Below, one piece after another: positions 1-64,000 of a stretch of DNA of 64,000 nt (its first letter is position 1; each line of letters begins with the position of its first letter). A model generated the notes under the pieces. It did not search any database and was not told where the DNA came from. It saw only the letters and a list, made by a program, of their open reading frames with translations. This DNA is from Candidatus Nitrospira allomarina (GTDB lineage: Bacteria; Nitrospirota; Nitrospiria; Nitrospirales; UBA8639). The DNA is taken from positions 2,105,001-2,169,000 of the forward strand of contig NZ_CP116967.1 in assembly GCF_032050975.1 (NCBI RefSeq), read 5' to 3'. The translations under genes were made by a program, and so were the position numbers.

Positions 1-1156
1 CAGCTTCCTGAAGGCGACGAATGGGTGCGGCAATTCGATTGGCCGCTATATATCCCAATGTGACGAGCAGCGCCACTCCAAGTAATCCAAAAGCTGCCGT
101 CCATTTAAAAAAATGCTCTATGGGGGCAAAGACCTCACCGGATGACTGCCAGACAAACATATGCCAGGTCTGGCCGGTGGAGAATTTAGTAATCTGATTG
201 GTATTACTCAGGGGGGCAAATCCAATGATGGAGGCTGCAGTGCCCCCATGGCCATCACTTGGGGCTGGAGTCCATCCGGCCTTCAGGGGGGTGACGAGGG
301 GAATAAGTCGGATGTCACTCATTGAGGTGCCCGTGGGAAGGATCGGGCAACTCAAGACGACGCCGCGGCTGTCAATGAGCATGACATGACCGGTTTTGCC
401 AAATCGAATAATGTCGATGGAAGGGGCAAAAAACTCCTTGGCGTCATAAATCCGGTGCAGGACGCCGATGGCTTCATACCGCAAACTATCCATGATGGGT
501 AGGGCGATAGTAAACGTATAGACTCCCAGTCGTGAATCAAACGCCAGTTGGCCTATATACGGTTGACCGACTCCATTGTGGAATGCACCTTGCCACCATA
601 CTTCTTCCCGATGAAGGTAGGGAATGTCGGAATCCAGACTCGCAATGACCCGTCCTGCACGATCGGTGATAAATAAGGCACGTGTGGCAGATCGGGTAAT
701 CAGCGGAATGGGATGGCCAGGGTCCATAAAGGTTCCCCCGACATGTTGTTGCAGAATCTCGGCAAATGGTCCTTTCAGAATTCGTTGAAGCATGTCGGCA
801 TCCTTGGCGTTCCAGGCTTCTTGTTCTAGGTTTAGGGTGCGAGCCAGCTCTTGGGGATTCAACTCACTGAGGGCATCGCGGATGTGTTCCAGGCGTGCAA
901 TGATTTTGACATCGGTTGTCAGTAAGGCCGTGCGAGCCAGTTCATCTGCCATGACCAGATCAAGCTTTCTGGCCGTCTCTGTTGCGAGAGCTTCAAAGCT
1001 GGATCCATTGACCTCGCGAATTTCCTGTGTGCCCTGGTAGAAAGCCAGGAGGAGTCCAATGATCAAAGGCAGTGCGCCGACCAATAGCATGGAGAGAACC
1101 AGTTTTTTGGTCAATCCTTTTTTTCTTTTGGCGGTTTTGGGTTCAGGGTTGTCCAC
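1..1156 (-). CDS. Membrane sensor with dCache-like periplasmic domain (3' end outside window)
   Basis: This open frame runs off the left edge, so only the N-terminal part is visible (about 385 codons). It starts with a short basic cytoplasmic stretch, then a transmembrane helix at about residues 20-40 (LVLSMLLVGALPLIIG). A long extracytoplasmic region of about 290 residues follows, with the shape of a double Cache sensor (FITDRAGRVIASLDSD; GKTGHVMLIDSRGVV). A second helix (about residues 360-380) leads into the start of a HAMP segment (AANRIAAPIRRLQEA) at the edge. The output domain is not visible; a histidine kinase, chemotaxis receptor or cyclase would all fit. The chosen GTG start overlaps the end of the upstream kinase gene by about 14 bases, suggesting translational coupling. 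A downstream TTG or ATG start cannot be excluded. Confidence 0.75.
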   Translation of the reverse strand, partial: MDNPEPKTAKRKKGLTKKLVLSMLLVGALPLIIGLLLAFYQGTQEIREVNGSSFEALATETARKLDLVMADELARTALLTTDVKIIARLEHIRDALSELNPQELARTLNLEQEAWNAKDADMLQRILKGPFAEILQQHVGGTFMDPGHPIPLITRSATRALFITDRAGRVIASLDSDIPYLHREEVWWQGAFHNGVGQPYIGQLAFDSRLGVYTFTIALPIMDSLRYEAIGVLHRIYDAKEFFAPSIDIIRFGKTGHVMLIDSRGVVLSCPILPTGTSMSDIRLIPLVTPLKAGWTPAPSDGHGGTAASIIGFAPLSNTNQITKFSTGQTWHMFVWQSSGEVFAPIEHFFKWTAAFGLLGVALLVTLGYIAANRIAAPIRRLQEA

Positions 1157-2204
1157 CGGACACCGTGCCTTCTACAGGAGGGATGGCGGGGAAGGACAAT
1201 CGGAAGGTGGTCCCTTTCCCCAATTCGCTTTCGACTTGAAGATCCCCATGATATTTTTTGACAATGGTTTTGACGTTATAGAGTCCGAGGCCCGTCCCCT
1301 GGCCTTTCGGTTTCGTTGAAAAGAAGGGATTGAAAATCTTTTGGAGGTGTTCCGGGGAAATGCCACAGCCGGTATCGCTGATAGCAACCTGAACGGTTCC
1401 ATTGCGGTGTGAGGTGGTAATGGTGAGGCTGCCTTTTTCCTCCATGGCATGAATGGCGTTGGTAATCAGATTGATGAATACCTGGAGGATTTCTTCGGGT
1501 TTCGCCTGGACGGTCAGGCCGTTTTGGTAATGTTTCTGAACTGTGATCTCCCGAAATTTTGTCGCAAATCTGGAAATGCTTAAGGCTTCATCCAATCTGG
1601 CATGGAGGTCGATTCTTTCGAGTTCCTGATGGCTGGAGGTGCGAACATAATCCGTGATATTTCGTGAAATGGCTTGTATGCGTTGAGCCGCTTCATGGAT
1701 GCTGGCGGCATGGAGCCGAATGCGATCAAGATTGTCTTCCTCTTGAATTTCCTCGGCCATCGCCAAAATGACATACAACGGGTTATTGATGTCATGGGCA
1801 ATCCCTGATGCAAAGGTTCCCATGCTGGCTAATTTTTCGGATTGAAACAGTTGTGTTTGGATAAATGTTTGATGTTGGATCAACTCTGAGAGAACTTTGG
1901 CAGCGGTTCCTCCAAGCACTTCAGCCCCGCTGTGTTTGTGCTCCGTAATGTATGAAGGAAGAATGGGATCCCCGGTCACGTCAATAATTAGATTCAGCTT
2001 GTCTTCCTGAATAAGTTTCAGAGGGTGAGAGACGGTCGGAATATTGTGAAGCCTGGCCAGTTGAAATCCCAAGGCGTGAGGATTTGTGTCGGCAATACCC
2101 AGGAGACGGATGTGGGGTAAATTAAGAAAGGATTCCAACATGGCCGTTCCCCCCTTGCCGGCTCCAAGAATGGCAATGTTAATTGGGGGCTCAACGGTCG
2201 TCAT
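1143..2204 (-). CDS. Sensor histidine kinase with N-terminal Rossmann (NAD(P)-binding-like) domain
   Basis: This 353-residue soluble kinase has no transmembrane helix. Residues 8-100 form a dinucleotide-binding-like fold with the glycine motif GAGKGG at 14-19, followed by an acidic strand end (GIAD at 36-39) and VTGD at 76-79. The kinase core follows: phospho-acceptor His137 in GIAHDINNP, N box Asn249, DTGCGIS at 277-283, the FNPFFSTK segment and GTGLGL at 303-308. The ATG at 2204 is chosen because AAGGAGG lies just upstream; a longer in-frame start at 2288 has no such site. By inference the kinase senses a nucleotide or redox cofactor rather than an external ligand. It overlaps the following dCache receptor gene, and the CheY-like regulator upstream is a candidate partner. 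Confidence 0.88.
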   Translation of the reverse strand: MTTVEPPINIAILGAGKGGTAMLESFLNLPHIRLLGIADTNPHALGFQLARLHNIPTVSHPLKLIQEDKLNLIIDVTGDPILPSYITEHKHSGAEVLGGTAAKVLSELIQHQTFIQTQLFQSEKLASMGTFASGIAHDINNPLYVILAMAEEIQEEDNLDRIRLHAASIHEAAQRIQAISRNITDYVRTSSHQELERIDLHARLDEALSISRFATKFREITVQKHYQNGLTVQAKPEEILQVFINLITNAIHAMEEKGSLTITTSHRNGTVQVAISDTGCGISPEHLQKIFNPFFSTKPKGQGTGLGLYNVKTIVKKYHGDLQVESELGKGTTFRLSFPAIPPVEGTVSGGQP

Positions 2205-2300
2205 GGAATCCCTCCTTGATTGTTGGCGTGGAGGAGGATGGAAGGCTAAAGTCGGGTGGGGAGCTTGAGAAGTTTCTCCATGTCTCAACGGTCATATGGT

Positions 2301-2332
2301 AGAAAGCCCTATCCTGAGGATAGGGCTTTTCT
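2301..2332 (-). terminator. Hairpin terminator after the CheY-like regulator
   Basis: A near-perfect inverted repeat has arms AGAAAGCCCTATCC and GGATAGGGCTTTTCT with a 3-base loop. It lies between the regulator stop codon (2413) and the Rossmann kinase start. Short T runs follow on both strands, so it may work in both directions. Confidence 0.6.
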
Positions 2333-2412
2333 CGATATACCATAGTCTTCTTCATGGGGAACCATTTACCCGCGAGAAGAAAATCGAAATCTGAAACGTT
2401 CGTTCTGTCAGA

Positions 2413-2844
2413 TTACAGGCGATTGAGATCTCGTTTTTCCATGGCGGTGGCCACGGATTTTAGGAGCTTTTCTTTTTCAACCGGTTTTACGAGATAATCC
2501 ACAATCCCCTGCTTGAGAAATCCCGTGGCCATTTCCATATCCGGGAATCCCGTCAGTACAATGAGTGGAACTCGGGGGTATTGCTGTTGGAAATAATTAA
2601 TGGCTTCCACGCCGTTGATTTTTGGCATGCGAATATCGGAAATGATGACGTCCAACATTAAAGGATTTTCGCCTTTCTGTACTTCCTGAATAGCCTTTTC
2701 CCCATCCTCCGCCTCGATGACATCATAGCCGGCCTTTTCGAGCGTCATCCGTACAACTTTTCGGACATCGGGTTCATCGTCCACGACGAGAACCAGGCCG
2801 TTGGTTTTGTGTCCTCCAAACATTGCTGCAGTTGTTTCTGCCAT
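2413..2844 (-). CDS. Single-domain response regulator (CheY-like)
   Basis: This 143-residue receiver has no output domain. The acidic pocket is Asp22/Asp23 (VDDEPD), the phospho-acceptor is Asp70 (IISDIRMP), the switch Thr is Thr98 (VLTG) and the conserved Lys is Lys120 (LVKP). AAAGGAG precedes the ATG. Proteins of this form relay phosphate or act through protein contacts. It lies upstream of, and on the same strand as, the Rossmann-domain kinase and the dCache receptor, so these may form one signalling unit, although a terminator-like hairpin separates it from the kinase. Confidence 0.9.
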   Translation of the reverse strand: MAETTAAMFGGHKTNGLVLVVDDEPDVRKVVRMTLEKAGYDVIEAEDGEKAIQEVQKGENPLMLDVIISDIRMPKINGVEAINYFQQQYPRVPLIVLTGFPDMEMATGFLKQGIVDYLVKPVEKEKLLKSVATAMEKRDLNRL

Positions 2845-2970
2845 TACTCTTCTCCTTTGGTGTTAGGTGAGTAGCCTGATTGGATTTTCAATTGGTCAGA
2901 GGGAAAAGAAAAAAGTTCTTATCTCTTCTGAAAGCACAATATTATCGTAATCAACCGATAAGAGAAAGGG

Positions 2971-3228
2971 TTAATTTGGCCTTATAATCTGGCATATTGG
3001 GAATGACAACCGCGGATAGCGGGTAAATCGCCTTGGCGTGCCCAATATTATTCCCGAAGACTGCTGGGAATAGTCCAGTTTCCCTCCCTTCAGTTCATTT
3101 CGGTGTCTCCAAGAAAGATCCTTCAACATTTTAGAGAATTCTCTTTCCTCTGAGGGCGAAAAGGGAACGAGCATTTTTAAAATGTGTTGGCAGCGGGTGG
3201 TATTCGCTGCAAGACTGGAATCCTTCAT
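2971..3228 (-). CDS. Small hypothetical protein (85 aa)
   Basis: This short ORF has a good ribosome binding site (AAGGAG, 6 bases before ATG). The product is basic and cysteine-poor, with a helical N-terminal half rich in Ser, Glu and Lys and a Pro/Arg-rich tail. No known domain was recognised. It stands between the MscS gene and the CheY-like regulator on the same strand. The translation signal is the main support, and it could still be a chance ORF. Confidence 0.42.
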   Translation of the reverse strand: MKDSSLAANTTRCQHILKMLVPFSPSEEREFSKMLKDLSWRHRNELKGGKLDYSQQSSGIILGTPRRFTRYPRLSFPICQIIRPN

Positions 3229-3399
3229 TTTGTCTCCTTGCTAAAAGGGCAGATCCAATTTAGGCAGGTATGCTCGACTAGGGAAGGAATCGTGGAAAGG
3301 GATGGAGTCGATTCGGGTGAAAATAGGATAGAGGAGTGGACACCATATGGCCCTTCGGACAAATTGGCAGTCCTTGCCCAGCTACAGAAAATATGCCAG

Positions 3400-4566
3400 C
3401 TATGTTGGCGATGGAGAAGAAGGCGCCCGGGAGCGGGGAGGCATGAAAGATTCTGGTGTGCCGAATGGCAGACTTTCGACATAGATGGAACTCGATGGAA
3501 ACGCAAAACTGGCCTTCTCGCCCTCGACGATTTCCTTGATTTTGTATGCCAAGCGTTCTTTGGCTTCCAACCACTCACCCCACACAATGGTCTTCGTAAA
3601 ACAATACAGTTTAATGTCAATGCTGGAGTTACCGAATGAATCCAGAAAAATAAATGTTTTGGTCTTTTCGGGATTGGTTTCAAAGTCACCACATTCGTAA
3701 ATATAGGCCGAAATGGCTTGGATAATATTTCGAATTTGGTCATGAGTCGAGCGATACTCGATCCCGATCATCCAATGAATTCTCCGGTTCGTCATGCGGG
3801 AGTAGTTGATTAACGCTTCATTGGCCAATTTGGAATTGGGAAGTGTGACCAGGGCTTTGTCGAATTGACGGACCTTTGTCGCACGAAATCCAATTTCTTC
3901 CACCGTGCCTTCTACGTCAGGCGTTTTGATCCAGTTGCCTTTTTCAAAGACCCGGTCCAAAAATATCGTGAATCCCGCGAACATATTCTTAATGAAATCC
4001 TGAGCGCCGAGGGCGACTGCCATGCCGACCAGTCCCAAGCTACCGAGGACCGCCGCGACATTGAATCCCCATTCCTGAAACACCGCGGCAATGCCTAGGC
4101 AGACCACCACGAACTTTGCGACCTTGAGGAAAAACCCCTTAATGGTTTCGTGCATGCTTTGGCTGCCGAAGAGTGTGATGGATCGATCCAGTAGGGCGGA
4201 CAGCGGATCCAGTATTCGAAAAATAGCCCAAAAGATCGTGAAGGCAATCAAGGACCGGATGATTTGTCCAAAGATCGCACCCAACGCGGGCGACAAGGAG
4301 ATGACCTGTCCGGAAATGTACAGACCAATAATGACAAACGTGAATTCAAGCGGGCGTTCAATGGCTTCCAGGATGCGATCGTCCATGTCCGTTTTGGTTC
4401 GTCCGGTAAATCGTCGCAAGAGACGTGAAAAAAGACGGAAAACAATTCGACGGACAAACAAGAATGCCAGAAATACACCTAAGGCAAGAAAAATATCACC
4501 CAGGGTGGTATGTAAAATGCCGATCTGCCAGACCGTCAGAATTTCTTGCCAAAAATCTTGAAGCAT
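3400..4566 (-). CDS. MscS-family mechanosensitive ion channel
   Basis: The product (388 residues from the chosen ATG) has three or four N-terminal transmembrane helices (IFLALGVFLAFLFV; FTFVIIGLYISG; LIAFTIFWAIFRIL). The pore-lining TM3 and adjoining beta domain typical of MscS follow (AAVLGSLGLVGMAVALGAQ, then NMFAGFTIFLD and the VEEIGFRATKVR segment). The C-terminal mixed alpha/beta domain ends in a Pro/Ser-rich tail. Such channels release solutes after hypo-osmotic shock. An upstream in-frame ATG at 4695 would add 43 residues without membrane character, so the ATG at 4566 with AGGAA upstream is preferred. Confidence 0.9.
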   Translation of the reverse strand: MLQDFWQEILTVWQIGILHTTLGDIFLALGVFLAFLFVRRIVFRLFSRLLRRFTGRTKTDMDDRILEAIERPLEFTFVIIGLYISGQVISLSPALGAIFGQIIRSLIAFTIFWAIFRILDPLSALLDRSITLFGSQSMHETIKGFFLKVAKFVVVCLGIAAVFQEWGFNVAAVLGSLGLVGMAVALGAQDFIKNMFAGFTIFLDRVFEKGNWIKTPDVEGTVEEIGFRATKVRQFDKALVTLPNSKLANEALINYSRMTNRRIHWMIGIEYRSTHDQIRNIIQAISAYIYECGDFETNPEKTKTFIFLDSFGNSSIDIKLYCFTKTIVWGEWLEAKERLAYKIKEIVEGEKASFAFPSSSIYVESLPFGTPESFMPPRSRAPSSPSPT

Positions 4567-4702
4567 CAACCGAAGGTTCCTGACATTAATAAAAAGATTG
4601 AAGATTGCTTGAATGAAGGAATAGGTTGACTGGCAGGATGAAGCCGGGCGTGTCTCTGAATAACATTGCTGGACGGATCGATGAATGCGGATCAATTAGG
4701 TT

Positions 4703-4716
4703 GTGAACATGTTCAC
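4703..4716. promoter_or_regulatory. Perfect 14-bp palindrome, possible operator
   Basis: GTGAACATGTTCAC is a perfect palindrome in the divergent spacer between the MscS gene and the lipoprotein gene. It resembles a repressor site. The GAAC/GTTC half-sites are only 2 bases apart, unlike the 4-base gap of Gram-positive-type LexA boxes. No regulator can be assigned. The rest of the spacer (4567-4924) shows no convincing gene. Confidence 0.35.
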
Positions 4717-4924
4717 GGGAAGGGTAAAAGAATTCGAGGTAAAGGTCAATTTTCATGGTGAATTCGGAAAGAAATTTCGTGGGTATGAAAGAGATAGAAG
4801 TGGAGTGGCCGACGTCAGTCGGTCTGGGCCCCATTTCCTGGACTCTCTGAACGCATGTGATAGGATAATTCGTATTGGCACTGTTTATGATGTACCTGAG
4901 TGAGTAGGAGAAAGGAAAGCCGGA

Positions 4925-5311
4925 ATGGCATCAAGTCATCAGGTCTGGATGAGCGTGACATTGGCCTTTATTGGACTGATGGGATGTGTAGGAAAGCAGG
5001 AATTTGTGGACGCTCAGCAAGCGGCTATCGGGCGTGGAATTGTCGAAGGCACCAAAGGCTACCGACAGATTCAACAGGAAGCGTTGTCCGCCCAAAAACA
5101 TCTAAGAAAGGTTCAGGGGCAGGTGTTTAAAATCGAAGGCGCGGCTTATGTTGTGCACGTCAATGATCAGATTGAAGCTCGGCTGCCTTTTGATGAAAAT
5201 ACCCAGATTGATCGTCCGGCACATGTGGGGGACTGGATTGAAGGGCAGCTCGATCAATCCGGTCGCGCCAGAATCATCCGGAATATCGATGCCCAAATTT
5301 CACTCGAATAA
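4925..5311 (+). CDS. Putative lipoprotein with small beta-rich C-terminal domain
   Basis: This 128-residue product has a hydrophobic N-terminus ending in the lipobox LMGC (Cys21), so it is predicted to be exported and lipid-anchored. After a helical linker (residues 30-65) the C-terminal 65 residues read as a small OB-like beta domain (VQGQVFKIEGAAYVVHV; GDWIEGQLDQSG). Purine-rich sequence with AGGAG and AAGGAAAG precedes the ATG. No family name was recognised. It is a single gene transcribed away from the MscS gene. Confidence 0.7.
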   Translation: MASSHQVWMSVTLAFIGLMGCVGKQEFVDAQQAAIGRGIVEGTKGYRQIQQEALSAQKHLRKVQGQVFKIEGAAYVVHVNDQIEARLPFDENTQIDRPAHVGDWIEGQLDQSGRARIIRNIDAQISLE

Positions 5312-5488
5312 GTGCCTTTCTTTTCAATCTTGACTCTCTTCGGTTTCTCTTGAGGCGTCCCAATAATCCAATTTCAGAAGTCTTGTCTTGCAACCCTTTT
5401 CAACTGAGAATGTTGAGTCGGATGGTTGTGCCCATGAAATTTGTTGGGAGTAACGCCGGGTGGGGAACTCTGAGTTAAAGCCAGCAGC

Positions 5489-6616
5489 CTAATATCCTGG
5501 GAAACCCGGGATAAAGGGAAGGAGAATGGAGATTGCAATGAGAATGATGATAATCCATTCAAGGATTTCCATACGCTGATTGCCGGTTTGACCGGCCATT
5601 TTGTCATACAAATTATCCAGTGTGTTTAACTTGCGAAGAATGCTTGCATCCCAGCTTTGCAAATGAAAGCGTTGAGACGCCAGCCGCGAGACTCTTGCCA
5701 GATATTGATCGCCGAATAATTTCAGGGTATTGGTCACCCGTTCAAAGAGAATGGCGCTATCGACTTGCATGCGTGCGATTCGGCGAAGATTTGCATCGGA
5801 TGATCCCGGCCAACGAAACCTGTGCCGGGTTTCCTGTGTGAGAGCGCCATACGCGTCGTCAAGCGCCTCGTCTAATTGGTGATCGAGAAATCGCCGCTCG
5901 ACTAATTCCACATTGGCAAATTCTAAGACCGCCAGCACGTCATCCATCTCTTGCCCGATCATCAGCGCGGCATTCCAATCAATGAGAGTCAGGTCCTGCG
6001 TTCCAAAGGCAATTTGACTCGTGGTGGCATCCTTAATTTCCTGGTCTGACAACGGTTGATCCTCACAACGAAGGATTTGAGACAGAAGGGTGCCGTGTTG
6101 GTTCACAAATTGCGAAAGATCCAAAGCGGGTTGCGTCGAGAAAATATGAAATATCGTGTAGTCCTCGACAAATTCAGAGATGTTCGGTTTTTCTATTGCT
6201 GAACCTAACGTGGTCAGGAGAGATTGGACGTGTCGGAGTGTGTTTTCGAGCAGTTGAACATTTTCATAGAGCGCTTCACTGAGTGGAAGCAACGATACAA
6301 ACGGTCCCGCCAGTGGAATCTGATAGGTGACCATGATGGCGCCGAAGTCATAGAGGACGGTTTCGACCGTGCGAAGGGTGCAGTGTGTTCCGAGACTGAT
6401 CGATTGAAGTTCTTCCGTAATGCGGAGCGGTGCGGGGTGATAATCAAAGTATTCAGGTGCCGGCCGTTTTCGTTTAATCCGCCCTCGTTCCTTGATGGCC
6501 GTAATTCGTTGCTCGGCTTCCTCAATGTGAATAGAGGCGCCCACGTCATAGGCAAAGACGGCGATACACCTCCCGTCTTGTATGTGAAAATTACCTGGAG
6601 CAATCATGGATGGCAT
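5489..6616 (-). CDS. RMD1/YagE (DUF155) family membrane-anchored protein
   Basis: The 375-residue product matches the DUF155 pattern: an N-terminal alpha/beta region with VLYDFGAIMV (residues about 107-116), a long helical middle region, and one C-terminal transmembrane segment (LEWIIIILIAISILLPF, about 352-368) ending in a short PGFPGY tail. Eukaryotic Rmd1 relatives are mitochondrial membrane proteins; the bacterial function is not established. The first ATG is used; the ATG three codons later is equally possible, as neither has a clear Shine-Dalgarno. Confidence 0.75.
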   Translation of the reverse strand: MPSMIAPGNFHIQDGRCIAVFAYDVGASIHIEEAEQRITAIKERGRIKRKRPAPEYFDYHPAPLRITEELQSISLGTHCTLRTVETVLYDFGAIMVTYQIPLAGPFVSLLPLSEALYENVQLLENTLRHVQSLLTTLGSAIEKPNISEFVEDYTIFHIFSTQPALDLSQFVNQHGTLLSQILRCEDQPLSDQEIKDATTSQIAFGTQDLTLIDWNAALMIGQEMDDVLAVLEFANVELVERRFLDHQLDEALDDAYGALTQETRHRFRWPGSSDANLRRIARMQVDSAILFERVTNTLKLFGDQYLARVSRLASQRFHLQSWDASILRKLNTLDNLYDKMAGQTGNQRMEILEWIIIILIAISILLPFIPGFPGY

Positions 6617-6797
6617 GTGTCAAGTGTGTGGCGATGAATGGAGGACTGACACACTCGGAACCCATAGGTGTTGCTCACGGGTGGTGTGGGTAAACGAAGA
6701 TTGGGGAGCGATAGAAGTCATACACATCATTCGTGAGAGGCCAACAGATTAACGGTATAGGAGAACACAGAGTATACAATTGAAATCGGACATGGAT

Positions 6798-8195
6798 TTA
6801 GACGTCGTGAGTAGAGTCAACCCGTGGGACTTCCACTTCCATGCCGGGGAATTCCGCTTTCAGTCTCATGGCAAACGCGAGGGACTGGCGTTCTTCGCCA
6901 TGCACAACAAATGCTTTTCGAGGATGTGGGGTAATTGCGCGGACATAGGCGAGGAGATCATCCCGGTCCGCATGGGCGGAATATCCATTTAACCGGACTA
7001 TCTGAGCTCGCCGTTGTGTAGGGATTCCAAAAATAGGCACCGTGTCCCATTCCTCAGCCAGTTTGCGTCCTAAGGTGTGCTCGGCTTGCCATCCTACCAG
7101 GACGATAACATTGGCTTCATCCTCAATCGTATGCTTGAGATGATGCACGACGCGCCCCCCTTCACACATGCCCGATGCCGAAATAATGACGCATGGGCCG
7201 CTGCGCCGATTCAGGAGCTTGCTGTCTTGAGCCGTCGAGATAAAATTGATGTATTTCGCGGCAAAGACATCGCCGGTCGAGGTAAAGGTTTGATAAGTTT
7301 CTTCGTCGTAGCATTCCGGGTGCTGGAGAAAGACTTTGGTGGCTTTCAACGCAAGAGGGGAGTCGATATAAATTGGAATGGGATCGACCTCTCCATTGTT
7401 CACGAGGTCCTTAATGCGCATGATGATTTCTTGAGTGCGGCCGACCGAAAAGGCTGGAACAATAATTTTGCTTTTATGTTGAATCGCATGGGTCACGAGT
7501 TCTTTCGCGATCGCTGTTCGTTTGGCCTGGTCGTCCTCATGCAGTCGGTCGCCATACGTCGATTCAATGATCAGGACATCACAGGAGGGAGGCGGATGCG
7601 GATCCCGAAGGATCGGCATGTTGGCCCTCCCTAGGTCTCCCGAAAACAGGACCGAGGTGGTATTGCCACGACTTTGATGCTTAACCCAGATTCCCGCCGA
7701 TCCCAGAATATGACCGGCATCATGAAATTGCACCTTTAGATTGGGGGCCGCAGAGGTGTTGGTCCCATATCGTAACCCTCGAAACTGATTGCCGATGATT
7801 CGAACGTCCTCTATCGAATAAAAGGGTGTGACACAGGTTGGACCCCTCCGTCGTTCTTTTTTATTCACGTATCGACAGTCACTTTGCTGAATTCTGGCGG
7901 AATCTTCCAGTAAAATTTTTGTCAAATCTGCCGTGGCCGACGTCATATGGACCGATCCGCGAAAGCCCTCCTTTGCCAGGACCGGAAGAGCCCCGGAGTG
8001 GTCGATGTGGGCATGGGATAAGCACACCGCCGTCAGGGATTTTGGATCAAAGCCAAGGTGCCGATTCAGTGTGGCCGCGAGGTCTCGCCGTCCTTGAAAC
8101 ATGCCGCAGTCCAGAAGCAGGCGGGAGGATCCCGCGTGAATGAGATGACGACTCCCCGTGACGGATCGGGCGGCTCCATGAAACGAAATCTTCAT
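6798..8195 (-). CDS. MBL-fold / beta-CASP RNA-processing nuclease
   Basis: This 465-residue protein has the full metallo-beta-lactamase signature: HAHIDHSG (about residues 60-67), the further His in DAGHILGSAG, and Asp in SGDLGR. The beta-CASP motifs follow (ESTYGDR, SASGMCEGGR, SAHADR near the C-terminus). The family includes CPSF-73-like and archaeal or bacterial RNases that bind two zinc ions. The stop codon overlaps nothing downstream, but the ATG overlaps the stop of the LOG-family gene by 4 bases, so the two are co-translated. Confidence 0.93.
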   Translation of the reverse strand: MKISFHGAARSVTGSRHLIHAGSSRLLLDCGMFQGRRDLAATLNRHLGFDPKSLTAVCLSHAHIDHSGALPVLAKEGFRGSVHMTSATADLTKILLEDSARIQQSDCRYVNKKERRRGPTCVTPFYSIEDVRIIGNQFRGLRYGTNTSAAPNLKVQFHDAGHILGSAGIWVKHQSRGNTTSVLFSGDLGRANMPILRDPHPPPSCDVLIIESTYGDRLHEDDQAKRTAIAKELVTHAIQHKSKIIVPAFSVGRTQEIIMRIKDLVNNGEVDPIPIYIDSPLALKATKVFLQHPECYDEETYQTFTSTGDVFAAKYINFISTAQDSKLLNRRSGPCVIISASGMCEGGRVVHHLKHTIEDEANVIVLVGWQAEHTLGRKLAEEWDTVPIFGIPTQRRAQIVRLNGYSAHADRDDLLAYVRAITPHPRKAFVVHGEERQSLAFAMRLKAEFPGMEVEVPRVDSTHDV

Positions 8196-9037
8196 GATGG
8201 GGCTTCAAGTGGATGTTCGGCCATGATAATGTTCCAGGCTTCCCCTGCGGTTTCAGCATAATGAAACAATTGCAGGTCTTCAGCCTCGATCAAGCCATTC
8301 TCCACAAATTTCTCCCAGTTGATGAGATCTTCCCAAAAGGGTCGTCCGATGAGTATGACTGAGACATCACGTACTTTTCCTGTTTGAAGAAGGGTCAGGG
8401 TCTCAAATAATTCGTCCATTGTTCCGAATCCGCCGGGAAAGACCACCAAGGCTTTGGCTCGATTGAGAAAGTGCATTTTTCGAAGGGCAAAGTAACGAAA
8501 TTGAAAACACAGTGCAGGAGTAATGTATGGATTGGGTAATTGCTCATGTGGTAACGCAATATTCAGTCCGATGGATTTGGCTTTTACATCGGCTGCACCC
8601 CGATTGGCTGCCTCCATGATACCGGGACCCCCGCCGGTGATGATGACAAATTTTCGACGTCCGTCTATCTGACAACTGGAAGACACCAGGCGGCCGAATT
8701 CACGTGCTTCCTGATAATAGGGAGAATAAGCCTTCTGGTTTTTGGCAATGGCCACGGCCCGTTTTTTTTCCGGATCGTGTGGTGAGGCGGTCAGCTCTTC
8801 TTCCGCGATCAAGAGTTTGGCTTTGGCTGCGGCCGGTTCCAGAAGCCTGGCACTGCCGAACACCACAATGGTGGATTCGATACCCTCGTCCTGTTGGAGT
8901 AATTCCGGTTTAAACCATTCCAGTTGGAGCCGGACCGCCCTGAGGTCGTCCCGCTGCAAAAAATCAAGGTCGGAGTCTGCCCGTTTGTATGCGGGAGAAG
9001 ACAGGGGAGGAGGGTCAGATTGGGGGAAATTGGTCAT
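8192..9037 (-). CDS. LOG-family (TIGR00730-like) Rossmann-fold protein
   Basis: The protein carries the lysine-decarboxylase-like/LOG signatures GGGPGIMEAANRGA and PGGFGTMDELFETLTLLQ. These bind nucleotide phosphates in cytokinin-activating phosphoribohydrolases and relatives. An N-terminal extension of about 100 helical residues precedes the domain, as in the larger bacterial members. It is 281 residues from the ATG at 9037; a TTG at 9049 is a possible earlier start. The gene overlaps the following beta-CASP gene by 4 bases. The substrate is unknown; a nucleoside 5'-monophosphate is an inference from the family. Confidence 0.88.
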   Translation of the reverse strand: MTNFPQSDPPPLSSPAYKRADSDLDFLQRDDLRAVRLQLEWFKPELLQQDEGIESTIVVFGSARLLEPAAAKAKLLIAEEELTASPHDPEKKRAVAIAKNQKAYSPYYQEAREFGRLVSSSCQIDGRRKFVIITGGGPGIMEAANRGAADVKAKSIGLNIALPHEQLPNPYITPALCFQFRYFALRKMHFLNRAKALVVFPGGFGTMDELFETLTLLQTGKVRDVSVILIGRPFWEDLINWEKFVENGLIEAEDLQLFHYAETAGEAWNIIMAEHPLEAPS

Positions 9038-9239
9038 AGGCTGATACAATTTATACGAAGAGGGCAGAGAGAAGATTATAAAGACCCAGGAAGTAATTTG
9101 AAACTGCTGAAGAGGCTCGGTGGCATATTCTTTCTTGAGTGACGTGAAGGAACACCCATAAGATCAGAAATCGGGTATAGTCCAATGGTTCGGATCGTAC
9201 CGGAGTGCGCAAGAAATAAGCACCCACTTCTTTAGCCAT

Positions 9240-9890
9240 CTCCGAATGTACAGCCTGCCCCAATCCGGAATCTTCCGATATCTGCCAACTTGTCCCTTCC
9301 GTGGACGAACCCTTCGGGCTCATTAATCGCAGGGCCATCTATCAGGCCGGCTAATTTGGGTTCTGTGGCGGGCATGTGACCGGAGTCTATACATTTTTTG
9401 CCAGGGGCTGGAGAATTGACCCGGCACAATCGCAGGGGGCAACAGCGGTCGGTGGGTATTTTTGACTCAGGCCAACTTCTGGAAAAACGGGCCTTTTACG
9501 AGCGACCGGTCTATCAGGTCACTTGTAAAGCCTTGGAGACTTCGCAACTATGTCTATTGGATCGCACGGGTTTTCTCTTGTTTCTGGAAAATCTTGGTGA
9601 GTAAGCGGTCAACTTGTTCAGTTGCTCAGTAAAGAAAAGACAGCTGTGTTGAATGCGGCTGATCAATTTGCGTCCACTCCGGCACCGCAACGATTTGCCA
9701 GACTTTTATTGGAGTTGGGCGATCGATTCGGGAAACACGATGAGACAGGGGTTCGCATGACCCTTAACCTCAAACGAAAAGATCTTGTGCAAATGACGGC
9801 AGTCACCGAAGAGACCGTAGTCTCGTCCAGGGGTTAAGCGTGGACGAATGGCTGAAGCGTTTTGAGCAGAAAACGCTCTCCCAATCCCCA
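9240..9890 (+). pseudogene. Decayed Crp/Fnr-family transcription regulator
   Basis: Pieces of one Crp/Fnr-type protein lie in order but in different frames. The N-terminus has a cysteine cluster (CTACPNPESSDIC) and INRRAIYQAG (about 9243-9350). Part of the cyclic-nucleotide-binding fold is read as GHVTGVYTFF. Then come LLEKRAFYERPVYQVTCKALE and LLDRTGFLLFLEN (9457-9603). The helical and HTH region reads APQRFARLLLELGDRFG and RKDLVQMTAVTEETVV (9631-9837). A stop near 9350 and at least two frame changes (about 9450 and 9605), perhaps a third near 9825, separate them. A sequencing error would not explain so many breaks, so this is a genuine pseudogene. Its old role was probably redox or NO-type sensing, inferred from the N-terminal cysteines. 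Confidence 0.75.
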
Positions 9891-10413
9891 GGTGCTGAAC
9901 AAGAAACCGGGAACATGGTGTTTTTCCGTGGAGGCTGTGCAGGATTAGTGAATGATCGTTCGAATGAAGTAGACGGCGTGGGAAATGGTGCTCTCTATGT
10001 TAGTCCACGCCTTCCCTCTATTCTGGGGCCATAGCGACTGGGAGGAAATGAGAGTGGTCTTAGGAAATTATTCTTATTGTGGTAAAGGATCATTTTTAGT
10101 GCCAAAACCATGAAATCTCAAACTACGTCTTTCCCAAATAATTAATTAGACAAAACCGCTCAAATTGGATCGAAAAGGTACGAGGGAGCTGTAGCGGACG
10201 AATGAGTAGTACTCAATACTGAGATTGTTTGACCCGGGACTATTGACATTTATCGTCCCTCCGATTCGTGGTGTACTTTCATGCTGCCAGCCACGGGTGT
10301 TTCTCCAAGAGTGACATTTCCTTGTATTTTGGATAAAATTTCTCTTATATCTGTGACTCCGTGCGGTTTCGGGAATCGTAGGGCTAAGTTTCACTTATCT
10401 GGAGGGCAAGCCC
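9891..10413. other. Intergenic stretch without a supported gene
   Basis: Short ORFs occur on both strands but none has a ribosome site or a recognisable product. It becomes A+T-rich before the hybrid kinase gene and probably holds that gene's promoter. No clear -35/-10 pair could be fixed. Confidence 0.4.
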
Positions 10414-12591
10414 GTGTATTCACATGTCTCAAAAATTATGACCGAAAGCCAGCATGAGGTGCAGTTTTACGATCAGGATTCCTTTCTCATAGAAATATTG
10501 GGGCGTCACGTTGAAGAAGGTTTGGCATTGGGAGAGTCGGTGCTGCTTCTTACTACTCCACCTCACCGCGAGGCCCTTGTCAATCGTCTGAACGGCCATC
10601 GTTTGCTAGAACGGTATATGGAGTTCGATGCGGCTGACACCTTGTCACAGTTTATGGTGCATGGTTGGCCCGATTCTGCAAAGTTTCAGGCCGTCATGGG
10701 TCAGTTGCTTCGACAAGCCACCGAAAATGGGAGTGGACGTGTTCGGGTATTTGGTGAAATGGTGGCCATTCTCTGGGAAAGGGGAGAAGCAGCGGCCGCA
10801 TTGCATCTGGAGTCACTGTGGAATCAGCTTGCAGCCGAACATTCCTTCTCACTTTTATGTGCTTATCCAATACGTGGTTTTTCCAGCCATACCCACACTC
10901 ATACCTTTCAGAAGATCTGCAGTGCGCATTCGATGGTCAGGCCAGCTGAGAATGCCATCGTTCCCGGGCCGGGTGACCATATGCAGGCCGATACAACTCT
11001 TGCCACTTTACAACAAAAAGCCGTTGCTCTGGAAAGTGAGGTGAGGCGTCGGGAGGAACTTCAGCGAACACTCCTGCAACGGGAGGAAGAACTTGCTGAT
11101 TTTCTGGAGAATGCTGTGGAATGTGTGCATCAGGTCGGCCCGGATGGAAAGATTTTGTGGGCGAATAAAGCCGAACTGACCATGCTTGGCTATGAGGCAC
11201 ATGAATATTTTGGTCATAGTATTACAGAATTCCATGTGGATGAACCTATCATTAACGATATTTTGCAGCGGTTATTACGGGGTGAAACCTTGTGCGACTA
11301 CCCCTCTAGACTTCGCTGTAAGGACGGGTCGGTCAAAGATGTGTTGATCCATTCGAATGTCCGTTGGGAAAACGGAACATTCCGCTATACGCGGTGCTTT
11401 ACGAGGGATATTTCGGAACGGAAGCGGATCGAGCAGGAACTCGATCAACGGGTGGAAGAGCGGACCCGGGAGCTCGTGGAATCACAGCAGAAGCTTCGTG
11501 CCTTAGCCGCCCAACTCAGTCTTGCTGAACGGCGAGTAAGGAATGAGATTGCCACTGAACTCCATGATTATCTGGCGCAAATGTTAATCGTGACCCGTCT
11601 CAAATTGGCCCAGGCCACACAGGAAACTGAAGAACATACGAAAATACGACAGGTCTTGAAAGAAGCCGATGACGTCTTACATGAATCTATTCTTTATACG
11701 CGCTCCTTGATGGCCGAACTCAGTCCTCCAATCCTCGAGTTCGGGTTACCCATGGGGCTGCGTTGGCTGGCTGAGAAATTCCAATCCTATCAGCTTACTG
11801 TAGAAACCCATATCCCGGATGGCATAGTTTTGAATCTTTCCGAAAGTCAAATCGGGTTGATTTTTCAATCCGTTCGAGAACTGCTCATGAATGTGGTGAA
11901 GCATGCCCAGACCGATCGGGCTCAAATATTTCTCCGTCTTCAGGACCATATGCTGTATCTTGAAGTTGTGGATCAAGGGAGAGGATGTGATCAGGCAACC
12001 ACTCTGACCCCCAATGTCCCACCACTTAATTTAGAGAAATTTGGCTTATTCAGCATTCGTGAACGAATGGAGGCATTGGGTGGGCGGTTTGACTTCCATT
12101 CCTCTCTCGATCAGGGGACGCGGGCAAGGCTCCTGCTTCCTCTGGAACCTGTCCAAGATAACCATTGCTCTAGTGAGGGCACTTCCACGGTTATGGCGGC
12201 AGTCAGTGATCTTACCAAGAGCATAGATTTGGTGCGGGTGCTGCTGGTCGAAGATCACGCGGTGGTGCGGGAAGGTTTGCGGGGTGTACTGGAAACGTAT
12301 CCGGATATTGAGGTCGTGGCCGAAGCGGAGGATGGTGAAGCCGCCGTAGCGCAGGCAATAGCGTATGAGCCCGATGTCGTGATCATGGATATTAACATGC
12401 CAAAATTGGATGGGATTGAAGCCACCAGGCAAATTAAAGCTCGTTTTCCCAAGACCATCGTGATTGGGTTGTCAGTTCATCAAGCTAATCAAGTGGAGCC
12501 GGCGCTCCTGGAGGCCGGCGGTTCGGCCTATGTCACGAAGGAGTCTGCGGCGGCCTGTCTGTATAAGGCCATTCAGAAAGCCATACGATAA
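10414..12591 (+). CDS. Hybrid sensor kinase: MEDS - PAS - HisKA_3 - HATPase - receiver
   Basis: The 725-residue protein begins with a MEDS/DcmR-type sensory domain (about residues 13-175; EVQFYDQDSFLIEILG, GESVLLLTTP). A coiled linker and a PAS domain follow (about 215-340; GPDGKILWANKAELTMLGY). The NarX-like core has the phospho-His at about 384 (ATELHDYLAQML) and ATPase motifs ELLMNVVKHA, DQGRGCD and GLFSIRERM. A C-terminal receiver (about 608-725) has the acceptor at about Asp659 (IMDINMP). The receiver resembles NarL receivers but has no HTH, so a separate DNA-binding partner is needed. GTG is taken as start because GGAGG lies 9 bases upstream. MEDS domains have been linked to sensing of C1 or hydrocarbon compounds; the ligand here is unknown. 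Confidence 0.92.
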   Translation: MYSHVSKIMTESQHEVQFYDQDSFLIEILGRHVEEGLALGESVLLLTTPPHREALVNRLNGHRLLERYMEFDAADTLSQFMVHGWPDSAKFQAVMGQLLRQATENGSGRVRVFGEMVAILWERGEAAAALHLESLWNQLAAEHSFSLLCAYPIRGFSSHTHTHTFQKICSAHSMVRPAENAIVPGPGDHMQADTTLATLQQKAVALESEVRRREELQRTLLQREEELADFLENAVECVHQVGPDGKILWANKAELTMLGYEAHEYFGHSITEFHVDEPIINDILQRLLRGETLCDYPSRLRCKDGSVKDVLIHSNVRWENGTFRYTRCFTRDISERKRIEQELDQRVEERTRELVESQQKLRALAAQLSLAERRVRNEIATELHDYLAQMLIVTRLKLAQATQETEEHTKIRQVLKEADDVLHESILYTRSLMAELSPPILEFGLPMGLRWLAEKFQSYQLTVETHIPDGIVLNLSESQIGLIFQSVRELLMNVVKHAQTDRAQIFLRLQDHMLYLEVVDQGRGCDQATTLTPNVPPLNLEKFGLFSIRERMEALGGRFDFHSSLDQGTRARLLLPLEPVQDNHCSSEGTSTVMAAVSDLTKSIDLVRVLLVEDHAVVREGLRGVLETYPDIEVVAEAEDGEAAVAQAIAYEPDVVIMDINMPKLDGIEATRQIKARFPKTIVIGLSVHQANQVEPALLEAGGSAYVTKESAAACLYKAIQKAIR

Positions 12592-13049
12592 TACGATGAG
12601 TGTAAATTTCATCACCCTGGGATGCGGTCCCAACCCTCTTTCCTACCTTATCTACTATTAGTTTTTACTTCATTCAAAATAATCATCTGGCCGCAATGGG
12701 AGCCACGAATGTCTTGTCCTCCAGACCAGCCAGTTCACTTCCACTAGGCAATTCTGGCATGAGGAATCCAGCCCCATCTCCCTCATCGCGGCTTGCCCCA
12801 CCGTCACACCGTATTCAATCGGGAGTGGATTTGTAGTTGGCATTGAGGCGAGTGGAGCACGTAGCGAACGTTGCCTGCCTTCAGGAAAATGAAATGGTTG
12901 GCCGTGCCGCCATTTTTTCCTCGAAAAACGGGCAATTGGTTAAAATGCAAGGGATAAGACAGCTTTGTCATGGCTACATGTATATTCCGGCGGAGCAGAA
13001 ATTCTTCATGCTGTGGTGAGTATGGAGCAATCCCGCTACAATCCCTGAG
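12592..13049. other. Intergenic stretch, no supported gene
   Basis: Overlapping ORFs exist on both strands (for example a frame over 12837-13019) but they lack ribosome sites and recognisable content. No repeat or hairpin terminator was seen. Confidence 0.35.
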
Positions 13050-13535
13050 GTGAAAATCTTTTACATTATCCTGGTCTGGACCCATCTGATTGCAGCAACC
13101 TTCTGGATTGGAGGGATGCTGTTCCTCTCCCTGGTCGCAGTGCCTCTCATGAGACAGGATTCCGACCCTCCTACCGCTCAACGCGGATTTATAAGCCTTG
13201 CTCGTCGATTCAGAACCCTCGTATGGAGCGCCCTATTCATTCTGGTGGTGACGGGGTCGGTCCTTCTTGGAAATGTCATCAATTTCCGGGCTCCCCTTTC
13301 CTCCTGGCCATCTGTTGTCCTCGTGAAACTGATACTTGTGCTCCTGTTAGCGATGGTTTCCTTCAGTCATGACCGGATAATGGCGCAAAAAGTGCGCACC
13401 CTGAAGAGCAAAGCTGCTTCAGAATTATCAGCTGGTGAAAAGTTCCTGCTTCGGTTATCCCCCTTGCTTGGCCGACTGACCCTGTTGTTAGGGTTGGGAG
13501 TGCTTTTGTCGGCCGTTATCATGGTGAGATCCTGA
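13050..13535 (+). CDS. CopD-like integral membrane protein
   Basis: The 161-residue protein has four transmembrane helices (IILVWTHLIAATFWIGGMLFL at about 5-25; LVWSALFILVVTGSVLL at 61-77; VVLVKLILVLLLAMVSFSHD at about 90-110; LTLLLGLGVLLSAVIM at the end). The early His with the WIGG motif is typical of CopD/DUF4149-like copper-resistance membrane proteins. It is shorter than full CopD. No CopC neighbour is present. The GTG start is uncertain because no good Shine-Dalgarno precedes it. It converges with the RRM gene, sharing the hairpin at 13574-13598. Confidence 0.78.
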   Translation: MKIFYIILVWTHLIAATFWIGGMLFLSLVAVPLMRQDSDPPTAQRGFISLARRFRTLVWSALFILVVTGSVLLGNVINFRAPLSSWPSVVLVKLILVLLLAMVSFSHDRIMAQKVRTLKSKAASELSAGEKFLLRLSPLLGRLTLLLGLGVLLSAVIMVRS

Positions 13536-13565
13536 GGGTAAGGATCTGGAATCCGGGAATGGAAT

Positions 13566-13598
13566 AAAAAAAAGGGAGAGGTCTTGTGGACCTCTCCC
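13566..13598 (-). terminator. Rho-independent terminator of the RRM gene
   Basis: A perfect 10-bp stem (GGGAGAGGTC / GACCTCTCCC, 5-base loop) is followed on the minus strand by eight T residues, the classic layout. On the plus strand it could also stop transcripts from the CopD-like gene. Confidence 0.88.
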
Positions 13599-13624
13599 TT
13601 ATTATCGGACGTAGAGAGTGATCG

Positions 13625-13969
13625 TTAGAATCGGCTGCGCCGTTTTCCTCCAAAATCTCCTCCGCCTCCGCCACTGCCACCGAATCCACCACGGCCGCCT
13701 CCGCCGCCACCGGTTCGTGGGGCTTGAGGTTTGGCCTCGTTCACCGTCAATGTGCGGCCACCAAACTCCGTAGAGTTCAATGCTGCAATTGCGGCTTGTG
13801 CTTCCTCTCCGGTAGACATTTCAACAAATCCGAACCCGCGCGATTGGCCGGTGAATTTGTCGCTAATGACGTTAGCTGATTCGACGGTGCCGTGTGCCGA
13901 AAACAGGTCGGTTAATTCTGCTTGAGTCGCTGAATACGGCAACCCACCTACATACAATTTTGAACCCAT
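13625..13969 (-). CDS. RRM-domain RNA-binding protein with Gly-rich tail
   Basis: This 114-residue protein has one RNA recognition motif: RNP2 is KLYVGGLPYS (residues 4-13) and RNP1 is RGFGFVEM (about 44-51). A tail of Gly-rich repeats broken by Arg and Phe follows (about 84-114). Similar small RRM proteins are cold- or stress-induced RNA chaperones in cyanobacteria and other bacteria. AAAAGGAGG lies 6 bases before the ATG. It is a single gene with its own strong terminator. Confidence 0.93.
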   Translation of the reverse strand: MGSKLYVGGLPYSATQAELTDLFSAHGTVESANVISDKFTGQSRGFGFVEMSTGEEAQAAIAALNSTEFGGRTLTVNEAKPQAPRTGGGGGGRGGFGGSGGGGGDFGGKRRSRF

Positions 13970-14280
13970 GGGGTTCCTCCTTTTAAAAAGATGATATTGT
14001 CTGATGCTCGAGAAGGGTAAAACATTTGGAAGAGGTAGGCCACGGACGCTGTTTCTACGCCACTCAGGTCAGACACTTCCGAGTTATTCTCTCGGGCTAA
14101 ACAACACCGGTTACGGGCTTGAGTGATTGAACTCTCAAAGCTAAGCCCAGGGCGATGAGTTGAAAAAATCGTAGCACACAAGGGAAGTAAAAGATAGTAG
14201 CGGAAAAATGGCACTATTACCTATTTATCGGGTAGATCGGATGGTGCTATCCGGAATGGCCGGCATACCCCCGGTATACT
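13970..14280. other. Intergenic stretch upstream of the RRM gene
   Basis: It holds the leader of the RRM gene and the 3' flank of the TolC-like gene. The minus-strand frame over 13948-14214 looks like chance. Leaders of bacterial RRM and cold-shock genes are often regulatory, but no specific structure is visible here. Confidence 0.3.
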
Positions 14281-15543
14281 TCAGGGTTGTACGGTTCCGC
14301 CGGTGACGCGTTCCAGTTCGGTCAGGGCAATCGAGAGATCGTATTTGGCTTGCGCGTAGTCTACTTGTGTTTGCCGTAAGACCCGTTGGGCATCCAGCAC
14401 ATCCAACAGACTGGCTTCTCCGAATTTAAAGCTGACTTGGGCGATACGTAGCGCCTCTTGTGCCTGCTTGAGCAGTCCCTTTTCGTATGTGGCAATTTGT
14501 GCGGCCGCGGCTTGAGAAAGTTGGATCTGCTGGGCAATGCCTTTGAGAAGGTCCTGCTTGGCCCGAAGGAGGCTCGCTTCCCGTTGTCGCAAGGCGCCTT
14601 TGGCTTGGGCGATATCTCCCTGTCGTTGATTCCAGACCGGAAAAGGAATGGAAACCCCAGCGATATAGGCTTCCCGCCCTGCGTCTCGTTGGTATCCTCC
14701 ACTCAGTGTCACATCGGGCACGCGAGCCTGTTGCTCCTGACGGTGGGTGTGCTGCGCTTGTGCTATCAGTTTTTTCCATTTGGTAATGATGGGATGGTTC
14801 GCCAGAGTCTGCTCCGAGAGTGTATCGAGGTGTAAGGCTCCAGGCCAGACGGCGAAATCGCCTTGAATGGAGAAATCAAGCCCCAATGCCCCGGCAGTGA
14901 GACTATTTAATGAGGCTTGGATAGACTGGACGACCCCCCTGGTCCGGGCGACTTCTTTTTGAACTTTCATGCTCTCTACCTGGATTTTCACGGAATCAAA
15001 AGGGGGTGCTTCACCGGCGTCGACGCGACGAATCACGGCTTTTCGGACTTCTTCCATCGTCCGGACATTTTGGATGGCCGTCGCCGTTTGACGTTCGGCG
15101 AATAAGAGGTCATAGAAAGCCTGTTTGGTTGCGGCAATCAAATTCAGTTTGGCTTCTTCTTTTGAGGCCAGGGCTCCGTCCAGGCCTGCCTGGGCTGCCT
15201 GTTGGCGTGCCGCCCGTTTCCCCGGCCATTCGATAGGCTGATAGAGGGTGGCATATCGTTCAGTGAGGGTAATGCCGGTAGGATCTCTGACGGTTCCACG
15301 TCCACTCTGAACCCATAGCGTGGGGTTGGGATAAGCGGAGGCAGAGATTTTGTCTCCTTCCCTTTGTTCGATGACTCCCTCACTTTCATTCATAAGGGGA
15401 TTTTTCTCTAAGGCCATGGCCAGAATATCTTGCAGACTATAGGTCGGGGCCGCAGCCTGTGGTGTGGTGTCAGTCGCTGCCAACACGGGTTGCCAGCAGA
15501 GACCGTATAGCATGATGAGGCAAATGATCTGTTTGAACCACAT
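14281..15543 (-). CDS. czcC: TolC/CzcC-type outer-membrane efflux protein
   Basis: The 420-residue protein has a cleavable signal peptide (about residues 1-22, ending PVLA). Two long helical repeats follow, of the outer-membrane factor type (LQDILAMALEKNPLMNESEGV; QEALRIAQVSFKFGEASLLDVLDAQRVL), with the characteristic GEAPPFDSVKIQ turn. It forms the outer-membrane tunnel of the RND pump encoded just upstream (34-base gap to czcA). Order on the minus strand is regulator, kinase, czcB, czcA, czcC. Confidence 0.9.
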   Translation of the reverse strand: MWFKQIICLIMLYGLCWQPVLAATDTTPQAAAPTYSLQDILAMALEKNPLMNESEGVIEQREGDKISASAYPNPTLWVQSGRGTVRDPTGITLTERYATLYQPIEWPGKRAARQQAAQAGLDGALASKEEAKLNLIAATKQAFYDLLFAERQTATAIQNVRTMEEVRKAVIRRVDAGEAPPFDSVKIQVESMKVQKEVARTRGVVQSIQASLNSLTAGALGLDFSIQGDFAVWPGALHLDTLSEQTLANHPIITKWKKLIAQAQHTHRQEQQARVPDVTLSGGYQRDAGREAYIAGVSIPFPVWNQRQGDIAQAKGALRQREASLLRAKQDLLKGIAQQIQLSQAAAAQIATYEKGLLKQAQEALRIAQVSFKFGEASLLDVLDAQRVLRQTQVDYAQAKYDLSIALTELERVTGGTVQP

Positions 15544-15577
15544 GACATGTTCCCTTCTTGTGACAACACCATCCTGC

Positions 15578-18500
15578 TCAGGTTGAGATGGTGCTGGTGT
15601 GAGACTGATTGGGTATGGCTGGTTGTTGGTTGGAACGGCAGACGGTGCCGTACAACGCTGGAATAATAAATAGGGTCAAGGCCGTGGACGTGATCAAACC
15701 GCCGATCACGACTGTGGCCAGAGGCCGTTGGACCTCCGCTCCCATACTGGTGTCGACGGCCATCGGTAAAAACCCCAGACTTGCGACGAGGGCGGTCATC
15801 AAGACAGGGCGAAGACGATCCATGGCTCCCTGTGCCACAGCGTCCCGGGTCGGAAGCCCCTCGGTTTCAAGTCTTTGGATACGGCTTACCAATACGACAC
15901 CGTTTAAGACTGCGATTCCGAAAAGGGCCACGCAACCGATTACCGCCGAGATACTCAACGGAAGGCCTCGAATCCAAAGGGCAAAAATCCCCCCCGACAG
16001 AGCGAGGGGCACATTCAAAAATATGAGGAAGGCCGGACGAATTGTTCCAAAAATCACCGATAGAATGGCGATGATAAGCAGTAAGGTAATCGGCACCACG
16101 ACGGCCAGTCGGCGTGACGCTTCTTCGAGATGTTTAAATTGTCCGCCCCACTCCAGATAGTACCCTGGGGGGAGGGCCACGCGGTCGCGAATCATTTGTT
16201 GGGCTTCGGTGACGAAGGAACCCAGATCCCGACCACGGATATTGGCTTCGACTACCAGCCGGCGTTGAATATCCTGTCGACTAACCTGCGCAGGTCCTTC
16301 ATCGACTTTGATGGTGGCCACGCGGGACAACGGAACCAGTTCCCCATGCGGGGTGGGGATCAGGAGATTGCCAAGCGCCACCGGACCGGCCGATGCATTG
16401 TCTGAGAGGCGGACGATCAGATCAAAGCGGCGTTGTCCCTGAAAGACGGTTCCAACCGTCTGGCCCACTCGTGCAGTTTCAATGATGTTTAACACGTTTT
16501 TGGCGTTCAACCCGTATCGCCCGATTTGATCACGGTCCACGATCACCCGAATCCTGGGGACGCCGGTTACTTGTTCCGCTTTCACATCGGCAGCGCCGGG
16601 CACCTGTTCGAGTGCACGTGCCACCAAATCTCCTTGATGGCGTAAGACCTCAAGATCCTCCCCGAAAATTTTGATAGCGAGGTCGGAACGGGTGCCGGCA
16701 ATGAGTTCATTGAATCGCATCTCAATCGGTTGCGTAAAGCTCAGACCAACACCGGGAACCGCTTCAAGAACAGCCGTTTTGAATGTGTCGATCAACGCCT
16801 CTTTAGAGGTGGCCGTGGTCCAGTGGTCTTCCGGCTTGAGGACAACAAAGACATCAGATAGTTCAATGCCCATCACGTCCGTGGCCACTTCCGGACTTCC
16901 GGTTCTCGTTACTACCTGGACGACTTCAGGAAATTTCCGCAAGGCCCGTTCTACCTCCAAGGCCGTTTGCACTGATTCAGTCATGGAGACGCTGGGGAGG
17001 CGCCACACTTGAATGGCCATATCCCCTTCCTCTAATCGAGGAACAAATTCGATCCCTAAGCGCGATCCAATCACCAGACTGAGGGCAAACAGCACGATGC
17101 CTGGAGTCACGACCCATGCCGGCCGGTTTAAGGACAGGTTTAACCAGGGTTGATAAAGTCGTCGGGCATGCCGAATGAGCCAGGTTTCTTCATGATTCGG
17201 TCTGGCGCGTGCGAACCAATAGGCCAGTACCGGCACGCCTCCTACCGCAAAGAGGAGTGAAGCTGCCAGGGCAAAAATGACGGTCATAGCCATGGGCCGA
17301 AACATTTTGCCTTCCAACCCAACCAAGGACAAAATGGGAAGATACACGACGATAATAATGCCGACCGCAAACACAATGGGTCTTAACACTTCCCGTGCCG
17401 CACTCTGAATCGTTGCCAGTTTGTCTTCCTTCGACTGGCTGGCGACCTTCCCGAGCTTTCGCAGAATATTATCGATCATGACGACCGATCCATCCACCAG
17501 CAGTCCAAAGTCAATCGCCCCCAGGCTCATCAGATTTCCGGAGATGCCGGCGTGATACATGCCGGTAAACGCCACCAGCATGGAAAGAGGTATGGCCAAG
17601 GCCACAATAAATCCGGCCCGCACGTCTCCTAGAAATGAAAAGAGAATCGCGATGACCAGCAGACCTCCTTCGAGTAAATTATTTCTGACGGTGTTGATGA
17701 CTTTGGAAACAAAAAGGGTCCGGTCATAATAGGGTTCAATCAGGACACCCGGCGGAAGCGTCGCTTGAATCTCCTTGATCCGTTCCTTCACTCGTTCGAC
17801 GACCTGCTGAGCATTGGCGCCTGCCAGCATTTGAACCATCCCGATGACCGTTTCTCCCTCCCCCATCCGCGTGGCCGCGCCTATCCGCAATGCGGCGCCT
17901 TCTTTGACTTCTCCAATATCCCTAACGAAAATGGGCACACCACCCGGCCCATGACTCACGACGATTTGTTCTAAATCGGCAAGCGTTGAAGCCAGGGCCT
18001 CCCCTTTGATGAGGTAAAGTTCCCGCTCATGTTCTATGTAGCCGCCGCCCGCGAGGGCATTGTTCTGTTCAAGTGCTTCAAACACCGTCTGTAAGGTGAG
18101 ATTGAATGCCAGGAGCTTGCTGGGGTCGACGACCACTTGAAATTGTTTGGTCTCTCCGCCCCAAATATTGACTTCCACCACGCCTGGAACGGTCCGGATC
18201 CGCCTGCCGATATCCCATTCCAGAAGCGTCCTCAAGAACATGGGACTGTGTCCTTCCCCTCTGAGTGTAAATTGGTAGACTTCACCCAGGCCGGTTGAGA
18301 GTGGACCCATCACCGGGCGTCCATAGACGGCGGGAATGCGCTCAGTTGCTAACGCCAGGCGCTCGTTGACGAGTTGCCGGACAAAATAGAGATCAAGGTG
18401 TTCCTCAAAAATTGCGGTCACTGCTGAGAGTCCATACCGTGAAACCGAACGCACTTCCAACAATCCCGGTATCCCGTTCAGCGCGGTTTCAACAGGAAAC

Positions 18501-18694
18501 GTGATGAATTGTTCCACCTCAATCGGACCGAGCGCGGGGGAACGGGTGAGAATCTGCACCTGGACAGGGGTGAGATCGGGAACCGCATCGATGGTGAGAT
18601 TGGTCAGCGACCACATTCCGGAGGCGCTGACCAAAAGCAAGGCGACGATGGTAAAAAATCGATATCGAAGTGAGAGTGTGAGAAGACGTTCCAT
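15578..18694 (-). CDS. czcA: Heavy-metal RND efflux transporter (CzcA/CusA family)
   Basis: The 1038-residue proton-driven inner-membrane pump shows the HME-RND hallmarks: a TM1 start (MERLLTLSLRYRFF), ITFPVETALNGIPG, and the TM4 proton-relay signature DFGLLVDGSVVMIDN. The DFG...DG form is typical of Zn/Co/Cd/Ni pumps rather than the Cu(I)/Ag(I) CusA form, so a divalent-metal substrate is inferred. Twelve transmembrane segments are visible in two blocks (near 340-520 and after 860). The first ATG is used. It is followed by czcC and preceded by czcB (135-base gap). Confidence 0.94.
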   Translation of the reverse strand: MERLLTLSLRYRFFTIVALLLVSASGMWSLTNLTIDAVPDLTPVQVQILTRSPALGPIEVEQFITFPVETALNGIPGLLEVRSVSRYGLSAVTAIFEEHLDLYFVRQLVNERLALATERIPAVYGRPVMGPLSTGLGEVYQFTLRGEGHSPMFLRTLLEWDIGRRIRTVPGVVEVNIWGGETKQFQVVVDPSKLLAFNLTLQTVFEALEQNNALAGGGYIEHERELYLIKGEALASTLADLEQIVVSHGPGGVPIFVRDIGEVKEGAALRIGAATRMGEGETVIGMVQMLAGANAQQVVERVKERIKEIQATLPPGVLIEPYYDRTLFVSKVINTVRNNLLEGGLLVIAILFSFLGDVRAGFIVALAIPLSMLVAFTGMYHAGISGNLMSLGAIDFGLLVDGSVVMIDNILRKLGKVASQSKEDKLATIQSAAREVLRPIVFAVGIIIVVYLPILSLVGLEGKMFRPMAMTVIFALAASLLFAVGGVPVLAYWFARARPNHEETWLIRHARRLYQPWLNLSLNRPAWVVTPGIVLFALSLVIGSRLGIEFVPRLEEGDMAIQVWRLPSVSMTESVQTALEVERALRKFPEVVQVVTRTGSPEVATDVMGIELSDVFVVLKPEDHWTTATSKEALIDTFKTAVLEAVPGVGLSFTQPIEMRFNELIAGTRSDLAIKIFGEDLEVLRHQGDLVARALEQVPGAADVKAEQVTGVPRIRVIVDRDQIGRYGLNAKNVLNIIETARVGQTVGTVFQGQRRFDLIVRLSDNASAGPVALGNLLIPTPHGELVPLSRVATIKVDEGPAQVSRQDIQRRLVVEANIRGRDLGSFVTEAQQMIRDRVALPPGYYLEWGGQFKHLEEASRRLAVVVPITLLLIIAILSVIFGTIRPAFLIFLNVPLALSGGIFALWIRGLPLSISAVIGCVALFGIAVLNGVVLVSRIQRLETEGLPTRDAVAQGAMDRLRPVLMTALVASLGFLPMAVDTSMGAEVQRPLATVVIGGLITSTALTLFIIPALYGTVCRSNQQPAIPNQSHTSTIST

Positions 18695-18829
18695 GGAATT
18701 ATAGGGTTACCATCATTTGACTATTTGCGGGGAATACGAAAGAAGAGAACCTGATTCGTCAGGCATGCCTTGATAGATAACACTCATATTTGTGCGCCCG
18801 CTCCACGTTTTCACCCACGGTGATGGTGG

Positions 18830-20032
18830 TTAATGTTCATGAGCGGAGGGTTTCATGATGGCGTTTTTCAGGTCGAAGACACCTTCGGTGACCACGTGTT
18901 CTCCCAATTTTATGCCCCGTTTGATTTCCACAAGTCCCCCGCCTTCCTGGCCGGTTTCGACAAAGACAAAATCGTATCCGTCGCCTCGTTGAACGAACAC
19001 GCCGCGCACGCCCTCTACCATCGTCAAGGCCGATAGAGGAATGGATAAGACGGGCTGTTGTTGATCGATCAACCGCACGTCCACATATTCATTGGGCTTA
19101 AGCCGGCCATTAGAATTCTCAACGTCGAACCGCACGCGAATGGTGCGGGTAGTGGCATCTGCGACCGGAGCAATATAGGTGAGCCGGGCCGTGATGGGCT
19201 CTCCACCACGGGGAAGGACCTCGCCTTGATCGCCTTCCTTGAAACGACGGGCATGTTCGATTGGCAGATTGGCAAACACCCACACCTGACTGGTATCCAC
19301 AATTTCAAAGAACTCGTCTCCTGCCGCTACGCCCTGACCCAGGACGATTTTTTGATTCACGACGGTTCCACTAAGAGGGGCCCGGAGCAAATATTTGTGG
19401 CCCTCCAAATGGCTCCCATGCTCCATTTGTTGGAGTTCCTGTGGGCTGAGCCCCATGTTCAGGAGCTTTTCCCGGACGTGTTGATAGACGGCCTGGGCTT
19501 CAATCTGCTGTCCACGGTCTTCCAGAAACCGACGTTGAGAAATAATGTTTTCAGCCAGGAGTTGTTTGGTTCGCTTAAAGTTGCTGGAGGCCACATCCAA
19601 TTTGGATTTGGCCACCAGGTATTCCTGGACTAATTCATCCAAGCGCATGCTTTCAACCGCCGCGAGCGGCTGATCTTTTTTCACCCGATCCCCTAATTGC
19701 ACCATAACCTTATCCACTTGCCCGGGGATGCGAGAGGAAACTTTTGCCACGTGGGAGAGATCAAGGGCGACATGTCCCGGAGCCGAAACCGAATGCGGGG
19801 TCGGGCGTTCTTTAACTTCTTCAATTCGGATGCGTTGCCGCGCTTGTTCAGGGACATGGTCCGCGTGAAGGGGTTGTCCAGGAGAAAGAGAGAGATCGGG
19901 GGAGGAAGCCGTTGCGTCTGTGTCCGGTAGGCTGTCAGTTGGTGGCTGGGTGTCGGAACATCCCATCGTGAACAGCCCGATAAGACAAAAAACAAGAAGA
20001 CAACTCCCGTGTCTGTTATTCAGATTCTTCAT
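18830..20032 (-). CDS. czcB: RND periplasmic adaptor lipoprotein (CzcB/CusB family)
   Basis: The 400-residue membrane-fusion protein starts with a lipoprotein signal (FTMGC, Cys at about residue 25). It has the barrel-sandwich halves (VSSRIPGQVDKVMVQLGDRVKKDQPL and LRAPLSGTVVNQKIVLGQGV), a helical hairpin with a FKRTKQLL segment, and C-terminal beta domains. Met/His content is not high, which agrees with a non-copper substrate. It links the CzcA pump to the CzcC tunnel. Confidence 0.92.
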   Translation of the reverse strand: MKNLNNRHGSCLLVFCLIGLFTMGCSDTQPPTDSLPDTDATASSPDLSLSPGQPLHADHVPEQARQRIRIEEVKERPTPHSVSAPGHVALDLSHVAKVSSRIPGQVDKVMVQLGDRVKKDQPLAAVESMRLDELVQEYLVAKSKLDVASSNFKRTKQLLAENIISQRRFLEDRGQQIEAQAVYQHVREKLLNMGLSPQELQQMEHGSHLEGHKYLLRAPLSGTVVNQKIVLGQGVAAGDEFFEIVDTSQVWVFANLPIEHARRFKEGDQGEVLPRGGEPITARLTYIAPVADATTRTIRVRFDVENSNGRLKPNEYVDVRLIDQQQPVLSIPLSALTMVEGVRGVFVQRGDGYDFVFVETGQEGGGLVEIKRGIKLGEHVVTEGVFDLKNAIMKPSAHEH

Positions 20033-20084
20033 GGATGATCCATGTGGACAAAAGATCTCCTACGACAAAATACTACCATGGTGC

Positions 20085-21518
20085 TCATGTCGGTCCTGGT
20101 TCCTCCCAGGTTGGGAGTGTCATTGTGAATGTGGTGCCGTGTCCTACTTGACTCTGTGCATGAATAGTTCCTCCGTGGGCTTCGATAATCTCCTTGACGA
20201 TCGCCAACCCCAGGCCTGTTCCTCCTGATTGGCGATCCCGTGCCTGGTCGATTCGATAGAATCGCCCAAAAAGGTGAGGAAGATGTTGGGAATCAATTCC
20301 CGGCCCGGTGTCCTCCACAGATAACCGGATGGATCTATCCTGAGACCAGACTCGGACGGTGATGGTTCCATCTGGAGGTGTATGCCGGAGCGCATTATCC
20401 AGGAGATTGATCAGGGCTTGTTTGAGCTGTGAAGCATCTCCCATGAGAGGAGGGACAGGCGCAAACTCGGTCTGCAGATGGATACCCCCTTCATGAGCTA
20501 ACACCGACAACTCGGTCACGATTTCTTTAACAAGAGGCGGGAGGTCAAGGGTTTGCAATACGAGTGGGGGGCGGTCGCCGGCGAATTGTGCCAGGGTGAG
20601 GAGGGATTTGGTCATGGTGCTGAGTCGGTCGACTTCAGCCAGGTTGGAGAGAATGGTCTCCCGGTATTCCTCTGCCGACCGAGCCCGTTGCAAGCTGACC
20701 TCAAAATTGCCTTTCATCGCCGTTAACGGGGTTTTCAGTTCATGGGCCGCATCGGCCACGAAGCGACGTTGTCCTTCGAAGACCTGCTGCAAGCGGTCCA
20801 ACATGCCGTTAAAGGTGTGGGCCAGGCGTTGAAATTCGGCGTAGGGCGAGCTGAGTGTGAGGCGTGTGGAAAGCGTCTGCCCGGATACGGCTTCTGCTGT
20901 CTGACTTAAAGCGTTGACGGGAGCCAGGGCTTCATCGGCCAATCGTCCGCTTCCCCATAAGGCAAACAGAAGGGAAATCGCGAAGGTGCCACAGAGTAGC
21001 CAGGCCAACCACTGAAGGGTTTCCTGAACAAATTGCAAGGATTTTTCCGTTTGTAAAATGAACCGTCCATGGTCTTCAATGACGAGCGGAATAGAGATTC
21101 GGCGAATGGGCGGATGATCCGGTTTGTGAAAGGTTTCAAAAACGGTTTCTCCATTGAGGACCTGCATGATAAGTTGGGATGTCACAGGAAGGCGGTTCTC
21201 CGTGCTCTGTCCACGCCAGAGAATTCGGCCGGTAGAATCCAGGATGGCACTGTAGCGGATAGCCTCCTGTAGCTCTTCTTCGTCATCAAATTCTTCCAAT
21301 TCGTCTTCTTCATGTTGCCGGTGAGGAGACACATGAACATGGTCGGTCGCCAGGTCCACGCGGAGGCTTTCCTCCTGTGCGAGTGCCATCAGTTCTCCAT
21401 CGATATGGCGGTGTAAAATAGTGGATAGGCCCAGATACAGGATCAGGCTGAAGAGGCCTAGGAGGATCACAATAAAACCCAAGGCCACACGACGTATGCG
21501 CGTGCGAAAGGCCTGCAT
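20085..21518 (-). CDS. Heavy-metal-type sensor histidine kinase
   Basis: This 477-residue membrane kinase has TM1 at about residues 11-33, then a sensor loop with an unusual acidic/His stretch (HVHVSPHRQHEEDELEEFDD at about 61-80) that could bind cations. TM2 lies near 170-190 and a HAMP domain follows (LAPVNALSQTAEAVSG). The acceptor His is in DAAHELKTPLTAMKG. ATPase motifs are NLLDNALRHTP, DTGPGI, FGRFYRID and GTGLGLAIV. The stop of the regulator gene lies 3 bases before its ATG. It is inferred to sense periplasmic metal and control the czc genes. Confidence 0.93.
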   Translation of the reverse strand: MQAFRTRIRRVALGFIVILLGLFSLILYLGLSTILHRHIDGELMALAQEESLRVDLATDHVHVSPHRQHEEDELEEFDDEEELQEAIRYSAILDSTGRILWRGQSTENRLPVTSQLIMQVLNGETVFETFHKPDHPPIRRISIPLVIEDHGRFILQTEKSLQFVQETLQWLAWLLCGTFAISLLFALWGSGRLADEALAPVNALSQTAEAVSGQTLSTRLTLSSPYAEFQRLAHTFNGMLDRLQQVFEGQRRFVADAAHELKTPLTAMKGNFEVSLQRARSAEEYRETILSNLAEVDRLSTMTKSLLTLAQFAGDRPPLVLQTLDLPPLVKEIVTELSVLAHEGGIHLQTEFAPVPPLMGDASQLKQALINLLDNALRHTPPDGTITVRVWSQDRSIRLSVEDTGPGIDSQHLPHLFGRFYRIDQARDRQSGGTGLGLAIVKEIIEAHGGTIHAQSQVGHGTTFTMTLPTWEEPGPT

Positions 21519-21521
21519 AGT

Positions 21522-22199
21522 TTAGGCGTCCGGTATTTTTAAGACATAGCCGATCCCTCGTACAGTATGGATCAGCTGTGGAGAAAAATCCCGATCCATT
21601 TTGCTGCGCAAGGTTTTAATGTGCACATCCACAATATTAGTGATGGACTCATAGTGAATGTCCCACACGTGTTCGGTAATGGCTGTTCGGGTTAATACCC
21701 GTCCCACATTTCTCATGAGATATTCCAAAAGTGAATATTCCTTGTTGGTCAGGATGATGGTTTGGCCTGCCCGTGAAACACGGTGGGTCACCGGATCAAG
21801 CTCCAGGTCCGCAATCGTGAGGCGAGGTGTGGGGAGGCCACTGCCACGACGGAGAAGCGCTCTGAGACGTGCCAATAATTCGGCAAAGGCAAACGGTTTC
21901 GTCAAATAATCATCTGCGCCGGTATCCAGGCCGGTCACTCGATCTTCAATGGCCTCCCGTGCGGTCAAGAGAAGGATCGGGGTCGCGTGGCGCTTCGCTC
22001 GAAGCCGGCGGCAGACGTCAATGCCGTTCATTTTAGGGAGCATAATATCCAGAATGATCACGTCATAGTGCGTGGTCTCGGCCATGGCCAATCCCATCTC
22101 ACCGTCGGTGGCGAGATCCACAGCATATTGCTCCTCCCGCAAGCCTTTCACAATAAACCCGGACACACTTGAATCATCTTCTACTAAGAGAATACGCAT
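21522..22199 (-). CDS. OmpR-family response regulator of the metal efflux locus
   Basis: The 225-residue regulator has acidic residues at 8-9 (VEDD), acceptor Asp51 (IILDIMLP), conserved Lys in YLTKPF, and a winged-helix DNA-binding domain from about 127 to the end (LTNKEYSLLEYLMRN; TNIVDVHIKTLRSKMD; IHTVRGIGYVL). It is the first gene of the five-gene minus-strand set that ends with czcC, and forms a kinase/regulator pair with the next gene. Confidence 0.94.
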   Translation of the reverse strand: MRILLVEDDSSVSGFIVKGLREEQYAVDLATDGEMGLAMAETTHYDVIILDIMLPKMNGIDVCRRLRAKRHATPILLLTAREAIEDRVTGLDTGADDYLTKPFAFAELLARLRALLRRGSGLPTPRLTIADLELDPVTHRVSRAGQTIILTNKEYSLLEYLMRNVGRVLTRTAITEHVWDIHYESITNIVDVHIKTLRSKMDRDFSPQLIHTVRGIGYVLKIPDA

Positions 22200-22250
22200 T
22201 GATTTCCCACTGAAAATTAAAATCGGCAGGGGCGGGTGTCCTTCGGCACA

Positions 22251-22505
22251 TTATAGGAGAACTCCCAACAATCCCAAAGTCACGAAGGCATGCGTCCCGT
22301 GCGTCTCAATCATCGATTCGGCAATTCCGGCCTCAGCCGCTTCCTCTGCCCGATGGCCGGCCATGGCGGCAGCCCCGCCTCCGAGAAAACCGAGAATGAG
22401 AGGCCATAAGGGGCCGTCACGGAAATTCTCACATTTGAGCCAGACTCCTGCGGCATCCAATCGCATACTGGTGAAGAGCGAGGCGTTGGGGAAAGGAACT
22501 AACAT
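22251..22505 (-). pseudogene. Truncated DUF2231-like membrane protein
   Basis: The 84-codon frame reads like part of a DUF2231 protein (LVPFPNASLFTSMRLDA; LGFLGGGAAAMAGHRAEEA; ETHGTHAFVTLGLLGVLL). A stop comes right after the third hydrophobic segment, and the remaining helices are missing. Just upstream an out-of-frame ATG ACA ATC CAT could be the original start (MTIH before the MLVPFP run), which implies a small early deletion. It may still make a short protein, but it is best read as a remnant. It sits between the czc regulator and the PepSY gene. Confidence 0.5.
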
Positions 22506-22567
22506 GGATTGTCATGGCAACTCAAACATGATTTCCCCTGCATGTCGAAAGTGTGGTGAAACGAGAG

Positions 22568-22599
22568 AAGGCCCCATGCCCTCTTGCGAATGGGGCCTT
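22568..22599 (-). terminator. Hairpin terminator after the PepSY gene
   Basis: The inverted repeat AAGGCCCCAT / ATGGGGCCTT has a 12-base loop and lies 10 bases past the stop codon of the PepSY gene. The following minus-strand sequence is T/C-rich rather than a clean T run. Confidence 0.6.
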
Positions 22600-22608
22600 G
22601 CTGGTTTC

Positions 22609-22965
22609 TTAGGATTTTTCGGGATCCTTGTGAGAAGCGCCATTCTCGTGCCCGTCCTCGTCCTCGAGTTCAGAGCTCAAAACTTTTCCCGATTGGGCGT
22701 CAATCTCAAACTCCCTAATCTCACCGGAAGCGTTGACGATTTCGACCTCATACATTACCTTCCCGTCTTCACTTTCCAGCTCGGCTTCCAGCACCTTCCC
22801 TGGAAATTGAGTCGTCGCAGTTTTGATGGCTTCTTCCATGGTGACCGAGGCGCTCAGGTTGGCCGCGGCCGCTTTGTCTTTGCCATCCTGACTCATGGCC
22901 AATCCAACGGAAGTCAATAACAACGCTGTGGCGCCCAATAAACTGATTGTGTGTAACCGCTTCAT
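22609..22965 (-). CDS. Exported PepSY-domain protein
   Basis: The 118-residue product starts at the ATG with AAGGAGG 7 bases upstream; an in-frame TTG/ATG at 23013 would add an implausible leader. It has a signal peptide (residues 1-26, ending VGLAMS). One PepSY unit follows (VTMEEAIKTATTQFPGKVLEAEL; KVMYEVEIVNASGEIREFEID). The tail is very acidic (EDEDGH) and ends in Lys. Single PepSY proteins are periplasmic and often sit with metal or redox sensors; here the czc locus is next to it. Confidence 0.85.
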   Translation of the reverse strand: MKRLHTISLLGATALLLTSVGLAMSQDGKDKAAAANLSASVTMEEAIKTATTQFPGKVLEAELESEDGKVMYEVEIVNASGEIREFEIDAQSGKVLSSELEDEDGHENGASHKDPEKS

Positions 22966-23211
22966 GATACATCCTCCTTGGTGAAAAATTAATGGAAGCA
23001 ACCGGCTGTTCATGAATACAGCATAGATTGTCTACATGAAGGCCATATGAAGCGGACATGAAAGATTCTTCATCTAGAGAGAATAACATGAGCCAAAATA
23101 GGCCCCTGTCGGCCTATGCGGAAAGGCGGAAAGGCCTCTATTGGCAGGGGAACATGCGTTGTCGATTAAATCCGAAAGTGTGCGCCAATATGGCGGCAGG
23201 GAAAATCCGGC

Positions 23212-24282
<1,071 letters not shown>

Positions 24283-25120
24283 AGGAAATGCAAGGTATCA
24301 AATTAGAAGCCTGCAGGTCCTTGAGCCAAAAGGCCTATACGTACCCGCTCAGGGCTCTCGTCATAAAATTTCTCGAAAGGTGAATAATTTTTCTGCCGTT
24401 TCTCCGTACCCTATCTAGAAGTTGAAACGGAAAACTGTATACCGATCTATTCAGGCATGGAGAAACCGGGATGTTCCGGTGATTTCAGAATGGCAACTTT
24501 TGAATGTAGCCACAGGTGTATAGCGTTTTTTGAAATTCCACTTCAGGCCGTTTGTCCAGAGATCCAGTGGACGGCATGATCTTAGGAAGACCGTATGGAC
24601 AATGGGTTTTCCAGCCAGAACACGCATGGTAAGGGGTCTGTGAAGAGAGGGGATGATAGTCCTTTATGAACAGTAAGCCAACCAACTGTTGCGGTGCAGG
24701 TTTGCCCATGAAATTTCCATCCGGCTCCGGATTCGAACAGAGCGTCCCCTCAAAACGGGCAGTTCATGAAATTGATGAGGAATTGAGGAACGGATCTTTT
24801 CGGCTTTCTCCTTTCCAAAGCCGCGTAGCCAACCGCTTGATTTTTCTTGACTTAATTCGTTGGTTGAAGAAAAATTAATTAAGCTGTGCAGTCGTTGCGA
24901 TTTGAGATGTGGGCAGGAGAATGAATGCGGAAAAGCCTCGCGGCACCGTTGATTCATTATCGTCCTGCACAAGAGGTTCAACTGCATTCATCATGAAATC
25001 CCAATGGAACTGATGATATTGAGGAAAACACCACTCCGCAGGAAAGGCGGATCAGGCTCACACTTCTTAGGGTTTCTCTGATTCCGGAAAAATTGTTCAT
25101 CATGGCAGGAAGGAGACTTC
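24283..25120. other. Long intergenic region without a supported gene
   Basis: About 840 bases separate the ychF start from the solo kinase. ORFs on both strands (24666-24878 plus; 24664-24987 minus) have no ribosome site or recognised content. The last 100 bases lead to the kinase gene with a clear AAGGAG. Confidence 0.4.
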
Positions 25121-25954
25121 ATGCAGAATGAGAAAAACCAGATTGTGTCCGGTATTCTCAAAGCCAGGGCGGAATTGGAACAGGTATTGTATGACCTGGA
25201 AAAACTGCCGGTCGTCAGTGAAAGTGCAGTTCATTTTGCCGCCCATGCATTGAATAACTTTCTCACCGTGGTCGGGGGCACAGTCGAATTGCTCTTATTA
25301 GTGCTGGCGAAACATCCGGACGACCAGGTTCGCACCGGGCTTGAAGCGTTGCAGCATGCCACTCAATTGATGATGCACACCGTCAGCCAAATGGTGAATG
25401 CCGAGACAGGACGGGATGCGACGCTACGCTTCGAAAAGGTGGAACTGCCGATCATGGCCCAGCGGTTTCGCATCTTTTATCAACGCATTGCGGATCAAAA
25501 ACAGATTCAGTGTCTCTCGGTAGCCCCTGCGGATGTTCCTTCGGTGTGGACGGATCGGGTGGCGACGGCCGCTGCGCTGGATAACTTATTTTCGAACGCG
25601 GTGAAGTACTCACCACCCGGGAGGCGGATCTGGGTCGAAGTGGAGCCTCAGGATGATTGGGTGATTTGCCGTGTACGCGATGAAGGCCCCGGCCTGAGTT
25701 TGGAAGACCAGGCCAAACTCTTCCAACCCGGGATTCAACTCACTCCGAGGCCCACGGCAGGAGAGTCTTCAACGGGATACGGTTTGGCGGTCGCGAAGGA
25801 ACTGATCGAGAAGGTGGGGGGGCAGATTTGGTGTGAGAGCGTGGTTGGTCAGGGGGCCTGTTTCTCCTTTCGTCTTCCACAATACCGGGAAGCCGTGCAT
25901 GGATCGGGGATGACCCAGTCAGGCCGGCAAGAGGGAAAGGAGCGCAGGGACTGA
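25121..25954 (+). CDS. Soluble histidine kinase-like protein
   Basis: The 277-residue cytoplasmic protein has no sensor domain beyond 35 helical residues. A degenerate H-box has His42 (AAHALNNFLTVVGG), a pattern seen in atypical kinases. The ATPase domain is intact: NLFSNAVKYSPPGR (N box), DEGPGLS (G1), and STGYGLAVAKEL (G2). AAGGAG precedes the ATG. Whether it autophosphorylates is uncertain. No receiver gene is adjacent. Confidence 0.82.
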   Translation: MQNEKNQIVSGILKARAELEQVLYDLEKLPVVSESAVHFAAHALNNFLTVVGGTVELLLLVLAKHPDDQVRTGLEALQHATQLMMHTVSQMVNAETGRDATLRFEKVELPIMAQRFRIFYQRIADQKQIQCLSVAPADVPSVWTDRVATAAALDNLFSNAVKYSPPGRRIWVEVEPQDDWVICRVRDEGPGLSLEDQAKLFQPGIQLTPRPTAGESSTGYGLAVAKELIEKVGGQIWCESVVGQGACFSFRLPQYREAVHGSGMTQSGRQEGKERRD

Positions 25955-26059
25955 CCCGAATGCCGGAGCTGGGCGTGGCCCCCGCAGCATGAGTTCCCTT
26001 CACGGCTCACGGGGGTGGCCCAGACAGGTGTAGGCTTGAGTTGGGAGTCAGCCTAGCTT

Positions 26060-26533
26060 ATGACCTTTCGCAACAATGTCGCCGCGTTTCTTTGGGGCTT
26101 TTCGGCAATGTTCCTGGTGCTTGTTGGGGCCATGACATATGTGTTGATCCGCCACGGAACACCAGTCGGCTATTCTCCGATCATCGTCACTGGCGCGATG
26201 GCCCTCTTCTGGGTTGGTGCGGTGGGTTTCACCGCATATTCCAACAGCAAACATTGCCTTCGTGTCACCTTCCAATCCGGCTCACATGACTTCATTACAT
26301 GGCACTTCCCGTTTAGTAAGAAAGAAAGAATTGTGGCGCGAACCGACATCGCTCCTGCAACAGTGGTCGAGTCAACTGACGATGAGGGTGCCCCATACTT
26401 CTACGCTCGCGTGCCGATTCAGGATGGAACGATGATAGATATCGCAGAGGGTCACCATCGGGCGTCCTGTGAAGCGACTTGTATACGCTTCAACGCGATA
26501 TTGGGGCCGCGCTCGACCCAAGCAATGGTGTGA
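26060..26533 (+). CDS. Hypothetical protein with two transmembrane helices
   Basis: Two N-terminal helices (FLWGFSAMFLVLVGAMTYVLI and IIVTGAMALFWVGAVGF) are followed by a soluble beta-rich domain of about 90 residues, which has a WHFPFSKKERI segment and two late cysteines. No family was recognised. There is no strong Shine-Dalgarno. It lies 60 bases before a secreted protein gene on the same strand. Confidence 0.6.
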   Translation: MTFRNNVAAFLWGFSAMFLVLVGAMTYVLIRHGTPVGYSPIIVTGAMALFWVGAVGFTAYSNSKHCLRVTFQSGSHDFITWHFPFSKKERIVARTDIAPATVVESTDDEGAPYFYARVPIQDGTMIDIAEGHHRASCEATCIRFNAILGPRSTQAMV

Positions 26534-26592
26534 GGGAATGGCGAGAAGGTCTTACTTGTGTTCTCAGTAAGGCCCTTGAAGGAGAAACTCCT

Positions 26593-27120
26593 ATGAAATC
26601 GAAACAATGCATCCTGTTCCCGCTTCTGACCCTCATCGCCTTGTTCCTTGGTTCGTCCCCGGCCTTTGCGGGTGGGGAAACCGCAAAGGCCGGGCTCGGG
26701 AAAGCGCAAGCATCTGCGGTTAAATGGCAGGCGGACGCGGTTCTGGTCCAAATCATCACCGTCTCAGGAAATATGGACGGCACTGCGGAGAAATGGAGCT
26801 TTCTCTTCCATTCACCTCAGGCCAAGAAGAGTTACAAGGTGGACGTGAAGGACAGCAAAATCGACCAAACACTTGAAGTGTCGCCGAGTTTCACCGATGC
26901 GGTGGATGGAGACTTCATTGACAGTGCCCAGGCGATGGCAGAAGCGAAAAAGAAAGGGCTCAAAGGGAAGAAAAGAGCCATGATGACCCTCCACGCCATG
27001 CTCCAAGGCACCAAAAGCCAGGGCGCCTATTGGAATATTGTGAGTGATCAGGCGGAAGGCAGGAGCACCCTCATTAGGGCTGAGACCGGAAAGTTCTTCA
27101 GACATCAGCCACTCAAGTAG
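26593..27120 (+). CDS. Exported hypothetical protein (PepSY-like fold possible)
   Basis: This 175-residue product starts at the ATG preceded by GAAGGAGAAA; the longer frame from 26479 overlaps the upstream gene. The signal peptide is residues 1-26 (LLTLIALFLGSSPAFA). The mature part resembles secreted PepSY-like proteins in layout (AEKWSFLFHSPQAKKSYKVDV, then ALEV-type strands and a Lys-rich helix). That assignment is tentative. Proteins of this look are common near membrane sensors. Confidence 0.68.
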   Translation: MKSKQCILFPLLTLIALFLGSSPAFAGGETAKAGLGKAQASAVKWQADAVLVQIITVSGNMDGTAEKWSFLFHSPQAKKSYKVDVKDSKIDQTLEVSPSFTDAVDGDFIDSAQAMAEAKKKGLKGKKRAMMTLHAMLQGTKSQGAYWNIVSDQAEGRSTLIRAETGKFFRHQPLK

Positions 27121-27139
27121 ATGGTAGTGAAGCCTTTAG

Positions 27140-27162
27140 AAGCTAACCACATTAGCTTTTCC
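27140..27162 (+). terminator. Weak hairpin after the exported protein gene
   Basis: A 7-bp stem (AAGCTAA / TTAGCTT, 5-base loop) followed by TTCC lies 20 bases past the stop codon, just before the A+T-rich stretch. Confidence 0.4.
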
Positions 27163-27228
27163 ATCTAATTATTGTTGTGCCTTACAATAGAAGAATAAAA
27201 TCGGCAACTCCACGGAGTTAATCTAAGA

Positions 27229-28524
27229 ATGGCTAGAAGGAACAGAAGGGGACTACGTCTTCCAATTATAACTATAGGTCCTTTTGAATCTATGGCAGGC
27301 GATTCTAAAGTATTAGAAAATGGAAAAGATGAAGATTACGTCACAGTAATGCGTTTTGTGCTCCCTCTTGATGAGGAAGAATTCGTGCCAGAGACCTATT
27401 CTGTTACTAGTGCTGCTTGGGATTCGCCTATTGAAATCAAGCTTTATCAAATAGAAGATGCATCTGAAGATCAAATATTTCAATGGGGAAAAATGTTTTC
27501 TTTAGGTGCAAATATGCAACTTCAAAATTTGCCATTTTCTATTTTTTCAGACAATCGAGGTAAGTATCCCTGCTTTTTTGCTCAGATAGTGTTTCCATTT
27601 CGATTGAATGATTGGCGGAATCCAAGTCAAGAAAAGATAGAACAAAAAAATTTAACAGGCATATATAGCAAAGACAAACTTTTGGCTTTGGAAATACTAA
27701 ATAAATTATTTGCTAGTGAAAAATATTCAAAAGACGTGCGTCTCCTGGAATACGAGGATGTAACGAATTTTGTCGAAACGTATTTTCTGAAAGGTCATTC
27801 TCAAGCCCATTTATATCAGCATCTCATCCTACTAGATTCGAGAAATGCTTTTGAGGAAGGTATCGAAGAATTCTTAGGTGATGACCTATGGAACCATGTT
27901 TCTGGATTTGTGAGAAAAAAAGAAGGGGAAGACATAAATACCGAAGCTGATTTACATGAAATCGTAATGGAAGTCATTATAGATATCATCAAGCATCAGA
28001 TAGAAAATAGAAACTGGATACAGGCTTTTTGGAATGATCCACATAAAACTAAGATCAAAGGGAAAATGATATCTATCCCTAAACAACCAAAAAGGGAACC
28101 TTCCATACAACCAACCTTACAAGTATTGCTTTGTATCTCATTGAACCCCTTGGGAGTCCACGTAGAAAGAGAAACTGCCGAGGGGGTTGGGTCACTTGAT
28201 TTTAAATGTTTATTCACCACAAAAGATGGTACCCCACTATGTGTGCTGGTTGAATTTAAATTGGCACATGGAGATATTAAGCACGGTTTAGAGAAGCAAT
28301 TGCCAGCCTACCTTACTGCCAATAAATCCAATCACGGTATATATTTGATAATGTGGTTTAAAGATGAGGAAGGCCGCGTTTTTAAAAAGCCACAGGGGCG
28401 CACCAAAATGGAGGTTATCGCACAGCTCAACCAGATTGCAGAGTCAATTTACCAAGAGAAGGGATTCATTATTACTACAGAAATGATAGATGCCTCAGTC
28501 AGACCATCAGCTTCAAAGTTGTAG
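27229..28524 (+). CDS. A+T-rich orphan ORF with a C-terminal PD-(D/E)XK-like nuclease domain
   Basis: The 431-residue protein has an N-terminal and middle region of unknown fold, rich in Asp, Glu, Phe and Leu. The C-terminal quarter carries the restriction-nuclease pattern: Asp324 in GSLDF, a strand gap, then Glu342-x-Lys344 in VEFKLA, and the following helix has KQLPAYL as in many PD-(D/E)XK enzymes (Q-x3-Y). Strand NHGIYLIMWF follows. The gene is plainly more A+T-rich than its neighbours, so it looks acquired. No methylase or other partner is adjacent. Likely substrate is DNA, perhaps in defence; that is an inference from the motif and setting. Confidence 0.72.
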   Translation: MARRNRRGLRLPIITIGPFESMAGDSKVLENGKDEDYVTVMRFVLPLDEEEFVPETYSVTSAAWDSPIEIKLYQIEDASEDQIFQWGKMFSLGANMQLQNLPFSIFSDNRGKYPCFFAQIVFPFRLNDWRNPSQEKIEQKNLTGIYSKDKLLALEILNKLFASEKYSKDVRLLEYEDVTNFVETYFLKGHSQAHLYQHLILLDSRNAFEEGIEEFLGDDLWNHVSGFVRKKEGEDINTEADLHEIVMEVIIDIIKHQIENRNWIQAFWNDPHKTKIKGKMISIPKQPKREPSIQPTLQVLLCISLNPLGVHVERETAEGVGSLDFKCLFTTKDGTPLCVLVEFKLAHGDIKHGLEKQLPAYLTANKSNHGIYLIMWFKDEEGRVFKKPQGRTKMEVIAQLNQIAESIYQEKGFIITTEMIDASVRPSASKL

Positions 28525-28635
28525 TTCACAATAATGAGAGACCCAACAACGGCTTGTCTTTGACTGCCTATCATCAAGTTTTCTACGCCACACAAAGTAT
28601 TCATATTGAAATTACCTTTCGTTTAAAAAAGAATA

Positions 28636-28716
28636 CTAAGTCAGATCTCTATGAAATGTAGTAGTGAGCCAGGGAGCTAACTGAGGAGACAGTTGAGCGT
28701 CGATCCACAGAATTAA
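28636..28716 (-). pseudogene. Truncated DUF5615 (PIN-like) toxin remnant
   Basis: Starting in the stop region of the DUF433 gene and one frame over, the minus strand reads LWIDAQLSPQLAPWLTTTFHRDLT and stops. This is the typical N-terminus of DUF5615 PIN-like proteins, which normally follow DUF433 antitoxins. Only about 25 residues remain, and the catalytic part is gone. The break falls at the edge of the A+T-rich block carrying the nuclease-like ORF. Confidence 0.65.
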
Positions 28717-28937
28717 GAGGTAACCATGGGATGGTTCACACGCGTACTGGCAAATTTAAGACAGGCTTGAATATCTTCCGCTTCTAAATCGGGCAATTCT
28801 TCTAGGACTTGTTGAGGGGTGAGCCCGTTCCCCAAGAGGTCAAGGACATCCGTCACACGAATCCGCATTCCCCGGATACAGGGACGGCCACCGCATTGGT
28901 CAACGTTCACAGTAATACGTTCTGCAATAGTAGACAT
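28713..28937 (-). CDS. DUF433 family antitoxin
   Basis: This 74-residue HTH-like protein has the DUF433 pattern (RITVNVDQCGGRPCIRGMRI; VTDVLDLLGNGLTPQQVLEELPDLEAEDIQACL). GGAGGGG lies about 7 bases before the ATG, and TATAAT lies 20-25 bases further up (28957-28962), probably a -10 box. DUF433 proteins pair with DUF5615 toxins; here the toxin gene is cut short, so the antitoxin is orphaned. Confidence 0.88.
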   Translation of the reverse strand: MSTIAERITVNVDQCGGRPCIRGMRIRVTDVLDLLGNGLTPQQVLEELPDLEAEDIQACLKFASTRVNHPMVTS

Positions 28938-29170
28938 ATTTTTCCCCTCCCTCGGGATTATACCAGAGAGTAAATGAAGAGCATCCAGACAAATTTAAAA
29001 GAGACCATTCAGGGATGGCTAAAATCAATCTGAAAATGGGAAATTTGACTGCGGGATAGATGGACTATAGTTATTCCTAATATTTTCCAAAGGCTTCTTT
29101 TCTTTGGTATGCCGGTAAAGCGGCCGTTCCACATTGAATGTCCTGAGAGACCTTAGCCTTCCCATTGTCC

Positions 29171-29395
29171 GACGCCTGCCGCCCGGTCCCATGGGCGGAC
29201 GCTCTCATCACTCGGCGGGCCTTGTTTGAGTGCAACGAGTTGGCCCGCCCTCCTCTCCGTTGCGTCCGTCCATTCTAATGTGACCGGACGGGGCGTCAAT
29301 GGTTTTGGCTACTTTTGCCGAAACAAAAGTGGCTCGGCAGCCAGGACGAAACCCGGCATCTCTGATCATTCCAGTTTGGGGAATTGTGTGCCAGA
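29171..29395 (+). repeat. Dispersed intergenic repeat, copy A
   Basis: This shares a mosaic of blocks with the inverted copy at 44310-44581: GACGCCTGCC, GCCTTGTTTGAG, CGAGTTGG-CCGCCCTCCTCT, ACGGGGCGTCAATGGTTTTGG, then ACTTTTGCCGAA-CAAAAG and GAAACCCGGC. The frame through it reads GVNGFGYFCRNKSGS, but this is a repeat signature rather than a gene. Confidence 0.75.
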
Positions 29396-29439
29396 AAGAA
29401 ACGGAAATTATTTGGTACGACTATAGCTTCTGCCAGTTA

Positions 29440-32115
29440 TCATGGCCGACATCTGACCCACTTTTCGGTTTCTACGGCGAAAAAGACGATTGTTGAAAGA
29501 AGGAGACAGAGGCCGAGTTGGTCCAGGGTTAAGGGTATGGTATGGAAGATGGGATTGAGAATAGGCACGTAGATGGTGGCTATCTGAAGGGCGAAGGTGA
29601 GAACCACGGCTCCCAATACCCAGAGATTGGTCAACGGTCCCCGCTGAATAAATGATTCCTGCTCCGCACGAATCGCCAACACATGGCCCATTTGGGAGAG
29701 GGTGAGGACGGTAAACACCATGGTTTGCCATTCTCCCTGATCGGCCTCGTAAGCCCACATTTCAGTAGCCAGCGATACACCACCCATGAGTAGTCCTACC
29801 CACAAAATGTGTTGCCAGAGGCCACCGGCAAAGATGCTTTCATTCGGCGGGCGGGGAGGGCGCTGCATGATGTTGCGCTCTTCGGGTTCCATGGCGAGGG
29901 CGAGGCCGGGTAAGCCGTCTGTGACAAGATTGATCCATAAGATTTGAATCGGAAGCAGGGGAATCGGCAGGCCGAATAAGGGTGCCAGGAAAATCGTCCA
30001 GATTTCTCCGGAATTGCTCGTCATCGTATATTTCACAAACTTGCGGATGTTGTCATAGATCCGGCGTCCGTCCCGGACGGCGGTGACGATGGTCGCAAAG
30101 TTATCATCCAGCAAAATCATGTCGGAGGCTTCACGGGCTACGTCTGTGCCGGTTTGCCCCATCGCAATGCCGATGTTGGCCTGGTTCAACGCGGGGGCGT
30201 CATTCACCCCATCGCCGGTCATCGCGACAAACTCTCCCCTGGTTTGCAGGGTTTTGACGATGGCAATTTTTTGCGTGGGTGTAATGCGGGCATAGACGCG
30301 AATATGCTCCACCAGTTGCGCCAGCTCTTCGGGGGAACTGTGTTCCAATTCCTGGCCGGTCAGCACCGTGGTGTCCTTATTGATAATTCCAACGCGTGAG
30401 GCAATGGCCTGGGCGGTGCCGGGGTGATCGCCGGTGATCATGACTGGGGTGATCCCTGCCGATTGGCAGAGGGCGACCGCCTTCGCGGCTTCTTCCCGTG
30501 GCGGATCCATCATGCCGACTAATCCGAGGAAGATGAGTTCGCGTTCGACAGTCGAGGAAGTCATTTCCGTGGGTGCTTGATCCCATTGCCGATAGGCCAC
30601 CGCCAAAACCCGCAAGCCTTCATTGGCCATCTGTTCGGCCTGCTCTAATAGATGGTCGAGATGTAGTGACTGAGGGCCGGTCTGTGTGAGCATGGATTGG
30701 CAAAGCGGAAAAAGTTTTTCCGGCGATCCTTTGGTAAAAGAGATGGTGCCCTTCGGCATTCGATGCATTGTCGTCATACATTGGCGATCTGAGTCGAAGG
30801 GGATTTCTTCTATGCGAGGATTTGTGGACTCTAATGTGCTTTTGTCATACCCCGCCTCCACCGCCGCCAGATACAATGCCACTTCGGTGGGATCACCCAA
30901 GGTCTGGCCTTCGGGCTGTGCCTTTGCATCGTTGTTGAGCGCCAACCCCAGAAAAAACAGATGAATGGGATTGTGGAGGTCGGCTTCGCTGTCGGGTTGT
31001 CTACCCGCAGATGGGCGCAGTATGTTCCCGGCCACCGACATCTGCTCCACCCGCATGGAGTTTTGTGTGAGCGTGCCTGTTTTATCAGAGCAGATATAGG
31101 TGACGGAGCCTAAGGTTTCTACGGCGGGCAGTCGCCGGATCAACGCCTGCTTTCGCGCCATTTTTCGTGCGCCCAAGGCCAGCGAAATGGTGACGACGGC
31201 TGGTAAGGCTTCAGGAATCGCGGCCACGGCCAGACTCACGGCCGTCAGGAACATGAGCACCGGCGGCTCACCCCGCCAGACGCCCACAGCAAACAACACA
31301 ATACAGATTGCCAGAACGGCCAGCGCGAGGCGTCGTCCAAACACCGCCAGGCGTTGTTGCAAGGGCGTTTTGATGTCTTCGTCCTTATGCAGGAGCGACG
31401 CGATTTGTCCTAGCTCGGTCTTTAGTCCGGTGCCAATGACGATTCCTGTGCCGCGACCGTATGTGAGGAGCGTGCCTTTATAGGCCACATTCCGTCGATC
31501 ACCCAGGGAAAGTTTCGGATCGTCCAGCGGGTCGGTCTGTTTGTCCACCGGGACGCTCTCGCCTGTGAGCGCCGATTCATCCACTTTAAGTTGAACGGCT
31601 TCGATGAGGCGAAGGTCGGCAGGGATGAGGTCTCCGGCTTCCAGCAGGACGATGTCGCCCGGTACCACATCGAGCGTGGAGAGCGAGGCGACCTGCTGCT
31701 CACGTAGAACCCGCGTTGTAGGCGTGGCGAGCTTTTTAATAGCCTGCATGGCCCGGTCGGCCCGATATTCCTGCACGAACCCGATGATCCCGTTGAGCAC
31801 CACAATGATGACAATTGCCAGGGCATCCAAACGCTCACCCAATATGCCCGAGACAATGGCGGCCCCAATAAGCACCAGGATCATAAAATCGGTGAATTGA
31901 TCAACGAAGATTCGCGCGAGACTGCGCTGGCGGTGTTCGGGAATGGTGTTTTGGCCATGCTGTTGCAACCGGCGGCGGGCTTCCCCGGCATTCAGCCCCG
32001 TGTAAGGATCGACTCCCAGCCGTTGACTGACATCCGGGTAAGAAAGAGTATGCCAGACCGTGTCGCTTGGCGATGGGGAAGGGGTCTCCGTGCGGTTGTT
32101 GGACTCGTTGGTCAT
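29440..32115 (-). CDS. P-type cation-transporting ATPase (type II, PacL-like)
   Basis: The 891-residue pump has the expected P-type layout: an N-terminal cation-ATPase domain, TGES (actuator), PEALPAVVT in TM4, the phosphorylation motif DKTGTLTQN, and TGDGVNDAPAL. The TM6 motif NLVTDGLPGLALAMEP lies in the C-terminal membrane block. These features fit Ca2+/Mn2+-type (SERCA/PacL) pumps; the exact ion is not certain. An upstream TTG start at 32169 would add 18 residues; the ATG is preferred. It is a single minus-strand gene. Confidence 0.9.
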   Translation of the reverse strand: MTNESNNRTETPSPSPSDTVWHTLSYPDVSQRLGVDPYTGLNAGEARRRLQQHGQNTIPEHRQRSLARIFVDQFTDFMILVLIGAAIVSGILGERLDALAIVIIVVLNGIIGFVQEYRADRAMQAIKKLATPTTRVLREQQVASLSTLDVVPGDIVLLEAGDLIPADLRLIEAVQLKVDESALTGESVPVDKQTDPLDDPKLSLGDRRNVAYKGTLLTYGRGTGIVIGTGLKTELGQIASLLHKDEDIKTPLQQRLAVFGRRLALAVLAICIVLFAVGVWRGEPPVLMFLTAVSLAVAAIPEALPAVVTISLALGARKMARKQALIRRLPAVETLGSVTYICSDKTGTLTQNSMRVEQMSVAGNILRPSAGRQPDSEADLHNPIHLFFLGLALNNDAKAQPEGQTLGDPTEVALYLAAVEAGYDKSTLESTNPRIEEIPFDSDRQCMTTMHRMPKGTISFTKGSPEKLFPLCQSMLTQTGPQSLHLDHLLEQAEQMANEGLRVLAVAYRQWDQAPTEMTSSTVERELIFLGLVGMMDPPREEAAKAVALCQSAGITPVMITGDHPGTAQAIASRVGIINKDTTVLTGQELEHSSPEELAQLVEHIRVYARITPTQKIAIVKTLQTRGEFVAMTGDGVNDAPALNQANIGIAMGQTGTDVAREASDMILLDDNFATIVTAVRDGRRIYDNIRKFVKYTMTSNSGEIWTIFLAPLFGLPIPLLPIQILWINLVTDGLPGLALAMEPEERNIMQRPPRPPNESIFAGGLWQHILWVGLLMGGVSLATEMWAYEADQGEWQTMVFTVLTLSQMGHVLAIRAEQESFIQRGPLTNLWVLGAVVLTFALQIATIYVPILNPIFHTIPLTLDQLGLCLLLSTIVFFAVETEKWVRCRP

Positions 32116-32237
32116 CTTTAGTAGTGCGGCTTCAGGTGTGTCTGAAGTGTTGCTGATCGTGAGTGGCAAAACATCTTAGATTCCAATTATTCAGACAGGA
32201 GAGAACCCGTCATGCTTTGATTAGGCCTGCATTAAAT

Positions 32238-32324
32238 TGTCATTCTGAGCCCATGGCGAAGAATCTGTGCCCAGATTGAAGATGCCACGGCTTAGTCAGA
32301 TCCTTCGTTTCACTCAGAATGACA
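32238..32324. repeat. Palindromic dispersed repeat (TCATTCTGAG family), copy 1
   Basis: The ends TGTCATTCTGAG and CTCAGAATGACA are perfect inverted repeats. The interior also pairs (GAAGAATCTG with CAGATCCTTCG). It lies in the spacer between the P-type ATPase and the cytochrome gene. Related copies are at 48234-48298 and 62094-62202. Confidence 0.75.
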
Positions 32325-32401
32325 TGGGTTTGTCGTCTGCGTGTTTCATATTGATCATTTCCCATTGAGCATGGCTTGGCTGACCCGGGAAATTTATTCA
32401 G

Positions 32402-32890
32402 TTACCCCTCTTTAATTTGATACATCTCATGGCATGCCAGGCATCTGGTCGTGATAGTCGACAGGCGTTGAAGAATGTCCTGTGATGTCGTGCCCCCGGT
32501 GATCGCATCCGCCAATTCGTCAAAATCCCGATGCACGGACATTCCGAGCTGTTTCATGGGTAGCGGAAGTTTAAGCATGAGCGCTGGATTGTCATCCACG
32601 GCCATTTTCATTCCTGCGGAGCGGGCGGCCGCTGCAGCCTGAGCATGCCCTTGGGTCTGATCTGTATCACTCACGCCCGTCACGACTCCATGCACAGCCC
32701 GTAAGAGTTGTCGCATTTCCGTCAGAATAAAGTCGCGTTCGGCAGGAGCCAGAAGCACGGCCGTTCGGTCGTCGGCTGAAGGGGTCGTCTCGCCTTTCAC
32801 AAAAAACCAGCCCAGCACGCCGGCGCTTCCTATCCAGAGCACAAGAGTAATCCGGCAGAGATTTTTTGAAAATGATCCTGAAGATGACAA
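32402..32890 (-). CDS. Membrane-anchored cytochrome c, class II-like
   Basis: The 162-residue protein has an N-terminal anchor or signal (ITLVLWIGSAGVLGWFF) and a helical body of about 110 residues. A single heme-binding motif CLACH is placed 13 residues from the C-terminus (Cys150-x-x-Cys153-His154), the usual position in cytochrome c'-type four-helix proteins. It is probably periplasmic. The role is unclear: electron transfer or gas binding are both possible. It is a single gene followed by the repeat. Confidence 0.82.
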   Translation of the reverse strand: MSSSGSFSKNLCRITLVLWIGSAGVLGWFFVKGETTPSADDRTAVLLAPAERDFILTEMRQLLRAVHGVVTGVSDTDQTQGHAQAAAAARSAGMKMAVDDNPALMLKLPLPMKQLGMSVHRDFDELADAITGGTTSQDILQRLSTITTRCLACHEMYQIKEG

Positions 32891-33197
32891 CTGGGCCTCC
32901 TTAACTTTTAAATAATGTGTTGATCCGGAATCTGTGGAAATATTGTCCTGCTGTCTTCAGGAGCCAATTCTTTTCCTCAATCCACTGGGGCATTTTTCTA
33001 CATGACCCATGATTTGGACTGTACCTCATTTCCCCAATATTCCGGTTCCTGGTTCTGGGCCTGCCCAAGATTGCTGAGGTTTTGCTAGTTGAATCTAATA
33101 TTTCAAACTCAAACGGAATAAGGCATATCTCTTGCCAAATAGATTATGAGTGAGTGATAGCGACAGGGATACATTCAGGTGTATTAATGGGAGGCCG

Positions 33198-33770
33198 ATG
33201 ATCCAAATCCGTATTCATGGCAGAGGAGGGCAGGGCGTGGTGACTGCTGCTGAGCTGCTGGCGTTAGCGGCATTCCGGGATGGGAAGGAGGCGCAGGCCT
33301 TCCCTAGTTTTGGATCTGAACGGACCGGTGCGCCGGTAACCGCATTCTGCCGGATAAATTCTCATCCCATTCGCAGTCGGGAGCCGGTCTATCATCCGAA
33401 TGTCTTGCTCATAGGGGACTCTACCCTGCTGCATCAGGTGGATGTCTTTGCCGGATTGGCTGCGTCAGCCTTCGTTCTCATTAATTCCACACGAGATGTC
33501 CACGCGCTTCATCTTACGGACTTTGTCATTCAACATCCCGGAGTGCAGATGCATACACTTCCGGCATCCGATCTGGCCTTGAAACAACTTGGGCGACCGT
33601 TTGCCAATATTGGGATGGTGGCCGGTTATGCGGCCCTGACCGGGGAAGTCAGCAAAGCTTCCGTGAATCAGGCGATCACAGAAAAGTTTCCGGGAAGAAT
33701 TGGAGAATTGAACGGGGCAGTGGCCGCAGAGGTATATGATTATGTTGCGGCAAACCTGGCCAAGGTGTAA
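33198..33770 (+). CDS. porG: 2-Oxoacid:ferredoxin oxidoreductase, gamma subunit
   Basis: The 190-residue gamma subunit begins MIQIRIHGRGGQGVVTAAEL, the conserved start of this family, and has FPSFGSERTGAPV. ATG 33198 has GGGAGG 5 bases upstream; the longer frame from 33150 is unlikely. It opens a four-gene plus-strand set (gamma, alpha, beta, flavoprotein-ferredoxin) with short gaps. The complex makes or splits acyl-CoA with CO2 and ferredoxin. In an rTCA organism the CO2-fixing direction is likely. Pyruvate is the usual substrate, but 2-oxoglutarate cannot be excluded. Confidence 0.92.
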   Translation: MIQIRIHGRGGQGVVTAAELLALAAFRDGKEAQAFPSFGSERTGAPVTAFCRINSHPIRSREPVYHPNVLLIGDSTLLHQVDVFAGLAASAFVLINSTRDVHALHLTDFVIQHPGVQMHTLPASDLALKQLGRPFANIGMVAGYAALTGEVSKASVNQAITEKFPGRIGELNGAVAAEVYDYVAANLAKV

Positions 33771-33796
33771 TTCAATCGAGGAATCAACAAACGACC

Positions 33797-35050
33797 ATGA
33801 AACATCATATTGAAGGATCTCAAGCCGTGGCCCACGCTGTGGCCCTCTGTCGGCCTGAAGTGATGGCTTGTTATCCGATTTCTCCCCAAACCCATATTGT
33901 CGAAACCCTTTCACGCAAGGTGAAAGCGGGAGAAGTCGGCAATTGCCAATTCCTGAATGTCGAGTCCGAGTTTGGTGCGCTTAGTGTGCTAATCGGCGCC
34001 TCGGCCATGGGTGCGCGAACCTATACCGCGACGACGAGCCAGGGACTCTTGTTCATGGCCGAAGCGGTTTATAACGCGGCGGGATTGGGTCTCCCCATTG
34101 TCATGACGATCGCCAATCGCGCCCTCGGCGCCCCGATCAATATCTGGAACGATCATTCTGACAGCATGTCCATGCGGGATGCCGGCTGGATTCAATTATT
34201 TGCCGAAGATAATCAAGAAGCCGTCGATCTCCACATTCAAGCCTTTCGCCTGGCCGAGGAACTGAGTTGCCCGGTGATGGTGTGTATGGATGGCTATATT
34301 CTTACCCATGCCTATGAGGTGGTTGATCTTCCCACGCAAGAGCAGGTGGATGCCTACGTGCCGGCATTTGAACCGGTTCAAGTGTTAGACCCGCAGGAAC
34401 CTGTGTCCATTGGCGCCATGGTCGGACCGGAAGCCTTTGCCGAGGTGCGGTATCTCGCCCATCACAAACATCTGCGAGCGTTAGAGGCGATTCCACGACT
34501 CTCTCAGGGTTTTCAGGACATCTTTCAGCGAAGTTCCGGTGGACTGTTGAAGGCCTATCACACGGATGAGGCTGATACCATTTTGCTGGCACTGGGATCG
34601 GTGAACGGTACCATTAAAGACGCGGTGGATGATTTGCGGAAAGAAGGATGGCCGGTCGGTTCTATTGCGCTCTGTGCGTTTCGACCCTTCCCCTCTCATG
34701 CTCTTCGCCATGTTGTTCAGAATGCCAAGCGGATCATTGTTTTTGAAAAAGACCTGGCAGTGGGTAAGGGGGGCATCGTGTCCAGCGATGTGAAGATGGC
34801 ACTTCGGGGATTACCAACTATTGTGGATACGGTGATCGCGGGACTTGGAGGTCGCCCCATTCCTCAAGCCTCGGTCATGGATACGGTGAAGCAGGCATGC
34901 CTGGAGGGTCTGGAGGAACCTCATTTCCTCGATCTGAATTGGGACGCCATTAATCGGGAATTGACCAGACAACAGGCGCAGCGGCGTTCGGGACCCACCG
35001 CAGAAAATATTCTTCGGGAAATCGGTGCTCCCGGCGCTTCGCCCATTTAA
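33797..35050 (+). CDS. porA: 2-Oxoacid:ferredoxin oxidoreductase, alpha subunit
   Basis: This 417-residue subunit has the alpha-domain pattern: EGSQAVAHAVALCRPEVMACYPISPQTH at the start, then the YPISPQ and NVESEFGALS loops that meet the thiamine cofactor, followed by ATTSQGLLFMAEAV and the C-terminal transketolase-like domain (CAFRPFPSHALRHV; IIVFEKDLAVGKGG). It lies 26 bases after the gamma gene and 20 before beta. Confidence 0.94.
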   Translation: MKHHIEGSQAVAHAVALCRPEVMACYPISPQTHIVETLSRKVKAGEVGNCQFLNVESEFGALSVLIGASAMGARTYTATTSQGLLFMAEAVYNAAGLGLPIVMTIANRALGAPINIWNDHSDSMSMRDAGWIQLFAEDNQEAVDLHIQAFRLAEELSCPVMVCMDGYILTHAYEVVDLPTQEQVDAYVPAFEPVQVLDPQEPVSIGAMVGPEAFAEVRYLAHHKHLRALEAIPRLSQGFQDIFQRSSGGLLKAYHTDEADTILLALGSVNGTIKDAVDDLRKEGWPVGSIALCAFRPFPSHALRHVVQNAKRIIVFEKDLAVGKGGIVSSDVKMALRGLPTIVDTVIAGLGGRPIPQASVMDTVKQACLEGLEEPHFLDLNWDAINRELTRQQAQRRSGPTAENILREIGAPGASPI

Positions 35051-35070
35051 TCCTTAGTGATGAGGCCGCT

Positions 35071-36066
35071 ATGTCCTATCAACGTGTGAAATTTTATCAA
35101 ACCGGGACCTTTACGGTTGGCAACCGGCTGCTGGATGAATCCGATCGTACGGTCCAAGCCGGGATGGATCGGACCAATTCGCTCAATTCAGGTCATCGTG
35201 CCTGCCAGGGTTGCGGTGAAGCGCTGGGCGCCCGCTATGCCCTTGATGCGGTGATGCGGGCTACCCATCAGCAGATGGTTGCAGTGAATGCCACCGGCTG
35301 TTTGGAAGTCTTCTCCAGTCCCTATCCGGAAAGTGCCTGGCAGATTCCCTGGATGCATTCGTTATTCGGGAATGCACCGGCGGTGGCGAGCGGCGTGGCG
35401 GCAGCCCTGCGGGCCAAAGGCAGGACGGATATCCGAGTCATTGCCCAGGGCGGAGATGGCGCGACGGTTGATATCGGATTCGGGTGTTTGTCCGGGATGT
35501 TCGAACGCAATGATGACGTGTTGTATGTCTGTTATGACAATGAGGCCTACATGAACACGGGAGTGCAGCGTTCGGGATCCACCCCGCCACGAGCCTGGAC
35601 CAATACGACGCAAGCCGTGGGAAAAGACCCCGGTAATCCCATGGGCATTGGAAAAAATCTTCCACGCATTGCGATGGCGCACGGCATACCCTATGTGGCC
35701 ACGGCCTCCGTGGCCGATCTCCATGATCTGGAAGCGAAAGTGACGAAGGCCATGAGCATCAGGGGCGCACGGTATATTCATATCCATGTGCCCTGTCCGC
35801 TTGGCTGGAAATCGGATCCTGCGCATACGATCAAGGTCGCCCGCCTGGCAGTGGAAAGCGGCCTATTTCCCTTGTTTGAAGCCGAAGGGGGCGAAGTGAC
35901 CGATCGAACGCCTATCCGGAAAAAAGTTCCTGTCGAGCAATACCTCGAACTTCAAGGGCGGTTTAAACATCTCTTGCATCCACGAGATGAGGGTGCTCTT
36001 GAAGCGATTCAGGCGATGGCGGATACGAATATTGATCGGTATCAACTCCTTCCGTTAAAGGCGTGA
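35071..36066 (+). CDS. porB: 2-Oxoacid:ferredoxin oxidoreductase, beta subunit (TPP-binding)
   Basis: This 331-residue subunit binds thiamine diphosphate and one [4Fe-4S] cluster. The cluster-binding cysteines are seen in RACQGCGEALG and NATGCLEV, with a further Cys in HVPCPLGW. The TPP motif is GDGATVDIGFGCLSG to YDNEAYMNTGVQRSG. Its stop codon overlaps the ATG of the next gene (ATGATG region at 36063), so the flavoprotein is translationally coupled to it. Confidence 0.94.
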   Translation: MSYQRVKFYQTGTFTVGNRLLDESDRTVQAGMDRTNSLNSGHRACQGCGEALGARYALDAVMRATHQQMVAVNATGCLEVFSSPYPESAWQIPWMHSLFGNAPAVASGVAAALRAKGRTDIRVIAQGGDGATVDIGFGCLSGMFERNDDVLYVCYDNEAYMNTGVQRSGSTPPRAWTNTTQAVGKDPGNPMGIGKNLPRIAMAHGIPYVATASVADLHDLEAKVTKAMSIRGARYIHIHVPCPLGWKSDPAHTIKVARLAVESGLFPLFEAEGGEVTDRTPIRKKVPVEQYLELQGRFKHLLHPRDEGALEAIQAMADTNIDRYQLLPLKA

Positions 36067-37697
36067 TGATGGAACAGAAACCCTTTGCCATTACATTGAA
36101 CCCCGCTTCAAGCCTGGCCAATCATACCGGCACCTGGCGGACGATGCGGCCGATCTATGTTGATCACCTTCCGCCCTGCAATCAGGGCTGTCCGGCTGGT
36201 GAAAATATCCAAGGCTGGTTGTATGAGGCGGAGGAAGGGAAATATGAGCAGGCCTGGCGGAAAATTATGGAAGACAATCCCTTCCCGGCGATTCATGGTC
36301 GTGTGTGTTATCACCCGTGTGAAACGGCCTGCAACCGGGGCCAACTCGATGAGCCTGTGAGTATTCATGCCGTTGAGCGCTTTTTAGGCGATTACGCGAT
36401 TGAGCAGGGTTGGCAGGTGGAGGCGGGCGTGGCAACCGGAAGGCGGGTCCTGGTCGTCGGCGCGGGACCGAGCGGCCTTTCTGCTGCGTATCATCTCGCC
36501 CGCTTGGGACATGCGGTGACCATCATTGAAGCGGGGCCGAAGCCGGGGGGCATGATGCGGTTCGGCATTCCACAATATCGTCTGCCCCGGAATGTCCTTG
36601 ACGCTGAAATTGCAAGAATTGTCGCCATGGGCGTTTCGATCCATCTGAATCAGAAAGTCGACAATTTAGAAACGATCATCAAAGAGGGCGGATTCGATGC
36701 CGTGTTTCTGGCGATTGGGGCTCATCTGAGCAAACGGGTTGATATTCCCGGCCGGGATGCCGGCCGGATGATCGATGCCTTGGGATTTCTTAAAGGAATG
36801 GATGGTCAGACTGTTCCCAAGATCGGTCGGCGGGTCGTCGTCTATGGTGGAGGTGATACGGCTATTGATGCCGCGCGAACCGCCAAGCGCCTGGGTGCCG
36901 AGGAAACGATCCTGATTTATCGGCGTGATCGCGGACACATGCCCGCCCATGATTTTGAAGTGGAAGAAGCCTTGGAGGAGGGGGTGCTGACCCGATGGCT
37001 GCATACCATCCGACAAGTGAACAATACGACGTTGACCGTTGAAGAGATGACGCTGGATGAGCAGGGGCGCCCTCAACCCACCGGCCGGATGGAGACCTTG
37101 GAAGCCGACACGGTGATTCTGGCGGTGGGCCAGGAAGTGGATACCGGGTTTTTAGAGAATGTGCCGGGATTGGATATTTCGTCCGACGGGGTGATTCAGG
37201 TCGATGCCTCAATGATGACCGGGCGTGCGGGAGTGTTTGCCGGGGGGGATATGGTTCCTGCAGAGCGCACGGTGACGGTGGCTAGCGGCCATGGGAAAAA
37301 AGCGGCACGGCATATTGATGCGTATCTCCGCGGTAGTGAGTATCGGAAACCTTTGCCCAATACCGTTGCGACTTATGACCGGCTCAATACCTGGTATTAC
37401 ACCGATGCGGATAAGAGTCGGCAGCCCTACCTGGATCTGGCCAGGCGTCGCGCCAGCTTTGAAGAAGTGGTCGGCGGTTTGGATAAGGACACGGCTTTGC
37501 TCGAAGCCCGACGCTGTCTCTCTTGCGGAAATTGCTTTGAGTGCGATACCTGTTATGGCGTGTGTCCGGACAACGCCATTATTAAATTGGGCCCCGGTCA
37601 GCGGTACGAAGTGAATTATGACTATTGCAAGGGATGTGGTGTGTGCGCGGAAGAATGTCCGTGCGGGGCCATCGATATGGTTAAGGAAGTCAGATAG
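36063..37697 (+). CDS. GltD/NfnB-like FAD-NAD(P) oxidoreductase fused to a 2[4Fe-4S] ferredoxin domain
   Basis: The 544-residue protein has an N-terminal Fe-S segment (CNQGCPAGENIQ; CYHPCETACNRG), an FAD motif VVGAGPSGLSAAYHLARLG and NAD(P) motif VYGGGDTAIDAARTAK. The C-terminus (about 475-544) is a ferredoxin domain with two cysteine sets (CLSCGNCFECDTCYGVCP and CKGCGVCAEECPCG), which takes the place of the POR delta subunit. So the complex could pass electrons between NAD(P)H and the 2-oxoacid site directly, perhaps by flavin-based coupling; that is inference. It overlaps porB by 4 bases. Confidence 0.88.
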   Translation: MMMEQKPFAITLNPASSLANHTGTWRTMRPIYVDHLPPCNQGCPAGENIQGWLYEAEEGKYEQAWRKIMEDNPFPAIHGRVCYHPCETACNRGQLDEPVSIHAVERFLGDYAIEQGWQVEAGVATGRRVLVVGAGPSGLSAAYHLARLGHAVTIIEAGPKPGGMMRFGIPQYRLPRNVLDAEIARIVAMGVSIHLNQKVDNLETIIKEGGFDAVFLAIGAHLSKRVDIPGRDAGRMIDALGFLKGMDGQTVPKIGRRVVVYGGGDTAIDAARTAKRLGAEETILIYRRDRGHMPAHDFEVEEALEEGVLTRWLHTIRQVNNTTLTVEEMTLDEQGRPQPTGRMETLEADTVILAVGQEVDTGFLENVPGLDISSDGVIQVDASMMTGRAGVFAGGDMVPAERTVTVASGHGKKAARHIDAYLRGSEYRKPLPNTVATYDRLNTWYYTDADKSRQPYLDLARRRASFEEVVGGLDKDTALLEARRCLSCGNCFECDTCYGVCPDNAIIKLGPGQRYEVNYDYCKGCGVCAEECPCGAIDMVKEVR

Positions 37698-37805
37698 GAA
37701 CAGGACATTTGTGCACACAAGAGTTGGTAGTTGGAACAGGTACGAAGAGTTATTTAATAGCAATACCCACGGCACAAAGGATGTGTCATACCCGGGAGAC
37801 GATGT

Positions 37806-38672
37806 ATGAAATACCTATTAGCAGTTGATGGATCGGATCAATCGGTCGATGCAGTACGTGTGTTTGAAGCGCTGAGCCCGGCGGAGAGCCTGATGGTGTT
37901 ACATGTGGTGAATGTGCCGGGTATCCCCTATCCATCCATCGGGGCGGGGATCGCGAAAGATTTGAGATTGGCGGTGGACAAGGCGATGAGGGAAGAAGGC
38001 GAACGCATCATTGAGCAGGCATTGTCCCTCCTGCCTCTTCATCCGGGATCGGTCATGAGACGACTGGAAATGGGTACTCCTGCCGAGGTCATTCTCACCA
38101 TGGTCAAGGAGAAGGGAACCGATCTCGTGGTGTTGGGCGCCAGGGGTATTGGTCAGATTCGAGAGCAGATGTTCGGGAGCGTTTCGCATCGTGTGATGAC
38201 GCATGCGTCGTGTTCGACCCTGATCATTAAGAAGCCCACTCGCAAGATCCAGCAGGTTTTAATTCCTGTTGAAAGTCTGGAAGACGGCGAGGTGGTGGTG
38301 CGGTTTTTGAAAAAAAAACCATTCCGGGAGCCCATCACAGCGACCGTTCTGCATGTCATTCCGTTTTCAGAACCGGTCTGGCCGGTGGGTGCGATGATTT
38401 CTCCGGAATTTCGAAAAGAGATGATCGCCTATGGGGAGAAGTTTACGAACGGGCTCAGCGCGGAATTGAAGCAGATGGGGCATGAGGCCAAAGGAGTCGT
38501 CGTCGTCGGGGCACCTTCACACACGATCATTAAAGAAGCGAACAAATATGCTGCTGATGTAATCCTGATGCGAACACATAGCCGGTCCGGCGTGAGTCGC
38601 TTTCTTTTGGGAAGCGTCTCCCATTCCGTGGTGCATCACACTGAGTCCTCAATTTTGTTTGTGCGTGAATGA
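37806..38672 (+). CDS. Tandem universal stress protein
   Basis: The 288-residue protein has two Usp domains. Both end in the nucleotide-binding pattern: GARGIGQIREQMFGSVSHRV in the first half and RTHSRSGVSRFLLGSVSHSV in the second. Each is preceded by a DLVVLG or DVILMR strand. The class binds ATP. It follows the oxidoreductase operon by about 110 bases, and GGGAGA lies upstream of the ATG. Two related tandem Usp genes occur at 52996 and 55299. Confidence 0.93.
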   Translation: MKYLLAVDGSDQSVDAVRVFEALSPAESLMVLHVVNVPGIPYPSIGAGIAKDLRLAVDKAMREEGERIIEQALSLLPLHPGSVMRRLEMGTPAEVILTMVKEKGTDLVVLGARGIGQIREQMFGSVSHRVMTHASCSTLIIKKPTRKIQQVLIPVESLEDGEVVVRFLKKKPFREPITATVLHVIPFSEPVWPVGAMISPEFRKEMIAYGEKFTNGLSAELKQMGHEAKGVVVVGAPSHTIIKEANKYAADVILMRTHSRSGVSRFLLGSVSHSVVHHTESSILFVRE

Positions 38673-38720
38673 CCCGATCTAAAGGTCCAATCTGGACATA
38701 CATTCCTTTTCCGAGGTTGT

Positions 38721-38813
38721 ATGCATAAAACCTGGTACCTTATTGGTGCAATTGCGATAGGCGTGTTAGTTTTTCTCTATCTGGTGTTTTGGTGTCCCAG
38801 CCCCTGCCAGTAA
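38721..38813 (+). CDS. Small single-helix membrane protein (30 aa)
   Basis: An ATG with GAGG about 5 bases upstream opens a 30-codon frame: two charged residues (His2, Lys3), a hydrophobic helix (YLIGAIAIGVLVFLYLVFW), then a Cys-Pro tail (CPSPCQ). The composition and strong hydrophobicity are unlike random sequence. The two cysteines could lie outside the membrane. No family is known to me. The same strand and closeness to the Usp gene suggest a possible joint transcript. Confidence 0.5.
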   Translation: MHKTWYLIGAIAIGVLVFLYLVFWCPSPCQ

Positions 38814-39224
38814 GGGCAATCTTGATTTCAGTCGCACGTCCTCCTGCATCCGCTGGCGACACATTTTTTGGCGATTGTGCAACTCTGTCCGGCTACACTC
38901 CCCGGAGAGGTCGATCTGGTCCCTTTGGAGTGGTAGACTAGAAACTGGCTCCCCGGTCCTGCCAAATTTGTCGGCCTGTTCAGGCCACTTTCCTAAAGAT
39001 CGTCTAGGTATTGGGAGCTAGTGGGTTCTTTTGTATGTGTCCCTATATGGCATTCCGGCCCAACATATGAGGGTGCTGGAGGAATATCAGGGGGCCGTAT
39101 AAGCTGGTGGGCCTTCGAGGCGCTCAGAAGCTGACAGGCGACAAAAAACTAGATTGTCCGTTATAATAAAAGAAATGGATAAAAAGGAGGAGTAATTCCG
39201 TTTGTATGAGAAGGATATCAATAC
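38814..39224. other. Intergenic stretch with a possible -10 box
   Basis: No ORF of substance is seen. TATAAT occurs at 39162-39167, about 60 bases before the protease-domain gene, without a good -35. AAGGAGG at 39184-39190 is too far from the ATG at 39225 to be its ribosome site; AAGGA at 39211 is closer. Confidence 0.4.
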
Positions 39225-39908
39225 ATGATTAATAAAGCGGACAGGAAGAAGGTCTCATTGCTTCTGGGGTTAGTCTTGACCCTCAATGTGGTGTGTGCCA
39301 CCAGTCTTGGGGCCAGTCCGTCTGTTCGTCAGATTCCGCATCTGATTATTCCAATCCTGGGGACATCTCTCAACAAACAATTCAGGCCGGTGGGCATGGT
39401 AAGCCAGGTGGTGATTGATGTCTATGAGCGTCAGGATCGCAACGGCCTTCAAATCCAATTTCATACCGAACCAGGAAATTTTTCCTTGTTTGCCCGTCAG
39501 TCGATCCATGCAGCCATCACTCGGGCGCTGGCTGCTGCCAATCTTCCGTCGGAATCCTGGACTGTTCTCCTGAAATTTCCTTATACCGGCCTCACGGTTT
39601 ATGGGGAAAGTCTTTCGGCCATGGTGGGCCTGAGCGTGGTGTCCATGATCAAGGGAGATCATCTCCTGGAAGGGCGGGCCCTCACCGGAACGATCACGGA
39701 AAGAGGATCGATCGGAGCTGTGGGAGGGCTTCAACTCAAAATTTTAGCCGCCTACGAAAATCACTTTGAGCGTGTGTTGGTTCCCAGCGAGTATGATGTA
39801 CGGGATGGAGATTGGCGTACCCCGTTTTTGATGCAGGTCTCCCCTGTTGGGACGATCGATGAAGCCTACTTTGGGCTGACCGGTCATCATTTGGCGACCC
39901 TTCCCTAA
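39225..39908 (+). CDS. Exported Lon-type (S16) serine protease domain protein
   Basis: The 227-residue product has a signal peptide (residues about 10-30, SLLLGLVLTLNVVCATSLGA). The rest aligns in layout with only the proteolytic domain of Lon. The Ser of the dyad is Ser131 (GESLSAMVGLSV, where Lon has GPSAG), and the Lys is Lys172 in GAVGGLQLKILAAYE; the spacing (41) is close to that in Lon. TGTITERGSIG is the conserved loop. No AAA+ domain and no partner ATPase are present, so it would work without ATP, outside the cytoplasm. The substrate is unknown. Confidence 0.8.
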   Translation: MINKADRKKVSLLLGLVLTLNVVCATSLGASPSVRQIPHLIIPILGTSLNKQFRPVGMVSQVVIDVYERQDRNGLQIQFHTEPGNFSLFARQSIHAAITRALAAANLPSESWTVLLKFPYTGLTVYGESLSAMVGLSVVSMIKGDHLLEGRALTGTITERGSIGAVGGLQLKILAAYENHFERVLVPSEYDVRDGDWRTPFLMQVSPVGTIDEAYFGLTGHHLATLP

Positions 39909-40093
39909 GACCTACCTTTCAGTTTTCCCGCCGTTGCTCTGTAGGATGGATTCTGGCTTCCTGCCCAGGTTTTTTGCGTGAAAAATTAAGTAAAAACATT
40001 TCAACTAAGCAAATATTCTTAAATTGTGCCAACAGGCCGGAGTCCTATCGGTTGAATTGGTCCATCCGCTTGCGAGTTCCCTTCAGAAATTTT

Positions 40094-41419
40094 TTATGGG
40101 AATTTTGACATCGTCGGAGGGAGGTTTTCTTTGGTCAGTGTTAAAAAATGTGTTGCGCAGGAGATGCAGGGATCATAACTGCGAATCAGTTCTTCGCATT
40201 TCATTGCGGTTTCCTGATCGTTGAGATGAAGGATGTCTGGCAGGAGGTTTCGAAGATCGTCCTCCATGCGGCGTTGATTTTGGGAGGTTGGCGGCACAAT
40301 CTTGGCAAGGCAAATGGTGCCATCAGCCTTGACCTCATAACGATGGTATAAAAGGCCTCGCGGGGCTTCGGTCGCGGCCATACCGGTTCCGGCGCGGAGT
40401 GTTACTGGCACGTTTGGAGAAGTTGGCCGCTCATACCGGTCAATGAGTCGAAGAGCCTCGTCAAAGGCATAGAGCACTTCCACCGATCGTGCCACGATAC
40501 CCATGGACGCGCGGTTGAACGGGAGGACTAATCCCGTGCTCTGTAAGACGTCTTTGGCCAACAACGAGAGCTGGTCCTGGTTGAGAGCGAGCCGGGCTAA
40601 CGGCCCTGTGAGATAAGATTTTCCATTCAACGTGCAGTGGAGGGCATTGGAATAGGGTACTTGTTCTTCATGGAAATGGTGTTCAAACTCCGAGGCGGCC
40701 ATGCGGTGTCCCCGATTGGTGACGACGTCGCCTTCATTCATCGGATATTCAGAAGGCCCCCGAAGGGCGAGGAAGGTATAGGCCTGTTCGGGATCTTGAA
40801 ATTCAAACCCGCTCACCCACCTAAGCGTTTCCGCAGCGGCATCCCTGGCCCATAGGAATTCGTCCTTCAGCTCATGCAAGGCATTCCTTGTCGGCACTTG
40901 GGAGAATCCGCCGATCTTTACCGAAACCGGATGCACTGATCGTCCCCCTAACAGCGTTAACAGATCATTGCCCGCCTTTTTCATTCGAAGCCCTCGCTTC
41001 ACAAGATCGGGGTGTGAGCGGGCCATCTCAAGCCCGCTGTCGAATCCTAAGAAATCCGGACCCTGGAGCATATAAATGTGCAGAACATGACTTTCGATCC
41101 ATTCCCCGCAATACAGGAGTCGACGTAAATCGCGAAGGCTTTGTGGCATCTCCACATGGAAGATTTGTTCCAGGGCATGGACTGCACTCATTTGATAAGC
41201 CACCGGACAAATACCGCAAATACGGGCCACGATATCGGGCACTTCGTTAACGTGACGTCCCTGGAGGAAGGCTTCAAAAAATCGTGGAGGTTCAAAAATC
41301 CGGAGTTGCACATCCCGGACCTGACCATCCTGAACGGTGATATGAAGGGCTCCTTCCCCTTCTACCCTGGCCATCATGTCGATTTTGATGGTTCTCGATT
41401 TATCTGGAGTCCCAGGCAT
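40094..41419 (-). CDS. hydA: Group 3b-type [NiFe] hydrogenase, large (alpha) subunit
   Basis: The 441-residue subunit holds the Ni-Fe site. The L1 motif is RICGICPVAYQMSAVHALE, and the L2 motif DPCISCATHFL lies close to the C-terminus, with the short tail usual in F420/NAD(P)-linked group 3 enzymes. The ATG at 41419 has GGAAGG upstream and overlaps the small-subunit gene by 20 bases. It is the last gene of the gamma-delta-alpha block. Family members (sulfhydrogenases) oxidise H2 with NADP+ or NAD+ and can also reduce polysulfide. Maturation genes hyp are not in this window. Confidence 0.95.
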   Translation of the reverse strand: MPGTPDKSRTIKIDMMARVEGEGALHITVQDGQVRDVQLRIFEPPRFFEAFLQGRHVNEVPDIVARICGICPVAYQMSAVHALEQIFHVEMPQSLRDLRRLLYCGEWIESHVLHIYMLQGPDFLGFDSGLEMARSHPDLVKRGLRMKKAGNDLLTLLGGRSVHPVSVKIGGFSQVPTRNALHELKDEFLWARDAAAETLRWVSGFEFQDPEQAYTFLALRGPSEYPMNEGDVVTNRGHRMAASEFEHHFHEEQVPYSNALHCTLNGKSYLTGPLARLALNQDQLSLLAKDVLQSTGLVLPFNRASMGIVARSVEVLYAFDEALRLIDRYERPTSPNVPVTLRAGTGMAATEAPRGLLYHRYEVKADGTICLAKIVPPTSQNQRRMEDDLRNLLPDILHLNDQETAMKCEELIRSYDPCISCATHFLTLTKENLPPTMSKFP

Positions 41420-42245
41420 CGCTTTCCTTCCGGAAAGGCTGAACCGATCCGTTGATTCCTCGAAAACGGCGAACCATTTCCAGGGGTATGAGTTGCAGCT
41501 GCTCATGAAATTGTTTGGCCAGAGATCCGGTATTTGGGGGCACTCCTGGAATTACTGAATCCTGTTCGGCGGGGCCAAAGCACCCATAGCACTCCCGGCC
41601 CATAGCGGGGCAGATGGCCCCGCACCCGGTACGCGTCACCGGTCCAAGACAGGGCATGCCCTTCGCGACCAGGACGCAGACATGTCCCTGGCGTTTACAG
41701 TCCAGGCATACACTGTGTGCGGGAATGCTGGGTGTGACGCCTCTCAGTAAATCGGTGAGCACTCGAAGGAGTTGTGGCTTATCAATCGGGCATCCCCACA
41801 ATTCATAGTCCACCTTGACGTGTTCGGAAATAGGAGTCGATGTGCTCAGGCTGTGGATGTATTCGGGGCTGGGATACACCGTTCGCTTGAAGGCTTCCAC
41901 ATCGCCCCAGTTCCGAAGAGCCTGAATGCCCCCGGAAGTCGCACAGGCACCGATGGTGATCAAGGTTGTTGTCTGTTGCCGGAGATCGAGAACTCGAGAG
42001 AGATCTTCAGGGCAGGTAATGGAGCCTTCAACGAATGTTATATCATACGGGCCAGGCTGCATATTGCTGGAGGCTTCGGGGAAATAGGCGATGTCGAGGG
42101 CTTCTCCCAAAGCCAGTAAATCGTCCTCCATATTCAGAATGCTTAACTGGCATCCGTCACAAGAGGCAAACTTCACCACGGCAATTCGGGGGCGGGGCCT
42201 GGTTGAAGAATGCTGAGTTGGGGTCGTTGATCCATCCATTGTCAT
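41400..42245 (-). CDS. hydD: Group 3b-type [NiFe] hydrogenase, small (delta) subunit
   Basis: The 281-residue subunit carries three Fe-S clusters. The proximal cluster cysteines are in SCDGCQLSIL and GACATSGG. The others are in WGCPIDK, CLDCKRQGHVC, GMPCLGPVTRTGCGAICP and CYGCFGP. It lies between gamma and alpha. There is no Tat signal, so the enzyme is cytoplasmic. Confidence 0.94.
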   Translation of the reverse strand: MTMDGSTTPTQHSSTRPRPRIAVVKFASCDGCQLSILNMEDDLLALGEALDIAYFPEASSNMQPGPYDITFVEGSITCPEDLSRVLDLRQQTTTLITIGACATSGGIQALRNWGDVEAFKRTVYPSPEYIHSLSTSTPISEHVKVDYELWGCPIDKPQLLRVLTDLLRGVTPSIPAHSVCLDCKRQGHVCVLVAKGMPCLGPVTRTGCGAICPAMGRECYGCFGPAEQDSVIPGVPPNTGSLAKQFHEQLQLIPLEMVRRFRGINGSVQPFRKESDAWDSR

Positions 42246-42270
42246 TGCGGGCTATTCTTCATTCACAATT

Positions 42271-42287
42271 CCCCCTTAAAAAGGGGG
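42271..42287. repeat. Short hairpin CCCCCTTAAAAAGGGGG between hydG and hydD
   Basis: A 7-bp perfect stem with a 3-base loop lies in the 80-base spacer of the hydrogenase genes. It resembles the short CCCCCTTTTTAAGGGGG repeats found in many genomes. It could tune downstream expression as an attenuator or mRNA end, but it has no clean T tail. Confidence 0.5.
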
Positions 42288-42325
42288 CCAGGAGAATTTT
42301 TTCAGATCATTTCTTCAGGCTCTAT

Positions 42326-43162
42326 TTACACACCCACTTTTCCGAAATACGGTACCACCCGGTCTAACCGCATCACGGGTCCGTCCTTACAGACAAAGAA
42401 TGGCCCAAGCTGACAATGCCCGCAGAGTCCGATGCCGCATTCCATATGCCGCTCCAACGACACATACATAGCGTCAGGGCGCAGACCTTGATGCGAGAGG
42501 GTATTACAGGCAATCCGCATCATGATCTCCGGTCCGCACATCATGACCAGCGTATTGGCAGGGTCCAACTGCAGTTGGTCAAACAATTCGGTGACCACGC
42601 CCACATGGCTATGCCAGGTCTTTCCGGGTTCATCGCTGGTCAATAGTACCTGTGTGCGGGGTTGGTAGCGCCAGGCATCAAATCGTTCCCGGTAGAGCAG
42701 GTCGTGGGGGGTTTTTACCCCGTGGAGAATGGTCATGGCGCCATACTCCTCCCGCCTCCGAAACATATATTCAATGGCTCCCACCACCGGAGCGCATCCC
42801 AATCCGCCGGTGACGATAAGCACATCCTTCCCTTGGGCTTCCCTCATGGGCCATCCAATCCCAAACGGCCCACGAACGCCCACACTCTCACCCACTTGCA
42901 TCGCACCCAATACCTGCGTGATCCGACCCACCACACGAATGGTGTGGTCCAGAAATTCCGGCTCCCCAGGGTCCGACACAATGGAAATGGCTACCTCCCC
43001 TACACCAAACACATAGAGCATGTTGAACTGCCCCGCCTCAAAGCGAAAAGACTCCCGATGAGTGGAATCTGTGAGTTGCAGGCGAAAGGTCACGATATCG
43101 GTGGACTCCTGTTTCCTGTCCACGATCACAGCCGGATGAATGAGGTAGGGATTAAAAGTCAT
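42326..43162 (-). CDS. hydG: Hydrogenase gamma subunit (FAD/NAD(P)-binding, ferredoxin-reductase-like)
   Basis: The 278-residue flavoprotein subunit has an FAD-binding beta barrel, SDPGEPEFLDHTIRVVG, GVRGPFGIGWP, then a nucleotide domain (VTGGLGCAPVVGAIEYMF; MMCGPEIMMRI). A [2Fe-2S] cysteine cluster near the end reads ECGIGLCGHCQLGPFFVC. It passes electrons to NAD(P)+. In usual group 3b operons the beta gene is directly upstream; here it is missing at that place, and the spacer (43163-43534) is empty. Confidence 0.94.
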   Translation of the reverse strand: MTFNPYLIHPAVIVDRKQESTDIVTFRLQLTDSTHRESFRFEAGQFNMLYVFGVGEVAISIVSDPGEPEFLDHTIRVVGRITQVLGAMQVGESVGVRGPFGIGWPMREAQGKDVLIVTGGLGCAPVVGAIEYMFRRREEYGAMTILHGVKTPHDLLYRERFDAWRYQPRTQVLLTSDEPGKTWHSHVGVVTELFDQLQLDPANTLVMMCGPEIMMRIACNTLSHQGLRPDAMYVSLERHMECGIGLCGHCQLGPFFVCKDGPVMRLDRVVPYFGKVGV

Positions 43163-43534
43163 GGTTTGGCATTTATGGGATTACGCTGGCGTCCTCGTAA
43201 GAAAAGTTTAGACCCCATAGGGTATCCTAACAAATGAAACCACAATCACCTGAATTCTAATTTCTCCAAATGAACGCTTCATGGTAGTGTAGCATTTCTC
43301 CTCAAATGCTAGGGATTGGAGGTCTCTTTTGAGAGAATAGCAAGACCAAAGCCAAAGTAATGAGGAACTGCCAGTTAAGCATCGAGATTAAAAATTTTTA
43401 AATCTAGTTCCAGAAATAGTTATTTGTGAAACCTTTAAAAGGCCATTTTTCTGTTCCCCCTAAAGTTTTAGAGTAAAAAAAACCAATCGTTAGAAAAATA
43501 TTCAAGTCTGCACGAAGCAGAAAGGGGGGGCGTT
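43163..43534. other. A+T-rich divergent spacer
   Basis: It separates hydG (minus) from the DJ-1/PfpI gene (plus) and marks the point where a hydB gene would be expected. It is A+T-rich with several poly-A/T runs. No ORF, remnant of hydB or recognised regulatory motif was seen. Confidence 0.45.
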
Positions 43535-44227
43535 ATGAGCAAGAAAATCCTAGTAGTTCTTACCAGCGTGGCAAAATATCCAAACTTAAATCGGGCGACC
43601 GGATTATGGTTGGGTGAGGCCGTACACTTCGTGAAGAAAGTTCAAGAGGCTGGTTATGGGGTTGATTTTGTCAGTCCCAAAGGAGGATACACTCCGATTG
43701 ATCCACATAGTCTTGCACAGGCAGATACGACTGACTGGGAATGGTACCAGAAAAAGGAATTTATGAATCGTCTAGGGACCACGGTTACACCCGCCGACGT
43801 CAACCCGGATGATTATGTGGCGATTTACTTTACCGGTGGCCATGGGGTGATCTGGGATTTTCCCGATAACGAAAAACTTCAATCGATCAGCCGGAAGATT
43901 TATGAGAATGGTGGATGTGTTTCCTCAGTGTGCCACGGCGCTCTCGGTTTGCTGAACATTCAGTTATCGGATGGAACGCTACTCATTAAAGGCAAAAACG
44001 TCACCGGCTTTTCAAATGAAGAAGAACAGCTTGTGGAACTCGATAAGGTTGTGCCATTCCTGACGGAGACCGAATTGGTTAAGCGAGGGGCGAAATATAA
44101 GAAAGCCGATAAGCCCTGGGGTTCATTTGCGTTGGAAGATACCAGGCTTATCACCGGCCAGAATCCGGCATCGGGTGGTGCGGTGGCTGATCTTCTGATA
44201 GCGGCACTTCGAAAAAGCGGAACATGA
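43535..44227 (+). CDS. DJ-1/PfpI superfamily protein (Hsp31-like)
   Basis: This 230-residue protein has the nucleophile elbow with Cys133-His134 (SSVCHGALGLL), an early acidic residue Glu28 (LWLGE) and GGHGVIWDFPDN. These match the Hsp31/YajL-like glyoxalase III and chaperone group, rather than a true amidotransferase. Pyrimidine-free GGGGGG precedes the ATG. Likely role is detoxifying methylglyoxal or protein repair. A dispersed repeat follows. Confidence 0.88.
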   Translation: MSKKILVVLTSVAKYPNLNRATGLWLGEAVHFVKKVQEAGYGVDFVSPKGGYTPIDPHSLAQADTTDWEWYQKKEFMNRLGTTVTPADVNPDDYVAIYFTGGHGVIWDFPDNEKLQSISRKIYENGGCVSSVCHGALGLLNIQLSDGTLLIKGKNVTGFSNEEEQLVELDKVVPFLTETELVKRGAKYKKADKPWGSFALEDTRLITGQNPASGGAVADLLIAALRKSGT

Positions 44228-44309
44228 TAATTTTGGATTTTGGTCTTACAGCTAGACGATGTGTATCTGAAATCTACCTTAGGGGCTCCCTGTAAACAAG
44301 CGCTAGTGG

Positions 44310-44581
44310 ATGAATGACTCGCACCGGTGTCCCCAACTCTCGTGGCCAACTGATGCTCTGTTCGCCGGGTTTCGCCTCGGCAGGCGAGGGCCTTTTGATT
44401 CGGCAAAAGTCCCCAAAACCATTGACGCCCCGTCTGGCCTTATGGGACCGAAGGGACGCCAACCAGAGGAGGGCGGACCAACTCGCGGAGCCTGTCCTGA
44501 GCTTTATCGAAGGGCTCAAACAAGGCACCCCAACTGATAAAGGCATCCCTCCCTTAGGCCAGTCGGCAGGCGTCAGACCCA
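44310..44581 (-). repeat. Dispersed intergenic repeat, copy B (inverted)
   Basis: Read on the minus strand, this carries the same ordered blocks as copy A at 29171-29395, including ACGGGGCGTCAATGGTTTTGG and ACTTTTGCCGAA. It also holds an extra small palindrome-like insert at 44491-44519 (AGCCTGTCCTGAGC ... CGAAGGGCT) not present in copy A. Confidence 0.75.
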
Positions 44582-44886
44582 TGGAAAACACACCTTTCAG
44601 GAACAGAAATGAGAGAACGAGGAACCATATATTCTTTATGATCCGATTAAGTGTCTGACAGGTAAACCATCGGACAAAGATTCATTCGCCGGTTGCGAGG
44701 CGGTGAGCTTGTTCGTTCTGTTCTGAGGGCAATTCAATGTGATTTCTTACCCGTAAGAAATTTCCTGTTTCTCTGAATCGAGAAGAGATTTCTATCATGG
44801 GCTTAGCGGGGATATTAGTGAGATCTGTTTGTCGATCTACTTGGAGGGGAGTGAATGATTTTTTCCATTTGATTAAGGAGGTTCTG

Positions 44887-44988
44887 ATGGTCATTGGGGT
44901 AAAATTACAAATGGGTCCTGACGGAGGGACCATAGCCTTAAGACCAAGGACATTTGAACAGTCACACAGAATCATAGGATCCAGATGA
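44887..44988 (+). CDS. 33-codon ORF coupled to malQ
   Basis: The ATG has a strong AAGGAGG 5 bases upstream (44877-44883). The stop TGA overlaps the malQ ATG in ATGA (44985-44988), so translation of the two is coupled. The peptide (MVIGVKLQMGPDGG at the start, rich in Arg and Ile at the end) has no recognised domain. The better ribosome site lies before this ORF, not before malQ, so it may serve as a leader that loads ribosomes for malQ, or as a small real protein. Confidence 0.5.
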   Translation: MVIGVKLQMGPDGGTIALRPRTFEQSHRIIGSR

Positions 44989-47306
44989 AACCTTTACCGA
45001 ATACCGATACATCTCAAAAGAAATCCGTTTCGCTCTTGCATCAATTGGCCCGGCGTCATGGGATTCAGCCCGTCTTTCGCGACGAAAGCGGCAATCAGAG
45101 AGTGGTGCCTGATGAAAGTTTGCGAGGCCTGCTTCGGCTGATGGGTGTTTCCGCCCAAACGTCCCAACAAGTCCGTGAATCTGTTTTAGCCTCGAAGACC
45201 AATGAATGGACGAAATGCGTTCAAGAAACGTTCGTCATTCCTCAATCGAAATTGTCCTCAGGATGGATGTTGCACATTCCTCTAGGACCGGAATCACTTT
45301 CTTCCATACACCTCGACTGGACCATCCGGGGAGAAAACAAGTTTCGAGCAACCCGTCAGGCCAGTGGAACTTCGATAAAGATCCTTGGGCGAAAAAAAAT
45401 TAACGGGCGGCACTATCTGCGTGGCAGGCTTCCTTTTCCCCGTCAGTTGCCGCTGGGATATTATACGCTCCAATTGTCAATCACCTCTCCTTCGTACCGG
45501 GCACATGAAACTTCGCGTGTCATCGTCACTCCGGACAGCGCATATGCCCCGGCCTCTTATAAGAAGGCCCGTGGTCTCTGGGGATTGACCGTTCAACTTT
45601 ATGGAGTACGGTCCGAACGGAACTGGGGAATCGGAGATTTCAGCGACCTCAACAATCTGGTCGGCTGGGCAGGGAAAGATTTAGGCGCAGCCATGGTTGG
45701 CGTCAATCCTCTCCATGCGTTGCTGCCGGGTGAAATCAGTCCATATTCCCCTTCAAGCCGGATGTTCCATCATCCCTTGTATTTGGATATTGAGCGAATT
45801 CCCGAACATTATGAAAGCCCGGTGGCTCAGCGACGCGTCAAAAGCAAAGTTTTTCAGACAACTTTGAGCGCCCTCCGAGCATCTCCGACAGTTGATTACG
45901 ATTCGGTGCAGGCCATCAAGTATAAACATTTCGAAACCCTGTATCGTCAGTTTCTCAAAAACCATCTGGTTCCCCGGTCACGGCGGGGATTGGCCTTTCT
46001 GCGATTTATTCAACAGCAGGGAAGCAATCTCGAACATTTTGCCTGTTTTCAGGTATTAGGTGAAATTTTTTCGCGTACCCGTTCTCCCAAGAAAAAGACA
46101 AAAAGTTGGCAGGATTGGCCGAAAGAATTCAGAGATCCGCTCTCTCCTCAGGTCCAAAGGTTTTCCCGCAAACATCCCACACGCATCAATTTTTTTCGAT
46201 ACCTTGAATGGATATGCCAGGACCAGCTCGCGCAGGTGAGAGCAACTGCGCGTCGACTGCGTATGCCCGTTGGCCTCTATCAAGATCTCGCCGTAGGGAT
46301 CGATCCCAATGGTTATGAAGCCTGGGCCTTCCAGAATCAATTGGTGACGCAGGCATCCATTGGGACCCCACCGGAAATTTTTTCGCCAAAAGGCCAAAAT
46401 TGGAACCTGGTGCCGCTTTCTCCCGAACATCTCCATCAACAAGGCTATGAGGTCTTTGTCAAAACGTTTCAGGCCATGATGAACGGCGGCGGCTTATTGC
46501 GCATTGATCATGCCATGGGGCTTTTCCGATTGTTCTGGATTCCGCGAGGAAAGTCGCCCTCAGAAGGGGCTTATATTCATTATCCCGCCGAAGCGTTATT
46601 AGCCATTTTGGCCTTGGAGAGTCACAAGTCCGGGACCACCATTGTTGGGGAAGATCTGGGAACAATCACCCCTCACATTAGAAAAACCCTCAGCCTCTCT
46701 GGTCTGTTGAGCTACCGGCTTTTATTATTTGAAAAAACCAATACAGGGAATTTTATCCCGCCGAACCGGTATAAGAGGTCGGCGATGGTCGCCGTATCCA
46801 CCCATGATTTACCCACATTGAAAGGATATTGGGAAGGCCGGGATATTCACTGGAAAACACAATTGAATGTATATCCTGACCCGACCGATGCCGGGAAAGA
46901 ATGGCATGCACGAAACAAGGAAAAGGAGAAATTACTGCAAGCCCTCAGAAAGGAAGGATTGTGGACCGGTCCGCATTCCGGAACATCACAAGCCCTTCCT
47001 TTATTCACCTCTGAATTGCAGCAAGCCGTGCATGCCTATTTAGCTAGAACCCCGAGCTTTCTCTTAGCCATATCCCTGGAAGATCTCCTTGGGGATGCAG
47101 ACACACCTAATATCCCGGGGGCGCCTTCTCGTGCCTATCCGGTCTGGAGGATGAAAGCCGGTGCCCAAGGATCTGATTTGCACGAATGGCGCGATTCGCC
47201 GGACATTGCCAAGTTGGTGACGGTCATCAATCATGAACGAACACGACCTCAATTGGCTAAAAATAAGCCATCTAATACAACCAGGTCGCCGTCACGGCAT
47301 TCCTAA
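44985..47306 (+). CDS. malQ: 4-alpha-glucanotransferase (amylomaltase, GH77)
   Basis: The 773-residue enzyme moves alpha-1,4-glucan chains and acts in glycogen turnover. An N-terminal extension of about 190 residues (two beta-sandwich-like domains) comes before the GH77 core, as in longer plant- and bacterial-type enzymes. Core motifs are LWGLTVQLYGVRSERNWGIGDF, the nucleophile Asp in GGLLRIDHAMG, the acid/base Glu in VGEDLGTI and the stabilising Asp in STHDLPTL. The ATG overlaps the 33-codon ORF. No other glycogen genes are nearby. Confidence 0.93.
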   Translation: MKPLPNTDTSQKKSVSLLHQLARRHGIQPVFRDESGNQRVVPDESLRGLLRLMGVSAQTSQQVRESVLASKTNEWTKCVQETFVIPQSKLSSGWMLHIPLGPESLSSIHLDWTIRGENKFRATRQASGTSIKILGRKKINGRHYLRGRLPFPRQLPLGYYTLQLSITSPSYRAHETSRVIVTPDSAYAPASYKKARGLWGLTVQLYGVRSERNWGIGDFSDLNNLVGWAGKDLGAAMVGVNPLHALLPGEISPYSPSSRMFHHPLYLDIERIPEHYESPVAQRRVKSKVFQTTLSALRASPTVDYDSVQAIKYKHFETLYRQFLKNHLVPRSRRGLAFLRFIQQQGSNLEHFACFQVLGEIFSRTRSPKKKTKSWQDWPKEFRDPLSPQVQRFSRKHPTRINFFRYLEWICQDQLAQVRATARRLRMPVGLYQDLAVGIDPNGYEAWAFQNQLVTQASIGTPPEIFSPKGQNWNLVPLSPEHLHQQGYEVFVKTFQAMMNGGGLLRIDHAMGLFRLFWIPRGKSPSEGAYIHYPAEALLAILALESHKSGTTIVGEDLGTITPHIRKTLSLSGLLSYRLLLFEKTNTGNFIPPNRYKRSAMVAVSTHDLPTLKGYWEGRDIHWKTQLNVYPDPTDAGKEWHARNKEKEKLLQALRKEGLWTGPHSGTSQALPLFTSELQQAVHAYLARTPSFLLAISLEDLLGDADTPNIPGAPSRAYPVWRMKAGAQGSDLHEWRDSPDIAKLVTVINHERTRPQLAKNKPSNTTRSPSRHS

Positions 47307-47395
47307 GTTTCAGAGAGCGTCGCCGAAAGGGGTAAAAACTCAGGAAGGTACATGGGGGAATGAAATCTGGCGAATCCAGGGACTCGGTGAAGACC

Positions 47396-47854
47396 ATGTC
47401 ATTCGATTACACACTCGATTTCAACGCCATTGATTTCAGAAAGCATCCGGAGCTGTATCGTATCGGAAAAGGAGAGCAGGGAGTCCTTCTGGTTGAACCC
47501 TATAAGAGCGAGATATTACCACACTGGAAATTTAAAACCCCCCAGATGGCTCGAAGGTCGGCTAACTGGATTTACAAGTTATTTCTCGCATACAAAGCCA
47601 AGGGCGACTTTGTCGGAATGGATATGGCACGTAAATACTTGCAGATGGGGTATACGAGGTCCAGAAGATATGCCAACCACAAAACAGGCCGGAAGTATGC
47701 TCAGCCTAGCAGGGAAATCCTGCCGGTTGTAGAAGATAAAGAGAAGACTGAATCAGCTAAAATCTTTTACCAGAAGTGGAAGAAAGCCAGAGAAAATAAG
47801 GAATATGTGAAACTGAAGCAAAGGCACAAAGAGATGTTTTTCAAGCAGCCCTGA
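47396..47854 (+). CDS. DUF4385 domain protein
   Basis: The 152-residue basic protein begins SFDYTLDFNAIDFRKHPELYRIGKGEQGVLLVEPYKS and has FKTPQMARRSANWIYKLF and GDFVGMDMARKYLQMGYTRSRRYANH, matching DUF4385. It has no known function. It is Lys/Arg-rich in the C-terminal third. A longer frame starting at 47360 lacks a ribosome site. Confidence 0.78.
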   Translation: MSFDYTLDFNAIDFRKHPELYRIGKGEQGVLLVEPYKSEILPHWKFKTPQMARRSANWIYKLFLAYKAKGDFVGMDMARKYLQMGYTRSRRYANHKTGRKYAQPSREILPVVEDKEKTESAKIFYQKWKKARENKEYVKLKQRHKEMFFKQP

Positions 47855-47864
47855 GAATTGTGAC

Positions 47865-48167
47865 TTGGAATACTTGACCTGTAAAAAGTTTTCTCTGCCA
47901 CTTACTCGCCAGGAGGTGGCTCGGTCCTGGAATCAGCGGGGGTATTCGTGCGATGTGTTTGTTGATCCTCCCGGGCGGGAGTGGAATGATTTCGTTCATT
48001 CGGCCAACGAGCTGGTCACTATTGTTGAAGGGAAATTGCGCCTGACCATCGGGGGCAAAGAGATTATCGCGGAACCCGGAGATGAGGTATTCATTCCGAA
48101 AGAAACCTGTCATTCGGTAAAAAATATTCATCACGCGACGACCAAATGGCTCTATGGGTATGATTGA
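47865..48167 (+). CDS. Small cupin-fold protein
   Basis: This 100-residue protein has one cupin core: VHSANELVTIVEGKLRLTIGGKEIIAEPGDEVFIPKETCHSVKNI, with the conserved His and Glu and a late His as likely metal ligands. A TTG start is used since no ATG fits. It lies 11 bases past the DUF4385 gene on the same strand. The substrate is unknown. Confidence 0.72.
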   Translation: MEYLTCKKFSLPLTRQEVARSWNQRGYSCDVFVDPPGREWNDFVHSANELVTIVEGKLRLTIGGKEIIAEPGDEVFIPKETCHSVKNIHHATTKWLYGYD

Positions 48168-48233
48168 GAGCATGAAAGTCTGAATGCCATCCGTTAGAAC
48201 TTGGTGGGAAGTGATGAATGGGTCATGACACAC

Positions 48234-48298
48234 AGACATTCTGGGAGGCGAGGACATTCTTTTGGGCACAGATCCTTCGCTGCCGGCTCAGGATGACC
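48234..48298. repeat. Palindromic dispersed repeat (TCATTCTGAG family), copy 2
   Basis: The left arm has CATTCTGGGAGGCGAGGA and the right arm CAGATCCTTCGC followed by GCTCAGGATGACC. It is a diverged relative of the perfect copy at 32238-32324. Confidence 0.6.
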
Positions 48299-48400
48299 AT
48301 ATGATTAAGGATTAAACGAATCATTATTTGTTCGTCCAACGCCCGCATGGGTGAAATCCGGGTTTTTACATTTTTTTCCATATGTCCTATTCTAGTATCC

Positions 48401-48877
48401 ATGATGCAATTTATCCGTCTGTCCGACTACACCTGGTGGATCTGGTTGTGCCTCGCCGGTTGCTTACTGGCCGGCCTGCTCGTTGACCCGACTTACTTCT
48501 TTCTGGCTATACTCATTTCCACCATCCAAGCCTTGGTTTTTTTTGCTCGTGAAGAAAATGCCTCGTCTTTTCCTGCGCAACTGCGTCTCGCGTATCTGCT
48601 TCTCCTCGTCGTACTGTATCTGCCGCCACTTCGATTTCTCTATTGGGTTCCGGCTATTGGCACAATGATCCTGTGTTTTACCGGATACTGTCTGCTGGCA
48701 CGCGGTCTTTCCTTGCTCCCGTGGAACCGGGATTCGCCGCTGACATTTCAAAAAGTCGTCAGGACCTTCACGGTTCCTCCAAATCTTGATGTCACTCTGC
48801 GAGGCAGACCTGCATCCGGTTGTCCCGGTGGAGTGTGTTCGCTGGAAGTGCAAATCGGCAAGTCCGCAAAGGCCTGA
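48401..48877 (+). CDS. Hypothetical integral membrane protein with Cys motif tail
   Basis: From ATG 48401 the product is 158 residues: four hydrophobic segments (WIWLCLAGCLLAGLLVD; YFFLAILISTIQALVFF; LAYLLLLVVLYLPPL; AIGTMILCFTGYCLLARGL) and a hydrophilic C-terminal tail with a compact GCPGGVCSLEV motif, which could bind metal or form a disulfide. No family was recognised. It is a single gene with no good ribosome site; the first-frame start at 48347 is possible. Confidence 0.62.
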   Translation: MMQFIRLSDYTWWIWLCLAGCLLAGLLVDPTYFFLAILISTIQALVFFAREENASSFPAQLRLAYLLLLVVLYLPPLRFLYWVPAIGTMILCFTGYCLLARGLSLLPWNRDSPLTFQKVVRTFTVPPNLDVTLRGRPASGCPGGVCSLEVQIGKSAKA

Positions 48878-49200
48878 GGAGTCGATCACCGATTTGTTAG
48901 GGTACCGGGGAAATGTAATGTGGATGGAGACGCACGTATTGGGATATATTTTTTGAATTGGGGATTCCTTCTTTATTCCTTGGTGTCGATAACGTTGGAA
49001 TGATCCGATGTTCGTCATCGTAGCCATCCTGAAGGCTGCATGATCGGGCTGTGATAATTTAGAGACATGGCCATCTCAAAAAATCTGGTGTCTGGAATCC
49101 ACCCCATTGGTAAAGGTTCAGGTCCCGATTTCAATGTCTTTTTCCGGTTAGAGGTTTCGTATGCAGTATTCATTCACTTCACACAACATAGGAGAAGCAT
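48878..49200. other. Intergenic spacer before the ferritin-like gene
   Basis: No gene is supported; minus-strand ORFs crossing it are shadows. It probably holds the promoter for the ferritin-like gene, whose ribosome site AGGAG is at 49190. Confidence 0.35.
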
Positions 49201-49488
49201 ATGGCGAGTGTCGGTTATCACGAACCCATTGAGGAATTGTCCGATGAAACCCGGGACATGCATCGGGCCATCGTTTCGTTGATGGAGGAACTGGAGGCTG
49301 TGGATTGGTACAATCAGCGCGCGAATGCGTGCAAAGACGCGGACCTCAAAGCCATTCTTGTGCACAATCGAGACGAGGAGAAGGAACATGCCTCGATGGT
49401 GCTTGAATGGATTCGACGCAAGGATCCTACGTTTTCAAAGCATTTAAAGGACTTTCTGTTTACAGAGAAACCCATCGCGCATAAGTAG
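49201..49488 (+). CDS. Encapsulated-ferritin-like (EncFtn) protein without targeting tail
   Basis: This 95-residue two-helix protein matches EncFtn closely: HEPIEELSDETRDMHRAIVSLMEELEAVDWY, then HNRDEEKEHASMVLEWIRR and FTEKPI. The ferroxidase ligands of the family are all here (Glu30, Glu60, His63). In other bacteria the protein ends with a peptide (often with a SLxIGSL-like motif) that loads it into an encapsulin shell. Here it stops right after KPIAHK, and no shell gene is adjacent. It may work as a free iron oxidase, or the tail may be lost. Confidence 0.85.
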   Translation: MASVGYHEPIEELSDETRDMHRAIVSLMEELEAVDWYNQRANACKDADLKAILVHNRDEEKEHASMVLEWIRRKDPTFSKHLKDFLFTEKPIAHK

Positions 49489-49530
49489 CCGGGCGATGAC
49501 GATTGGACCGACCCACTGCCGTTTGGCTTA

Positions 49531-49605
49531 TTAGGGTGGCTGGCAGAGAGCGTAGACTTCCTCCGTGAGATCGGTGCCCCATCGGATGCCATTTGGTGAC
49601 CTCTT
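49531..49605 (-). pseudogene. Decayed copy of the hydB 3' end
   Basis: The minus strand reads DLTEEVYALCQPP then a stop, almost the same as the last residues of the beta subunit (DLTEEAHALCQPPS) at 50274. Upstream the match goes on with WHPMG in place of WCPVG, but one extra base breaks the frame. The similarity covers about 70 bases and ends abruptly near 49605. Between it and the intact gene lie relB and relE. Confidence 0.75.
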
Positions 49606-49655
49606 CAACATTTAAACAATTGAAGTTTTTGGGTTAGAACCTCCAATATGCGTTA

Positions 49656-49690
49656 AGCGCTTTGACGTTATAACGCTAAAGCGCTACAAT
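49656..49690 (+). promoter_or_regulatory. relBE promoter with overlapping palindromic operator
   Basis: TTGACG (49662-49667) and TACAAT (49685-49690) are spaced 17 bases, a near-consensus sigma-70 promoter. The same stretch holds inverted arms AGCGCTTT (49656-49663) and AAAGCGCT (49678-49685) around a central CGTTATAACG. This fits autorepression by the antitoxin and toxin-antitoxin complex. Confidence 0.8.
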
Positions 49691-49717
49691 GACAGTATCA
49701 TAAGGAGGTGTAATTCC

Positions 49718-49951
49718 ATGGGCACAAGTTCTAAACGGTCGACAGTCTACTTTGATGAAAATCTCCATGCGGCACTTAGACTTAAGGCTGCGCATACTCA
49801 CCGATCCATATCTGACATCGTCAATGATGCTGTGCGAGCAGCTCTCGCGGAGGACCAGGAAGACCTGGCTGCCTTCCAGCAGCGGGCTGGCGAGCCTACT
49901 CTCAGTTATGAAGAACTTCTGAATGATCTCAAGGCCCATGGCCAGTTATAG
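49718..49951 (+). CDS. relB: RHH-type antitoxin of a RelBE-like pair
   Basis: This 77-residue protein has a ribbon-helix-helix start (RSTVYFDENLHAALRLKAAHTHRSISDIVNDAVRAAL) and an acidic C-terminal part that would wrap the toxin. AAGGAGGTG lies 7 bases before the ATG. It overlaps the toxin gene by 14 bases. It is inferred to repress the promoter just upstream. Confidence 0.88.
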   Translation: MGTSSKRSTVYFDENLHAALRLKAAHTHRSISDIVNDAVRAALAEDQEDLAAFQQRAGEPTLSYEELLNDLKAHGQL

Positions 49952-50201
49952 ACTGACATTCAAAAAGTCGGTCACCAAAGATTTTCGTTCCATCCCTAAC
50001 AACGATGTTTCTCGCATTCTCAAGCGTATTGAAGGTTTAGCGGATAACCCACGCCCGGTCGGTAGTGAGAAATTGTCGGGACAGGAAAGGTTTCGAGTTC
50101 GCCAAGGAGTGTATCGAATTGTTTATGAGATCCGGGACGAGGAGCTCGTGGTTATCGTGGTCAAAGTGGGGCATAGACGAGAGGTCTATCAGGATAAGTG
50201 A
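49938..50201 (+). CDS. relE: RelE/ParE-family toxin
   Basis: This 87-residue basic toxin starts at the ATG at 49938 (MASYRLTFKKSVTKDFRSIP). It has the RelE core GSEKLSGQERFRVRQGVYRIVYEIRDEELVVIVVKVGHRREVY. Arg residues near the end (the RVRQGVYR and GHRREVY segments) match the catalytic area of mRNA-cutting RelE proteins. ParE-type gyrase poisoning cannot be excluded. The coding end lies 72 bases from the hydB stop, on the opposite strand. Confidence 0.88.
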   Translation: MASYRLTFKKSVTKDFRSIPNNDVSRILKRIEGLADNPRPVGSEKLSGQERFRVRQGVYRIVYEIRDEELVVIVVKVGHRREVYQDK

Positions 50202-50273
50202 ATTTTGCTGGAATCAATCGGAAAGCGCGATCGGCCAACGTCAATCTCGACCGTTTCGCCAGTGCCCAACTGG

Positions 50274-51395
50274 TTACGAGGGTGGCTGGCAGAGGGCGTG
50301 GGCTTCTTCGGTGAGATCGATGCCCACCGGACACCAAGTGATGCACCGGCCGCAACCGACGCATCCCGACATGCCGAATTGGTCGATCCATGACCCTAAT
50401 TTGTGAGTCAGCCACATGCGATAGCGGTCTTTGGTAGTGGGGCGGAAGTTTTTCCCGTGGATGTAGCCGTGATCGGACGTGAAGCATGAATCCCAAACTC
50501 GCGCATGCTCCGATTGTTGGTGGTCCAGGGATGGAGTTTCCTCTACCCCATGACAAAAACAGGTGGGGCAGACCATCGTACAGTTGGTGCAGGCCAGGCA
50601 TCGTGCGGCGACCTCGTCCCATCGAGGGTGATCGTGAGCCTCATATAATCCTTGGGGTAACGCAGCATGTGGAAGGGTCCTCGTCTGGCTGGCTGCGCAG
50701 GCGGCTATTCGTTCATCGTCCTGCTGAATCCGCGCTTCAGACGCCACACCGCACGCAAGGTGTTCCAATACTTCCAGTCCTGCGGGGCTTCCGGCTTGGA
50801 TCAGAAAGTCTTCATCGGCTTCGGTCAGGCTGAGATCGTACCCTCCTTGGGCTTTTGGCCCCGTGCCCATTGAGGCGCAAAAGCACGTCTCCAGCGCCCT
50901 CGTGCAGTTGACGGCGATGAGGAGGAGATTGGTCCGTCGCTGTTGGTAGTAGGGATCAGGATAGGAACCATTCAGAAAAATCTGATCTTGAATGCCGAGT
51001 CCTGCAAGATCGCACGCCCGTACTCCCAGCACAGCGGTTCGTGGTATCTCAGGAACGGTCTCTTTGGCAGAAAATGTTTTTCCGTTGCGGTCCAGGACTA
51101 ACAGGGTTTCTCGTGGAGTAAACACCAGTGGCTTGAGAGATTGTGGGCCGTGAACGATATTAAAATACCGGGGGTTGGAGTCCGGTTCCAGTCGATAGCT
51201 TCCTGGATGTTGCTGGTCCTTCCACCCGATCGGGAGGTCTTCTCCCCGAGTAATTTCGCCCCATTGAATCGCGCCGTTGGAGAGGACCGGCCCCAGGATC
51301 CGATAGCCAAGGTTCTGGAGAATACCAATCAGATGAGAAAAATCCTGGCGGTGTAAGAGTCCTGGCGGAGAAGGTTCAAAAGAATCGGGGGCCAT
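50274..51395 (-). CDS. hydB: Group 3b-type [NiFe] hydrogenase, beta subunit
   Basis: The 373-residue iron-sulfur subunit has an N-terminal alpha/beta region with RACDLAGLGIQDQIFL and a FCASMGTGPKAQGGYDL loop. Two [4Fe-4S] sets follow near the C-terminus (CLACTNCTMVCPTCFCHG; GCVGCGRCITWCPVGIDL). It links the small subunit to the flavin subunit. It stands alone on the minus strand 7.1 kb from hydG, although hydB-hydG-hydD-hydA is the standard order. A repeat and a hypothetical gene lie upstream. Confidence 0.94.
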   Translation of the reverse strand: MAPDSFEPSPPGLLHRQDFSHLIGILQNLGYRILGPVLSNGAIQWGEITRGEDLPIGWKDQQHPGSYRLEPDSNPRYFNIVHGPQSLKPLVFTPRETLLVLDRNGKTFSAKETVPEIPRTAVLGVRACDLAGLGIQDQIFLNGSYPDPYYQQRRTNLLLIAVNCTRALETCFCASMGTGPKAQGGYDLSLTEADEDFLIQAGSPAGLEVLEHLACGVASEARIQQDDERIAACAASQTRTLPHAALPQGLYEAHDHPRWDEVAARCLACTNCTMVCPTCFCHGVEETPSLDHQQSEHARVWDSCFTSDHGYIHGKNFRPTTKDRYRMWLTHKLGSWIDQFGMSGCVGCGRCITWCPVGIDLTEEAHALCQPPS

Positions 51396-51483
51396 GATTG
51401 CCTTATAAATTACTGTTGAATATTTAAAAATTTTCCCGTTTCCTCAAACTTATGAGGGACCGAGGCTCCCAGAGAACCATTAT

Positions 51484-51603
51484 GGAGTGTTCAAAAATGC
51501 CCGTCCAGCAAGGCCACAGCCACTTGGGCGAGCGGAGCGTACGGAGAAGTACGTGAGCACGCCAAGTGGCGAGAACGCCGCTGGCGGTCTTTTTCAACAC
51601 TCC
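51484..51603. repeat. 120-bp palindromic-ended dispersed repeat
   Basis: The ends GGAGTGTTCAAAAA and TTTTTCAACACTCC are inverted (one mismatch). The interior has the words CCGTCCAGCAAGGC and GCTGGCGG, seen in a repeat family widespread in Nitrospira and proteobacterial genomes (from memory, not searched). It lies between hydB and the hypothetical gene and could end transcripts on either strand. Confidence 0.7.
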
Positions 51604-51610
51604 CTTTAAC

Positions 51611-52984
51611 TTACAATCCAATGTGACCACGGAGAACGTTGTAATTATACGCGGATTGGCCTGTTCGTCGCAGACCCAGATCGTGTTGTTCCATTTGATC
51701 GATGATGGCTGCAACCTCCTTTGTGTCCTGTTGCGCAGAGCAGAAATGCCGAGGGCTTTGTCCTTTCAGAAGCGGCGAAGGCCTTTCTGCCCATTCCAAA
51801 TAGGCGGTTTCAAGCAAGGACTCGAGGATCTGTTGCTCTTCTTCTTTGGGGACGATGGTGGGGGGAGCGATGTAGCTGTCTGATAAGAGATCCACTTCAG
51901 GAGTCCGAAGTTGAGGAGCAGCGGTGGTTTCACCCTGGTAATGCAGTAAGAAGCCAAAAGCTGCCGCCAGTTGGTGCTTGACGGTATCCAGCCGGTCCGC
52001 AGAGTCGGTTTCGACAAATAATTGTGTGGGTGTCAAGGTGAGGCGGGCGACGGGGCATGTTCTGGCATCGGAAGGGTCCTGTGGTGGGAGCCATACCCAC
52101 GTTAAGGTGTCGCTTTGTGAAGCCGTTGACGACGGCTTGCCGGCCTTTTTTTTTGGGGGAGTGAATTGATCAAGCTCACGAAGCCTGTCAGCCATTGAGC
52201 GGAAGTCATGGTGTTCATACAGGGCGATGGCATAGAGAAAGGTTTCGCCTTGGGTATTTTGATAGTTAATCTGTGAGTCGACGACCGTCCAGGCTCCTCG
52301 TCGCACCTTGGCGACACTCCACATGATCATATACCCGAAGTTCTTGGCGAATTCTGCCCATTCTGCAAGGGCAAAATTGCCCGTGCCAATCTCGATTTCC
52401 CGTCGCATCTCATTCGTCAATTCAAAGACCGCTTTTCCCATGCTGGATGAAAGGATGAGTGGGGGGCCAGGTAGGCGAATATCGGCCAATCCCCGAAGAA
52501 GCCGGGTGAGCAGGACCTGTCCCACTTTGTAGGGAACCGGCCTCGTATGAGGGACAACATCAAATATCTGTTTGTCTCCCAACGATTGCAGACGGGCATA
52601 AACAGCCTCATTTTCGGCAGAGATGTCTCGCACTTCGAGCAGATCCATGTAGGAATGTCGCAAGGAATCCAGCCAGACTCGTTCCCCTTGCGGGACATGT
52701 TCCATTACCAGGTCTCGCACCTGCTCGATGAGAGAAGCATGACCGTCAGTCGGCAAATAATCGGCATAGACGAACCACCTGGCCAGGTCCTCTTCTTCCG
52801 GCAAGGGAACCAAGGGAGGAACCATGAGTGGATGGAAATAGGGCTGAAGGGCGTGGCTTAGGGCCAGTTGCCGCTGTATCTGAAAGTCCGGTCGGAGCGA
52901 TTGATGCTCCAATCGGGTTAACAGACTTCGAAAGCCTTCTTCCGATCCGGTTATAGGGTGAGAGTGATTGTCTGCCATCGTCAC
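51611..52984 (-). CDS. Hypothetical protein with SEC-C-associated type C-terminal segment
   Basis: The 457-residue cytoplasmic protein has no clear named domain in its first 380 residues, which are mostly helical (PEEEDLARWFVYADYLPTD; LLTRLLRGLADIRLPGPPLIL). The last 60 residues (EWAERPSPLLKGQSPRHFCSA and later GHIGL) resemble the segment found at the end of many SEC-C or MbcA-like antitoxin-type proteins (W-x4-PIPALGG-TPREA pattern). The function is unknown. It is upstream of hydB on the same strand, beyond the 120-bp repeat. It ends near the start of a Usp gene group. Confidence 0.7.
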   Translation of the reverse strand: MTMADNHSHPITGSEEGFRSLLTRLEHQSLRPDFQIQRQLALSHALQPYFHPLMVPPLVPLPEEEDLARWFVYADYLPTDGHASLIEQVRDLVMEHVPQGERVWLDSLRHSYMDLLEVRDISAENEAVYARLQSLGDKQIFDVVPHTRPVPYKVGQVLLTRLLRGLADIRLPGPPLILSSSMGKAVFELTNEMRREIEIGTGNFALAEWAEFAKNFGYMIMWSVAKVRRGAWTVVDSQINYQNTQGETFLYAIALYEHHDFRSMADRLRELDQFTPPKKKAGKPSSTASQSDTLTWVWLPPQDPSDARTCPVARLTLTPTQLFVETDSADRLDTVKHQLAAAFGFLLHYQGETTAAPQLRTPEVDLLSDSYIAPPTIVPKEEEQQILESLLETAYLEWAERPSPLLKGQSPRHFCSAQQDTKEVAAIIDQMEQHDLGLRRTGQSAYNYNVLRGHIGL

Positions 52985-52995
52985 AGATTCAGGGT

Positions 52996-53958
52996 TTATG
53001 CTGGAGAAGATGTGGTCTTGCCATTGGCGGGCGATGGATGATGTCCTCCTTCGAATTTCGGACTTTTAATCGTGAGGACGGGATAGGGACTTTGTTCGAG
53101 TAACTTATAGGCTGTGCTTCCCAGGATCATCCGAGTCAGTCCTTTTCGGCCATGGCTCCCCATGATAATAAGATCTGCTTGCTGAATGGCACTGGTTTCC
53201 AGGATGCCATCCACGGTTGGCTTATCGAGTAACTCATATTGGGCGGATAGACCCTGTTCGATTAGGACAGCGGTGAGGTCAGCCAAACGCTTTTCGACTT
53301 TATCCCGGTTGGTTTTTTCTTGAAGCGGATGAGTCAGGGTGAAGTCCAAACTGTAAGATAATGGTTCAATGGCATGGACCAGAGTCAGAGGCACATCAAA
53401 CCATTTGGCGATTTGGACCGCGTATTCATAGGCATCCATGGAGCAATCGGAGAATTCTAAGGGCAGAACGATTTGGCGCGGGAGGATTTGCAAGTCATGC
53501 ATCGCGGAGATATCCGCTGATTCCCGGTGAGGAATGGACAGAACCGGACATGGGGCTCGTTGAATCACCCGTTCCGCGACGCTCCCGAATAAGACTCGAT
53601 TGAATCCCGTCCACCCGTGGGTTCCCATCATAATTAAATCGCATTTTTTTCCCCGTGCGACCTCGCAAATGCATTCAGAAGGGAGGCCTGCCAGCAGTTC
53701 CATGGATGCGCGCGGGACTTGCTGCCGGGCCTCAGCCACGAGTGAGTCCAACTCTTCCCGCGCCACCTTGCGTTGTTCATCCAGGAATTGTTGGGCGACT
53801 CCGGCGTCGATATCCAGCCCCGGTTGCAGGGAATGGACATGAAGAATGGTCAGTTGCGCTTCAAAGACTTTTGCCCACTCCACCGCATATCGAAAGGCAG
53901 GAGTGGAGCTTGGTGAAAAATCGGTAGGAAATAGGATATGAGTGACGATCTTGACCAT
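52996..53958 (-). CDS. Tandem universal stress protein
   Basis: This 320-residue protein has two Usp domains: ILFPTDFSPSSTPAFRYAVEWA ... GTHGWTGFNRVLFGSVAERVI and IVLPLEFSDCSMDAYEYAV ... GSHGRKGLTRMILGSTAYKLL. The C-terminal tail (HHPSPANGKTTSSPA) is flexible. AAAGG lies about 10 bases before the ATG. It is the closest gene upstream of the SEC-C-like gene (12-base gap), so both may be co-transcribed. Confidence 0.93.
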   Translation of the reverse strand: MVKIVTHILFPTDFSPSSTPAFRYAVEWAKVFEAQLTILHVHSLQPGLDIDAGVAQQFLDEQRKVAREELDSLVAEARQQVPRASMELLAGLPSECICEVARGKKCDLIMMGTHGWTGFNRVLFGSVAERVIQRAPCPVLSIPHRESADISAMHDLQILPRQIVLPLEFSDCSMDAYEYAVQIAKWFDVPLTLVHAIEPLSYSLDFTLTHPLQEKTNRDKVEKRLADLTAVLIEQGLSAQYELLDKPTVDGILETSAIQQADLIIMGSHGRKGLTRMILGSTAYKLLEQSPYPVLTIKSPKFEGGHHPSPANGKTTSSPA

Positions 53959-54065
53959 AACGATATTAGCCTTTCGCTTTAGAGTGACAGCAGGAGAGCA
54001 CTCTCAGAAATTCTAATAGCTCAGGCACCCGACCACAACCCGTAGGGTAATACAGAGGTTGCCGA

Positions 54066-54491
54066 TTACACGGCGTCCACGGTCAGGAGGAGAATTTCCC
54101 CTTTCATCTCCTTATGGATCGAACATTGGAATTGGAATCGACCGGAGTGGTTAAGCATTAACCGAATTGATGCTTCATGGCCGGGCTCAAGAAGAACGCC
54201 TTCCACCCCTTTCCCATAGGTGACGACGCCGTTGCTATCGACATGGGTCAGAGTATGTAGGAACATGTCGGATCCAAAATCATGGCGTACCGTATCTTTG
54301 TTGGTGATGTAGATAATGGTCTCTGTGTCCAGTTGAAGAGGCATCTGGGTGGTTTGAAACGTGTATCCCTCGATGGTCACGATCACCTCTTGTATGGGCT
54401 GCGCGCTGGGCGAGGTCATACCTCCTAGGAGAAAGAATCCAATAGACAGAACCCAAGCCCGGCGAAATAGGCATATTCGAAGGTTGTGCAT
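54066..54491 (-). CDS. Exported cupredoxin-like protein
   Basis: The 141-residue protein has a signal peptide (LSIGFFLLGGMTSPSAQ) and a plastocyanin-like beta sandwich. Candidate type-1 copper ligands are the His in DTVRHDFGS and the Cys, His and Met in FQCSIHKEM. These are spaced as in cupredoxins. It is probably periplasmic. Partner and role are unknown; electron transfer or copper handling is inferred. Confidence 0.78.
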   Translation of the reverse strand: MHNLRICLFRRAWVLSIGFFLLGGMTSPSAQPIQEVIVTIEGYTFQTTQMPLQLDTETIIYITNKDTVRHDFGSDMFLHTLTHVDSNGVVTYGKGVEGVLLEPGHEASIRLMLNHSGRFQFQCSIHKEMKGEILLLTVDAV

Positions 54492-54572
54492 GTGTGGATT
54501 ATCTCCCTTGCGTTGAAGTGAATTGTCTCGCTCGACTTCCTGCGACTGATCGTCTTGTCATTACAAAGTACC

Positions 54573-54605
54573 CGGGTTCCCCTTTTAATGCAGAGGGGGA
54601 ACCCG
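54573..54605 (-). terminator. Hairpin terminator after hsp20
   Basis: CGGGTTCCCC and GGGGAACCCG form a 10-bp stem (13-base loop) 6 bases past the hsp20 stop. The T run is weak on both strands. Confidence 0.55.
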
Positions 54606-54610
54606 CTTAT

Positions 54611-55066
54611 TCATGAAACTTTCACGGCAATACTTTTCGGTTTTGCCCGGTCGCTTTTCGGTAAATGGACGTGCAACACCCCTTCCTTGAATTCCGCCGA
54701 AACCTTCTCGGGATCGGCATCTTCGGGGATGGTAAAACTCCGTGAAAAGCTCCCATAGGCTCGCTCAATCCGGTGGTATTTTTTATCCTTTTCTTCCTTC
54801 TCATACTTTCGTTCCCCGGAAAGGACTAACACATCGTTTTGTACACTGATTTTAATTTCATCCTTTTTGACCTCGGGAAGCTCGGCTTTGACCAGGTATT
54901 CTTTCGGGTCTTCCGTGATGTCTACCAGGGGAGCCCATTCGGCGACGCGCAACGCTTCTTGACGTTCCCCTTCTTTTCTGACCGGAGCACGGCCAAATAA
55001 GGTTGAAAGCCGACCCTGTAACTCATCCATTTCTCGAAACGGATCCCAATGTGTGATGGCACTCAT
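54611..55066 (-). CDS. Small heat shock protein (Hsp20/alpha-crystallin)
   Basis: The 151-residue holdase starts with WDPFREMDELQGRLSTLFG, followed by the alpha-crystallin domain (ADI-like VDITEDPKEYLVKAELPEV, VLVLSGER, ending GVLHVHLPK). It is of ordinary length. AAGGAGGTGAGGAG precedes the ATG. The Usp gene upstream is on the same strand, but the gap (230 bases) suggests a separate promoter. Confidence 0.96.
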   Translation of the reverse strand: MSAITHWDPFREMDELQGRLSTLFGRAPVRKEGERQEALRVAEWAPLVDITEDPKEYLVKAELPEVKKDEIKISVQNDVLVLSGERKYEKEEKDKKYHRIERAYGSFSRSFTIPEDADPEKVSAEFKEGVLHVHLPKSDRAKPKSIAVKVS

Positions 55067-55298
55067 CTCCTCACCTCCTTTTTTACCCAGGAAGAATATT
55101 ATGGATCATACCTACACCTGATAGACAGCAATGGGTATGCCAACACTTTAAAAAGAAAGGCAACGGAATTTGATGGAAATGCTTTAAAAAACCCAGTTGT
55201 TCTCGAGCCTTCGTGGCAAAGCGCCTCATTCAATCCGACCAGATCTGTGGCAGATGTCATCAACAGGAAAAGGAATCCGTCCTCCTGATCCTGAAAGC

Positions 55299-56162
55299 TT
55301 ACCGGACAATCAATACCGGGCACGAGGTCTGGTGTAATACGGAATGCGATACGCTCCCCATCAAAAACCGGGCGAACCCTCCCCGGCCATGCATACCCAT
55401 CATGATCAGGTCGGATTGGGAGGCGTGGCGTTGTTCGAGGATGGCATAGGCGGGATCGCCAATCCCGACATGCGCTTGACAGGCGAAGTTCATCCGGGTG
55501 AGCCGGTCAGTGATGGCTTTCATGCGTTCCTGGGCCTCTTCTATGGCTTGAGCTTCCAGTCGGTCCGATTGTCCTACTGTGGTTGGCCATGACAATTGTG
55601 GTTGTGGCCAGACGGCAAAAACCTCGACCTCAACCGGTTGTCGAAAAGGTTGGAGAGCCAAAAACTGTAACGCCGCCTCTGCGTCTTCCTGACCCTCAAT
55701 GGGGAGAAGAATTTTTTTTAACTGACTTATGGGGGTTTTGACGATCATGGTTGAACACGGCGCATGCATCAGAACCCGATGCGACACACTTCCGAGAACC
55801 AGTTCTTTGACTGGGCCAAGACCCCTGGCTCCCAACACGATCAGGTTGGATTGTGCGGATCGTGCCGTTTCCACAATCACGTCGACCGGATGTCCGATTT
55901 GATGGATCCGCTGCACATGGGAGAAATCGGCAGGCAGGTGTTTCTGCGCCGCATCGAGAATTTCCTCCCCTTCATTTCGCAATTGTTCTTTGATTTCTTC
56001 CTGTGCCTCGGTTCTGAGATCCGGCGTAACCATGGGGTAGTTGAAATCGGGAAGGTGGAGGGCATGAACCAGCGTCAATTCTTCCGGCGGCGCAAAATGT
56101 GCAAGAGTATGAACAGAAGAGGTTGAACAGGATGAACCATCAACTGGAACCACAATTCTCAT
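55299..56162 (-). CDS. Tandem universal stress protein
   Basis: The 287-residue protein has two Usp domains: MRIVVPVDGSSCSTSSVHTL ... GARGLGPVKELVLGSVSHRVL and ILLPIEGQEDAEAAL ... GMHGRGGFARFLMGSVSHSVL. GGGAGA lies just before the ATG. It is more like the Usp at 37806 in layout than the one at 52996. It is in line with the stress genes hsp20 and the second Usp. Confidence 0.93.
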   Translation of the reverse strand: MRIVVPVDGSSCSTSSVHTLAHFAPPEELTLVHALHLPDFNYPMVTPDLRTEAQEEIKEQLRNEGEEILDAAQKHLPADFSHVQRIHQIGHPVDVIVETARSAQSNLIVLGARGLGPVKELVLGSVSHRVLMHAPCSTMIVKTPISQLKKILLPIEGQEDAEAALQFLALQPFRQPVEVEVFAVWPQPQLSWPTTVGQSDRLEAQAIEEAQERMKAITDRLTRMNFACQAHVGIGDPAYAILEQRHASQSDLIMMGMHGRGGFARFLMGSVSHSVLHQTSCPVLIVR

Positions 56163-56605
56163 GGAATCTCCCTTTTCGAGGTTGTTCTCCGAGCCCTATC
56201 TTAGTAAAGAGTCAGCAAGAGGAATGCCACCTTGATACCACGTAATCTTCAAAAAAAGTGTGCTTTTCTCTGATTTTCTAGTAATTAGTCTAATATCATG
56301 AGAAGGGGTCGCGGTGATGAACAACCAAAGGATGGGCTCTCCCTAGTACTGACAAAACATTTTTAAGGTAAGTAGACGACTTAGCATAGCTTGAGTTGGA
56401 CCAGATGGCGCAAATTGCTACAGTGGATGTACCTGTGATTGGTGAAAAAAGCTACAGATGTGGAACATGTTTTTTGGGTGCCTCTCGTCGATTTTCCGGA
56501 GTGGATGGGGCGCCACCGAAAGGAAATATTATCTTACCCAGGGTGGGCTGAGCCTGTAATTTCTGATAAATCGTGGTCTCAGGTTACTGAGTTAACACAA
56601 GGAAT
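56163..56605. other. Divergent spacer between a Usp gene and the sigma-54 regulator
   Basis: It is A+T-rich. No ORF or clear promoter is visible. A GG...GC pair (TGGCGCAAATTGCTA at about 56406) looks like a sigma-54 site, but the spacing is 2 bases short. Confidence 0.35.
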
Positions 56606-56611
56606 ATGGCA

Positions 56612-57979
56612 ATGATCAACGATTTTCCAGCTGTCCTAGTTGTCGATGATGAACCTGAAATGCGGCAATTACTGCGGGATATTCTCGAGGAAGAGCACTA
56701 TCGAGTTATGGTGGCTTCGGATGGTCACGATGCGCTTAACCGGATGGAAACGGAGAAATTTCCGGTGGTCGTCACGGATTTACGGATGAAAGGCATGGAC
56801 GGGCTGGGATTGTTGGATCATGTCCTTCGAAAGCATCCGGAGTCCAATCTCATCATGATGACGGCTTTTGGCACCGTCGAGTCGGCTGTTGATGCCATGA
56901 AGCAGGGCGCGTTCGACTATCTCACCAAACCTATCAAGAGCAATGAATTATCGGTGACGGTGGCGAAAGCCATGCGAGAGGCCCTCCTTCGCCAGGAGGT
57001 CAAGCAATTACGGCAACAGGTCAGCCGGGAGTTTTCCTTTGATCAGATTCTCGGGAAAAGTAAACCAATGAAAGAAATTTTTGACCTGATCCGTCGAGTG
57101 GCCGATTCCCAGACTAATATTTTAATCACGGGAGAAAGCGGGACGGGAAAAGAACTCGTGGCCAAAGCCATTCATTTTAATAGTCAACGTAAGGCCGCTC
57201 CTTTTGTTCCGGTAAACTGTGCGGCGATTCCCGAGCTGTTGTTGGAAAGCGAACTGTTTGGCCATGTGCGGGGCGCCTTTACGGATGCGAAGTCGGATAA
57301 ACCCGGTTTGTTTGAAGAGGCTCACGATGGCACGTTGTTTTTGGATGAAATCAGTGAAATGCCCATGATGCTTCAAGCCAAGTTGCTTCGTGCCGTGCAA
57401 GAGCGGGAAATCCGGCGGGTAGGGGCGACCCGCTCCCTGTCCATTAATGTCCGGTTGGTGGTCGCAACGAACGTGCAATTGGCTGAGGAGGTCAAGGCCA
57501 AGCGTTTTCGGGAGGATTTGTATTATCGTTTGAATGTGATTGAACTGCACTTACCTCCTCTTCGGGATCGCAAAGAGGATCTGCCTATCCTGGTTCAAGG
57601 ATTATTGCAAAAAAGTGTCACCGCGCAGCAAAAACACATTGAAAGTGTCGAAGAACCGGCCATGGCCCGGCTGATGGATTATCAGTGGCCGGGTAATGTC
57701 AGAGAGTTAGAAAATATCCTCGAGCGTGCGGCGACCCTGACGCAAGGGAAAAGGATTTGTTTGGATGATCTCCCCTCCAACATTCGGAACATCCAAGGAG
57801 ATGGCCAACTTATCGGCGATGCCGCGGAGCGGTTACTTCCCCTTGAGCAGTTGGAAAAGGCTTACATCCGGCGGGTGCTGGAAAAAATGGGTGGGAATAA
57901 ATATCAAACGGCGCACGTACTCGGCATTGATCGAAAGACGTTATATCGCAAGCTGGCTGAAATGGAGGAAGTGGTATGA
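56612..57979 (+). CDS. Sigma-54-dependent response regulator (NtrC/AtoC type)
   Basis: Residues 1-125 are a receiver (VVDDEPEM, acceptor Asp in VVTDLRMKG, Lys in YLTKPI). An AAA+ domain follows: Walker A GESGTGKE, the sigma-54 contact loop reading GAFTDA (where GAFTGA is usual), Walker B GTLFLDEI and sensor R in WPGNVRELEN. A Fis-type HTH is at the end (KYQTAHVLGIDRKTLYRKL). ATG 56612 is preferred to 56606 because AAGGA is then 8 bases away. The PAS kinase gene follows at 58156, so they probably form a pair. Confidence 0.9.
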   Translation: MINDFPAVLVVDDEPEMRQLLRDILEEEHYRVMVASDGHDALNRMETEKFPVVVTDLRMKGMDGLGLLDHVLRKHPESNLIMMTAFGTVESAVDAMKQGAFDYLTKPIKSNELSVTVAKAMREALLRQEVKQLRQQVSREFSFDQILGKSKPMKEIFDLIRRVADSQTNILITGESGTGKELVAKAIHFNSQRKAAPFVPVNCAAIPELLLESELFGHVRGAFTDAKSDKPGLFEEAHDGTLFLDEISEMPMMLQAKLLRAVQEREIRRVGATRSLSINVRLVVATNVQLAEEVKAKRFREDLYYRLNVIELHLPPLRDRKEDLPILVQGLLQKSVTAQQKHIESVEEPAMARLMDYQWPGNVRELENILERAATLTQGKRICLDDLPSNIRNIQGDGQLIGDAAERLLPLEQLEKAYIRRVLEKMGGNKYQTAHVLGIDRKTLYRKLAEMEEVV

Positions 57980-58155
57980 ATGCACCAAGATTCAGAATGA
58001 TCGAGCTGAATCATCGAGCGCTCCCCCTTTCCGCTCCCGAAGGTCTTCCTTTTTCCCCGGGTTCAGCCCTGCGAGAGATGTTTCATTCGTCCCTGTCTCA
58101 TTCATTCGTTGAATTTTAGTCTCCTGGTTATCAGAATCACCCTCCCGGGCAATCG

Positions 58156-60111
58156 ATGAGTCACGATCCACGATCCCCAGACCTTCATCAGGAAGTTCAT
58201 GCACTCCGGCAGGAATTGGCAGAGCTGCGAGCCGTCCAGGCGATGCATCAGGAAGCCAGGAACGGGTTGGAGGCGATTGAGCAGCAACTGGCAGGCATTA
58301 TCCATTCGGCGATGGATGCCATTATCATCATTGATGATGATCAACGGATTGTCATCTTTAATGCGGCTGCTGAGGAAATTTTTCAGTGTTCGGCCCAAGA
58401 GGCACTGGGAAATACCCTCGACCAATTCATTCCGCTCCCATTGCGATCTGCCCATCGTGAACACATCCGCCGATTTGCCGAGACTGGAGAAACCTCCAGA
58501 CGAATGGGCGCCGGAATGGAAATCTCCGGACTGCGGGGAAATGGCGAGATCTTTCCTTTGGAAGCCTCGATTTCTCAAATCGAACGATCGGGGAAGCGAT
58601 GGTTGACGGTGATTCTTCGGGATATTTCCCAGCGAAAGCACAATGAAGAGCGGTTATCATACCTGGGGAGAATTCTTGAGGATTCTGTCAATGAAATCTA
58701 TGTGTTTGATGCCACCACTCTGCGATTTACTCAAGTCAACAAAGGCGCGAGGGAAAATATCGGCTACACCATGGAAGAATTGTGCGTCATGACACCGCTG
58801 GATTTGAAGCCGGATCTTCCGAACGGTCAGTTTCTTGAGCTGTTGGCCCTTCTTCGGACGGGCCAACGGGAACAAGTGGATTTTCGGACAATTCATCGGA
58901 GAAAAGATCGAACGACGTATCCGGTTGAAGTTCATCTTCAATATATACGGGAGCAGGGTCGTCGGGTCTTCCTGGCGATTATCATGGATTTGACGGAACG
59001 AGTGGCGACCGAGCAGGAGTTACAGGAGGCGCAACGGACCTTATCGACCCTTCTCAAGAATCTGCCGGGCATGGTCTATCGATGTGAAAATACACGAGAT
59101 TGGACCATGGAATTCATCAGCCCGAGCTGTCAGGATCTGACGGGATATCCACCTGATAAATTTGTCCAATCGCGAGAGGTGTCGTATGGTCGGGATGTGA
59201 TGCTTCCAGAAGATCGCGAGCGGGTCTGGCAGGACGTGCAGGAGGCTCTCAAGGACCGTAAACCGTTTCAGTCCAGCTATCGGATTCGAACAGTGGATGG
59301 ATCCGTCAAATGGGTGTGGGAACAGGGATGTGGGATCTTTTCCGAAGCAGGCGAGGTTGTCGGGATTGAAGGATACGTGGTGGATATTACCCAACAACGT
59401 GCGTTGGAGGATCAACTGCGAAAAACTGAACGATTGGCCGAGTTGGGCACGTTGGCATCGGGCATGGCCCATGAGATTGGCACACCGATGAATGTGATAT
59501 TAGGGAGGGCGGAATTGTTAATGCGTAAAGCGCAGGACGAGCGTACCAGGCGGGGATTGGAAACAATCGTGACCCAGGTGGAACGCATTACAAAAATTAT
59601 GAATCAGTTATTAAGCTTTGCCCGGAAACGTCCGGCTGTTCGGCAGGCTGTCAACTTAGAGATCGTGATGATCGATGTGCTGGATGTGCTGCAGGAGAGG
59701 TTGGGTAAACAGCATATTCAGGTCATGAAAACAGTAAATCCTCACTTGCCAAAGGTATTGGCGGATCCGGATCATATGAATCAGGTATTGTTAAATCTTA
59801 TTTTGAATGCCTGCCAGGCGATGGGTGATGGAGGCACTCTGAGCTTGGCTCTTCACCCGACCGATGATACGGTGGAACTCACTGTGCAGGATACCGGGAG
59901 TGGGATTCCTCAGGAGCAACTCGCAAAGATTTTTGATCCGTTTTTTTCCACCAAGGCCGTGGGGGAGGGGACCGGCTTAGGGCTTACCGTGGTTCATGGC
60001 ATTCTCCAGGAACATCAAGGTGCCATCCGTGTAACGAGTGTCCCAGGCCAAGGGGCAACCTTTATTGTTTCCCTGCCCATTTATTCCGAAGAAATACGGC
60101 GTGAGGCGTAG
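58156..60111 (+). CDS. Soluble PAS-domain sensor histidine kinase
   Basis: The 651-residue kinase has a coiled-coil start, then three PAS domains: about 45-165 (DAIIIIDDDQRIVIFNAAAEEIF), 170-290 (NEIYVFDATTLRFTQVNKGARENIGY) and 295-415 (GMVYRCENTRDWTMEFISPSCQDLTGY). The core has His in ASGMAHEIGTPMNVILG, NLILNACQAMG, DTGSGIPQE, FDPFFSTK and GTGLGLTVV. It has no membrane helix, so a cytoplasmic signal (redox, heme or a small molecule) is likely. It stands just after the sigma-54 regulator, with about 170 bases between. Confidence 0.92.
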   Translation: MSHDPRSPDLHQEVHALRQELAELRAVQAMHQEARNGLEAIEQQLAGIIHSAMDAIIIIDDDQRIVIFNAAAEEIFQCSAQEALGNTLDQFIPLPLRSAHREHIRRFAETGETSRRMGAGMEISGLRGNGEIFPLEASISQIERSGKRWLTVILRDISQRKHNEERLSYLGRILEDSVNEIYVFDATTLRFTQVNKGARENIGYTMEELCVMTPLDLKPDLPNGQFLELLALLRTGQREQVDFRTIHRRKDRTTYPVEVHLQYIREQGRRVFLAIIMDLTERVATEQELQEAQRTLSTLLKNLPGMVYRCENTRDWTMEFISPSCQDLTGYPPDKFVQSREVSYGRDVMLPEDRERVWQDVQEALKDRKPFQSSYRIRTVDGSVKWVWEQGCGIFSEAGEVVGIEGYVVDITQQRALEDQLRKTERLAELGTLASGMAHEIGTPMNVILGRAELLMRKAQDERTRRGLETIVTQVERITKIMNQLLSFARKRPAVRQAVNLEIVMIDVLDVLQERLGKQHIQVMKTVNPHLPKVLADPDHMNQVLLNLILNACQAMGDGGTLSLALHPTDDTVELTVQDTGSGIPQEQLAKIFDPFFSTKAVGEGTGLGLTVVHGILQEHQGAIRVTSVPGQGATFIVSLPIYSEEIRREA

Positions 60112-60210
60112 GCAGAAGAGGAGTTGAAGATTGAATTTGCTGAATGCTTCTTTGTTTCTTTTCTTCTGATCCCTGACTCCACTCCTCGAGATTCTCCTTC
60201 AGGATTTCCA

Positions 60211-61080
60211 TCACCGTCGTTCGTGTCCTTCCGGTTCGATGTGGACGACCACGTCCTCCAGCGATTCAAAATGATCAATGAGATGCTCTTCAATCCTGGT
60301 GGCGAGCGTATGGGCTTTTTCGACTGATAAGGTAGGATCAACGTGAACCGAGAGATCCATGAAAACATGATGGTTCAGTCCGCGAGTTCTGATATCGTGG
60401 CAATGGAGGACGCCGGCTATCGACATGACAGCCGTGTGAACTTCCCCAGGGTTCAATCGAACTGCGTCTGTTAGGGAAGACAGAACGTCTTTGAGCACGA
60501 TGGATGCTGTCCAGGCGATCACGCCGGCAATCAGCACCGCCACCAACGGATCAACGAAGGCATATCCGGCTTTCACAGCCAAGAGCCCTGCCAGGACAGA
60601 ACATGATGTCAGGACATCACTCGCCGTGTGATAGGAGTCTGCTGTGAGAATGTCGCTTTTGAGTTCGGTGCCTTTCCGCCGTTCCCATCGGGTCACGAAA
60701 ATATTGACTCCCATGGTTCCGATCATGATGAAAAAACTGATCCCTGTTACCTGAGGGTGCAGGTCCAAAGTCCATGACTGATAGGCTTTCCACAGGAGAT
60801 AGAGACAGGTTATGACCAGAAAACCCCCGATGCTTCCAGCCGCCAGGGTTTCAAATTTTTTATGACCATAGGGATGATTGGCATCGGGAGGAGCCGTGGC
60901 CAGCCAGAGTCCAATCAAACCGATCACATTTGAGAGACCATCAAAGGTGGAATGGAGGCCGTCGGCCTGCAGACCTAATGAATACGTCATCACGCCATAG
61001 CCCCACTTTGCGGCGGCAACAATTAGATTCAAAATGAGGATCCACCATAGGATCCGGCGAATTTCTCCAAGTCGGCTCAT
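60211..61080 (-). CDS. Cation diffusion facilitator (CDF) transporter
   Basis: The 289-residue protein has six helices and the two metal-site motifs: HSTFDG (His-x3-Asp in TM2) and HTASD (His-x3-Asp in TM5), with GHKKFE after TM3 and a cytoplasmic C-terminal domain. The His-Asp pairing fits Zn/Cd/Fe/Co export. The VIT-like gene lies 64 bases upstream on the same strand, forming a metal-handling pair. Confidence 0.92.
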   Translation of the reverse strand: MSRLGEIRRILWWILILNLIVAAAKWGYGVMTYSLGLQADGLHSTFDGLSNVIGLIGLWLATAPPDANHPYGHKKFETLAAGSIGGFLVITCLYLLWKAYQSWTLDLHPQVTGISFFIMIGTMGVNIFVTRWERRKGTELKSDILTADSYHTASDVLTSCSVLAGLLAVKAGYAFVDPLVAVLIAGVIAWTASIVLKDVLSSLTDAVRLNPGEVHTAVMSIAGVLHCHDIRTRGLNHHVFMDLSVHVDPTLSVEKAHTLATRIEEHLIDHFESLEDVVVHIEPEGHERR

Positions 61081-61144
61081 GGTTGGTGTAACAAAATCAA
61101 GAGGAAGGAGGCCTGAGTTTTCATTCGTGTGCGCGTGCTTTCAT

Positions 61145-61840
61145 TTAACCCGCTGGGCCGAAGAGTGTTCCGACTCCCGCGGTCAGCCCCATGGCCAGTG
61201 CACCCCAAAATGTGACGCGCATGGCGCCCGTCATCACCGACGCACCGCCCGCGTGAGCGGCTAATCCTCCTAACCCACCGAGAAACACCAGGGAGGTTCC
61301 AGTAACTATGGGAATCAAACTGGTTTCCGGGACGATGGTCGCGGTTACAAGAGGTAGGGCGGCTCCGATGGCAAAGCTTCCGGCAGATGCTAGGGCCGCC
61401 TGAATCGGACGCGCACTGAGGTTTTCGGAAATGCCCAATTCGTCACGTGCATGCGCTCCGATGGCATCATGGGCCATGAGTTGTGTGGCCACCTGCTTTG
61501 CAAGTGCTGGATCGAGACCGCGCCCAACATAGAGAGCGGCAAGTTCCTTGTGCTCACCTGAAGGGTCGGAGAGGAGTTCCGTATGCTCAAGAGCAAGGTC
61601 GGCCTCCTCGGTATCTGCCTGTGATTGAACGGATACATACTCACCGGCAGCCATCGACATGGCTCCCGCGACCAGCCCGGCTACTCCTGCGATCAAAACA
61701 TCGCCGTGAGTGGCATTTGCCGACGAAACTCCGAGTAGCAGGCTGGCTGTCGACACGATCCCGTCGTTGGCGCCCAAGACGGCTGCCCGAAGCCACCCAA
61801 TGCGTTCGGTTCGATGACGTTCTTTATGTCGTATTCGCAT
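61145..61840 (-). CDS. VIT/CCC1-family iron/manganese transporter
   Basis: The 231-residue protein starts with WLRAAVLGANDGIVSTASLLLGVSSA, the typical first helix of VIT proteins. Then LVAGAMSMAAGEYVSVQSQADTE, a helical cytoplasmic loop and two further helices near the end follow. It is predicted to move Fe2+ or Mn2+ out of the cytoplasm. It is of ordinary length. It pairs with the CDF gene downstream. Confidence 0.92.
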   Translation of the reverse strand: MRIRHKERHRTERIGWLRAAVLGANDGIVSTASLLLGVSSANATHGDVLIAGVAGLVAGAMSMAAGEYVSVQSQADTEEADLALEHTELLSDPSGEHKELAALYVGRGLDPALAKQVATQLMAHDAIGAHARDELGISENLSARPIQAALASAGSFAIGAALPLVTATIVPETSLIPIVTGTSLVFLGGLGGLAAHAGGASVMTGAMRVTFWGALAMGLTAGVGTLFGPAG

Positions 61841-62093
61841 GGGTCCTGTGTCCCTTATCCGCAGGCGCTCACGGCCGAAAGGTTTCTTTTCAAAAGCTAT
61901 TCATCGCGGCCAATGGAAAGATGAAAATCTATCTCTGCTCATTTACTCTTGAGCTTCAGATCTTACTGGATCATACAAAATATAGGGTTCTACGCTCCAC
62001 AGCGCTCATCATCCTGAACAGATGAATCCTGATGGGGTCCATAAAGGTTTGAGGATGACAAGAAAATTAGGTGGGAGATACCCTCAACAGCAT

Positions 62094-62256
62094 TGTCATG
62101 CTGAACAGCGAGAAGCACCTGGCTGAGCCCCTTCGACTTCGCCCAGGGCAGGCATGGCCGGGTTGGGCTGGCCTCAGATCTCTCGTTCTCTCAGGATGAT
62201 AGGCAGAGGCACGGAGCCTTCCAGAGCTTGTCCTGAGAGTGACGTCGAAGGGCTCG
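62094..62256. repeat. Cluster of dispersed palindromic repeats
   Basis: A TCATTCTGAG-family palindrome (TTGTCATGCTGAAC ... CTCAGGATGATAG, 62094-62202) has a second element inside (GAGCCCCTTCGACTTCGCCC at 62125). A third palindrome (GAGCTTGTCCTGAGAGTGACGTCGAAGGGCTC) follows at 62224-62256. The same word pair is at 44491-44519. The rest of 61841-62281 shows nothing else. Confidence 0.65.
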
Positions 62257-62281
62257 AGTCATAATTTCCGTATAATTCATC

Positions 62282-63152
62282 TTACTTCACCAAACGTTTA
62301 CGGATTGACTGCAATTCTTTCTGGCGCGCCTTGGTTATGGTCGGGTAATTCATATTGAGACTCTTCAATGTTTCGACGATCACATTCGAAATGATGAGCC
62401 TGGCGTTCTTTTTGTCATCGGCAGGAACGATATACCAGGGAGCGGCCTCTGTGCTTGTGGCACTCAAACAGGCCGCATAGGCCTGCATATACTCTTTCCA
62501 ATACTTTCGTTCCTTTATATCGGCCAGGCTGAATTTCCAGTTCTTTTCGGGTTCATCAATCCGTTGAAGGAACCGCTTTCGCTGCTCTTCCTCTGAAAGA
62601 TGAAGAAAGAATTTAATGATTCGCGTGCCATTGCGGTAGAGATGGCTCTCAAGGTCAATGATGGAGCGATACCGGTCTTGCCAAAGATTTTTTTCGTCAA
62701 GCAATTCGTCCGGCAGTCCCTGGCTCAACAGAATCTCCGGATGCACTCGCACGATGAGAACCTCCTCGTAATAGGAACGATTGAAAATACCGATGCGTCC
62801 GCGTTCAGGCAGAGACTGGGTGGTGCGCCATAGAAAATCATGGTCCAATTCCTCAGCGCTGGGATGTTTGAAGCTGAACACCTGGCACCCTTGTGGATTC
62901 ACTCCTGACATGACATGCCGGATGGCGCCGTCCTTGCCTGCGGCGTCCATGGCCTGAAATATAAGCAACAACGCATAACGGTTCGACGCATAGAGGAGTC
63001 GTTGCAGGTCGCTGAGCTCTTCAATATGTTTGTTGAGAACCTGCTTGTACTGTTTTTTTCGAGTTATAGATAGCCTTGACTCTGGTTGGCCTGTTGCTGA
63101 GATCAACCGTTGTGCCTTCAGCTATGCGAAACCCTTTGGTTTGAATGTTCAT
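62282..63152 (-). CDS. ppk2: PPK2-family polyphosphate kinase, interrupted by a +1 frameshift in an A7 tract
   Basis: The N-terminus ([22 protein letters not shown]) has its own AAGGAAG before ATG 63152 and reads in one frame to a run of seven A (63053-63059). The rest of the protein is in another frame: [38 protein letters not shown], then SYYEEVL and the C-terminal helical region to 62282. Removing one A gives an unbroken protein of about 290 residues with the Walker A GKDG and the lid motifs. The kinase makes nucleoside di- or triphosphate from polyphosphate. A sequencing error, slippage or a real mutation could each explain the frame change. The gene starts 13 bases past atpG. Confidence 0.85.
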
Positions 63153-63165
63153 GATTGTTCTTCCT

Positions 63166-64000
63166 TCATAGTGCGATGTGTGGGGTACCTGCATGGCCTT
63201 CTCTGGCGGCTGGTTTGTCGGCCAGCGCCTCAAAGCCGGAGATGACATCAAAGAGTTCCTCGTCGATGCCACTTTGGCGCAACTGGTGGAAGTGGCGATT
63301 GAGGTCCTTCAGAAGCTCGTCGATGTTTTTCTCGGCGCGTTGCATGGCGGTCAGTCGGCTGGCGTTTTCGCTGGCCAGAGATTCCGCGCATGCCCGGAAG
63401 AGGGAGATAAAAAGATACTCATGAATGAGCGACCGCAGTGTGGCCCCGCCACGGCCGATGACCTCCGGCAGATTTCCCGTCGGCCACGTGAGTATGGCCA
63501 ACTCGCTTCGCCAGATTTCGTCCAGGGGCAGCAAGCGCTGATTGACCGGCGCATAGATCGCTCTGGAGGTGGGGCGGTTGTAAAAGATTTGGAGTTCGTG
63601 GATCGTTCCCCGGCTATGAGCCGCTTCGCTTTCCAGGAGAATCTTTCCGACAAGTGGCGTAATGGCTTTGATCGAATTCGGGACCGGAAAGAATCCTCCT
63701 AATGCGAGTCCTGTGTCTGCCAGGCGTGACTGCACCCGCTCACCCACAGCCCATACGGTATGACGTCCAGGCCGAGCCGACAAGGTCTTAACCGCAAAAT
63801 CGGCGATCACCTCATTGAACTGGCCGACCAGTCCCTGGTCTGAACCGAACACCACTGCGCCACACGCACCTGTCTGTCGTGTCCTCTTCTGTTCTCCCAT
63901 CAAGCCTACAGGCGGGTTTTCCCGAAAGCAAACGCTTAACCCCAGTTCAACCGCGCGGGCATAGTCGGCCAATGCGTTCACCGATTGCTCGTATTGTCCG
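63166..64000 (-). CDS. atpG: F-type ATP synthase gamma subunit (5' end outside window)
   Basis: The frame continues past the right edge (GQYEQSVNALADYAR), so the GTG at 63981 is not the true start. About 278 codons are visible. GSDQGLVGQFNEVI matches the conserved DxGLxGxxN region. The C-terminal coiled-coil with LRSLIHEYLFISLFRACAESLASENASRLTAMQRAE is diagnostic. Canonical operons place beta and epsilon after gamma, whereas here gamma is last and PPK2 follows. This is the layout of the N-ATPase operon (gamma last), so a Na+-linked second ATPase is likely but not proved. Confidence 0.88.
   Translation of the reverse strand, partial: GQYEQSVNALADYARAVELGLSVCFRENPPVGLMGEQKRTRQTGACGAVVFGSDQGLVGQFNEVIADFAVKTLSARPGRHTVWAVGERVQSRLADTGLALGGFFPVPNSIKAITPLVGKILLESEAAHSRGTIHELQIFYNRPTSRAIYAPVNQRLLPLDEIWRSELAILTWPTGNLPEVIGRGGATLRSLIHEYLFISLFRACAESLASENASRLTAMQRAEKNIDELLKDLNRHFHQLRQSGIDEELFDVISGFEALADKPAAREGHAGTPHIAL

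Follow-up and report, generated by a model that had tools for sequence, protein, structure and literature searches.

A predicted exported, stand-alone Lon (S16) proteolytic-domain protein in Candidatus Nitrospira allomarina and its relatives among the Nitrospirales

The window, i.e., the whole stretch of 64,000 nucleotides analysed here (Candidatus Nitrospira allomarina, contig NZ_CP116967.1, positions 2,105,001 to 2,169,000), carries on its forward strand an open reading frame (39225-39908, with its ATG at 39225 and its stop codon ending at 39908) for a protein of 227 amino acids with a very simple layout: a signal-peptide-like helix at the N-terminus and then a single, complete Lon (S16) proteolytic domain, with no other part. 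The features of the locus are:

37806..38672 (+): tandem universal stress protein (Usp, by Pfam), the upstream neighbour, co-directional, with a gap of about 550 bp to the gene below and no clear sign of a shared operon
39225..39908 (+): gene for the 227-aa protein, a Lon (S16) proteolytic domain standing alone and predicted to be exported
39225..39314 (+): predicted Sec signal peptide (from residue 1 to roughly residue 25-30)
39336..39902 (+): proteolytic domain of the Lon type (residues 38-226)
39609..39611 (+): codon of Ser129, the predicted nucleophile
39738..39740 (+): codon of Lys172, the predicted general base

Usp is the only recurrent same-strand gene directly upstream in the clade of the 227-aa protein (17 of 27 loci, at more than 500 bp), and downstream genes vary. 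Another clade has an NT5C-like gene and a response regulator as neighbours, and none is common across clades. Since neighbours differ between clades, the gene most likely forms a transcription unit by itself, and gene order points to no substrate; an operon partner as the substrate was rejected, none being conserved across the family loci. The promoter-like stretch at 39138-39167 and the terminator-like one at 39952 belong to classes of match that occur in numbers no higher than chance. Downstream lies a convergent [NiFe]-hydrogenase gene cluster (40094-43162, minus strand), comprising a large subunit recognised by Pfam (NiFeSe_Hases) together with small-subunit-like and flavin-reductase-like ORFs identified by eye, and upstream of the 227-aa protein's gene are 2-oxoacid:ferredoxin-oxidoreductase-like and glutamate-synthase-like genes.

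Lon_C is the sole Pfam family found in the protein up to E = 1 (1.8e-8; 34.6 bits, against a gathering score of 21.1), as an earlier note on this DNA had expected, and the profile match spans just residues 127-190. The same search returned no AAA+ module and no PDZ match, and residues 1-37 ahead of the Lon domain leave no room for a PDZ; a LON domain is likewise absent from the protein and its family. The best NCBIfam models are archaeal LonB (TIGR00764), SepM (NF041438; 30.6 bits, or 29.7 in the search of the genome, against a cut-off of 200) and sporulation LonB, all scoring far under their full-length cut-offs, which is what a bare domain should give. When solved structures were searched by sequence, it matched Lon proteolytic domains, with LonB of M. 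jannaschii and A. fulgidus at the top. The AlphaFold2 model (pLDDT 89, pTM 0.80, from a 54-sequence alignment) consists of a helix at residues 4-26, a linker modelled with low confidence and then the entire Lon proteolytic domain, whose best match by VIA-align is B. subtilis LonBA (8dvh_A; Z 21.6 over 172 residues, rmsd 2.4), with Z 20.7 for E. coli Lon (1rr9_A) and about 18 for the Lon-like domains of RadA and ComM; Foldseek also pairs model residues 38-226 with Lon. By each criterion tested, i.e., Lon_C score, dyad spacing and fold, the protein belongs to peptidase family S16, and by its domain make-up it falls outside LonA/LonB, LonC and SepM/YlbL.

Within the domain, G127-E128-S129-L130 aligns to G-D-S-A of M. 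jannaschii LonB, placing Ser129 at the position of the GDSA serine, and the serine of the classical DGPSAG motif in relatives aligns to the same residue; in the clade of the 227-aa protein the motif is nearer to GDSA than to DGPSAG. Lys172 follows 43 residues further on, matching the spacing of S679 and K722 in E. coli Lon (numbering from PMC2605481). In an alignment of homologues (n=131), the position of Ser129 holds Ser in 127 of the 129 aligned and Thr in two, and Lys172 is kept in 126 of 126, while residue 131 may be S, G, T, E, A or R. The dyad first proposed, Ser131-Lys172, is therefore right in its invariant lysine and wrong in its serine: alignment, spacing and conservation rule out Ser131 as the nucleophile and indicate Ser129 instead, so that the Ser131 mutant proposed alongside would probe the wrong residue. 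Between orthologues, dN/dS is 0.04-0.10 over residues 36-227, so that the domain is under strong purifying selection, and 0.29-0.78 over residues 2-34, the N-terminal segment evolving far faster. The near-invariant dyad and this purifying selection mark the protein as a real and probably active enzyme. In the two Thr-containing members, L045:6334-7017 (+) and L050:92-778 (+), which come from another family of Nitrospirales, the motifs read EGATAEA and ESSTAEA and the Lys is kept; judged from these residues they may represent a Thr-Lys variant or an inactive form.

The N-terminus displays the features of a Sec signal peptide: a charged n-region (K4, R7, K8, K9), a hydrophobic stretch at about residues 11-25, and small residues providing candidate cleavage points after A25 (V23-C-A25) or A30 (L28-G-A30). 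Neither a lipobox nor a twin-arginine motif is found in this segment; Tat export was rejected accordingly, as was lipoprotein export, an automatic scan having retrieved a lipobox in only 1 of 125 homologues. The signal-like pattern recurs, in otherwise dissimilar sequence, in most of the 125 homologues, and the contrast in dN/dS between N-terminus and domain fits a signal peptide ahead of a constrained enzyme. Taken together, these features make export from the cytoplasm very probable.

Three other readings have to be weighed against an exported, cleaved and active protease. One is that the 227-aa protein is a catalytically dead Lon fold serving as a scaffold or binding module, the role proposed for the Lon-like domains in RadA and ComM. 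In its favour, these domains are among the structural matches to the model, and Thr replaces Ser in two members from other genera; however, Ser129 and Lys172 are retained at Lon spacing in nearly all homologues, down to about 21-27% identity, which makes this reading very improbable. Rather less so, albeit still unlikely, is that the N-terminal helix stays uncleaved, giving a periplasm-facing, membrane-anchored protease with the topology of YlbL and SepM, without their PDZ, and with membrane-bound substrates. The modelled helix 4-26 would be long enough for anchoring, both YlbL and SepM are membrane-anchored (PMC6051672, PMC11197336), and purified YlbL deprived of its transmembrane segment lacked protease activity in vitro (PMC6051672), so that, lacking helpers, such a domain may have next to no activity or depend on the membrane. 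Against an anchor, the hydrophobic core is short, AxA-like sites lie just past it in most homologues, and the N-terminal segment is poorly conserved.

Least credible is a cytoplasmic protein partnering an AAA+ protein encoded elsewhere, its signal peptide being a chance hydrophobic start. Lon domains normally act with AAA+ modules (PMC2605481), but signal-like N-termini recur family-wide despite their unconserved sequence, and the conserved neighbours at the family loci include no recognised AAA+ gene.

The genome, a single contig (C1) of 4.55 Mb, encodes three such proteins (C1:2144225, C1:1944408 and C1:2673781), as well as two Lons of full length and, in a RadA-sized frame of 472 aa, one match below threshold. 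In the tree, the three paralogues fall in separate lineages, each common to other members of the genus. Among 295 sampled Nitrospirota genomes, a strong match (E below 1e-30) is present in about 97 of the 108 Nitrospirales and in 0 of the 187 outside the order, where the best match is 7e-23; the family is thus restricted to Nitrospirales with respect to the rest of the Nitrospirota only. Several small genomes (1.7-2.2 Mb) are found among the Nitrospirales that lack it. In 20 non-Nitrospirales genomes analysed in detail, the matches are mainly frames of at least 660 aa (full-length Lon) or RadA-sized ones, along with three short frames of 115, 272 and 263 aa. Among the named records that encode the protein are Nitrospira moscoviensis, which has at least three loci, and a single 'Nitrosomonas' record (L097), which falls inside the Nitrospirales sequences in the tree and whose label is probably a binning error. 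Fold, dyad, purifying selection, paralogous family and restriction to Nitrospirales within the phylum were all computed directly.

One homologue (G027:C60:88392-89027) contains four in-frame stops alongside several intact copies elsewhere in its genome and is probably a decayed paralogue, which would mean that family copies are gained and lost. In a sub-group (L046:6440-7414 (-) and L047:4652-5434 (-)), an extra Cys-containing segment, e.g., WLCMLPNGTNLYSDRGGGPDC, lies between leader and Lon domain; it presumably resembles a DUF4124-type module, and the active site of this sub-group is the classical GPSAG. A plasmid search with the 227-aa protein gave no match, and a mobile or plasmid origin was rejected; with two distant relatives as queries, the matches listed were mostly Lon itself or unannotated places, and included two PDZ-domain proteins of Paenibacillus.

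We favour, with a probability of roughly 0.75, a Sec-exported, ATP-independent Ser129-Lys172 protease of Lon fold devoted to limited processing or clean-up in the periplasm. Following Sec export and probable cleavage of the signal peptide, the mature protein would act in the periplasm of Nitrospira-type bacteria as an ATP-independent Ser-Lys protease. Because an unfoldase is absent, its cuts would be limited to unfolded or flexible stretches or to peptides, and such limited cutting would most likely serve to process or clean up particular proteins that are periplasmic or exposed at the membrane, in a mode likened to that of SepM and YlbL (DdcP). Export, activity, oligomer state and substrate type are what we infer here for the 227-aa protein; that it processes a protein of the surface or the periplasm, as the earlier note suggested, is plausible, and the gene neighbourhoods indicate no substrate. 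The exported stand-alone Lon protease domain described in the earlier note finds support, at the level of sequence and model, in profile, fold, dyad, N-terminal features and conservation in Nitrospirales.

A bolder proposal, which we advance tentatively and with some doubt, is that these are Nitrospirales-specific minimal periplasmic Lon proteases, motor-free and adaptor-free, several per genome and each devoted to one extracytoplasmic substrate, working—perhaps as a bare-domain ring—without ATP or PDZ. An exported protease of the favoured kind would show that a Lon proteolytic domain needs no partner to function outside the cytoplasm; it would also give the Nitrospira-type bacteria, among them nitrite oxidisers and complete ammonia oxidisers, a set of envelope proteases specific to their lineage. 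The 227-aa protein would also offer a small model for how a Lon proteolytic domain functions without its motor.

The earlier note's view that few exported, ATP-free Lon-type proteases have been described is only partly right, given several precedents. SepM of Streptococcus is an extracytoplasmic S16 protease without AAA+ that cuts a signalling peptide (PMC11197336), and YlbL (DdcP) of Bacillus, also without AAA+, is thought to be extracytoplasmic and requires its putative catalytic Ser234 for function (PMC6051672). With these the 227-aa protein shares a Lon S16 domain with a Ser-Lys dyad and the lack of an AAA+ motor, and like them it would act outside the cytoplasm; unlike them (about 340 aa, with a PDZ), it has no PDZ. 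MtaLonC of Meiothermus taiwanensis has no ATPase activity and degrades unfolded substrates, and LonC resembles our protein in ATP-independent proteolysis (predicted for ours) and as a structural match to the model; however, it has 719 aa and no transmembrane regions, forms a hexameric chamber and bears a large, non-functional AAA-like N-terminal part devoid of ATPase motifs (PMC3391209), whereas here that part is absent and only leader and proteolytic domain are present. LonB/LonBA of archaea and B. subtilis provides the best profile (TIGR00764), the best VIA-align match (8dvh) and the GDSA-nearer motif, yet the 227-aa protein is predicted to be exported and has neither the AAA+ module nor the internal membrane segments. 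RadA and ComM have Lon-like domains of the same fold, which are parts of DNA helicases, while the 227-aa protein has a conserved dyad and no attached ATPase. Single-domain Lon_C proteins made up 39 of 117 in a 2008 genome survey (PMC2605481). A search of the open-licence literature retrieved no description of this family, queries for stand-alone, secreted or periplasmic Lon giving unrelated matches only among those listed. ATP-free extracytoplasmic Lon domains are therefore known already, and what is unusual here is the lack of any companion domain, PDZ included, together with the paralogous expansion in Nitrospirales, whose family is very probably a pared-down relative of the cell-surface Lon-type proteases.
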